Source: Pirellula sp. (GTDB taxonomy: Bacteria; Planctomycetota; Planctomycetia; Pirellulales; Pirellulaceae). From it: a DNA stretch of 38,995 nucleotides. Below the pieces are notes generated by a model. It did no database searches. It saw only the letters and a list, made by a program, of their open reading frames with translations, and was not told the DNA's origin. Made by a program: the position numbers and the translations under genes. Below, one piece after another: positions 1 through 38,995 of the stretch (position 1 is the first letter of the stretch; each line of letters starts with the position of its first letter). The stretch lies in NCBI GenBank assembly GCA_021736575.1, contig JAIPFP010000028.1:1-38995 (forward strand), written 5' to 3'.

Positions 1-144
1 TACTTGACCACTCCCACCGGCTTGGATCGTCACATTGTTGGCCGTCGTGAGAAAGCCCGCCGAAGCGACTAATGGCCAGCCGGCACCCATCACCAAAAAA
101 GCCAAGATCGCGATCCACCGACCAACGCCTACGCTGCGACACAT
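1..144 (-). CDS. N-terminal part of an exported protein (cut by window edge)
   Basis: Read on the minus strand from the ATG at 144, this gives 48 codons with no stop before the left edge. Residues 1-30 form a classic Sec signal peptide: a short basic start (Arg4, Arg9), a hydrophobic core (IAILAFLVMGAGWPL) and a probable Ala-X-Ala cleavage site near VASAG. The mature start (FLTTANNVTIQAGGSGQV) is Ser/Thr/Gly/Asn-rich, as in planctomycete surface or PEP-CTERM-type proteins, but too little is present to name a family. A good ribosome binding site (AGGATGAGG) lies about 4 bases upstream of the ATG. The function is unknown; only export is supported. Confidence 0.6.
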   Translation of the reverse strand, partial: MCRSVGVGRWIAILAFLVMGAGWPLVASAGFLTTANNVTIQAGGSGQV

Positions 145-380
145 AAGTACCTCATCCTTTAATCTGGATTTATTGCTCTTTGCATCCTTGCCCATGCCTG
201 AAAAAACGGACACCCCGACCCTCCGGTTCCTTGATGGGCTGCGTTTCTAATTGCCGCCCCCCCCCTTACGCAAGCGAAAATGGCCTGCAAAGCGGGAAAT
301 CCGTCACAAAAGGGAATCTATATTTTCCTGGATGCGCAGATCCAAAAACGCTGTCACGGCGGTGAATGCGACTGTTATTG

Positions 381-430
381 CACCTAGCGTGCACCTAACG
401 CGGGAACCTAACACCTAACGGCACCTAACG
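381..430. repeat. Short irregular tandem repeat, unit near CACCTAACG
   Basis: The unit CACCTAACG (one copy CACCTAGCG) occurs at 381-389, 392-400, 412-420 and 422-430 with slightly uneven spacing. It is a simple-sequence expansion with no visible promoter or protein-binding context. Confidence 0.7.
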
Positions 431-458
431 AGGCCACCCACCTACTATTCCAATCACC

Positions 459-529
459 GTAGCATGGGCCTCCGAGCCCGTGCGTTATTTGCTAAGTGAG
501 CCTCGCACGGGCTCAGAGGCCCATGCTAC
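459..529. repeat. 26-bp inverted repeat (long hairpin)
   Basis: The arm at 459-484 pairs with 504-529 with one mismatch, around a 19-base loop. The arm contains GCATGGGCCTC and AGCCCGTGCG. RNA from either strand would form a strong hairpin, but no T-run follows, so it is better called a dispersed palindromic repeat than a terminator. Confidence 0.8.
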
Positions 530-601
530 CAAGCACATAACGGGGCCATCCCTCAAATTGGTCGACAAGCATTGATGGGTGGCGCCACGGAGCCCCCCCA
601 C

Positions 602-710
602 AAGTCGTTCCCGCGCAGGCGGGAATCCAGTGCATAAGTCGTTCCCGCGCAGGCGGGAATCCAGTGGAGTGCGAGTGATGACTGGGTTCCCGCCTGCGCG
701 GGAATGACGA
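602..710. repeat. Two direct and one inverted copy of a CGTTCCCGCGCAGGCGGGAA palindrome
   Basis: Direct copies lie at 602-632 and 636-666, and an inverted copy at about 681-710. Each contains the small palindrome CCCGCGCAGGCGGG. This sequence is a very widespread bacterial dispersed repeat that is often mis-annotated as coding. The head-to-tail plus inverted arrangement fits repeated insertion of a REP-like unit. Confidence 0.8.
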
Positions 711-757
711 ACTAATGGGAAGCTCATCCGCAGCCCCAAGGGGGCGAACTGGGATAG

Positions 758-776
758 CCCAGGGCAACGCCCTGGG
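758..776. repeat. Palindrome CCCAGGGCAACGCCCTGGG
   Basis: A perfect 8-bp stem with a 3-base loop. Half of the same motif recurs next to two longer dispersed elements in this window: CCCAGGGCGTTGCCCT at 864-879 and TTGCCCTGGGC at about 21208-21218. It therefore seems to travel with that element. Confidence 0.7.
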
Positions 777-875
777 TTCGATGTCCAAGATCCTCCCAAG
801 CTCTGAAAGGGCGGGACCATGTTTGTGCCGCCCCTTCAGGGCTTGATGAGATGACGACGCGATCCCAGGGCGTTG

Positions 876-1036
876 CCCTCATCTTTACCCACATTTCGCA
901 GCACGCAAGACTCGAAATCCCAACGAATTTGCGTGACCCCCAACGCGTTTTCTCCCCCTCGCCCCGCTTCGGGGAGAGGCTCTCCCCGAGACCAGGGCGA
1001 GGGGAGCAAGATCAAAAGATGTGGGTAAACATGAGG
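876..1036. repeat. MITE-like dispersed element, copy 1
   Basis: It begins CCCTCATCTTTACCCACA (876-893) and ends with the near-complement GATGTGGGTAAACATGAGG (1018-1036), giving terminal inverted repeats of about 17 bp with one mismatch. The interior contains a second palindrome of CTCCCC/GGGGAG type. A second well-bounded copy lies at 21067-21204 and a left-truncated one at about 16838-17069. No coding capacity is seen. Confidence 0.75.
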
Positions 1037-1092
1037 CGCGATCGCCCATGGATTCACGAGCGAGCTCGTGCCACGCGATAGTAACCCGTGCC

Positions 1093-1132
1093 CGTAAGTG
1101 AGGAACCTGCGAAATTGTCCCTAGCTTACGCG
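1093..1132. repeat. 40-bp hairpin repeat, copy 1
   Basis: The sequence is CGTAAGTGAGGAAC, a spacer, then GTCCCTAGCTTACG, forming an imperfect stem-loop. A cleaner copy occurs at 9668-9706 just upstream of the split tRNA. It is an intergenic palindromic repeat of unknown role. Confidence 0.75.
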
Positions 1133-1173
1133 TCGAGTTATGAATCACAGCCTAGGAGCGAAAGACGACGAAT

Positions 1174-2169
1174 CTAAGTCATGCGAAAGACCCTGGCCAG
1201 CGTCAAGGTTGGAATCGCTAGGCCACACACGATCATTCCCGGTGTGCTACCCGCAAACTGCAACGCAATCGCAGCATCCAAAAAGATGATACTCAAAATC
1301 GCTTGTTTTATCGCCGGAATCAAGGTCCTGACTCCAGGATCTCGAACCGAAAGGACGGCACGTCGAAGCCACGGAACCATGAGCAAGCCAATCAAGATCG
1401 GGTAGAGGCTCCTCGGATCAAGTCGCAGCGCTCGGTCCCTAGCCCACAACGGACCCCTAGCCCACAACGGACAGACAGAAATAGCCACAATTCCTAGAAC
1501 GCTGATCATCCATGCGATGGCCAATCGCGTTGACGACTGGTCTACTAGCGATTCTCTACGGGCGGCAAGCGTAATTCCCATCACGAATCCGACGTGCCCA
1601 AATACCGCAACGGCGATGACGATCCAATCCGAGTCACTCGGCCAAAAAAGGCACCAGCCGAGTGAAATTCCAAGAAGCAAATTGAGTCCTCGACACATCC
1701 CCATCAGCAGCGGTCCAAAAATGGTTGCCTTTAATCTGCTGTCGTAGGCGGCAATCACCATCGCCAATAGCGAACCGATTCCAACCACCAACCATTTGCT
1801 TGGGTTGCGAGTGGACGCATTGCTCGGGTCAGGTAACAAATACGAGGAGACACCAGCGAGGAGTATTCCCGTGAACAAGAGCATCCATCCTGCGATCGCC
1901 GCAGTTTGAATGTCGATGCGACCATCTACGAGGGGTCCCTTGCGACGCTGAATTCGGTCTGCTTCGATATCGTGGACATCGTTTAGCACCATTCCGGCCC
2001 AGTAGAAGCAAACCGACGCCGAGCACATCAACAGAAGCGATACCGCGATTCCATCGCTTGCAAACCAAGGGCCTACGGCAATCGAAAAGCCTGCGAGCAC
2101 ATCGGCACAAGCGGTTAGTGTATTTGGAACACGAACCAGTTGAGCCCACGCGCGAATGCGAGTGTGCAT
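1174..2169 (-). CDS. UbiA-family membrane prenyltransferase (EboC-like)
   Basis: A 331-aa polytopic membrane protein of the UbiA family, which transfers polyprenyl or similar groups to an aromatic or polar acceptor in the membrane. The first Asp-rich motif is N63-D64-V-H-D67-I-E-A-D71, followed by RKGPLVDGRI (77-85), the equivalent of the family's RPLxxGxI. The second motif region carries Y142-D143 and K147, followed by a Gly/Leu-rich helix. At least seven hydrophobic segments are visible. The opening LVRVPNTLTACADVLAG resembles the EboC-type subgroup rather than ubiquinone UbiA; that assignment is from memory of the family. The gene starts 10 bases after the stop of the SUMF1-like gene, so the two probably form one transcript. 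No quinone genes lie nearby, so the substrate is unknown. Confidence 0.85.
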   Translation of the reverse strand: MHTRIRAWAQLVRVPNTLTACADVLAGFSIAVGPWFASDGIAVSLLLMCSASVCFYWAGMVLNDVHDIEADRIQRRKGPLVDGRIDIQTAAIAGWMLLFTGILLAGVSSYLLPDPSNASTRNPSKWLVVGIGSLLAMVIAAYDSRLKATIFGPLLMGMCRGLNLLLGISLGWCLFWPSDSDWIVIAVAVFGHVGFVMGITLAARRESLVDQSSTRLAIAWMISVLGIVAISVCPLWARGPLWARDRALRLDPRSLYPILIGLLMVPWLRRAVLSVRDPGVRTLIPAIKQAILSIIFLDAAIALQFAGSTPGMIVCGLAIPTLTLARVFRMT

Positions 2170-2179
2170 GATATTCAGC

Positions 2180-3388
2180 TTATTTCTTGCGTTGGAATTC
2201 CTTGACCAACTCTGGAACCGAAATTCCTTGTGCTCCGCGCCCCTCGTTCAACCGAGCATTGACGTCTTCGCGAATCGTTTCCACATCGATTTCCCAGAAT
2301 TTGGTTAGCATTTCTTTCGAGAGAGGCGTGGCAGACCGAACAAGTCTCATTCCAACCATGCGAGCGGGATCAGAAGTGTACCACCATGGACTCAATGGAA
2401 CGTTTGGATCTTCGATCTTCCATTCGACATCAACGGAACCCATTCGAACAGCGGATCGAACCCGTTCTGCCGAGTCTTGCCAGCCCCCGCCCCGCACGCA
2501 GCGCGAGTCCGCTTCGGTGGGCCAGTGTGTGCCAGCAAGACCAGCAAAGGATTTGCCCCCTAGATCCCCAAAGCCCTTTGAGGAGAACTGGTCTATGGTC
2601 CATTCCCAAACATTACCGTGCATGTCGTGCAAGCCAAATGCGTTGGGGGCTTTGCTACCAACTTTGGCGGAACCCATTCCAGCGTTTTCCGAGTAGACCG
2701 CATACTTATCCAATTCTTCTACTTTATCTCCGAAGCAGTAGGCGGACTTGGAACCGCCGCGAGCAGCGTACTCCCATTCCGCTTCGGTTGGGAGTCGATA
2801 CTGAACCCCTGTCAGGCCGCTCAACCATTTTGTGTATTGTTTGGCCGCGTATTGAGTCATTGTCACGGCGGGCTGTTGCGGGTCGTCACCATGCTCATAG
2901 GTATGACTAGGATCGTAAAGCGGTGTTGGTACGGTCACCGCATCGACTCCATTCGATTCCGTTACTTGTCGAATGCCGGAAGAAGAGAGGTCTTTAAACA
3001 CTCGATAGCAACGCATGAACGTTTGGTACTCGGCCCAGGTCAACTCGGTTTTGGCCATCCAAAATGGTTCGAGTTGGACTTTGAATTGGGGGCCCTCGTC
3101 TTCGCTGTGCCCCGCCTCGCTTGCTGGTGAACCTATCTCGACACTCCCGCCAGGAACAGGAATCATTTCGAATTTAATGTTGGTACGTTCTAATGATTCT
3201 GTGTAGGGAACCATGTATCCCCCTTTGCCATCGAGGAGAGGGACGAAGGGGCCGCTCTCCGGCTTGGTTCGGCTTATTCCAGGCAACTCCTTAGCTGTCG
3301 CCTCTTGCGCCTCGGTTGGTGCAGTGAGCGTCGAGACCCAAAGCAAGCTGCAGCATAGACAATACAGCGAAGATATGCGGGATTTCAT
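2180..3388 (-). CDS. Exported SUMF1/FGE-fold protein lacking the FGE cysteines
   Basis: A 402-aa protein with a signal peptide (about residues 1-28) and a formylglycine-generating-enzyme (SUMF1) fold at roughly 70-355. Family landmarks are IPVPGG (76-81), SEDEGPQFKV, RLPTEAEWEYAARGG (198-212), GNVWEW (258-263), RGGGW (299-303) and GMRLVR (346-351). In true FGE the region after RGGSW carries the two cysteines that oxidise the sulfatase cysteine; here it reads GWQDSAERVRSAVR with no Cys. Sulfatase-activating activity is therefore unlikely, and this looks like one of the many planctomycete SUMF1-scaffold proteins used for other, mostly unknown, periplasmic or surface roles. It is the first gene of a unit with the UbiA gene downstream. 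A C-terminal helical tail (about 355-402) lies outside the domain. Confidence 0.85.
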   Translation of the reverse strand: MKSRISSLYCLCCSLLWVSTLTAPTEAQEATAKELPGISRTKPESGPFVPLLDGKGGYMVPYTESLERTNIKFEMIPVPGGSVEIGSPASEAGHSEDEGPQFKVQLEPFWMAKTELTWAEYQTFMRCYRVFKDLSSSGIRQVTESNGVDAVTVPTPLYDPSHTYEHGDDPQQPAVTMTQYAAKQYTKWLSGLTGVQYRLPTEAEWEYAARGGSKSAYCFGDKVEELDKYAVYSENAGMGSAKVGSKAPNAFGLHDMHGNVWEWTIDQFSSKGFGDLGGKSFAGLAGTHWPTEADSRCVRGGGWQDSAERVRSAVRMGSVDVEWKIEDPNVPLSPWWYTSDPARMVGMRLVRSATPLSKEMLTKFWEIDVETIREDVNARLNEGRGAQGISVPELVKEFQRKK

Positions 3389-3577
3389 ACTTTAATCGTT
3401 GAGAGTAAGAGGAACCAATTCAAGGCCATTTAGAGTAACCGGAAACTGTCAGAAAGCAAAATGGGGAATCCGAGCGAATGAGTGTCTAGGTAAAGAACTT
3501 AAGTCCAAACCAGTCAGTACAATGGGTTCCACTATGGCGTTTTGACGGTTTTTTTCGTTGTGGAGTCAACGCGTATC

Positions 3578-4597
3578 ATGATGATCGTTCGAGAAGTGGG
3601 GACCGAAGACCTCGATGCGTTGTGGGATTTGATTGGCCAAGCCAATTTGGGGATGACCTCCCTCAAAATCGATAAGGAGCAGTTGGCTGACCGGATCGAG
3701 CGTTCGCATTTCGCATTCCGACGCACAAACGAGCGGGCCGAAGGGGCCCCGTATGTTCTTGTGATGCAAGATACAGAGACGGGGGCTCTAGTGGGAACCT
3801 CATGCATTTTTTCGAAAACGGGGGGATTTGAGCCGTTTTATGCTTACCGTATCGTTTCTGAAGTTATTTATTGTGAACGACTTAAGCTAACGAATGAAAC
3901 GCATTCACTACACCTAGTCAAAATCCACAACGGCCCGACCGAGATCGGAAGCCTTTTTTTGCTTCCAGAGTATCGAGGTCGAGGATGCGGCAAACTGCTT
4001 AGTATGTCGCGGTTCGCATACATGGCTGCCCACCCGAAACGTTTCGCATCGCACACCATTGCAGAGATGCGCGGAAATATTGGGAACGACGATTCGTGCC
4101 CCTTTTGGGAAGCGATAGGAGCACATTTCTTTAAAATCGATTTCCCGAGTGCGGATTCTTTGTCGATGATTGATAAGCAATTCATCGAGGATCTGATGCC
4201 CCGGTATCCTATTTACTTGGAATTGCTCCCCAAGGATGCGGTCGATAGCATTGGCCTGGTTCACGATCAGACAAAGCCAGCGCTTGCTATGCTTGAAGCT
4301 CAAGGGTTTGCAAGAAACGGTCTGATCGATATTTTCGATGGGGGGCCCGTTGTTGAGTGCAAAACGGAGGACATCGCGGCGATTCGGCGATCGCGACCGT
4401 ACAGGCTGGCGCATGGGAACGAATTCACGAATTCGATTGAGAATCGGAGAATGGAGCGTTGCATCGTTTCGACTTCAAAATCGCCCTTCGTTTCGATTCA
4501 ATGCGACCTACAAATCGCAAACGATTGCGTGATGATCGATCCGATATGCGTCGAGGCCCTTGGATGCAAACCAGGTGTCACGGTTTGGGTCACGTAA
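3578..4597 (+). CDS. astA: Arginine N-succinyltransferase (AstA family)
   Basis: AstA transfers succinyl from succinyl-CoA to the alpha-amino group of arginine, the first step of the AST arginine catabolic pathway. The protein follows the family closely: it opens MMIVREVGTEDLDALWDL, then has TGALVGTSCI, EPFYAYRI, the GNAT-like acyl-CoA segment SLFLLPEYRGRGCGKLLS, IAEMRG, FWEAIGAHFFKIDF, LMPRYPIYLELLP and GFARNGLIDIFDGGP. I chose the ATG at 3578 (alternative 3581) because family members begin just before this I/V-R segment. A frame continues upstream to a TTG at 3542, but the GGAG at 3562-3565 lies between the two and serves the ATG. The last 60 or so residues are less family-like. No other AST genes (astB, C, D, E) are nearby, so a role other than full arginine breakdown is possible. 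Confidence 0.85.
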   Translation: MMIVREVGTEDLDALWDLIGQANLGMTSLKIDKEQLADRIERSHFAFRRTNERAEGAPYVLVMQDTETGALVGTSCIFSKTGGFEPFYAYRIVSEVIYCERLKLTNETHSLHLVKIHNGPTEIGSLFLLPEYRGRGCGKLLSMSRFAYMAAHPKRFASHTIAEMRGNIGNDDSCPFWEAIGAHFFKIDFPSADSLSMIDKQFIEDLMPRYPIYLELLPKDAVDSIGLVHDQTKPALAMLEAQGFARNGLIDIFDGGPVVECKTEDIAAIRRSRPYRLAHGNEFTNSIENRRMERCIVSTSKSPFVSIQCDLQIANDCVMIDPICVEALGCKPGVTVWVT

Positions 4598-4626
4598 GAA
4601 TGTTGCCATAAAGCCATAGGTAGACC

Positions 4627-4965
4627 ATGCGATTGTTTGAAGGTACTCCGTTTGACATTCCACCCAAGTGCCATCTTTGCGGCCGACTTGATAGCGAATG
4701 CACTTGTTCGGCCGAGATGAAAGCAAGAGTTGCTCCCGAAAAGCAGATTGCTACATTGCGACTCGAAAAACGCAAAAAAGGTAAAATCGTAACAGTCATT
4801 TGCGGGTTGACCGAAGTGGCAAACGACTTACCCGATGTGCTGACCAAGTTGAAAAACGCATGCGGTGCTGGTGGAACGATCGAAGGGGATTTGCTAGAAA
4901 TCCAAGGGGATCACCTTAGGAGAATTCGCGACCAGCTCACCCAAATGGGCTACAGGGTCAAATAG
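4627..4965 (+). CDS. SUI1/YciH-type translation initiation factor homologue
   Basis: A 112-aa protein whose second half is a SUI1 (eIF1-like) domain: RKKGKIVTVICGL, then LPDVLTKLKNACGAGGTIEG and IRDQLTQMGYRVK at the C-terminus. In bacteria these YciH proteins bind the small ribosomal subunit and may influence start-codon fidelity. The N-terminus adds a small Cys cluster, C15-H-L-C18 and C25-T-C27, probably a zinc site; comparable N-terminal cysteines occur in some bacterial and archaeal members. It follows astA by 29 bases and may be co-transcribed. Start ATG 4627 has TAGG about 7 bases upstream. Confidence 0.88.
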   Translation: MRLFEGTPFDIPPKCHLCGRLDSECTCSAEMKARVAPEKQIATLRLEKRKKGKIVTVICGLTEVANDLPDVLTKLKNACGAGGTIEGDLLEIQGDHLRRIRDQLTQMGYRVK

Positions 4966-5135
4966 TCCCCTGCGAGCGAGAGTATTGCTACGACTGATTT
5001 TGCCAAGGCTCCAGCAATTGTTTCCAAGCAAAGATCCTTTTGAACGAATGAAACGGTGCCCGCGTACCTGTTCACGCGGTCTCGATGGAATGTTAACCGA
5101 ACTCGTTCGAGTTTGGAGATATTCCACCGTGTCCT

Positions 5136-5155
5136 CCGAAGTCGCACGACTTCGG
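5136..5155. repeat. Short perfect hairpin between SUI1 and the next gene
   Basis: CCGAAGTCG and CGACTTCGG are separated by two bases, giving a 9-bp stem. No T-run follows. It is a small dispersed palindrome and may slow transcription, but terminator function is not shown. Confidence 0.6.
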
Positions 5156-5221
5156 CTACAGATAGTGTGAGTCGCTTGTTCGACTCGACATTTTTATGCT
5201 TCAAAAGGCAAGTGACAAACG

Positions 5222-5611
5222 ATGAAAAGAAATCTGCGAAAGTGGTTACCAACGGTACTGTTGTCTGGACTTCTCGTTGGTGTGGCAATTGCCAGCAATT
5301 TGCGAATGTCATCACCATCGAGTTCGCCAAATACGCAAGACGATGTTATGCTTGGGGCAGGGCAAGCGGAATCGATAGCATTGCCAGAAAGACGAACGGT
5401 TAGAAGACCGCCTCGGCCGTCGGAAGCTCCCGTCGATCAATCATTTTCCGCATTGCCAATCCCCGTAGAAATAGAATCGAATGCCGCGCTCGACGAACGA
5501 CAAGCAATACTGGATGAACAACTTCGCACGCGTGAATCGGAAAGACGTGAGCGACTAAAGCCCAAGGCAAGGAACACGGAACGAATACCTTCAACCTTGC
5601 TTGATGGTTGA
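5222..5611 (+). CDS. Small membrane-anchored hypothetical protein
   Basis: A 129-aa protein with a basic start (MKRNLRKW), one hydrophobic segment at about 8-25 (LPTVLLSGLLVGVAIAS) and a soluble, mostly disordered tail. The tail contains a Pro/Arg patch (RRTVRRPPRPSEAP) and a charged helical stretch near 95-118 (DERQAILDEQLRTRESERR). It is an inner-membrane-anchored or exported protein by topology; no family is recognised. AAGGCAAG lies about 8 bases before the ATG. The stop codon falls inside an 18-bp tandem duplication, so the present C-terminus may be recent. Confidence 0.55.
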   Translation: MKRNLRKWLPTVLLSGLLVGVAIASNLRMSSPSSSPNTQDDVMLGAGQAESIALPERRTVRRPPRPSEAPVDQSFSALPIPVEIESNAALDERQAILDEQLRTRESERRERLKPKARNTERIPSTLLDG

Positions 5612-5633
5612 ACACTGCTTGATGGTTGAACAC
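5598..5633. repeat. Perfect 18-bp tandem duplication
   Basis: TGCTTGATGGTTGAACAC occurs twice back to back (5598-5615, 5616-5633), spanning the stop codon of the upstream small gene (TGA 5609-5611). It is probably a replication-slippage duplication. Confidence 0.85.
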
Positions 5634-5790
5634 TGGGGACAACCAAAGCCGGACGCCCTCAACCGAGTCCAACACTTTAATTGATCGAAGTGTGTTACAG
5701 TCCATTGCATTGGAATGGGATTACGTCCATTCTCTGGTAGCCCCCCCACTAAGACGTGAAGCTAGATTCACGTACGCGGAAGATATTGCA

Positions 5791-7116
5791 ATGCGATCAC
5801 ACGATCCGTCGGACAAGCGATCACCACGGAAGCCGCTCCCTCGCTCCGTTTGGATATTGAGTCTCGTATCATTCTTTGCTGACGTATCAAGCGAGATGAT
5901 GTATCCATTGCTACCGCTCTTCCTTATGTCCGTCCTCAATTCCTCTAAGACGCAATTAGGTGCGATGGAGGGTGGGGCGGTGCTAATTGTGGCACTCATG
6001 TCGGCAGTTGCGGGATTTCGCAGCGACCGCAAGGGGAAACGCGGAGGGCGAGTACCTTGGATTCGTTGGGGATATGGACTGCCGGTTGCTGGCAAAACCC
6101 TGATTGCCCTAGCCTCTGCGTGGCCGCTGGTGCTCTGCGGAAGATTGCTCGACCGATTTGGCAAAGGCCTTCGCGGAGCGCCTCGCGATGCTTTGATCGC
6201 AGATGCGGTTAGTGAGGATCAGCGGGGGCGGGCATTTGGGTTGCACCGAGCTTTTGACACGGGAGGAGCACTCTTGGGTGTGTTGCTTTCTGCCTTCCTT
6301 TTATGGTGGCTTACCGGCTCACCGCAAACAACCAATGCCAGCGATGCGTTGAGCCGAGCGGCCGAGACGCCAGTCTGGGTTTATCGCGCCATATTTGGCG
6401 TAGCTGCGATACTGGGGCTTGCATCCTGGTTGTTGACTTTTGTCGTGCAAGAGTCGCCTCCAATACCGGCGGAGGGGTCACAAGGCGGTACAACGGACCA
6501 AACGGGCAGCAAGCCGGACGCGACGTTAGCAAAGAAGGGACAAACTTGGTTCAATCTGCCCTATTCGTATTGGGTTGTTCTTGCATCGTTGGTTTTGTTC
6601 TCGCTCGCCAACAGCAGTGATACTTTTCTTCTACTCAGAGCTCGTGATTTGGGGTACTCGCCCTGGGCGATCGTCTTGGTGTATGCACTATACAATGTGA
6701 CTTACTCCGCGATCTCGTACCCAATCGGCGTCTTAAGCGACAGGATAGGTCGATGGCGAATCATTGCAATCGGTTGGCTAATCTATGCGATGGTCTACGC
6801 TGGCATTGCTTGGCTACCCATCTCGTATGCTTGGGGAATGTGGCCACTCATGGCGATCTATGGCGTCTACATGGCGTTAACGGATGGAGTCGGCAAAGCC
6901 TTGATTGCTGACCATGCACCTCGTGAATTACGCGGGAGGGCGATGGGGCTTTTCTACGCATTGACGGGATTGACCACGTTCATCGCCAGTCTTTTGGTCG
7001 GCGTCGTATGGGATTACTATGGCTCGACCGCTGCGTTGATGATTGGCGCAGGCTTTGCAATCCTAGCTCTATTGGGACTCGCGATCACGCATCGGTATGT
7101 CGCTGTTAGTGACTGA
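5791..7116 (+). CDS. Major facilitator superfamily (MFS) transporter
   Basis: A 441-aa, 12-helix carrier. The start of helix 1 reads SLVSFFADVSSEMMYPLLPLFL, and the loop after helices 4-5 carries DRFGKGLRGAPRDALIAD, a signature of a bacterial MFS subgroup of unknown substrate. The second half has the matching loop PIGVLSDRIGRWR. A hydrophilic central loop (about 225-260) separates the two six-helix bundles. The frame is open back to a TTG at 5626, but the upstream part is not membrane-like; ATG 5791 has GGAAG 8 bases upstream and begins just before helix 1. Its last 11 bases overlap the end of the convergent DNase I-fold gene. The transported solute cannot be deduced. Confidence 0.85.
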   Translation: MRSHDPSDKRSPRKPLPRSVWILSLVSFFADVSSEMMYPLLPLFLMSVLNSSKTQLGAMEGGAVLIVALMSAVAGFRSDRKGKRGGRVPWIRWGYGLPVAGKTLIALASAWPLVLCGRLLDRFGKGLRGAPRDALIADAVSEDQRGRAFGLHRAFDTGGALLGVLLSAFLLWWLTGSPQTTNASDALSRAAETPVWVYRAIFGVAAILGLASWLLTFVVQESPPIPAEGSQGGTTDQTGSKPDATLAKKGQTWFNLPYSYWVVLASLVLFSLANSSDTFLLLRARDLGYSPWAIVLVYALYNVTYSAISYPIGVLSDRIGRWRIIAIGWLIYAMVYAGIAWLPISYAWGMWPLMAIYGVYMALTDGVGKALIADHAPRELRGRAMGLFYALTGLTTFIASLLVGVVWDYYGSTAALMIGAGFAILALLGLAITHRYVAVSD

Positions 7117-8215
7117 CGTGACCTTGATTGGTTCCAATGTATCCTGGACTGCCACCCTCGCTGGCAAAAAACTCGCCCCAGACCGGCATATGAGTGCTGA
7201 TTTGAAAAGCCTGATCAATGGACAGATTGCCATGTCGAAGAAAGTCAATAACGCCCGATTTGCCGGTGAACTCATCGGTTGCTCTGGTAGGAAAGACAAT
7301 GTTGTCGAGCATGGCTTCTCCCGTCACGGTTGTCGGTGTTCCTTCAAGGGCGAATACCATTCCGATGTTCTTTAGTGACACGAGTTCGCGATCTGAACAG
7401 CCAAAATCTCCAAGCAATAGGATGTCGTCTTCCGATCGGCCATCCTGGCGGACGCTGCGAATCAGGTCTGGCAGCAGCTTCCACTCTCGCTCGCTGTTGA
7501 GAGGGTCAACCAGAAGGTTCACCAGAGAAAAGGTAAATGCATGCTCGGCAGGGACTAACCGCGAGCGAAACCAACCTACTAGCGGTTCATATGCCATCAA
7601 TTGTTGTGGATCATCGACGGTATAGAGCATTTGGCGATCGGTTTCAATTCGGTCGGTGTCGAATACGAACGCGAACTGCTGTTGGCTTGCTTCGGGACCG
7701 ACACGAGGCCCGATGCAGTAGTCAAACCGTCGATCGCCTTGATTCACTTTGTCAATCAATTCCGGCAAGATGTTTTGTTGCCGCGATTGGATATGTTGCA
7801 AAGCGATCACATCAAACTGGCGAATCATCTTCGCCACCGTTTCCAGTACGATCGACTTCTTGAGCTTGGACTCACCGAATGCGTGCATGTCGAAAGAAGC
7901 GATTCGTACCGTTGGATTCGTATTCGCATTTCGCGATTGAGAAACATTTTTGTTGGTCGAAACCATTGCGCTCGGTTTTCCTTCGCGAATCGCATCGAAG
8001 TTGGCATTGTGGGTGTGAAAATGCTCTCCCAAGGATGAGTTTGTCTGCCACCGATCATTCGGCTGGAGAGACGTCTCTTGCGGATTTGCGTCAACATTCA
8101 AATACGAAATGCGCTGCAATTTCTGCCAACCAGAGCTCAGTTGTTCGCGATAGGCGATCGCGAACCCTACCAGGATTCCGGCGATCACGACATAACGTTT
8201 TTTATTCGAAAACAT
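7106..8215 (-). CDS. DNase I-fold (EEP superfamily) protein with degraded active site
   Basis: A 369-aa protein with an N-terminal membrane anchor (about 8-21), a low-complexity linker to about 100, then an endonuclease/exonuclease/phosphatase fold. Fold markers line up with DNase I: RIASFDMHAFGESK (104-117), DVIALQHIQ (135-143), FAFVFDTDRIE (181-191), DDILLLGDFG (263-272) and ISTHMPVWGEFF (339-350). The catalytic positions are altered. The metal-binding Glu (family LQE) is His141, the Asn of GDFN is Gly272, the Asp of SDHxPV is Thr341, and the first catalytic His region reads LVNLLVDP (231-238), apparently without His. Asp270 and His342 remain. I infer a non-catalytic or altered-activity member held at the membrane. 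It converges with the MFS gene (11-bp overlap). Confidence 0.75.
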   Translation of the reverse strand: MFSNKKRYVVIAGILVGFAIAYREQLSSGWQKLQRISYLNVDANPQETSLQPNDRWQTNSSLGEHFHTHNANFDAIREGKPSAMVSTNKNVSQSRNANTNPTVRIASFDMHAFGESKLKKSIVLETVAKMIRQFDVIALQHIQSRQQNILPELIDKVNQGDRRFDYCIGPRVGPEASQQQFAFVFDTDRIETDRQMLYTVDDPQQLMAYEPLVGWFRSRLVPAEHAFTFSLVNLLVDPLNSEREWKLLPDLIRSVRQDGRSEDDILLLGDFGCSDRELVSLKNIGMVFALEGTPTTVTGEAMLDNIVFPTRATDEFTGKSGVIDFLRHGNLSIDQAFQISTHMPVWGEFFASEGGSPGYIGTNQGHVSH

Positions 8216-8541
8216 AATGTCTTAGATATCGGCAGCCAGATCGATCAAATTCGAACGGATACATTCAAGATTGGGTTTTGACGATTCGTTTCTTCACGTT
8301 GTATGGTCGGTTTTGGTGGCAGCGATTGTTTTGGCTATCGATTTCATGGCCAACGAGACAATCAAGATTGCATTAATGGTTGAACTTTTCGTTAAGGGAT
8401 CGAAAAACGTCCTTTTCAGCGACATTAAACGACCTAATTCGCCAGATTCCCCTCAAATGAAGGAAGTTGGGATTGGAGGTTTTGGAATTCATCCACTATT
8501 CTATCGGCCTGCAATCGTACCCGTCACCCCTTGAGCAATAC
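8216..8541. other. Divergent intergenic region
   Basis: 326 bases separate the start of the EEP-like gene (minus) from the desaturase start (plus), so promoters for both should lie here. A frame at 8271-8534 (TTG start) encodes a hydrophobic stretch, but I see no ribosome binding site or family, so I do not call it. No clear operator or riboswitch is visible. Confidence 0.5.
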
Positions 8542-9522
8542 ATGCGAAATCAAAAAGAGCTATTGGTCGCTTCAAAAGCCTTTACGTCCGAGACGAAATG
8601 GCTCAGTTGGTGGCATTTGTTGTTCGCAATTGGCTTGTACTTGATTTCCTTGCTCATTGCATGCTCCAGCTTGCCTCTGGTGATTCGAATCGCCAGTAGT
8701 TGCATCAGCGGATTGATTGTGGTTCGGCTTTTCATTATCTACCACGACTACTGCCATGGCACGATTCTAAGAAAGTCGTGGTTGGCTGCCGCGATCCTGA
8801 AGTTCTATGGCTTGTTAGTTTTGAGCCCGCCAAGTGTTTGGTCCCATACGCACGACCATCACCACAAACACAATTCGAGATCCTCTGGCAGTAACTCCGG
8901 TTCTTACCCCTTGATGACTCGCGACGAGTATGTGAAAGCAGGATCCTGGACACGCTTTGCCTACGCCCTGTCCCGACACCCGATCACGGTTTTCTCTGGA
9001 TACTTGACTGTGTTCCTGTACGGAATGAGCATCCGCTCCTTTTTCTTGCACCCATTGAGGCACTTGGATTCAGGTTTGGCAGTCGTTCTGCATGTGTCCC
9101 TTTTGACGATTTGCTGGTTTCAAGGATGGGACGTCTTGATTCTCGCAATGATTCTACCTTTGGTGATCGCGTGCGGATTGGGAGCTTACCTATTCTACGC
9201 TCAACATAATTTCCCATCATGCCAGTTGCACAAACGAGAAGACTGGCACTATGTCTTGGCGGCCTTAAAGTCGTCGAGTTACATCCGAATGAGCAAACTG
9301 ATGCATTGGTTCACCGGGAACGTGGGATACCATCATGTGCATCACTTGAATGCGAAAATCCCCTTCTACCGTTTGCCCGAAGCGATGAACGCCTTGGAAG
9401 AACTTCAATCGCCGGGAACGACGTCGTTGCATCCGCGCGACGTGTTTGCTTGTTTTCGGCTTAAGGTTTGGGATGTAGATCGCGGTCATTTCATTTCGTT
9501 TCGAGAAGCGGCTCGCGGGTAG
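8542..9522 (+). CDS. Membrane fatty acid desaturase (three His boxes)
   Basis: A 326-aa integral membrane di-iron enzyme of the acyl-lipid desaturase/hydroxylase superfamily. The histidine boxes are H68-DYC-H72, the cluster H102-T-H104-D-H106-H107-H108, and H264-H265-V-H267-H268; an additional H222 lies in QHNFP. Hydrophobic segments at about 22-42, 48-66, 82-97, 148-165 and 180-220 place the His boxes on the cytoplasmic face. The likely role is introducing a double bond (or hydroxyl) into membrane acyl chains. The frame extends upstream to a TTG at 8467, but I prefer ATG 8542, where the conserved-looking part starts; its ribosome binding site is weak, so the start is uncertain. No electron-donor gene is adjacent. 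Confidence 0.85.
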   Translation: MRNQKELLVASKAFTSETKWLSWWHLLFAIGLYLISLLIACSSLPLVIRIASSCISGLIVVRLFIIYHDYCHGTILRKSWLAAAILKFYGLLVLSPPSVWSHTHDHHHKHNSRSSGSNSGSYPLMTRDEYVKAGSWTRFAYALSRHPITVFSGYLTVFLYGMSIRSFFLHPLRHLDSGLAVVLHVSLLTICWFQGWDVLILAMILPLVIACGLGAYLFYAQHNFPSCQLHKREDWHYVLAALKSSSYIRMSKLMHWFTGNVGYHHVHHLNAKIPFYRLPEAMNALEELQSPGTTSLHPRDVFACFRLKVWDVDRGHFISFREAARG

Positions 9523-9667
9523 ACACCCTGCTTGCGAAATTGGGCTTCGATGAATGCCATTGCGTTCCATCGCCAACTTCTCAACTACGGTTTGTCGACC
9601 GGTTCAAAATCGATTAAACTTGAATTAAGGCGTTCGGCAGACTGAAAACTCCAATCATGACCCGATA

Positions 9668-9706
9668 CGTAAGTGAGGGACCTGCGAAATTGTCCCTCGC
9701 TTACGC
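9668..9706. repeat. Hairpin repeat, copy 2
   Basis: CGTAAGTGAGGGAC, a 10-base spacer, then GTCCCTCGCTTACG. The stem pairs almost perfectly and the element matches the copy at 1093-1132. It ends 37 bases before the tRNA and could terminate upstream transcription, but it has no T-run. Confidence 0.8.
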
Positions 9707-9743
9707 TTCGGGTTGGGTTATTGCAATCTGCCGCCCGCATAAT

Positions 9744-10127
9744 GGGACCGTAGCTCAACGGTTAGAGCAGGGGACTTAAACGGAAAAGCCTAAGGTGCAA
9801 CGGGACAAAGGGTCTCGCTGTTCTATGGCCAATTCGATTGGGTTGCATGAGTCTTGCTGGGCTGATTATTCGGCCTTGAGGGCACTTGTAGAATCTGTCA
9901 AATTCGGGGAAGGCTAATCCGATTGCATTCGCGTGCGATTGGGATGCTAATCCCGAGCCAAGCTCAGTCGGTCGACTTCATTGTCGTCGATTGCAGAAGG
10001 TGTAGAGACCAGACGGCAGACACGTAAAGTGAAGGTATGGTCCAGACCCCAAACTCGAAAGAGGCGGCGAAAGCCGTGGTTGGTAAGCATAATCCCTTGG
10101 TTGCAGGTTCGAATCCTGCCGGTCCTA
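9744..10127 (+). tRNA. tRNA with CAU anticodon, probably tRNA-Ile2, split by a group I intron
   Basis: 5' exon 9744-9776 and 3' exon 10088-10127. Joined, they give a complete class I cloverleaf. The acceptor stem GGGACCG pairs with CGGTCCT (10120-10126); the D arm is GCTC/GAGC. The anticodon stem GGGGA pairs with TCCCT around the loop CUCAUAA, the variable loop has 5 bases, and the T arm is GCAGG-TTCGAAT-CCTGC. The discriminator is A10127, CCA is not encoded, and a six-T run follows (10128-10133). The stretch ACU/CAUAAUC plus CUUGGU matches bacterial tRNA-Ile2, where C34 is modified to lysidine by TilS. The anticodon stem lacks the three G:C pairs of initiator tRNA, so fMet is unlikely. Elongator Met cannot be fully excluded. 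Confidence 0.88.
9777..10087 (+). ncRNA. Group I self-splicing intron (IC3/Azoarcus-like) in the tRNA anticodon loop
   Basis: A 311-nt insertion between U33 and C34. Core elements match the bacterial tRNA intron class. P4 forms from TTCGGG (9903-9908) and CCCGAG (9952-9957), the latter running into GAGCCAAGCT. The P7 5' strand and guanosine site are in TGTAGAGACCAGACGGCA (10001-10018), the 3' strand in GGTATGGTCC (10034-10043), and P8 is CAC/GTG (10021-10031). A GAAA-capped hairpin CGGC-GAAA-GCCG (10065-10076) represents P9. The last intron base is G10087 (omega G), directly before the CAU. ACU at the 5' exon end can pair with GGU at about 9795 as a short P1. No homing endonuclease is encoded. 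The exact 5' splice site is inferred from restoring a 7-base loop. Confidence 0.88.
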
Positions 10128-10212
10128 TTTTTTCCTTCGAAAAGTTCTCGGATAATGAAACCTTTTTTGCCACTCCGATAGACCCACCTTGCCACTCCGG
10201 TAGACCCACTTC

Positions 10213-10869
10213 GTGTCCCACTCCGCTGAAAATCTCGCGTCGTATCTAGAGCCTTATTCGATTCAAATCCAAGGATTGAGGAGCGTTGGCTACCAACTTT
10301 GGAATCGCGGTTGGTCGCTTGGTACCTCCAGCAATTACAGTGTTGTGCTGGATCGAGATCCAATGCGAATCTTGATTACGGCAAGCGGCAAAGACAAAGG
10401 CCATCTCGGTCCGAACGACTTCGTGATCGTGGACGCGAATGGCCGGGCAACGTCGTCTGACCAACCCAAGAGCAGTGCCGAGACTTTGTTGCACTGCACC
10501 GCAGCAGCTCACTGTGGAGCGGGTGCTGTACTCCATACTCACAGCATCTGGAGCACACTCTTGTCGCAGCACTTTTTTGCGCTGGGGGGAATCCGGATTG
10601 AAGGATTCGAAATGCTCAAGGGCTTAGAGGGAATCACAACGCATGAATCATCCTGTTGGTTGCCGATTTTCGACAACACTCAGGATATTCCCGCTCTGCA
10701 AAAGCAAGTCGTCGAGTACTTAAAAGAACACCCGGATGAAAAGTGTTGGGGGTATTTGATCCGCCGCCACGGATTGTATACCTGGGGAAAAGATCTGGCC
10801 GAGGCAACCCGTCATATCGAGGTAATCGAATTCTTGCTTGAGTGCTTGGGACGTACGATCCATCGCTGA
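10213..10869 (+). CDS. mtnB: Methylthioribulose-1-phosphate dehydratase
   Basis: MtnB dehydrates 5-methylthioribulose-1-phosphate in the methionine salvage pathway. The 218-aa sequence is a class II aldolase-fold zinc enzyme. It shows NRGWSLGTSSNYS (31-43), ILITASGKDKGHL (53-65), SSAETLLHC (87-95), the zinc pair H108-T-H110, the catalytic Glu region EGFEMLKG (130-137) and the third ligand region RRHGLYTWG near the C-terminus. The start is GTG 10213; no ATG is available upstream of the conserved core, and no good ribosome binding site is seen. The preceding bases contain a short duplication (CCACTCCG-TAGACCCAC, about 10171-10210). No other salvage genes (mtnA, C, D) are adjacent. Confidence 0.88.
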   Translation: MSHSAENLASYLEPYSIQIQGLRSVGYQLWNRGWSLGTSSNYSVVLDRDPMRILITASGKDKGHLGPNDFVIVDANGRATSSDQPKSSAETLLHCTAAAHCGAGAVLHTHSIWSTLLSQHFFALGGIRIEGFEMLKGLEGITTHESSCWLPIFDNTQDIPALQKQVVEYLKEHPDEKCWGYLIRRHGLYTWGKDLAEATRHIEVIEFLLECLGRTIHR

Positions 10870-10934
10870 GGGACATAGCAGACAAAGGTAGCAGGCACGC
10901 TCCGCCGTGCCGTTCGCCGTCAAGCTTTTGCCAA

Positions 10935-10974
10935 GATTCTAGGTGGACGGCACATGGAATGTGCCTACTTCTTT
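10935..10974. repeat. 40-bp inverted repeat flanking the purC operon, right-end copy
   Basis: It matches the reverse complement of 12871-12910 with one mismatch in 40. Each copy also contains the self-complementary core GGCACAT-GGA-ATGTGCC. It abuts the purC stop and could fold as a transcript-end hairpin. Confidence 0.85.
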
Positions 10975-10975
10975 A

Positions 10976-11851
10976 TCACCACTTCTGTCCGGTTATCCTT
11001 TCGAACGCATTGATGTAACGTTCTCTCGTTTTTTCAACGATGGATTCGGGCAAGTTCGGGGGCGGGCTATTCTTGTCCCAGGTCGTGGTCGAGAGATATT
11101 CTCGAACAAATTGCTTGTCGAAAGAAGACTGAGCACGGCCAGGTTGCCACTGATCGGCTGGCCAGAATCGCGAACTGTCGGGCGTTAATACTTCGTCGAT
11201 CAAAATAACGCGATCATTCCACCAACCCCATTCGAGCTTGGTGTCTGCGATGATGACACCTTGTTTTCTGGCCAAATCGACTCCTCGCTGATAAACATCG
11301 AGCGTCTTTTGTCGAAGCTCACGTGCAAGGGGATCGCCGATCGATTGACTCATCGTTTCAAAGGAGACATTTTCATCGTGTCCCGATTCCGCCTTGGTCG
11401 CCGGAGTAAAAATCGGGCTTGGCAACTGATCACACTGCCTTAGGTTCTTGGGCAAATCGATGCCGCAAACTTTCCCAGTGCTTTGGTAGTCTTTCCAGCC
11501 ACTACCCTCCAAATATCCTCGAACCACGCATTCAAACGGGATCACGGTCGCCTTTCGAACGACCATGCATCGACCTTCAAGAAGTCCGTTTGGGTCGTGA
11601 GGGCGAACTTCATTCGGAACCGCATCGCTCAAAAGGTGATTTTCAATGCCAAGCACGTCAAACCAAAATAGGCTTAGACGAGTCAACACCCGCCCCTTGT
11701 CCGGAATCCCATTCGGCATAACCCAGTCAAAGGCGCTGATGCGGTCTGTGCTAACAATGAAGAGACGATCCCCAAGATCGTATACATCTCGAACTTTGCC
11801 CTGGCGTCGGGGAAAAGGCAGATTGGACTCTAGCAAGGGCGAACTAGTCAT
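10976..11851 (-). CDS. purC: SAICAR synthase
   Basis: Phosphoribosylaminoimidazole-succinocarboxamide synthase joins aspartate to CAIR using ATP in de novo purine synthesis. The 291-aa, eukaryote/yeast-like long form shows QGKVRDVYDLGDRL (17-30), the substrate loop DRISAFDWVMPNGIPDKG, CMVVRKATVIPFECVVRGY (signature, about 95-113), EGSGWKDYQ, KAESGHDENVSFE, and IIADTKLEWGWW with LIDEVLTPDSSRFW. The start ATG (11851) overlaps the stop of the upstream DUF3299-like gene by 4 bases (ATGA), so it is probably translationally coupled to it. No other pur genes are in the window. Confidence 0.95.
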   Translation of the reverse strand: MTSSPLLESNLPFPRRQGKVRDVYDLGDRLFIVSTDRISAFDWVMPNGIPDKGRVLTRLSLFWFDVLGIENHLLSDAVPNEVRPHDPNGLLEGRCMVVRKATVIPFECVVRGYLEGSGWKDYQSTGKVCGIDLPKNLRQCDQLPSPIFTPATKAESGHDENVSFETMSQSIGDPLARELRQKTLDVYQRGVDLARKQGVIIADTKLEWGWWNDRVILIDEVLTPDSSRFWPADQWQPGRAQSSFDKQFVREYLSTTTWDKNSPPPNLPESIVEKTRERYINAFERITGQKW

Positions 11852-12594
11852 TTAACCTCGTCGGCAGTCATTTTGAAAATGGCATATCCATCTGTGTTCT
11901 TGAACGTTTCCTCATCGATCGCGAACTTGCCTTTGACCGTTACGACTTGCGTGGAAAACGCGGCGGTTTTGCCAGCTGCCATCTCCACCCAAACGCAATC
12001 ATAAATCGCGGCACCTGGACCAAAACAGCATTCGCGGTTGTCGCGAACCAGAACAAATTGCTTGATTCCGTTGGTCTGAAAGACTGAGTTCGGCAAGATA
12101 AAGCCGCGTATTTTGAGGGTTTTCTTTTCCAGATCTTTGATTGCGGGAGTAATCATTTCGGGTTTGTACTCGCCACCCTTCTCAATGTCGAATTTCAGAT
12201 CATCGAACGTGATTTCGCCTCGCTTCTTAGCGGCATCCCGTGCTTTGCGTTCTTCGGCAAGTTGACGCTCTGTTTTCGGCGGGCCGGGGATATCTTGAGG
12301 CGGAAGCCCGCGGCTGCTTTGAGCGGTTTTCGGCTTAGTATTCTCAGGTTCCGAAGCGGTTTTGGCGTCGTTCGAGGGAGTCGCGGTGGGATTCGCGCTG
12401 GGGCTGTTCGTCGCTTTTTCCTGAGTCGCCAGATTTTCCTGAGACTCCGGACCCTCCTGGATGGTTTCGTTGTGATCTGCGGACAGCTTGAGATCTGCGG
12501 ACAACAGAGCGGGGGCCCCAATGGATCCGAACAGAGTCATTGCAACAAGGAAACCTCTGGATGAGGCGGGAAAACCCGGGGCTGAACTTTGCAT
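11848..12594 (-). CDS. Exported DUF3299-like protein
   Basis: A 248-aa protein with an N-terminal hydrophobic segment (about 12-34, signal peptide or anchor) and a long Pro/Ser/Thr/Glu-rich disordered stretch to about 105. A folded C-terminal domain contains FDDLKFDIEKGGEY, LKIRGFILPN, FVLVRDNRECCFGPGA and VVTVKGKFAID. This resembles DUF3299 (seen in exported proteins linked to metal or lipoprotein export), where the Cys-containing segment is typical; the match is from memory and moderate. ATG 12594 is chosen over the GTG at 12603 because AAGGTG sits 6 bases before it. It is the first gene of a two-gene unit with purC. Confidence 0.65.
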   Translation of the reverse strand: MQSSAPGFPASSRGFLVAMTLFGSIGAPALLSADLKLSADHNETIQEGPESQENLATQEKATNSPSANPTATPSNDAKTASEPENTKPKTAQSSRGLPPQDIPGPPKTERQLAEERKARDAAKKRGEITFDDLKFDIEKGGEYKPEMITPAIKDLEKKTLKIRGFILPNSVFQTNGIKQFVLVRDNRECCFGPGAAIYDCVWVEMAAGKTAAFSTQVVTVKGKFAIDEETFKNTDGYAIFKMTADEVK

Positions 12595-12962
12595 ATTCGT
12601 CACCTTCGTTCGAAAAAATGGAAATCCATCACATTGGTCTGCAAACCAATAGTTACTCCGCTAGGCCCGGATTGCGTTTCCGTCTTTAAGTTATCGTAAC
12701 GGTTTCTACCCATGGATTCCATAGTGCCAAGTCAGGGATGTGGCTTGTGTCGAGAGGAAATGGGCAATTCGCCTAACCTTTGTTTGCGATTCCGCTAAGA
12801 TATCCATAGCCTTAAAATGGCTTTGGACCCATGTCAAGCAAATAGCGACTCGACACAGCCGACCAAAGTCAAAGTAGTAGGCACATTCCATGTGCCGTCC
12901 ACCTAGAATCCTGTCCGTAATTTCCTAAACGTTTTTCTCTGATCCTCGAAATAGAAAAAATC
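12595..12962. other. Divergent intergenic region
   Basis: 368 bases between the starts of the DUF3299-like gene (minus) and the HMA lipoprotein (plus). It must carry promoters for both and holds one arm of the 40-bp inverted repeat (12871-12910). A short hairpin GGTCTGCAAACC lies at 12639-12650. No other gene is seen. Confidence 0.5.
12871..12910. repeat. 40-bp inverted repeat flanking the purC operon, left copy
   Basis: Inverse partner of 10935-10974 (39 of 40 matching). It contains GGCACATTCCATGTGCC, a palindrome with a 7-bp stem. Together the two copies bracket the purC/DUF3299 unit. Confidence 0.85.
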
Positions 12963-13349
12963 ATGCGTCACACAATCTTGCTTTCGTCCATTGCTCTGTC
13001 CGTAATGTTTGTCGGCTGCGATCAGCAGGCATGCAACGTTCAAGGCCCAAATGCAGTCGTCCAATCGGAATCAACTCCTGAGACTTCGAATGCATCGGAA
13101 GTTGCGGAAACGAAATTGATTTCGGTCAAAGTCACGGGGATGATGTGCCCCCATAGTTGTTTCAAAGACATCAAGTCCTTGATCTCGAAGACGAACGACG
13201 TGGAATCGATTGAGTTGACGCCTCAAAAAGCGGCGGACGTGATCGACAATCCGGTTGTGCTCGTCCGATACCGAGGCGAGTTGCACAAAGAAGCGACAAC
13301 CAAAGCCATCTTGGCAGCGGGTTTTGACAACGTCGAATACACAGAATAG
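12963..13349 (+). CDS. HMA (heavy-metal-associated) domain lipoprotein
   Basis: A 128-aa lipoprotein: signal peptide with a lipobox ending at Cys19 (MFVGC), a Ser/Thr/Glu-rich linker, then an HMA ferredoxin-like fold from about 52 to 126. The metal motif is G59-M-M-C62-PHS-C66, followed by the usual helix (FKDIKSLISK), strand (VESIEL) and C-terminal ILAAGFDNVEY. Such proteins bind Cu(I) or similar soft metals; membrane attachment suggests a periplasmic metal sink or carrier. No copper ATPase lies next to it, so its partner is unknown. Confidence 0.85.
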   Translation: MRHTILLSSIALSVMFVGCDQQACNVQGPNAVVQSESTPETSNASEVAETKLISVKVTGMMCPHSCFKDIKSLISKTNDVESIELTPQKAADVIDNPVVLVRYRGELHKEATTKAILAAGFDNVEYTE

Positions 13350-13517
13350 CTTTTGGGAAAGTACTACGGCCACTGCAAAGAGTTGTTCATAACGGCATGC
13401 ACAATCCAGCGGGAGATGTGGATTCGTATCCACTGGTTTTCTACATTTAGCGCAGGTAGACTCCCGGCAATTAGTATCAACGCCCGCAACGACTTCCCGC
13501 AAGTTAGCATTCGATTC

Positions 13518-14077
13518 ATGGCCAAAAAGAAGACTGTTTCCGAGAATCCCTCAGCGACGAAGGCAGCAACCAAGAAAACTCCTGCTAAAGACGAGAAAGG
13601 CTTCGAAGAATCACTCTGGGATTCCGCCAACCGACTGCGTGGTAGCGTCGAATCGTCTGAATACAAACACGTTGTCCTCAGCCTGATCTTCCTCAAATTC
13701 GTTTCGGACAAATTCGAAGAGCGCAAAGCCACGTTGATCGCCGAAGGCAAGCAGGCCTACACCGACATTGTGGAGTTCTACACGATGCAAAATGGTGAAT
13801 CTGATCGTGGAAATGATCGAGCCATACAAAGGCAAGATCTACGATCCATGCTGCGGTTCGGGCGGGATGTTTGTGCAGTCGCTGAAGTTTGTGACAGCTA
13901 AAGCACTCGACGATATCGGTGGTAAAATTGATTTCAATTCAGCACCTCGCCTTAAAACTGAAAAAGCAAACAAACATTTCACTCACCCACATCCGCGACA
14001 CTCTCCTTCCCAAACTCATCTCAGGCGAACTGCGAATCCCGGACGCCGAGAAACTCGCTGAAGCCGCCTTGGCCTGA
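13518..14077 (+). pseudogene. Remnant of type I restriction-modification hsdM and hsdS
   Basis: Three pieces of a broken operon. (a) 13518-13797: the HsdM N-terminus, from [11 protein letters not shown] through [15 protein letters not shown] and [16 protein letters not shown] to EFYTMQN. (b) About 13789-13885 in another frame: [20 protein letters not shown] followed by [13 protein letters not shown], carrying SAM-binding motif I; the region between these pieces in intact HsdM is deleted, and everything after it, including the NPPY motif, is gone. (c) About 13990-14077: the last residues of HsdS ([20 protein letters not shown]), ending at TGA 14075. Internal deletions and frameshifts exclude function. 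HsdM methylates the target adenine and HsdS recognises DNA; hsdR remains follow at 15.0 kb. Confidence 0.88.
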
Positions 14078-14470
14078 TCCCAACGGGATCGCATACGGTA
14101 GCCGGGGGTCGAGCGTAGCGACTACCCCCGGAAACGATGCGTGATTGCGTGCCACGATCCCAACGGGATCATATATGGTAGCCGGGGGTCGAGCGTAGCG
14201 ACTACCCCCGGACATCGAACGTGCGCTAACCTCCGACCGCAACGCGGTCGCATAGATGTCTGCGATCCCTCGGGGATCAAACCGTGTTTGATCACAAATT
14301 CCGGGGGTGCGCCGCTGCGCGACGACCCCCGGCTACCCTATTCGATCCCTCCGGGATCAATCTGCAACGCTCCCAACGGGATCCTCGTGCAACGATCCCA
14401 ACGGGATCCTCGTGCCTCGCTCCCAACGGGATCATCAACGCACCGACCCCAACGTGGTCGCATGTCCGTT
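14076..14470. repeat. Array of GATCCC(AACG)GGATC palindromes with CCGGGGGTCG hairpins
   Basis: Palindromic units GATCCCAACGGGATC or close variants occur at 14076, 14157, 14264, 14344, about 14369, 14394 and 14419. Around them are two direct copies and one inverted, diverged copy of a longer hairpin, GGTAGCCGGGGGTCG...CGACTACCCCCGG (about 14097-14132, 14178-14212, inverted at about 14301-14336). Variants such as GACCGCAACGCGGTC (about 14234-14249) follow the same design. The array starts exactly on the hsdS stop and ends just upstream of the HUH transposase, the classic setting of REP sequences with their transposase. Confidence 0.85.
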
Positions 14471-14536
14471 ACAATCAACGGTGTTTTGATCGATTGACAC
14501 TTTTCCTTTTCTCTCCTTGTCTACTTGGAAACTGCC

Positions 14537-14980
14537 ATGTCGACTTTTCATTCTATTCATTTCCATATTGTTTTTTCCACTAAACATCGAAAGCCTTGGA
14601 TCGACGACAAATGGATTGGCGACCTGCACGGATACCTTGGTGGTACCGTCAATGGTCTGGGCGCCGCCCCTTTAAAAATCGGCGGCGTGGCCGATCATGT
14701 ACACATGCTGGTCGGCTGCAAAACCACGCATCGTCCAGCCGAGTTGGTGCGAGAGATAAAGAAATCAGCTACCGCTTGGGTTCACGATGCGATTGGGCTG
14801 ACTTCGTTTGGTTGGCAAGACGGCTATGCAATTTTTTCGCTAGGCCCAGATGCTTGTCCAAGAGTCTCGAACTATATTGGGAACCAAGCCGAACATCACC
14901 GAAAGAAGTCATCAATCGAAGAATTGAAACAATTGCTGGCGAAAGCAGGAATCGAATATGATCCAAAATATTTGGAATAG
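14537..14980 (+). CDS. REP-associated / IS200-like tyrosine (HUH) transposase
   Basis: A 147-aa Y1-transposase of the IS200/RAYT group, which cuts single-stranded DNA at hairpins through a 5'-phosphotyrosine. It opens MSTFHSIHFHIVFSTKHRKP, has the HUH pair H54-V-H56 in DHVHMLVG, and the nucleophile Tyr113 in NYIGNQAEHH. The length is normal and the frame intact, so it may be active. ATG 14537 is preferred over an in-frame TTG at 14525. No flanking IS ends or second gene (tnpB) are seen; instead a palindrome array lies immediately upstream, which fits a domesticated RAYT. It sits between the hsdS and hsdR remnants. Confidence 0.88.
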   Translation: MSTFHSIHFHIVFSTKHRKPWIDDKWIGDLHGYLGGTVNGLGAAPLKIGGVADHVHMLVGCKTTHRPAELVREIKKSATAWVHDAIGLTSFGWQDGYAIFSLGPDACPRVSNYIGNQAEHHRKKSSIEELKQLLAKAGIEYDPKYLE

Positions 14981-15005
14981 TATCTGATCCCCTCGCATCC
15001 AGCTA

Positions 15006-16025
15006 ATGGGCAAAGTTGGCTATCCGCATGTGATCGGTGCAGCGATCAACCGTCAGCCAGGCGAAGTCCTGATCAAGGAGGACCTGCGATTTGTCGGCCC
15101 GGTATGCAGCAGACAATATCACACCGGGTGAAATCGAATCGGTGATTCGGAAACTGACCGCGTACTCATCCGCCGATCTATACGAGAGCAACAAAGCGAT
15201 TATGAAACTGGTCGCCGATGGCTTCCTGCTCAAACGCGAAGATCGCAACCAAAAAGACTTGTATGTGCAGTTGATCGACTATTCGGCGCTAACGTTGGGA
15301 TAGGCTTCCAGCCTGTCATCCGAGTAGCGTCAGTCAAGTTCACAACAGGCTGGAAGCCTATTCCACAGTTGTGGCTGAAAAATTGGGTAATTACCGAACC
15401 AATCAGAATCGATTCAAGCTGGTCAATCAACTAGAAATTGTTGGCAGCGAAAAACGCATCCCCGACGGCATTCTGACCATCAACGGTCTGCCGCTGGTCG
15501 TGTTTGAATTCAAAAGTGCGATCAAGGAAGAAGCGACGATTTGTAACGCCTTCAAGCAACTCACCGTCCGTTACCGGCGAGACATTCCGGAACTGTTCAA
15601 GTACAACGCGTTTTGCGTGATCAGCGATGGTGTCAACAACAAAGCCGGATCCCTTTTTGCACCGTACGAGTTTTTCTACTCGTGGCGGAAGACCGACGGT
15701 GGGGACTTGGTCGAAGTCGACGGTATCAACTCGCTGCACAGCCTGATTCAAGGCATGTTTCAGACGACTCGCTTGCTGGACGTGATTCGCAACTTTATCT
15801 TCTTTCCCGACACGTCGCGCCACGAAGAAAAAGTCCTCTGCCGGTATCCACAATACTATGCCGCTACCAAGCTGGTTCAGAACATCCTGCAGCACATGCG
15901 GATCGAAGCGAACGGCGACGGAGTGAATCGACGGGCGACGGCAAAGGCGGAACGTACTTTGGTGCCACCGGTTGCGGCAAAAGCTATACGATGCTTTTCC
16001 TGACGCGGTTGCTGATGAAAAGCGT
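15006..16025 (+). pseudogene. Remnant of type I restriction endonuclease hsdR
   Basis: HsdR cuts DNA after ATP-driven translocation. Here only the N-terminal third survives, in at least three frames. From about 15006, GEVLIKEDLR leads, after a frameshift near 15088, to LSARYAADNITPGEIESVIR and LYESNKAIMKLVADGFLLKR (to about 15296). A palindromic insertion follows (15297-15366). The nuclease domain then runs from 15371: NQLEIVGSEKRIPDGILTIN, PLVVFEFKSA (PD-(D/E)XK core) and ISDGVNNKAGSLFAPYEFFY. A second frameshift near 15930 precedes the Walker A segment GATGCGKSYTMLFLTRLLMK, after which similarity stops at about 16022. The helicase and C-terminal parts are missing. Confidence 0.88.
15300..15361. 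repeat. Palindromic insertion inside the hsdR remnant
   Basis: ATAGGCTTCCAGCCTGT (15300-15316) is perfectly complementary to ACAGGCTGGAAGCCTAT (15345-15361), with a 28-base loop. It interrupts hsdR coding sequence exactly between two conserved segments. It is the structure expected of a mobile palindromic unit. Confidence 0.85.
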
Positions 16026-16032
16026 TTCGAGA

Positions 16033-16066
16033 AGGTGCAACCCGAACGTCGTGGTGCCCAAAGTCG
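16033..16066. repeat. 34-bp direct repeat, copy A (second copy 17379-17412)
   Basis: AGGTGCAACCCG--CGTCGTGGTGCCCAAAGTCG occurs at both places with 2 mismatches in 34, in the same orientation. Copy A lies directly at the point where hsdR similarity ends; copy B lies 60 bases before dnaE. The weaker similarity just upstream (AAAGCGTTTCGA / AAAGCGTCTCGA) suggests a longer element. Confidence 0.75.
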
Positions 16067-16229
16067 GAATGAGAAGCTGCCTTTTTCGAAGGACAGCTCC
16101 CATTCCATTTCGATTTTGACTTATGCGATCAACCGTTGCCGCGTGACGCGGTGAAATCCCTAGTCAGGATGCGGTTAGATTGCGTTAGTCAAGCGACGAA
16201 GATTCCATTGACCGGTAAACCAAGACATC

Positions 16230-16778
16230 ATGAATCCGTACGAAACTCCCTCAACGCCCCTTTTGGACGGAAGGAAAACTTTTCCTTGGCAAACGGTTTG
16301 TAATGCATTCATTGCTATTCTCCTCGCGGTAGGAGTGATCGTGGGTCTTGTCTCAGCGCTCAGCCCCTCCGTCGGGGCTGTTATGGGGTCAGGATTTGGC
16401 TTCGTCGACTCCCTAATGTGCCTCCATCCATTGCTTTTTCTACTGTTGTGGTTTTTTTTTCGGCGAGCAGCTTGGATGGGTCCGGAAATCTGGCAAATTG
16501 GTGGGGCGGCAATGGCGGCCTTTGCAAGCGGAGCGGGCTACGCGGCGGGACTCATTGGCGAAATCAACCTTTCAATCTCATACCCCGCAAATGTTTCACA
16601 TTCATCAACGTTCTATTACTTGTACGTGTTGAAGTTGTTGTCATTCGTGGCCATTGGTGTGTACTTTTCTTGGCAAGCCCTCTCGATGACTTCGAATTCT
16701 CGTGTGGCGATCAAGGGCGAACGAAGCGCTGACCCCGAGGATCCGACCGTGGTAGCCTCCGGTTCAGATATTTGTTAA
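16230..16778 (+). CDS. Small polytopic membrane protein, unknown function
   Basis: A 182-aa protein that starts MNPYETPSTP, an N-terminal motif often seen on short planctomycete membrane proteins, followed by four predicted membrane segments (about 22-45, 55-78, 88-108, 128-150) and a polar C-terminal tail. No catalytic motif is visible. It stands alone between the dead RM locus and a repeat block. There is no strong ribosome binding site before ATG 16230, but codon use and the coherent topology support it. Confidence 0.6.
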   Translation: MNPYETPSTPLLDGRKTFPWQTVCNAFIAILLAVGVIVGLVSALSPSVGAVMGSGFGFVDSLMCLHPLLFLLLWFFFRRAAWMGPEIWQIGGAAMAAFASGAGYAAGLIGEINLSISYPANVSHSSTFYYLYVLKLLSFVAIGVYFSWQALSMTSNSRVAIKGERSADPEDPTVVASGSDIC

Positions 16779-16837
16779 CTCTTCTGAAACGCATTGAATT
16801 CACGATTAAAAACCCAATCAAAACACGGTGCAAAACC

Positions 16838-17069
16838 CGTCACCCCAACCCCTCTCCCCGATACCAGCTCTCCCCGATACCAGCTCTCCCCGAGTACAGG
16901 GGAGTACGGGGCGAGGGGAGCCCAATCGTTTATCTGAAATGAAGTTTGTGCCTGCTTCAGAAACAGGTGAGGACAACTGTTCTACACTGAACACATCGTG
17001 TCGCAGGACAGTATTGCGAGACCAGGGCGAGGGGAGCAAGATAAAAAGATGTGGGGTAAAGATGAGGGA
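16838..17069. repeat. MITE-like dispersed element, copy 3 (left end lost)
   Basis: The right end reads AAAGATGTGGGGTAAAGATG plus AGGG, matching the other two copies, and the interior has the CTCCCC/GGCGAGGGGAGC core. The expected left end (CCCTCATCTTTACCCACA) is missing, and CTCTCCCCGATACCAG is duplicated near 16852-16885. An unrelated stretch of about 90 bases (about 16925-17015) interrupts it. Confidence 0.65.
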
Positions 17070-17378
17070 TCCGAACACGGGTTTTTGAATTGGAAGCTCG
17101 CTCGCGTAGGACCCATAGAGGGCCACTCCACTACCGAGCGTTTTGGCCGCGTACCAGAGGCGTTGGAGCGGCGATAGCGCCGGTTCTCGACGAATGTCGA
17201 GTAATTGGAAAACCGGGGCTAGCGCCCAACGGCTAATTGGGTTGAAAAACAGTTGCGGATTCGCTTAGAAGCCGCTATCCAACAACGTCAAGAAAAGCCA
17301 GCTGCTGCAATACAAGTTGCGTACTTTGAGCGAAGCAGCTACAACGAAGAAAGCGTCTCGAAGAATAGGGCTCTGCTG

Positions 17379-17412
17379 AGGTGCAACCCGTGCGTCGTGG
17401 TGCCCAAAGTCG
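17379..17412. repeat. 34-bp direct repeat, copy B
   Basis: Same orientation and 32 of 34 bases identical to 16033-16066. It lies just upstream of dnaE. Confidence 0.75.
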
Positions 17413-17472
17413 TGAACCAAGACATCCCAAGAGGGCGAGGAGAGCCATGATCGGAAATGTGTTTAACTCCCA

Positions 17473-20400
17473 ATGAATAATTCTACGCCTCGTCCTTTTA
17501 CCCATTTGCATTGCCATAGTCACTACAGCTTGCTGGATGGTGCAAGCCCGATTGGCAAGCTCCTTCAGCGGGCTAAGTCGCATGGGATGTCCGCACTTGC
17601 GATTACCGATCACGGCAATTTGCACGGTTCACTCGAGTTCTATCGCAAGGCCAAAGAACTGGGTATCAATCCCATTCTGGGCTATGAGGCCTATGTTGCG
17701 CCTGGCAGTCGATTCGAACGAGATGCTGCCTCCTCCAAGGAAGCTGCATACCATTTGACACTGCTTGCAAAAAACAGAACGGGATTCAAGAATCTGATTC
17801 GTCTTGCTTCGATCGCCAGCCTGGAAGGCTTCTACTTTAAGCCGCGTATCGACAAACAAGTTCTGGAGGCTCACAGCGAAGGAATCATCTGTCTCAGTGG
17901 ATGTGTCTCGAGCGAATTCTCGCGAGCTATTCTCAAGGGCTACGACACCGACTCCGCCATCCAGGAAGCGATGGAAGTCACACAGTGGTTTGAGAAAACG
18001 TTCGGAGATCGATTTTTCATCGAGATCATGAACAACAAACTCGAAATTCAACGCCAACAGATGGCAGGGGCAATCGAAGTTGCAAATCGAGTTGGCATCC
18101 CATTGGTTGCAACCAGTGACGCTCATTACGTCGATCGCGAAGATGCGGACGTTCAAGATGTTTTGCTTTGCATCAGCACCGGCAAGTTTCGAACGGACCG
18201 AAACCGCATGCAAATGGAAGGGACCGAATTCTACCTCCGTTCGCAGGAAGAAATGTATTCGCATTTTCCTGGCCACGCCGATGCCGTCGCCCGATCGCAG
18301 GAGATTGCAAACTCGGTTGATATCGATCTGGATCTTGGATCCCGCAATTTCCCATCCTACACGATCCCAGAGAAACTGACCGCAGACGAATACCTGCGGA
18401 AACTTTGCATGGAAGGGCTACTCGCTCGATACGCTAAAAATCCGGATATGCTTGTTGACGGAAAATTGGTTCAGGTGGTTCTGGATCGATTGGATCGTGA
18501 GCTTGGTGTTATTCAAAAGCTAGGTTTTTCTAACTATTTTCTCATCGTTTGGGACTTCGTCCGCTACGCTCGCGAGATCAATGTTCCCGCTACAGCTCGG
18601 GGGAGCGGGGTAGGTGCACTTGTTTGTTATGCGCTTTACTTGTCCCACGTTTGTCCGATGAAATACGATTTGCTGTTCGAACGATTTCTCGACGAAAGCC
18701 GTTTGGAAGCGCCTGATATCGATATTGATTTTTGCCAAGAGCGACGGGGCGAAATCATTCGATACGTCAAAGAAAAATATGGAGAAGCGAACGTCGCCCA
18801 AATTGGAACGTTTGGAACGCTCAAAGCCCGCGGCGCCATCAAGGACGTTGGCCGTACTCTCGGCTTGCCATTAAACCGTGTCGCCGAAGTGAGCGAAATG
18901 GTGCCAGACGATCCGAAGATCACCATCAAGGACGCGCTTGAGCAAAGCGAGGATCTTAGAAAACTTTACGAAAACGATCCGGACATTCACGAGTTGATTG
19001 ACTTCGCGAGCAAATTGGAAGGGATGGCTCGCAACATCGGAACACACGCTGCCGCCGTGGTCATCGCGGACAAACCGCTGACCGAGTACGTACCTCTCAT
19101 GCGTGTCTCTGGCAAAGAGGACATCATCACACAATGGTCGATGGGTGACGTCGAAGCGGCAGGTCTTCTCAAGATGGACTTCTTGGGGCTTCGCAACTTG
19201 ACCATTCTGTCGAAATCGGTGGATATCATCGAGCAGACGACCGGCGAGCGTATCGACCCGCTCGATTTCCCGCTCGACGATGTTGCCACATTTGATTTGC
19301 TAAAACGGGGTGAAACCAAGGGGGTGTTCCAACTCGAGAGTGGCGGTATTCGCGATTTGCTTCAACGCATGAAGCCGGACCATTTTCACGACATCATCGC
19401 GACGAACGCACTCTATCGACCTGGTCCACTCGAGGGTGGGATGGTAGACGACTACGTGGCCATCAAGCACAAGAAGAAGGTCGCCGTCTACCTGCATCCT
19501 GTCATTGAAGAGATTCTTGAAGAGACCAACGGAGTGATGGTTTACCAAGAGCAGGTGATGCGGATCCTGAACCGACTAGGGGGCATCGAGCTTGCCAAAG
19601 CGTATACATGCATTAAGGCGATCAGTAAAAAGAAAGAGTCCTTGATCGCGGCCAACGCCGAAAAGTTCTTGGGAGGCTGTCAAGAGAAGGGGCTTAGCAA
19701 GAAAGAAGCCGAAGACTTTTGGAATATGATTCTTAAGTTCGCAGGATATGGATTCAACAAGAGCCACTCGACCGCCTACGCGCTGCTTGCATATCAGACT
19801 GCGTACCTCAAAGCGCACTACAAAGTCGAGTTCATGGCGGCGCTGCTGACCGGCGATATTCCAAATCGCAACTTTAAGCGCAAAGATGGATTGGTCGAGC
19901 ACTTAGAGGATTGTCAACGGATGAACATCCCGGTCGAATCACCCAACGTGAATACTTGCCGATCTGATTTTAGTGTCGCCGATGGCAAGATCTTTTTCGG
20001 GCTCTCCGCCATCAAGGGGTGTGGCGGTTCAGCAGCGGAGGCGATTGCGGCCCAACGGATGAAAAACGGGCCCTTCAGAGACATCTTTGATTTTTGCGAA
20101 CGAGTGGATGTCAGTCAATGCGGTCGAGCCACGATCGAGGCATTGATTCGCGGTGGGGGAATGGATTGTTTTGGGGCTCGTCGATCGCAATTGCTGGCGG
20201 TCGTGGAGAAAGCACTCCAAGGCGGCGCTTCAAAACTCAAAGATCGCAAAAGTGGTCAAATGAGCCTATTCGACGACTTTGAGGAAGTCATTGAGGACAC
20301 CAAAATCGTCCTGCCAGATATTCCAGAACTTCCAGAAAAGGAACTCCTGAGCATGGAAAAAGAGGTATTGGGCTACTACCTGACAGCCCACCCTTTGTCC

Positions 20401-21048
20401 GCGTACGAGAAGTCGCTCAAGGCGTTCTGTTCCCATACTTCTTCGACCATCAAACTATGCAAGAACCGCGACGAAGTGCTGATGGGCGGAATGATCTCCT
20501 CGATCAAGATAGCACACACCAAAAACCCAAAGCCTGGGCAATCCTCGAAGTACGCGAATTTCGATTTGGAGGATATGGACGGCTTTGTTCGAAGTATATG
20601 TTGGCCTGACGGGATGGAGAAATTTGGCGATATGATCCAGCCAGATGCCGTGGTGTTGGTTCGAGGCAAAGTCGACAAACGCGGAGAAGACGAAGTCAAC
20701 TTCATCGTGGACGAAATGATACCGATCGCGGAGGCGGACACCAAATTTACGACCGGTATCCATATCATGTATGACCAGGAGAAACACAAACCGGAGCTCA
20801 TCAACAAGATTCGCGAAGTGTTGCGTGGATATCCAGGTCCTCGCGATGTATTGTTTGCCATCCGACTAGAAACAGGTGAGACCGTGCACGTCAAGTCGTC
20901 CAAGCAGCGTGTCGTAATCAGTCCAGAACTGAGAGCGCGTCTGGACGATTTGCTGGGCGAAGACAGTCATAAACTGTTAATGACGAAACCGAAGATGAAG
21001 AGCGGTGGCAGTGGTGACAAGTACCCCGTCCGGGCAAAGCGAGATTGA
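17473..21048 (+). CDS. dnaE: DNA polymerase III alpha subunit (replicative polymerase)
   Basis: A 1191-aa, full-length DnaE, the catalytic core of the replicative holoenzyme. Domain order: the N-terminal PHP domain with the His cluster THLHCHSHYSLLDG (10-23); the palm with catalytic Asp residues in PDIDIDF (about 414-420); fingers and HhH region, including GYGFNKSHSTAYALLAYQTA; and the OB fold near 1010-1090 (VLMGGMISSIKI ... VDEMIPI). It lacks the N-terminal exonuclease of PolC. A short C-terminal tau-binding-like region and a basic tail finish it. The PHP metal ligands look intact, so a proofreading or structural metal site is possible. The start ATG 17473 has only a weak ribosome binding site (GGAAATG about 15 bases upstream). 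It stands as a single gene between repeat blocks. Confidence 0.97.
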   Translation: MNNSTPRPFTHLHCHSHYSLLDGASPIGKLLQRAKSHGMSALAITDHGNLHGSLEFYRKAKELGINPILGYEAYVAPGSRFERDAASSKEAAYHLTLLAKNRTGFKNLIRLASIASLEGFYFKPRIDKQVLEAHSEGIICLSGCVSSEFSRAILKGYDTDSAIQEAMEVTQWFEKTFGDRFFIEIMNNKLEIQRQQMAGAIEVANRVGIPLVATSDAHYVDREDADVQDVLLCISTGKFRTDRNRMQMEGTEFYLRSQEEMYSHFPGHADAVARSQEIANSVDIDLDLGSRNFPSYTIPEKLTADEYLRKLCMEGLLARYAKNPDMLVDGKLVQVVLDRLDRELGVIQKLGFSNYFLIVWDFVRYAREINVPATARGSGVGALVCYALYLSHVCPMKYDLLFERFLDESRLEAPDIDIDFCQERRGEIIRYVKEKYGEANVAQIGTFGTLKARGAIKDVGRTLGLPLNRVAEVSEMVPDDPKITIKDALEQSEDLRKLYENDPDIHELIDFASKLEGMARNIGTHAAAVVIADKPLTEYVPLMRVSGKEDIITQWSMGDVEAAGLLKMDFLGLRNLTILSKSVDIIEQTTGERIDPLDFPLDDVATFDLLKRGETKGVFQLESGGIRDLLQRMKPDHFHDIIATNALYRPGPLEGGMVDDYVAIKHKKKVAVYLHPVIEEILEETNGVMVYQEQVMRILNRLGGIELAKAYTCIKAISKKKESLIAANAEKFLGGCQEKGLSKKEAEDFWNMILKFAGYGFNKSHSTAYALLAYQTAYLKAHYKVEFMAALLTGDIPNRNFKRKDGLVEHLEDCQRMNIPVESPNVNTCRSDFSVADGKIFFGLSAIKGCGGSAAEAIAAQRMKNGPFRDIFDFCERVDVSQCGRATIEALIRGGGMDCFGARRSQLLAVVEKALQGGASKLKDRKSGQMSLFDDFEEVIEDTKIVLPDIPELPEKELLSMEKEVLGYYLTAHPLSAYEKSLKAFCSHTSSTIKLCKNRDEVLMGGMISSIKIAHTKNPKPGQSSKYANFDLEDMDGFVRSICWPDGMEKFGDMIQPDAVVLVRGKVDKRGEDEVNFIVDEMIPIAEADTKFTTGIHIMYDQEKHKPELINKIREVLRGYPGPRDVLFAIRLETGETVHVKSSKQRVVISPELRARLDDLLGEDSHKLLMTKPKMKSGGSGDKYPVRAKRD

Positions 21049-21066
21049 TTCAAGCTTGAGATCTAG

Positions 21067-21204
21067 CCCTCATCTTTACCCACAATTCGCAGCACGCCAG
21101 ACTCGAAATCCCGATGAATTTGCGTGATCCCAGCGCTTTTTCTCCCCCTCTCCCCGAGTACAGGGCGAGGGGAGCAAGATCAAAAGATGTGGGTAAAGAC
21201 GAGG
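21067..21204. repeat. MITE-like dispersed element, copy 2
   Basis: It starts CCCTCATCTTTACCCACA (21067-21084), ends GATGTGGGTAAAGACGAGG (21186-21204), and is internally similar to 876-1036 (same order: ATTCGCAGCACGC, CTCGAAATCCC, ATTTGCGTGA, CTCCCCCTC, GGCGAGGGGAGCAAGATC). It lies between the converging ends of dnaE and the helicase gene. Confidence 0.8.
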
Positions 21205-21263
21205 ATCTTGCCCTGGGCTGTAATGTTGATGCCCCATTCGGGGTGTTGGACGTCGATTGCTAT

Positions 21264-23459
21264 TTAGTTCAATTGTTTTGAACGTCGTTTTCGATCGCCG
21301 CCTCTTGCACTCGGGTGATCGCTTAGCTTGGAAATACGAAGCTGTCTTCCTACCACCCAAGCACGGCCCAAGACCTTGAAGACTTCGCGGGGCATGCCAG
21401 ATGGCAGATCCACGGTACTGAACTCGTCGAAAATGGCGATTTGACCAATATGCGAGGCTTCCAAGCCTGCTTCGTTGGCAATGGCACCAACAAGATTACC
21501 TGGACGCACTCCATGTGCTCGGCCGACTTCCACTCGAAATCGTTCCATTTCGGTGCCTGGTTCATTACCACCGTTGGAATGGGGAGCGACGCCTCTGTCT
21601 TGGCTGTAGGAACCGCTGGCAGGTTGGCGAGCACCCCGATCCTCGCGTTGCGGTCGATCCTCGCGTTGACCACGATCCTCTCTCTGAGGCCTGTCATCGC
21701 GTTGCGGTCGGTCATCGCGTTGCGGACGGTCATCGCGTGATCCTCGCGAATCACGGCTATCGCGTCTACCTGCGGCTTCGCCTCGGGGCGGTTCGTCCGT
21801 AAAAACATCGCGACGACGACCACGCTTGTCGGGTTCATCGACCAAGAATGGCTTACCACCTTGAATGATCATCGCCAGAGCGGATGCAAGCTTAGTTGCA
21901 GGCAATTCCGTTTCCGCCATGCATTGCTCGATCAGCTTTTCAAACATGCCGAACTGCGAACTTGGCTTTTCGTTTTCGGAACACATGCTGACCATGCGGC
22001 TCTTGAATCGGCTAATCCGCATCTCATTGATTTCTTTGGCGGTCGGAATTGCCATCGGCTGGATCATTTCGCCAGCAGCCCGATCGATCTCTCGCAGAAA
22101 ACCGCGTTGACGTGGAGCTATAAACACGATCGCTTCACCACTTCGCCCAGCACGTCCAGTACGGCCAATGCGGTGAACGTACGCTTCGGAGTCGATGGGC
22201 AAGTCATAGTTGATCACGTGCGTGATGCGTTGGACGTCCAGTCCGCGTGCTGCGACGTCGGTTGCCACCAGAATATTGAAGACGCCCTGCTTAAGTTGTT
22301 CGACGGTTCGTTCGCGTTGAGCTTGGGCGATGTCTCCATTTAGCGCAACGGATGTGTGCCCCATCTTGGTCAAGTTATCTGCGAGTTCCACGGTTGCCAA
22401 TCGGGTCTTTACGAAGATGATCATGCCTTCGTGATCTTCTGCTTCAAGGATTCGGAGCAGGGCTTCGAATTTGCTGCGATGCTCGACCAATACGAAGCGT
22501 TGCCGAATGGTTTCGGCGGATCTCAATTGGGAGTCGATAGCAATGACATGCGGGTTCTTTAGGTGTTTATCGGCGATTTCACGAATCGCTTGTGGCATGG
22601 TGGCGGAGAACAGTGCAACCTGGCGATTGGATGGCGTTTGCTCCAGTACCCATTGGACATCGTCCACAAATCCCATGCGCAACATTTCGTCCGCTTCGTC
22701 TAACACCAAGCATTGCAAGGTGTCGACTCGCAATCGATTTTCTCGCATGTGATCCATAACACGTCCCGGTGTTCCGACGACGACATGAATGCCACGTTGC
22801 AACGCATGAATCTGGGTCGCATACGCTTGTCCGCCGTAAATTGGGGCGACCCGCAAACCGCGCATATGTTGAGCGTACCGCTGAAACGATTCGGATACTT
22901 GAATAGCAAGCTCACGCGTTGGCGTCAGAACGAGAACTTGGGTAGCGGGATTGTTGACATCGATACGGCTTAACAGTGGCAACGCAAATGCGGCTGTTTT
23001 ACCCGTGCCGGTCTGCGCTTGGCCCAAAACATCTCGGCCGTCCAGCATTGCGGGGATCGTCGCCGCTTGGATTGCAGTCGGGAATTCGTAACCCGACGAC
23101 AGCAGTGCGCGGCAGATTTCTTCGGGCAATTTCAGATCGGAAAACCGAATCCGTCCATCTTCGATTGGCTCAACATTCTCGCTGGTGTTGGATTCACTAT
23201 CCAAGCCAAGGTCTGATTCAGCATCGTCCGAAACGTTCTTGGGTGCACGGATCTTGGCCGATGGAACAGTCGAAACGACAGGTGCATGAACGACAGGTGC
23301 ATGAACGACAGGTGCATGAACGACAGGTGCCTGATCGTCATCGACAATCAATTCACTCTCCAGCAGTTCACTGGCAAGGCGTTTTAATTCGTCGTGGTCG
23401 GGGACGCCAGAGTGGTTTAAGTGCGTAGAAATAGCGATCTTCGGCTCATGTGAGCTCAT
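21264..23459 (-). CDS. DEAD-box RNA helicase (DeaD/CsdA type)
   Basis: A 731-aa ATP-dependent RNA helicase, probably acting in ribosome assembly or mRNA decay. After an acidic, low-complexity N-terminus (1-100) come FSDLKLPEEI, the Q motif (AIQ, about 129-131), Walker A AQTGTGKT (148-155), PTRELA, TPGR, DEAD (254-257) and SAT (285-287). The second RecA lobe has IIFVKT, VATDVAARGLDV and HRIGRTGRAGR. An Arg/Asp/Gln-rich linker (about 575-630, repeats of DDRPQR) joins a C-terminal DbpA-type RNA-binding domain (about 640-715). The N-terminus contains four exact APVVH-type pentapeptides from a 15-bp tandem repeat. ATG 23459 is the only sensible start. It is convergent with dnaE and divergent from the Pup-like gene. 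Confidence 0.92.
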   Translation of the reverse strand: MSSHEPKIAISTHLNHSGVPDHDELKRLASELLESELIVDDDQAPVVHAPVVHAPVVHAPVVSTVPSAKIRAPKNVSDDAESDLGLDSESNTSENVEPIEDGRIRFSDLKLPEEICRALLSSGYEFPTAIQAATIPAMLDGRDVLGQAQTGTGKTAAFALPLLSRIDVNNPATQVLVLTPTRELAIQVSESFQRYAQHMRGLRVAPIYGGQAYATQIHALQRGIHVVVGTPGRVMDHMRENRLRVDTLQCLVLDEADEMLRMGFVDDVQWVLEQTPSNRQVALFSATMPQAIREIADKHLKNPHVIAIDSQLRSAETIRQRFVLVEHRSKFEALLRILEAEDHEGMIIFVKTRLATVELADNLTKMGHTSVALNGDIAQAQRERTVEQLKQGVFNILVATDVAARGLDVQRITHVINYDLPIDSEAYVHRIGRTGRAGRSGEAIVFIAPRQRGFLREIDRAAGEMIQPMAIPTAKEINEMRISRFKSRMVSMCSENEKPSSQFGMFEKLIEQCMAETELPATKLASALAMIIQGGKPFLVDEPDKRGRRRDVFTDEPPRGEAAGRRDSRDSRGSRDDRPQRDDRPQRDDRPQREDRGQREDRPQREDRGARQPASGSYSQDRGVAPHSNGGNEPGTEMERFRVEVGRAHGVRPGNLVGAIANEAGLEASHIGQIAIFDEFSTVDLPSGMPREVFKVLGRAWVVGRQLRISKLSDHPSARGGDRKRRSKQLN
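23275..23334. repeat. Four 15-bp tandem repeats inside the helicase gene
   Basis: ACGACAGGTGCATGA occurs three times exactly and a fourth time with one change (GCCTGA), in frame, encoding repeated V-V-H-A-P in the N-terminal linker. Near-perfect identity at synonymous sites means recent expansion; copy number probably varies between strains. Confidence 0.9.
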
Positions 23460-23856
23460 AGGTTCCTCAAAATGACAAAGGGATCAAATCCAAAATTCCA
23501 GCCACTGCACAGCACTGAGCCGATGCAGAAACAAAGGAAAGACTGGTTCGATTCGACCCTCGTCGGGAAACCCAATACGATTCGCGGACGCTGCTGAAAT
23601 AATGAAACCCGCTTTCCAAGCTGTTTATCTTCAGAGATAATAGCGAGCTGCGACGAATTCAGAAGGGTGAAAATGAAAAAAACAGAAGAAGCGATCCTTC
23701 GAAAAGGCTGTTTCGATTGCCGAAAAGACTTGATTTATCCCCCAATTTGCCGCCATAATGACATGTCGGTTTCAAGGTGTGAATGGAGTCAATGGGTGCA
23801 GAACTCCCTTTGAGCCCCCGGAAGGTTTTGGATCGTCGAATAAAGAGAGTCCTCAA
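23460..23856. other. Divergent intergenic region, helicase / Pup-like gene
   Basis: Nearly 400 bases between the helicase start (minus) and the 67-aa gene (plus). It should hold both promoters and a long helicase leader, which in cold-shock DEAD-box genes is often regulatory; no such element is visible to me. A frame opening at ATG 23758 merely extends the 67-aa gene and has no ribosome binding site. TATCTTCAGAGATA (23626-23639) is a short palindrome. Confidence 0.5.
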
Positions 23857-24060
23857 ATGACGAATTCGCTCAATCACACGGCGCATCAAGTTGAGCAAGT
23901 TTGTGGAAAGTCCGCCCCCGCAGAAAAAAAATTTCTCGATGTTCAAGTTGTTCCGAGAGTTCGGTTCCTCGAAGGTACGGTGAGTTGGATTGAGCAAGAT
24001 AGCACAGAGAAACCGGACGAGTATTTGGAAGAATGCAACACGAGGATCTACGGAGAATGA
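23857..24060 (+). CDS. Small protein, candidate Pup-like modifier ending in Gly-Glu
   Basis: A 67-aa protein directly upstream of, and possibly overlapping, the PafA/Dop-family gene. Its length is close to actinobacterial Pup (about 64 aa), it is polar with no signal peptide, and it ends PDEYLEECNTRIYGE. Pup ends GGE or GGQ, and its C-terminal Glu is the residue joined to lysine by PafA; here the last two residues are Gly-Glu, with Tyr instead of the first Gly. An acidic-aromatic segment precedes the tail as in Pup, but the rest is not clearly alignable. ATG 23857 is chosen because GAGAG lies 7 bases before it. Functional assignment rests on position, size and the tail, so it is a candidate only. 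It could instead be an unrelated small gene. Confidence 0.45.
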   Translation: MTNSLNHTAHQVEQVCGKSAPAEKKFLDVQVVPRVRFLEGTVSWIEQDSTEKPDEYLEECNTRIYGE

Positions 24061-24082
24061 TCGTCCCATCCTATCTCGATTG

Positions 24083-25846
24083 ATGGGGCTTGAAACGGAA
24101 TACGCGATTCGCGGAATCCAAAACTCGCCATCCGCCAACAGAGCCACTTTCGATTTCCGGACATTCGCCTTTCAGCTCGAACAAAAGCTCCCCATAGCGA
24201 ACAGCTTCCGAAATCCGTATCGAGTATTCCTTGCCAATGGAGGATGTATCTCCCTCGAACACGGTTTTTCAACCGATCTAACCAACGTTCTTCTGGAATC
24301 GGCAACTCCTGAATGTAGGAGTCCTTGCGAATTATTGACATATCAAATCGCGATGGAAGAACTGCTCGAATGTACGGTTCGGGAAACATTTCGAGAACAC
24401 CATGCACACTTGCTCAAGGGAAGTGCGGACGCACATGGCCATACGTATGGTCAACATGAGTCATACGAGATGCGAATTGCAAAGGGATGGTGGCTAGTAG
24501 GTTGGCGTTTAGGACTGTTGTTGATGTTCCCGATGGTGATTGCGTATCGCTTCGCAGCCGCAATTTGGATCGCTTTCATTTGGCTTATCGGACAAGCGTC
24601 AAAACAAGCGACAGAGGTTCTGCAACGAATTTCCATGCTAAGTAGCAATGCTTCGAAAGCGAGTTTGCCGAACCCATCACCCAACAAGCCGCTTTGGAGC
24701 TTGCAACCCCGCTGGATAGGATTATGCGCTGCAGGTCTTCGCGTCTTGCACATTCCCATGGCTTGGTTTCTCTGGATCAACATTTATTGCTTTGCTCTTG
24801 TCCCACACCGCCGTCATTTGACTGCGTTTTTTGCATCGCGCTGCATTATCGATGGAGCAGGATACCTGGATCACGAAAACCGGTATTGGGTAAGTGTCCG
24901 GGCAGCCATGGTCAATTCTGTGATTGGCTATGGAAGCTATGGAAACCAACGGCCAATTTTTCGATGCGACTCATGGTTGCGGGCTCTCTGTGTTGGCTCT
25001 TTTTGGTCGATTGGCAGTTATTGCACGTTGTTTCGAGCCCGGCAACGCGTCGAGATCGCGACAGGGGATTCGGGACTTTGCCAACAATCGCAATACGTTC
25101 GAATCGGGGCTACCGCGTTGGTTCTGGATTTGGTTGAGAAATCTTCTCCAGAAGTTCCGCGACTTAAACGTGTGATCGAAGCAATTGGGGTGTTTTCCAA
25201 GGACTGGATGCTTGTGGCAACCGTTTCCAAATTGCGCCACGCTCACCGCCGCAACTCCGTCAGCGACACAAAATCACCAGAGGTAGGTGCACCCAGCCTC
25301 GAATTCACCTCCCAAATCAAGCCAGGACTCCAAATCAAGCCAGTACTTAAGTATTCTGCACTAGATATTCAACATTCCTATGCGGCTTCGGTGCGACATT
25401 TCTTACAATCCAGATCTAATATCCCCATCGAAGCATGGAAGATCTTGGACGTTTGGCAAACCACTCTCAATCAACTTCACACGATTGATGATGAATCCCA
25501 TTTGCAAAAGAACATGCTCGGTCGTATCGATTGGTTGAGCAAGCTTTGGTTGATGCACCAAATGAAAACCGAAGTCAATTGGCAGGTCCGCAAAAAAATT
25601 GATTTGCGTTATCACGAATTATCCAAAGACGGCTACTATCGGCGGTTGATTGAAATGCTTGAAATCCCTCCCGTAATCGATGCAAAAGAGATCGTTCGAG
25701 CCAAGCGATCACCTCCACAAAATTCCCCAGCGACGCGACGAGGCTATCTCATTCGGGAGTTCTCGGATTTGGAAAGCAAACTGACTGTTGATTGGACGCG
25801 TGCTGTGTTTCATGTTGAAGGGGAAAAACAGGATGTTCGGTTTTGA
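24083..25846 (+). CDS. PafA/Dop-family (Pup ligase/deamidase) homologue with a membrane insertion
   Basis: A 587-aa carboxylate-amine ligase-like protein of the PafA/Dop family. Family landmarks in order: MGLETEYAIR (1-10, ATP-site Glu), RVFLANGG (47-54), SATPEC (73-78), KGSADAHGHTYGQHESYEM (112-130), ASRCIIDGAG (251-260), IATGDSGLCQ (325-334), VRIGATALVLDLVE (339-352), RIDWLSKLWLM (481-491) and KIDLRYHELS (505-514). Between HESYEM and the ASRCIIDGAG region, about 110 residues are inserted. They carry strongly hydrophobic stretches at about 136-170 and 211-240, which would make the enzyme membrane-bound. The catalytic-Asp segment (family LYLDxGxHPEYA) reads ISLEHGFSTD followed by an extra loop. 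The start is uncertain: ATG 24083 lacks a close ribosome binding site and the frame is open back to 23990. It probably shares a transcript with the 67-aa gene. Confidence 0.82.
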   Translation: MGLETEYAIRGIQNSPSANRATFDFRTFAFQLEQKLPIANSFRNPYRVFLANGGCISLEHGFSTDLTNVLLESATPECRSPCELLTYQIAMEELLECTVRETFREHHAHLLKGSADAHGHTYGQHESYEMRIAKGWWLVGWRLGLLLMFPMVIAYRFAAAIWIAFIWLIGQASKQATEVLQRISMLSSNASKASLPNPSPNKPLWSLQPRWIGLCAAGLRVLHIPMAWFLWINIYCFALVPHRRHLTAFFASRCIIDGAGYLDHENRYWVSVRAAMVNSVIGYGSYGNQRPIFRCDSWLRALCVGSFWSIGSYCTLFRARQRVEIATGDSGLCQQSQYVRIGATALVLDLVEKSSPEVPRLKRVIEAIGVFSKDWMLVATVSKLRHAHRRNSVSDTKSPEVGAPSLEFTSQIKPGLQIKPVLKYSALDIQHSYAASVRHFLQSRSNIPIEAWKILDVWQTTLNQLHTIDDESHLQKNMLGRIDWLSKLWLMHQMKTEVNWQVRKKIDLRYHELSKDGYYRRLIEMLEIPPVIDAKEIVRAKRSPPQNSPATRRGYLIREFSDLESKLTVDWTRAVFHVEGEKQDVRF

Positions 25847-25990
25847 TCCAATCGACGGGTGTTTAGCTTTGCGTTGTTTTTGTCTCGAACCTGCCTATAC
25901 TCGATTTTAGCGCAGCAACCAAGTACGATAGTGGCGTTGTCTGTCAGATGTCGCGCCCGCAATTTCCCCGCATTGGTCCCTGCTTTCTCC

Positions 25991-27001
25991 ATGATTTCTA
26001 TCGTCGTCCCGTTATTGAACGAACAAGACTCACTATTGGAACTTGTTCAAAGAATTGAGAGTGCTGTTGCAAGCGATCAGTTGGGTGACTTCGAAGTGAT
26101 TTTCGTAGACGACGGTTCGCGAGACAGTTCATGGAGCGTTATCGAAAGACTTTGCCGAGAAAAGCCATTTGTTCAAGGGATCCGATTTCGTCGCAACTTT
26201 GGCAAAGCGGCGGCGTTGGTGGCCGGTTTTTCCGCGACACAAGGAGAATATGTTGTCACCATGGACGCAGATCTTCAAGATGATCCGAATGAACTCAAGG
26301 CACTGATAGACAAACTTCGTTCGGGATTCGATGTCGTTAGCGGCTGGAAACAAACTCGATACGACCCTTGGCATAAACGTTGGCCATCGCTCGTTTTCAA
26401 CGGAATCCTACGTCGTTTTACTCACTTGAATCTGCATGATTTCAATTGCGGACTCAAAGCCTACCGGAGCGAAGTGCTGGCCGAAATCAATCTCTATGGT
26501 GAAATGCACCGATTCATCCCGGTCCTGGCCGCTGCTCGTGGATTCCGTGTTACCGAAATTGCTGTCCAGCATCATCCTCGCATTCATGGTGTCTCAAAGT
26601 ACGGCGTGTCTCGGATCTTAAAGGGTTTTCTCGATCTGTTTACCGTCGTGTTTTTGACTCGCTTTCGATATCGTCCGCAACATCTTCTCGGAGGAATTGG
26701 GGCCGCCGCATGCTTAGCAGGAGGCCTGATCATTATGGGCTTAATTGCCGCTTGGGTCATTACGAGACTTTTCGCCGGAATGGAACCAATTCATTTGCAC
26801 GAACGGGCCATTTTCTATCTAGCGATGGTCCTATTCTTGGTCGGCTTGCAAATGATTGGTGTCGGTCTACTGGCCGAACTTGTCGTTGCGAACTCGGGCA
26901 GTCGCGACGTTCCGTACTCCATTGCTGAACATGCAAACAAAGATGCCGCCGACCATGTTTTGCCATCAGATCGCATCGAACAAACAGGAGCTTCGTCATG
27001 A
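25991..27001 (+). CDS. Family 2 glycosyltransferase, polyprenyl-phosphate type
   Basis: A 336-aa GT2 enzyme of the DPM1/GtrB type that loads a sugar from a nucleotide donor onto a polyprenyl phosphate at the inner membrane. It opens MISIVVPLLNEQDSL, has the nucleotide-binding VDDGSRDSS (39-47), the metal site TMDADLQDDP (90-99), a catalytic-domain end near HHPRIHGVSKYG, and two C-terminal membrane helices (about 235-262 and 274-305). The frame continues upstream to a GTG at 25859, but the family start is ATG 25991. Its stop overlaps the ATG of the next gene (ATGA at 26998), so the two are translationally coupled. Confidence 0.88.
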   Translation: MISIVVPLLNEQDSLLELVQRIESAVASDQLGDFEVIFVDDGSRDSSWSVIERLCREKPFVQGIRFRRNFGKAAALVAGFSATQGEYVVTMDADLQDDPNELKALIDKLRSGFDVVSGWKQTRYDPWHKRWPSLVFNGILRRFTHLNLHDFNCGLKAYRSEVLAEINLYGEMHRFIPVLAAARGFRVTEIAVQHHPRIHGVSKYGVSRILKGFLDLFTVVFLTRFRYRPQHLLGGIGAAACLAGGLIIMGLIAAWVITRLFAGMEPIHLHERAIFYLAMVLFLVGLQMIGVGLLAELVVANSGSRDVPYSIAEHANKDAADHVLPSDRIEQTGASS

Positions 27002-28632
27002 GCCAAGTGGAAGACGTTTCAAGCTCTTGGCGATATCGAGATGTCGCATGGCTGTTGATCGCTGTTGCGGCAGTGATGCAAGTGGCACGCGTGCTGGGTG
27101 TTACTGCTGTGCACGGCGAGCATCCTTTTTTAAGTGCGAATGACAGGTCTCGATGGGCGGCGATCGCCGCCCTCATCGAGGATGGCAAATGGGAAATCGA
27201 TCGGGTGATTGATATTCCGAGTAGCAACGGAAAATCGAAGAACTGGTCCTCCATCGATATCGTAAGGCACCGCGGCGCGGACGGTCGCGAGCATTTTTAT
27301 TCGAGCAAGCCACCTTTGCTAACCGCCATATATGCCGCAGTCTGCAAGCCTGTAACAATGCTCACTCGCAAGAAGCTTACGGACGAGCCGTTCTTGATCG
27401 GTCGCATTGTGATTCTGCTCGTCAATATTATTCCTTTGGTGTTTTGGTGGATTTGGTTCTACCGGTGGCTTGAGAGCAATGTCTCGGACACCTGGACTCG
27501 ATTTGTCTTGTTAAACGCGGCATTGTGGGGGACGTTTTTAACGACATTCGCGGTCACGCTCAGCAACCACTTGCACGCTGCCCTGTTCTTCACGATGAGT
27601 TTGGCAATGTTGTGGCAGATCAAGCGTAATGCTCAGCAAGATCGCAGCCAGTCCTGGTTGCTTTGGATTGCGTGTGGAGTTTGTTCAGGCCTAACCGTCG
27701 CGTGTGAGTTGCCGGCACTGGCATGGGCGGCGGCGGCGGGTGTGATTCTCCTGTTTGTCGATTGGAAGAAGTTGCTGTTCGGTTACGGGCTTGGAGGAGC
27801 GGTCGTGGCGGTGGCATTTCTAGCAACGACGATTTCGGCGCACAATGACTGGCGTCCGCCGTACTCGCATCGTGGACTTGGAGCCAAGATCGCAGAAATC
27901 CCGAAGGAGCCTGATTCGACTGCGCCCGCCATCGAAGACGTCATTGAACAAGCAAACAAGAGTGGCTACAACCTTTCGGATCAATCCAAGGTGATCCCTG
28001 CAAGACTAACTGGGGTCTTGCAAGTAATTGACGATAGTGTTGGTCAACGCGTTGCGGTGAACTCAACCGACAATACATGGTTCATTCACGAATGGGACGA
28101 TTGGTATGACTTTCCAAAGTCGTACTGGTTACCGGGCAACAAAAAGGGGGTCGACTTAGGCGAAAAGAATCCATGGATGTATCTTGTTCACTTCCTTGTG
28201 GGGCATCATGGCATTTACTCCGTGACTCCATTTTGGTTGTTAAGCATTGTTGGGGCTTGGCTTTGGGCTACCAAGCGCGAGACGGCCAGCGTCCATTTGG
28301 CTGGCATTCGCAGGGTCGCGATTTCGGATACTGGTATCGCATTGGCATTGGTTGCGGTCTCAATTACCTGTTTTGTCTTCTATGCGATGCGTGTCGTCGA
28401 GGATCGGAATTACGGTGGGGTATCGAGCGGTTTTCGTTGGGTATTTTGGTTGATTCCGGGTTGGCTATGGCTTTGCGTGCCTGCGGTTGAATCCGCCTCA
28501 CGCTCGAAAGCGCTGAGAATCTTGGTGAGCATTTTATTGCTGCTGAGCATTTTCTCCGCAACGATTCCTTGGCCCAACCCGTGGACGCATCCATGGCCCT
28601 ATCGAATCGTGATATGGCTGTATCCAGAGTGA
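26998..28632 (+). CDS. Polytopic membrane protein, probably GT-C-fold glycosyltransferase
   Basis: A 544-aa protein with about 10-12 membrane segments and a soluble middle loop (about 300-395). The first periplasmic loop after helix 1 contains EHPFLSANDRSRWAAIAALI and HFYSSKPPLLTAIYA, resembling the position and Asp/Lys content of GT39/ArnT-like enzymes that use polyprenyl-phosphate sugars. Coupling by a 4-base overlap to a GT2 gene that makes exactly such donors supports this; it remains an inference. It could also be an uncharacterised planctomycete membrane family without enzymatic function. Confidence 0.65.
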   Translation: MSQVEDVSSSWRYRDVAWLLIAVAAVMQVARVLGVTAVHGEHPFLSANDRSRWAAIAALIEDGKWEIDRVIDIPSSNGKSKNWSSIDIVRHRGADGREHFYSSKPPLLTAIYAAVCKPVTMLTRKKLTDEPFLIGRIVILLVNIIPLVFWWIWFYRWLESNVSDTWTRFVLLNAALWGTFLTTFAVTLSNHLHAALFFTMSLAMLWQIKRNAQQDRSQSWLLWIACGVCSGLTVACELPALAWAAAAGVILLFVDWKKLLFGYGLGGAVVAVAFLATTISAHNDWRPPYSHRGLGAKIAEIPKEPDSTAPAIEDVIEQANKSGYNLSDQSKVIPARLTGVLQVIDDSVGQRVAVNSTDNTWFIHEWDDWYDFPKSYWLPGNKKGVDLGEKNPWMYLVHFLVGHHGIYSVTPFWLLSIVGAWLWATKRETASVHLAGIRRVAISDTGIALALVAVSITCFVFYAMRVVEDRNYGGVSSGFRWVFWLIPGWLWLCVPAVESASRSKALRILVSILLLLSIFSATIPWPNPWTHPWPYRIVIWLYPE

Positions 28633-28753
28633 TGGTCTACAATAACAAGACGATCAAACGAGTGAATATATTGGGTTTCCTTCCCTCACTCGCGTCTGCC
28701 TATCGCCTAGTAATCCGGCAAAGCAAAGCAATTCGCAAGTCAGTCATCGAGCC

Positions 28754-29050
28754 ATGAATACCAAACAAGACATCCTTGATCCAATCGTCGAACGTACAGC
28801 ACATCAGGTTATTGCCGACGAGTTCTTGATTGCGCGAGCCAAAATTTTGGAATTGGCTGCAACACTTGACCGTATCGAACGCTCAAGCGGCGATGTTGAG
28901 GATTCGATACCAATGAACCTTCTCGCACAGGGGATGCACATTTTGTGCGATGAGGAAGTCGACAAAGCGAAACGAGTTCAATTGCTCATGAGCCGTCAAT
29001 ACGACCCTCAATGGCAGCACACTATGTCTATCACACGGAAAGGTGTCTAG
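28754..29050 (+). CDS. Small helical protein of unknown function
   Basis: A 98-aa soluble, mostly alpha-helical protein with no signal peptide. Most of it is heptad-like (IVERTAHQVIADEFLIARAK, ILELAATLDRIERSS) and a C-terminal motif reads LLMSRQYDPQWQ. The stop overlaps the GTG start proposed for the TatD-like gene by 8 bases, so the two are very likely co-expressed, and this may be its partner. I do not recognise a named family; it is far shorter than EboA. Confidence 0.65.
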   Translation: MNTKQDILDPIVERTAHQVIADEFLIARAKILELAATLDRIERSSGDVEDSIPMNLLAQGMHILCDEEVDKAKRVQLLMSRQYDPQWQHTMSITRKGV

Positions 29051-29858
29051 AAACGTGGACTACATTGATCCGCATTTGCATATGGTCTCGCGCACGACCG
29101 ATGACTACGAAACGCTGGCCCGCATGGGCTGTGTTGCCATTAGCGAACCGGCCTTTTGGGCTGGCTTTGATCGCGGCAGCGTGGAGAGCTTTCGCGACTA
29201 CTTTCGACAGCTAACGGAATTCGAACCAAAACGGGCCGCTCAATATGGCATTACGCACTACACTTGGCTGTGTATCAACGCAAAGGAAGCGGAAAACATT
29301 ACGCTCTCTCGCGAAGTCATTGCGATGATCCCTGAGTTTCTCGGCGCCAAAAACGTGCTGGGGATCGGCGAAATTGGACTCAACAAGAACACTCGAAACG
29401 AAGCCACCATTTTTCTTGAGCATCTCGATTTGGCAGTCCAATACAACCAGCAAATTTTGATCCACACGCCCCACCTTGAAGACAAATACCAAGGAACTCG
29501 AATGATTCTCGACATGCTTATCGGGGATTCTCGACTCGATAGGTCGCGGGTTTTAGTGGACCATGTGGAGGAGCACACCATTGAACATGTTCTAGAAAAC
29601 GGATTCTGGGCTGGCATGACGCTTTATCCCGTCAGCAAATGCACGCCACAGCGGGCAGCCGACATGATCGAACGCTTTGGGCCCGAACGGCTAATGGCAA
29701 ACTCGGCAGGGGACTGGGGACCGAGCAAACCGACCGCGATTCCAGATTTGATTATGGAACTTAAGAAACGCGGGCACTCCAAGGAACTCATTCGAAAGAT
29801 TGTCTTCGAGAACCCCAAGCAGTTCTTTTCGCAAAGCAAGCCTTTCGTCCACGGCTAA
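29043..29858 (+). CDS. TatD-family metal-dependent hydrolase, EboB-like
   Basis: A 271-aa TIM-barrel amidohydrolase. The metal site is visible: H11-L-H13 in DPHLHMVSRTTDDYE, Glu110 in GIGEIGLNK, H141 in ILIHTPH, H174 in VLVDHVEEHT and Asp224 in NSAGDWG. The string DPHLHMVSRTTDDYE followed by EPAFWAG is typical of the EboB/TatD-like branch found in eustigmatophyte/bacterial ebo clusters (precursor export or secondary metabolism) rather than of the nuclease TatD; that comparison is from memory. It starts at GTG 29043, overlapping the upstream small gene; GTG 29055 is an alternative with a better-spaced GGAAAGG. A UbiA-family gene like eboC is 27 kb away; other ebo genes are not seen. Confidence 0.85.
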   Translation: MSRNVDYIDPHLHMVSRTTDDYETLARMGCVAISEPAFWAGFDRGSVESFRDYFRQLTEFEPKRAAQYGITHYTWLCINAKEAENITLSREVIAMIPEFLGAKNVLGIGEIGLNKNTRNEATIFLEHLDLAVQYNQQILIHTPHLEDKYQGTRMILDMLIGDSRLDRSRVLVDHVEEHTIEHVLENGFWAGMTLYPVSKCTPQRAADMIERFGPERLMANSAGDWGPSKPTAIPDLIMELKKRGHSKELIRKIVFENPKQFFSQSKPFVHG

Positions 29859-29980
29859 GGATTATTCGCAAACAAAACTTCGCAATTCAAAGTTAGCGGC
29901 AGGGTGCGAGCGCTCCGGTTTCTCGGCACCGGACGGCTTGCGCTATTCCGCTAAAACGGTAACTTATTTACGGACTGTCT

Positions 29981-32242
29981 GTGAACCACGCAATCTCACC
30001 GCCCGAAGCCACACACGTTAATATCCCGGCAACCATTCGGCAAGAATGTCTAACGCATTTGCAACCTGGGGAACAGTTTCTTGGTTGGTTTGAACCAAAC
30101 CTGGATACGAACCTTAGGTTTGGTAGCGGTTTCGTTGTTCTTACAAACCAAGCTTTCCTCGCCCGCCAACCTACTCCTCCGAACCAACCTTTCGCACCTT
30201 TGCTTCGGTGGCCACTGTCTGACGTTCACGAGGTAAAGAAACTTGATCGCGCCGGGCTTGGGATTCTTGAACTGCTAGGGTCTCGCAGCCTTTTGCAATC
30301 ATGGCGGTATACTGCGGGTGGAGGCAATGCTGCCGGGTTGCTCGTCACGCAATACAAACAACACCAAGCCGGGAAAGGTGACAGCCGAGAAACTGCGCCG
30401 TCCATCTGCCCGTCCTGTGGCGGCACCATGGCCGCTGGGGAATCAACTTGCGTCAACTGCGCGCCGACTGCGGCACCTGAAACCAGTCGCTCCCTCTGGA
30501 GACTCACTCGATTCGCCAAGCCGCGGATGAACATGATCCTCCTTGGTTTTTTACTCACCTTATTAAGTACGACCGCCAGCCTGATTCCACCCTGGTTAAC
30601 CAAGCCGTTGGTGGACGATGTGTTGATCCCCCACCAAGCAGGAAAGACGGGAAACTTTGCACTCGTTCCATGGTTGCTTGGCGGCATGCTCTTGTCTGCC
30701 GTTTTGAGTTGGCTGCTGAGCTGGATCAAAACCTATGTGCTTGCATCCGTCAGCGAACAAGTGAGCGCAGACTTGAGGAACGCCACCTATGCGCACCTTC
30801 AGAAGTTATCGCTCGAGTTCTTTGGAGGTAAGCGTACGGGTGATTTGATCTCTCGCATCAGCAACGACGCGCAGCGCATATGCGATTTTCTATCGATTCA
30901 TTTATTGGATTTCGTCACCGATCTACTGATGATCGTCATGACAACCATCATGCTATTCCTACTCGATCCAAAGCTTGCACTCGTTGGGCTTGTGCCGTTC
31001 CCGTTCATTGGATGGCTGGTATCGAGAGTGCAAAACAAGATCCGAATAGGCTTTGCACGTGGGAGCGCTGCTTGGTCGGAAATGGTCAATGTTCTGGCGG
31101 ATACGATTCCCGGCATACGTGTGGTCAAAGCGTTCGCACAGGAAAACCGCGAAGTCGATCGGTTTCGCCAAAGCAATGAGCATGTTCTCGAAGCGAACAA
31201 CCGAGTCAACCGTCTGTGGGCGGCTTTTTCGCCCGTCATCACACTGCTTACGGAACTAGGTTTGCTTGTCGTCTGGTGCTTTGGAATCTACCAGGTCTAT
31301 CAAGGCGGAGTAACCGTCGGGACGCTACAACTGTTTATCATCTCCATCGGCCGACTTTACATGCGCTTGGATGACATGAGTCGTTTGATTGCAAACGCGC
31401 AGCGAACTGCGGCTGCATCCTACCGGATCTTTGAAATCTTGGATCGAGTCCCGAGCGTATCCGAACCGCAAAAGCCAGTTCGACCAGGCCGTGTCCAAGG
31501 TCGTATTTCGCTGAACGATATCACGTTTCGATACGGATCTCGCCAAGTCATTCACAACGTCAATCTGGATATCCAGCCAGGTGAGATGATTGGCTTGGTA
31601 GGCCCAAGCGGAGCTGGCAAGAGTACGCTCGTGAATCTTGTTTGTCGTTTTTACGACGTAACGGGAGGGGCCATCAAAGTCGACGGAAACGATATTCGAT
31701 CCTTCCCGATTACCGAGTATCGAAGCAACATTGGGATTGTCCTTCAAGAACCTTTTTTATTCTTTGGCTCAATCGCAGAGAACATCGCCTATGGTCGCCC
31801 CGATGCAACTCGCGAGCAGATTGTCGCGGCTGCCAGGGCCGCAAAATCGCATGACTTCATCCTGCGTTTGACAGACGGTTATGATTCGCTAGTCGGCGAG
31901 CGAGGTCAATCGCTCTCAGGGGGAGAACGCCAACGCATCTCGATTGCAAGAGCTCTGCTAACCGATCCGCGAATCTTGATCCTGGATGAAGCCACGTCGG
32001 CCGTCGACACCGAAACAGAACGCGAGATTCAAGAAGCGTTGGATGTGCTCGTTCAGGGGCGAACGACGATCGCCATCGCACACCGAATCAGCACGTTGCG
32101 GAAAGCCAACCGCATCATCGTCCTTGAAAAAGGCCGAATTACGGAGGTTGGAAATCACGAAGAGCTTCTCAATCTTGGCGGAACATACGCTCGGCTAAAT
32201 CATGCGCAACAACAGATCAACTTGCACGAAGAACCTCAGTAA
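29981..32242 (+). CDS. ABC exporter (fused permease-ATPase) with N-terminal PH-like domain and zinc ribbon
   Basis: A 753-aa half-transporter. Residues 180-490 hold a six-helix exporter domain (start of helix 1 near MNMILLGFLLTLL, coupling region SLEFFGGKRTGDLISRI). The nucleotide-binding domain has Walker A GPSGAGKS (541-548), the Q-loop LQEPFLF, signature LSGGERQ (about 645), Walker B ILILDEATSAVDT and the switch His in AIAHRIST. The N-terminus is unusual: about 20-125 reads like a small beta-rich (bacterial PH-like) domain (GWFEPNLDTNLRFGSGFVVL), followed by a zinc ribbon C143-PS-C146 / C157-VN-C160 in the cytoplasm before helix 1. It acts as a homodimer; the substrate is unknown. The start is GTG 29981 with no obvious ribosome binding site. 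Confidence 0.9.
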   Translation: MNHAISPPEATHVNIPATIRQECLTHLQPGEQFLGWFEPNLDTNLRFGSGFVVLTNQAFLARQPTPPNQPFAPLLRWPLSDVHEVKKLDRAGLGILELLGSRSLLQSWRYTAGGGNAAGLLVTQYKQHQAGKGDSRETAPSICPSCGGTMAAGESTCVNCAPTAAPETSRSLWRLTRFAKPRMNMILLGFLLTLLSTTASLIPPWLTKPLVDDVLIPHQAGKTGNFALVPWLLGGMLLSAVLSWLLSWIKTYVLASVSEQVSADLRNATYAHLQKLSLEFFGGKRTGDLISRISNDAQRICDFLSIHLLDFVTDLLMIVMTTIMLFLLDPKLALVGLVPFPFIGWLVSRVQNKIRIGFARGSAAWSEMVNVLADTIPGIRVVKAFAQENREVDRFRQSNEHVLEANNRVNRLWAAFSPVITLLTELGLLVVWCFGIYQVYQGGVTVGTLQLFIISIGRLYMRLDDMSRLIANAQRTAAASYRIFEILDRVPSVSEPQKPVRPGRVQGRISLNDITFRYGSRQVIHNVNLDIQPGEMIGLVGPSGAGKSTLVNLVCRFYDVTGGAIKVDGNDIRSFPITEYRSNIGIVLQEPFLFFGSIAENIAYGRPDATREQIVAAARAAKSHDFILRLTDGYDSLVGERGQSLSGGERQRISIARALLTDPRILILDEATSAVDTETEREIQEALDVLVQGRTTIAIAHRISTLRKANRIIVLEKGRITEVGNHEELLNLGGTYARLNHAQQQINLHEEPQ

Positions 32243-32530
32243 AGTCCACGGTCAGCTTGGTAACCCGACGCGTAAGCGACGAGCGGACAGCAACCCTTCT
32301 TGGACTGTCCCAATCATCGGCAATCCGGGTAGCAACGTAGCCGATCCTCGCGTGGCACGAGCTCGCGCTCTATGCTAGGTTGAAGGTCAAATACCACTGG
32401 CATAAAGCCAGATGGCATGCATCGAATGCCCCTGGGTTTATCCCGCGAGACGCCATGCCACTTGCGAAGACCCCGTATCGCCGCAACACGCTCGCTTGTG
32501 CCTCGAGGCGTGCTAACTGCATCGAATTGG
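32243..32530. other. Convergent intergenic region with repeats
   Basis: 288 bases between converging genes. It contains CGCGTGGCACGAGCTCGCGCTC (32351-32372), an inverted relative of AGCGAGCTCGTGCCACGCG at about 1059-1077, and CCCGACGCGTAAGCGACGAG (32264-32283), a fragment related to the hairpin repeat. No gene is seen. Confidence 0.55.
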
Positions 32531-35500
32531 TTAGCGGCGAATGGTTGCAGGTTTTTCTTCTGCCAATTGCTCTTGAGGTAGATAACCGACAAAACACAAC
32601 AGATCGCGGATCTCGGTTGGTGTCAGTGTGTCCAACAGGCCTGCTGGCATTGCCGAGACCTTGCTCGGAAGCACTTCGTCGATTTCGCTTTCCTGTAGGG
32701 TTATCTCCTTGTTCTCGTTCGTTCGAACCGTAAGGCCCTTGGCCGTCCGAACAACGATTCCTGTGTGAACTTGTCCATTGATTGTCAGGATCTTCTTGGA
32801 GGCATACTGATCGCTGATGACGTGAGACGGAAAAAGTGTTGACTCCAGGAATTCGGTCCGCGTGAACCGCCTCGTAAGGCTTGAAAGATCGGGACCGAAA
32901 CCGCTGCCGATCGCGTTCATTTTATGGCACGAAGAGCACCGAGCTTTGGCGAAAATTTTTGCACCATTTTCTCGGGCTCCGAATCGCCCTTGTTCGCCTG
33001 CCAAAAATTGTTCCAGAAAACCAAGCGACCAGCGAGGTTGCTCCGTCGCCGTTGGCAGGACGGCTGCGGGTAAATCCGGAAATCGCATTTCATACCACTT
33101 TTGCCAAACAGGCATGGGTGAAAGCTTTTTGTTCGAAGGGACCTCTAACTTTTCACCGGTCCAGAACTCCATCAATTGGACGGTCGGTGTTGGGTCGACC
33201 CCCGCTTCGAACAGTTTGCAACCTTGCAAGATCGTTTGCCGCAGAGCCTCAGGATCCTCGGTTGCAACGTCAATTTTCCGCAGAGCATCACAAACGTCGG
33301 CAACCGCGAATGAATCCAACAAACCAATCGATCGGACCAGATAGTCCCAATTGCGTTCATCCGGCGATTGCGCTAGAGCCAACGCGATGCTAGCTCGACG
33401 GTCCGGGCTCTTTCGCCATCTCTGTCTTAAGTGCTCAATCGCCGCTTCGTCTGACTGACGCGATAACACTGCAGTTATCCCGGTTTTGAGTCGCTTGAAG
33501 ACGTCCTCTTCCAATCCGCCTTTGTCGATCGAGGTATCGAGTGCAATCAGCGTTGCGATTTGTTTGGACGACATTTGTTCGGGCGCTTTGAACAGCGCAG
33601 TCAACGCTGCATTGGGATACTTTTCACCCAAATCGAGAATTCGAATGGCTTCGTCTTCCGTCAGGTGATCGGCCAAGAGTTGCGACGTCTTCATTACATA
33701 AAGTTGGTAGGAGCTACCCCCCTTGGCCTGCTGGGCTGTTTCCAAAAACTGCAAGACTGACATTCGCTCGACCGATGTCCAATCATGCGGAATCATGGGT
33801 AAGTGCATCGAAATCAACATGCGTTCAGGCATAGGAACATCGGACTGCAAATACACAATCGCTTGGGGAACGATATCGCATTGCACGTGCGTTGCGAGTC
33901 GGATCAATTCGCAATTGATTGCCGAATTGCCTGCAGGGAATTCTTTTTGCACAAGCTCTTGGATGCTGCCAAGGCTGTTTGGGTCGATGGAACTGAGATG
34001 CAACGCAACTTGCAGAACTCGCAACAAATCGACAAAGTCGGCGTCGCTTACGAACCCTTTGGAGAGTCGCGTAAGAGTATCTGCCACGAGAATCGCGTTT
34101 TGATTGGTGGGTTGTGATGCCATCAACGCTAAACCCGAGTTCACAGCTAAGCGAGTCGAATTGTCGCCGAGAAAATCATCTTTCCAAGAGTCATTCGGAA
34201 TGAGCGTCAGCGCGAGTCTACCTGCAAATCGCTCCTCACGAAGACTGCTCGTTAGCAATGGCTTTAACTCGGCAGGCAAACATGCAACGCCCAGTCTCAC
34301 GATCGACTCGCTTGCAGCGATGCGAACGTTGGGATTGTCGTCGCGAAGCAATTTGCGCAATTGCGCTGCCGCGTCGTCATCGTTTGCATGAAGTCCCAGC
34401 AATCGAGCGCATTTCACTTGCACCATTTCGCTTGAGCTGTTGCTCAATTCGATCAACATGTCCGTCGATGGTATAGGGCCGAGCAATTGCATCAGATCGA
34501 GTGCCTGCATACGATAGCGTGCGGGATTTTCGCCGCTATACGCGACCCCTGCAATCTGTTCGGTCCACTCGGAGCCAAGCTCTTTTTTGATGATCGCAGC
34601 CGCTTGCCGTCCGTATGCCGAATAGATTTGTGGTTGCCGAATGGCTCGAGTGATACCGGTTCCCAGGTCCGAAACTTGGGCTGGAATATCGCCCACCCAG
34701 CGAACTCGATAGATGCCGCCATCCGTACCGCGTCCACCGGTTGAGAAGTATAGCCAACCATCCGGACCCACTTCTAAATCGGTCACGTTCATGGGCGACC
34801 CAACGACGAATTCTTCGGCATTGACCTTCGATTTGTCAGCGCTCTCAACATTGAGCGAGAGTATTCTTCCCTCAGACCAATCTGCCGTGAATACGGTCCG
34901 GTGATATCTTGCCGGGTACTTAAAATGTGTGTAGGTGGTTATCCCGGTTGGCGAGCCTCGCCCGGTGGTGGCAATGGACGGCAGGCGATCCAAGTAGTAC
35001 TCAGGCCAATTGGCCCAACCGCTTCGCCATCCAAATTCGCCACCTTCGCCGACGCGAAACACGCTCGTGGCTCGATGCCACACCGCGCCGATGTCCGCTT
35101 CCATGTCGCTGTCATGAACGTATAACGCTCCGGAAGGATGGAAAGCTAAGTCATAGGCATTGCGCAATCCGCCTGCGACGATTTGTGCGTTTTTTGTGGC
35201 AAGTTCGAGTCGTACCACCGTGCCACCTGGAGCCTTGACCCCGTCAGCATGCCCCCCTGGATCTTGGAAACGAGGCTGAACTAGATCCCCCTCGTAAACC
35301 AGCCGATACGGGCTACGTTCGTCGACTGGGGTTTCCAATTGTGCTTGATTACCCACTACAACATAGATGCAACCATCTGGACCAAAGGCTAGTTGGTGCG
35401 GACCATGTTCCCCCGGTGTCCCTTTAAACTTTAAAAGAACTTCCGACCTTTCAAGCGTGCCGTTGCGATCTTCGTCAATCAAACGATACACTCCAGAACC

Positions 35501-36547
35501 GTCCGGTCCATCACCTGTCACATAGACATCCCCATTCAGCGGCAGAATACCTTGTATGTTCTCGATTAATTCGCAGTAAGTACGAGACTTTTCGGGAGTG
35601 CCATCTTTATCCGCGTCATAAATCAACACCAACGGACCACCTTCTTGTGACGCGATGATGTGTCCAAACTCATTGAAGGCCATTGCCAAAACGGAACCGA
35701 TGGATGCATGCCCAATCACTTCATCTACGACGAAACCAGGTTTCGTCGTGAATCGGTCCATAGGGGGTGGGCCTTTGCTGGAATCGTAGTCACCCAGCGA
35801 GACGACGACTGGAGTTGATTTGGTTTTGCTACCGTCTGCGGATTGGGCGTCGGCTGTTTGATTGTCGGCGGTTTGATTGTCGGCGGTTTGGGCGTCGCGT
35901 TGATTAGGTACCGAGATAGGACGCATGTTCGAATCAAGCGATAGTGCATTACTCCACTTGCTATCATCGAACCGCAGCATTTGCCAATTTTGGGAGGCAC
36001 TCTTGGTCGCCTTCCATTCGTCGTCACTCACGACAATTCTCCACTTGGCACTCGTTGGCTTGAACATGAAGCCAACCTTGAGTCCGGCATCCTTTCCTAT
36101 CCGGTTGCTGACGCGAATGGCAATAAGGTTCTTTCCAGGGCGAATCGCAGTTGAAACATCGACCCGTTCCATCGTTCTCGCTGCTTTGGATGCGCCGACT
36201 TTGCGTCCGTTTACAAAAACTTCGCAAAGCTCGTTGGCTTCGAATTCAATGGTCGCTTTCTCGGTATCGGGCAAGTCCATCACGCGTCGGAAGTAAGCAT
36301 CACCAGTCCGTTGCTGTGTCTCCGAATCCGAATGCCATATCCATTCACGCTCGGTTTTTGCGGTCGGAGACGGTGGAACGCTGACCTTTCCGGAACGTTC
36401 CTGCGCGATCGTGGTCGAATCGGTCATTGCGGCAGATAGCAATACTAGCAACGTACTCAAGACGTGAGCAAGTCTATTTCGATAGGCAAACCCATGGACA
36501 AGTTGGCTTTTCGAAAAGGGATCGGACTGTCTTGGGCATAGTTTCAT
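32531..36547 (-). CDS. PVC-type dehydrogenase with HEAT repeats and C-terminal cytochrome c
   Basis: A 1338-aa exported multidomain protein typical of planctomycetes. Order: signal sequence (about 25-48); a galactose-binding-like beta-sandwich (about 60-160: IEFEANELCEVFVNGRKVG); a Thr/Ala/Asp/Gln-rich linker with repeated NQTAD; a six-bladed propeller of the PVC membrane-bound dehydrogenase family (about 260-640: PGFVVDEVI, GEHGPHQLAFGPDG, GGLRNAYDLAFHPSG, GPDGWLYFSTGGRG); alpha-helical HEAT repeats (about 690-1150); and a cytochrome c domain with heme motif CSSCH near 1203-1207 and KMNAIGSGFGPDLSSL. These proteins are thought to oxidise sugars or alcohols in the periplasm. ATG 36547 is chosen over an upstream ATG (36733) because AAGGATGG lies before it and the signal sequence follows. 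Confidence 0.88.
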   Translation of the reverse strand: MKLCPRQSDPFSKSQLVHGFAYRNRLAHVLSTLLVLLSAAMTDSTTIAQERSGKVSVPPSPTAKTEREWIWHSDSETQQRTGDAYFRRVMDLPDTEKATIEFEANELCEVFVNGRKVGASKAARTMERVDVSTAIRPGKNLIAIRVSNRIGKDAGLKVGFMFKPTSAKWRIVVSDDEWKATKSASQNWQMLRFDDSKWSNALSLDSNMRPISVPNQRDAQTADNQTADNQTADAQSADGSKTKSTPVVVSLGDYDSSKGPPPMDRFTTKPGFVVDEVIGHASIGSVLAMAFNEFGHIIASQEGGPLVLIYDADKDGTPEKSRTYCELIENIQGILPLNGDVYVTGDGPDGSGVYRLIDEDRNGTLERSEVLLKFKGTPGEHGPHQLAFGPDGCIYVVVGNQAQLETPVDERSPYRLVYEGDLVQPRFQDPGGHADGVKAPGGTVVRLELATKNAQIVAGGLRNAYDLAFHPSGALYVHDSDMEADIGAVWHRATSVFRVGEGGEFGWRSGWANWPEYYLDRLPSIATTGRGSPTGITTYTHFKYPARYHRTVFTADWSEGRILSLNVESADKSKVNAEEFVVGSPMNVTDLEVGPDGWLYFSTGGRGTDGGIYRVRWVGDIPAQVSDLGTGITRAIRQPQIYSAYGRQAAAIIKKELGSEWTEQIAGVAYSGENPARYRMQALDLMQLLGPIPSTDMLIELSNSSSEMVQVKCARLLGLHANDDDAAAQLRKLLRDDNPNVRIAASESIVRLGVACLPAELKPLLTSSLREERFAGRLALTLIPNDSWKDDFLGDNSTRLAVNSGLALMASQPTNQNAILVADTLTRLSKGFVSDADFVDLLRVLQVALHLSSIDPNSLGSIQELVQKEFPAGNSAINCELIRLATHVQCDIVPQAIVYLQSDVPMPERMLISMHLPMIPHDWTSVERMSVLQFLETAQQAKGGSSYQLYVMKTSQLLADHLTEDEAIRILDLGEKYPNAALTALFKAPEQMSSKQIATLIALDTSIDKGGLEEDVFKRLKTGITAVLSRQSDEAAIEHLRQRWRKSPDRRASIALALAQSPDERNWDYLVRSIGLLDSFAVADVCDALRKIDVATEDPEALRQTILQGCKLFEAGVDPTPTVQLMEFWTGEKLEVPSNKKLSPMPVWQKWYEMRFPDLPAAVLPTATEQPRWSLGFLEQFLAGEQGRFGARENGAKIFAKARCSSCHKMNAIGSGFGPDLSSLTRRFTRTEFLESTLFPSHVISDQYASKKILTINGQVHTGIVVRTAKGLTVRTNENKEITLQESEIDEVLPSKVSAMPAGLLDTLTPTEIRDLLCFVGYLPQEQLAEEKPATIRR

Positions 36548-37321
36548 GGCCGTTTTCCATCCTTGGAAAATGAGCAATCGTCGCAATTGCGCATTGACGC
36601 GTTGACGCGTCTTGCAAAAAATTGAGTTCAGTTTAAGTGCGGTTGGGCAACGCACATCAAGTTCGAACTTAAGAGATGTTGGTTCTTGAATGCAATAGCA
36701 ATACGTTCGCAATGCAATCATTGGGTGCATCAACCCGACTCCTCTCCTGCGGTATTTAGCCAGAAAACCTGAACGAACCGCAGCACAAGGCTGCGGGACT
36801 CAGGCAATACCACAGGGTTGTCCTGTGGATTGTTATGCTTTACGGCTACCGTATTTTGGAACAAAAGCTGCGCAAGCAAAAATTGCTGCAGATCGCTCGA
36901 TGGCAAGCGTAGTTGGTGCTGCTCGCACCAAACAAATGGGATGATTCTTTGAAGGAAAAAGCTTTTGGGCGTTCAAGCTAATCTCCCAATTCTCAGAAAA
37001 ACGATCGCATTCGAGGACGAAATCAACGCAGCGACAACTTGCCCCGCTACAACAATCGGTGTCCCTTGGAATCCTCCCTCGGAATCCGCGTTGGAAATGC
37101 GATAATTCGTAGTTGGTTCGGACCTCGTATCTTTGCAATGCAAGCGAAGAAGATCAACGCGTTTTGTCCGCTCAAAAGTGCCAATCGGAGTTCGTTGTTC
37201 GAACTGGTAATCGGTCTGGCTTTTAACTACTATTGTATTTCCCTGCAACGCTAGCTTTCTCGCGAGGCTTTCTTGCAGAGTAATCACAAAAAACGTGCAC
37301 CGATTGAATAGGAAATAGCAG
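36548..37321. other. Divergent intergenic region, no firm gene
   Basis: 774 bases between the large PVC gene (minus) and the ACT-ATPase gene (plus). It carries two hairpins, CGCAGC-ACAAG-GCTGCG (36779-36795) and CCACAGG-GTTGT-CCTGTGG (36811-36829). Minus-strand frames at 36833-37138 and 36973-37287 overlap each other and show no family or ribosome binding site, so I do not call them. This could be a junction between old chromosome and an acquired segment. An in-frame stop (TAG 37316-37318) closes the region just before the ACT-ATPase start. Confidence 0.5.
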
Positions 37322-38995
37322 GTGAAGCTGATCGGCAGAATTCAGAAAACGAACTTCCGCAAGTTCAAGCTTGAGCGAATGCACCGAACGGCACTGGGGT
37401 TACTGTCTGGGACCGAAGTTCATTTGACGCTTTTGCCAAATGTGGATAATCGAATGAACCATGTGGAATTGTTGCTTACAACCATTCCCCCTTCAAAATG
37501 GCATTCTTTGTGCCGCATCACAGCTAGAATGCACGACAAACCGGGGGCGGTCGCCTCTGCTGTAAGCGCGCTGGTTGATTCTGGTTGCAATATTCTGATT
37601 ATCGAAACCCTTACAACTGCGGGGCAGGCCGAGCATGAACTTCTCGCATTTGTGGAACCAGCAAAGAATCGCGATGCGGACGGCTTTTTGAGCGATCTTA
37701 GGAACTCGCTTCATAGGCAACTATATGCAAATCTAAATGCGGCAGATCGGCTCGTTGTTGAGTCACCACTGGTCGATGAACTGTCGGCCTTGAAAAGATC
37801 TGCACAGTTGCGATTACAAAGTAACCTTCAAGAAAAGACAACATCCTGCAACATCGATGATGTAGGTATTGACGTTAACCCAACAGAACTGACGAAGTTG
37901 TTTCCTCTCGACGCGGACGGCAAGCCAGAGATTCCAACGAGGGTTCTATGCTATTCCGACACGGAAGAAAAGTATGTATGCATGTACTTTCCGCCCGAGG
38001 ATTCGCTGCTAACGGCCATCGCAATCGATCACGAAGAGCAGCCAGGTGTGATCAGCCAATTTGCTGAGGTCTTCAAGTTTTTTGGGGCGAACATCCTGAA
38101 TTCCTATTCCAGATTGAGAAGAACAGGACAATTGGCGCAATGGTGCATCATTGTGGACATGTCAAGTGTCAATAGCATTCGAGAAGTCCTAACTGCAATC
38201 GCGGGAAAAACGAATTCATTTAAAAAATTCTCAGAGCTTTCCATCTCATATACGGAACGACTTAAGCGTAAACCGCAGACGCAAAACCCATTTCATTTCA
38301 TTGACGAGCATTTTGCAAAGGAGACTCTAGTACCTCGTGAAGAAATAATTAGTCCGATTGCAAGCTCAATAATACCGTCGAACAATCCTGTTGTGGAAAA
38401 CTTCGTCCTAAGCGGCTATTACAAAACTGGAAAATCTACCGTTTTGGAACTAGTTCGAAGAATGGCAGAAACAAACAAAAATATGGCGGTTGTCGGTTGG
38501 TCATTGAAAGGCCAACCCGTAACCCATTTCTGGCAGAATGTCATTGATTCCCTTGGGAAAGTAGTGGATGCAAATAGTAGTCTGATTGCAAATACAGGGA
38601 AGAGGCTTTCGAGAGCGGCGATAGATACGACAAAAAGTATTCAGAGTGTTCGATTTGGGATCGAATTAAAATTCAATCAGCCAGATCAGGTTTACACGTT
38701 TGCTAGGGAAGTTGCGGGAGAATTGCAACGCTTGTGTATCGAAGCCCGGAAGCTTGGAAAAGAGAGGTTACTTTTTTTAATCGATGAGGGACAAAAACTT
38801 CTCAACCCAGTTGACGACACTTCAAAAGTCGCGCTTGAGATATGGCAAGTCGTTGCGGAAGAGGTTCCGAACATAACTTGGGTCTTTTCGGCATCCGATA
38901 GATGGAAGACAAGCGATGGAAGGAGCGGCTTAGTCGCGAAATTGCACGAGCTAAGAATGACTCCATTAAGAAACACAGAAGCTTTGGCAATGTTC
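37322..38995 (+). CDS. Two ACT domains fused to a P-loop (STAND/AAA-like) ATPase, runs off the window
   Basis: An open frame of 558 codons from GTG 37322 to the window end, with no stop reached. AGGA (37310-37313) lies 8 bases before the GTG, and TAG 37316-37318 in frame excludes an earlier start. Residues about 62-115 form one ACT-like regulatory domain (MHDKPGAVASAVSALVDSGC, then NILI), and about 228-300 a second (EEQPGVISQFAEVFKFFGAN, then IL). A linker leads to an ATPase core: Walker A G365-YYKT-GKST (to 373), Walker B LLFLIDE (483-489) and a sensor-1-like strand WVFSAS (520-525). ACT domains bind amino acids or other small ligands, so a ligand-sensing switch ATPase is inferred. Codons such as ATA and AGA are frequent here and rare in neighbouring genes, suggesting acquisition. 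The C-terminal (effector) part lies outside the window. Confidence 0.8.
   Translation, partial: MKLIGRIQKTNFRKFKLERMHRTALGLLSGTEVHLTLLPNVDNRMNHVELLLTTIPPSKWHSLCRITARMHDKPGAVASAVSALVDSGCNILIIETLTTAGQAEHELLAFVEPAKNRDADGFLSDLRNSLHRQLYANLNAADRLVVESPLVDELSALKRSAQLRLQSNLQEKTTSCNIDDVGIDVNPTELTKLFPLDADGKPEIPTRVLCYSDTEEKYVCMYFPPEDSLLTAIAIDHEEQPGVISQFAEVFKFFGANILNSYSRLRRTGQLAQWCIIVDMSSVNSIREVLTAIAGKTNSFKKFSELSISYTERLKRKPQTQNPFHFIDEHFAKETLVPREEIISPIASSIIPSNNPVVENFVLSGYYKTGKSTVLELVRRMAETNKNMAVVGWSLKGQPVTHFWQNVIDSLGKVVDANSSLIANTGKRLSRAAIDTTKSIQSVRFGIELKFNQPDQVYTFAREVAGELQRLCIEARKLGKERLLFLIDEGQKLLNPVDDTSKVALEIWQVVAEEVPNITWVFSASDRWKTSDGRSGLVAKLHELRMTPLRNTEALAMF

Follow-up and report, generated by a model that had tools for sequence, protein, structure and literature searches.

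The window, by which we mean the whole stretch of 38,995 nucleotides analysed here, is contig C308 of a source genome of 353 contigs, and it ends inside an open frame that starts with GTG at position 37322 and runs for 558 amino acids to the end of the contig. The last 67 bases of the window are identical to an end of contig C258 in reverse complement, with no longer match, and when the two contigs are joined across this overlap the frame stays open to a total of 719 amino acids. The join is supported by synteny, since the sister genome G015 carries both genes flanking the locus on one contig; the same comparison reveals that the site differs in content between genomes. The first-pass annotation of this DNA had described an uninterrupted frame with its C-terminus beyond the window; both points proved correct, and a check of the adjacent sequence made the C-terminus readable on C258. 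No paralogue of the gene was found in its own genome. The features of the locus are:

32531..36733, minus strand: upstream flanking gene, divergent, with a match at E ≤ 1e-50 in 27 of 27 genomes of the genus, paralogues included
37322..38995, plus strand: twin-ACT P-loop ATPase gene, codons 1-558 of 719, the rest on contig C258
37334..37480, plus strand: tentative first AbrB-like (swapped-hairpin-like) stretch, at residues about 5-53
37508..37762, plus strand: ACT domain 1, residues about 63-147, PF01842 above cut-off and beta-alpha-beta-beta-alpha-beta in the AF2 model
37862..37987, plus strand: residues about 181-222, possibly a second AbrB-like stretch (very weak)
38009..38239, plus strand: ACT domain 2, residues about 230-306, from NF006352 on the isolated segment and AF2 secondary structure, Pfam below cut-off
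38309..38995, plus strand: P-loop ATPase, AAA_16-like below cut-off, continuing on contig C258
38414..38440, plus strand: Walker A motif GYYKTGKST, residues 365-373
38768..38788, plus strand: Walker B motif LLFLIDE, residues 483-489
38929..38995, no strand: end overlap of C308 and C258, exactly 67 bases, at both contig ends
Contig C258, L003 9866-10417, minus strand: remaining codons of the gene, the first 22 common to both contigs
Contig C258, L003 7452-9365, minus strand: AbiLi/AbiLii-like pair (AAA_21 and RloB), between the window gene and the nuo genes

The C-terminal half of the protein is the P-loop ATPase recognised in the first-pass annotation, with both Walker motifs in place and a sensor-1-like strand at residues 520-528. 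A GRQP motif at residues 582-585 of the joined protein is, we assume, comparable to the GxP motif of STAND proteins. The proposed membership of the STAND class was nevertheless not borne out: AAA_16, whose cut-off is 32.6, scored 17.3-18 bits, also for the joined protein, nSTAND5 gave 12.8 bits against 34, and the ATPase half rose above the cut-off of no curated profile. As this half lacks a curated match, the term "STAND-like" is unproven. No solved ATPase relative was found from the window ORF or from the joined C-terminus, and the AF2 model of the window ORF, which is poor overall (pLDDT 48.5) and stops at residue 558, is mostly below pLDDT 50 in the ATPase part.

Two ACT segments had been described ahead of the ATPase, and the first of them was confirmed by a curated family. 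When the whole protein was scanned, residues 66-105 reached the gathering score of PF01842 (30.5 bits vs 27), and the 120-amino-acid segment scanned alone gave 22.7 bits. The second segment stayed under every Pfam cut-off (best 16.6 bits vs 27), and its identity as an ACT domain is based on weaker evidence, namely the match of the isolated segment to the ACT-type profile NF006352/PRK08577 (5.7e-6, 26.4 bits vs a family cut-off of 140) and the AF2 secondary structure. The isolated ACT 1 segment matched NF006352 at 8e-5 (22.7 bits vs the 140-bit cut-off), from residue 21 and over profile positions 21-102, which includes part of the stretch preceding the domain. In the AF2 model the elements follow the order beta-alpha-beta-beta-alpha-beta in both units at pLDDT about 50-78. 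A profile of six first-unit sequences, the window's included, retrieved ACT chains from the PDB (best 1vr9, 3.6e-5, positions 67-120), and the PDB matches of the family profile were mainly metabolic ACT enzymes. An internal duplication is weakly supported by the hhalign comparison of unit 1 with the second unit of the window protein (probability 5.9, E 0.0065 over 31 columns).

The first-pass annotation had missed the stretch ahead of ACT 1, which we tentatively describe as AbrB-like. The only PDB chains that matched wholly within positions 6-51 of the six-sequence profile were those of AbrB, 2k1n and 1z0r, both weakly (E 0.75 and 1.5), and the AF2 model has a strand-helix-strand-strand arrangement there, mostly under pLDDT 50; Pfam gave no AbrB match. 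The sole basis for a possible second stretch of this kind is its position ahead of ACT 2 together with a strand-helix in a low-confidence region of the model.

The first unit defines a rare and divergent family with members in six of 392 genomes of the phylum, the window's own included. The protein search of these genomes with the window protein gave five matches outside its own genome, of which only G299 was kept as a true relative; L005, L006 and L007 were dropped on a reading that we take to be CCA-adding-enzyme-like, and L008 was a frame of 130 aa whose matching part is interrupted by a stop. The later relatives came from a search with G299 (G194), from NF006352 (G150) and from the unit-1 profile (G476 and G143). 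The unit-1 profile, on which the count of six is based, has four of the six members as its own rows and matches 53 of the 392 genomes at E ≤ 0.05. In that search G476 was found at 1e-11 and G143 only at 0.0033, the latter being accepted from its layout and a held-out test, and the other 47 matching genomes were judged by matched range and frame length; one of them, G445, was not counted as a member on what we take to be an aspartokinase-like reading.

The held-out test, conducted on 2813 sequences (the held-out unit, 20 shuffles and 2792 other frames), demonstrated the homology of the first units. With a profile of the five TIR-type relatives described below, the unit of the window ranked first at E 1e-13; those of G299, G194 and G476 also ranked first when held out, and those of G143 and G150 ranked 15 (1e-7) and 18 (1.8e-6), in a part of the ranking that is rich in ordinary ACT proteins. 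In pairwise comparison within the set of six, the window unit recovered the other five at nominal E of 4e-5 or better.

Several further matches were rejected. L010, from the search with G299, is not a relative and lies within a gene that is presumably phage portal-like. A two-row profile matched in three of 397 genomes of the class, where L013 was dropped from its frames and L014 from its row only. NF006352 is not specific, since it matched in 159 of 294 genomes and in 13 of 14 control genomes; among the matches listed, seven places were examined and one (G150) was kept. Ten of the 211 genomes of the order had a match and only the window's own was counted as a member: L117, L118 and L120, presumably phosphoglycerate-dehydrogenase-like, were dropped, and the seven matches that remained, spread over six genomes, were rejected by their ranges alone.

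One scan of a second contig collection found two contigs with the genes of G299 (contig C28) and G476 (contig C57), named Planctomycetota bacterium isolate IP29b_bin.26 and Candidatus Brocadia sp. WS118, and the window ORF had no match in the same collection. Plasmids gave no match to the window ORF, to its N-terminus alone or to the proteins of the five relatives, and the single plasmid match of the joined ATPase (E 3) was taken as chance. There was likewise no match among phages, searched with unit 1 of G476 only, or among viral contigs, searched with two unit-1 profiles, and 98 relatives, including 26 from the same genus, yielded no match to the window protein. No other ATPase-type member was met, so the window protein may be a one-off ACT-ATPase fusion.

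In the five relatives (G299, G194, G150, G476 and G143) the sensor is fused to a different C-terminal domain in place of the ATPase. This domain (139-163 aa as cut) appears to have a TIR/nucleotide-glycosidase-like fold, as suggested by the AF2 model of G150 (pLDDT 77, pTM 0.76) and by a Glu that is invariant in the alignment of all five. The top Foldseek matches of the model were TIR-STING (6.5e-6), SARM1 (9.6e-6), BcmB and MilB, and TM-scores were about 0.6 for TIR-STING, SARM1 and the nucleotide N-glycosidases, of which the CMP N-glycosidases matched at 4e-5 to 9e-5. Receiver domains matched with a weaker E-value than these (2.5e-4), and ThsB 8btn matched at 1e-3. None of the relatives reached a Pfam TIR cut-off (TIR_2 12.8 bits vs 28 in G150, no TIR match in the others), and the sequence profile of these domains retrieved no TIR chain from the PDB (best transaldolase, E 0.23). 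As the sequence profiles fail for TIR, the assignment is that of the one model and the Glu.

The first-pass annotation had proposed to score the surroundings of homologues for defence genes. Conflict-type or mobile-element neighbours occur in three of the five (G150, G143 and G476), and no defence gene was recognised in the frames read near G299 and G194. Two of these neighbourhoods contain:

G150, L047 1393-6563: three consecutive genes on one strand, for the twin-ACT TIR-like protein, a class III cyclase and a TIR-ankyrin protein
G476, L084 4322-4822: frame of 8xMP (octameric membrane protein family), the next one behind the twin-ACT TIR-like gene

The cyclase and TIR-ankyrin genes thus follow the G150 gene on its own strand, and the ATG of the 8xMP frame lies 7 bases after the stop of the G476 gene; the term 8xMP was not met in the literature searched on the subject. 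In G143 an integrase gene adjoins, and RPA and ParA genes are located on the same 222-kb contig. Near G299 and G194 there is, within about 8 kb, a long protein that we take to be RHS-like from its repeats (L015 3-2498 and L016 6816-12404). The proteins of the five relatives had no PADLOC match at E ≤ 0.01.

AbrB proteins are DNA-binding, and ACT domains act as sensors of amino acids. Given this general background, the window protein could be an amino-acid-responsive regulator without any role in immunity, in which the AbrB-like part would bind DNA, the ACT units would detect an amino acid, and the ATPase would remodel transcription or a metabolic complex, and the predominance of metabolic ACT enzymes among the PDB matches of the family would suit such a function. 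We find this unlikely, because a regulator of this kind fits poorly with the lack of any match in the 98 relatives and with five sensor relatives that have a TIR-like domain and differ in their neighbourhoods.

The composition of the window gene (GC 0.453, GC3 0.452) differs from that of the upstream gene (0.519 and 0.539) and of two nuo genes (GC 0.532 and 0.545, GC3 0.60), in agreement with the AT-richness relative to neighbours that had been noted before. The gene occupies an accessory site. In G015, whose flanks are 92-97% identical to those of the window genome in aligned pieces over 100 bases, the flanking genes have the same orientation and are about 2.3 kb apart on their contig, compared with a gap of about 5.2 kb by coordinates in the window genome, and other genes are found between them:

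G015, L110 3360-5038: PDDEXK_2 nuclease-family (5.3e-51) and ParD/ParE genes, occupying the window gene's site

This suggests that the site is a hot spot. In the stretches read from five further genomes of the genus (G009, G023, G016, G021 and G020) the flanking genes are not neighbours; G009 has them on different contigs and may yet have them side by side. Positions 36790-36960 of the window are a dispersed intergenic repeat with 13 places in the genome, itself included, whole or partial at E ≤ 1e-4; G015 also has a related stretch of 115 bases at this site.

Downstream of the window gene and on the same strand, PADLOC gave matches to AbiLi (4.1e-94) and AbiLii (7.9e-25), for which the Pfam families are AAA_21 and RloB, and beyond the pair lie a thioredoxin-trypsin gene and the nuo genes. 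The 500 bases that separate the window gene from AbiLi speak against a tight operon; they include a 264-base stretch with 92% identity to a piece of G015 that overlaps the end of the PDDEXK_2 frame there. The window ORF itself matched none of 5027 PADLOC models at E ≤ 1. The mobile or defence setting proposed in the first-pass annotation is supported by the low GC, the variable site, the AbiL-like pair and the TIR-like relatives.

A site that holds ParDE and PDDEXK_2 genes in G015, and a relative in G143 that adjoins an integrase and whose contig also carries RPA and ParA genes, could also indicate a mobile-element or stability gene of toxin-antitoxin-like type that has nothing to do with phage defence, the AbiL-like pair being nearby by chance in a hot spot. 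Such a gene seems to us quite improbable, since a multi-domain sensor with varying C-terminal domains would be unlike a simple toxin-antitoxin pair, and no antitoxin-like partner was recognised among the frames listed for the window and C258. Finally, the sole ATPase-type member found lies at a contig break, but a decayed or misassembled gene, in which the ATPase was fused by chance at the end of a contig, is highly improbable, because 719 codons remain open across the exact 67-base end overlap, the Walker motifs are intact, G015 has both flanking genes about 2.3 kb apart on one contig, and the break falls inside the ATPase part, so that the ACT-ATPase fusion lies within one contig.

On balance we lean towards the window gene being a conflict (antiphage) switch that is gated by a ligand and has interchangeable outputs. 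We prefer this reading because a shared sensor is combined with different outputs, the family is rare and scattered, conflict or mobile genes are neighbours in three of five relatives, and the window gene lies in a variable site close to an AbiL-like pair. The product would be a signalling ATPase of 719 amino acids, in which the two N-terminal ACT units, the first and possibly both with an AbrB-like lead-in, would form the sensor. This sensor could bind a small ACT-type ligand (an amino acid or nucleotide derivative) or a phage product, and binding would release an auto-inhibited P-loop ATPase, which may then switch or oligomerise on ATP and bring about a self-limiting or antiphage response. 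The ATPase takes the place of the TIR-like domain, and the final output would have to come from the protein's own tail or from a partner, for which the AbiL-like pair is a candidate.

An ACT-ATPase near a phage-defence-like pair, together with the TIR-like domain of distant relatives, raises the prospect of a little-known bacterial immune sensor. More speculatively, the family could represent an unrecognised class of immune receptors, in which tandem AbrB-like/ACT units sense an amino-acid- or nucleotide-like infection signal and the output is a TIR-like NAD+/nucleotide hydrolase in the majority of members and an ATP-driven switch in the window protein. If so, the ACT domain, familiar from metabolic sensing, would have a second role as an immune receptor in bacteria, the trigger would be a small metabolite and as such directly testable, and the two outputs on one sensor would make a natural pair for studying what it responds to. 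No ACT-ATPase or ACT-TIR system was found in the open-access literature searched; PMC8195603 covers other NTPase and TIR conflict systems and names the ACT domain as a structural relative of TRADD-N.

Four known groups bear comparison with the window protein. It resembles the NF006352/PRK08577 ACT proteins in that both of its units match this 136-position profile, but the segments score only 22.7 and 26.4 bits against 140, and in the window protein an output domain follows the units. Like signalling NTPases of the STAND/AAA_16 type, it has a sensing region at the N-terminus and behind it a P-loop ATPase with both Walker motifs; however, it falls under all curated STAND/AAA_16 cut-offs, its sensor consists of tandem ACT units, and no C-terminal repeats were recognised in it. 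A defence pair of the AbiL/RloB type is located downstream on the same strand, but as separate genes 500 bases away from an ORF that matches no PADLOC model. The TIR-domain antiphage proteins, which include Thoeris ThsB, TIR-STING and also the Pycsar TIR, are comparable to the five relatives through the TIR/nucleotide-glycosidase-like C-terminus suggested by the fold matches of one model, whereas the sensor of these relatives is an AbrB-like/ACT tandem, and the window protein has an ATPase where they have the TIR-like domain.
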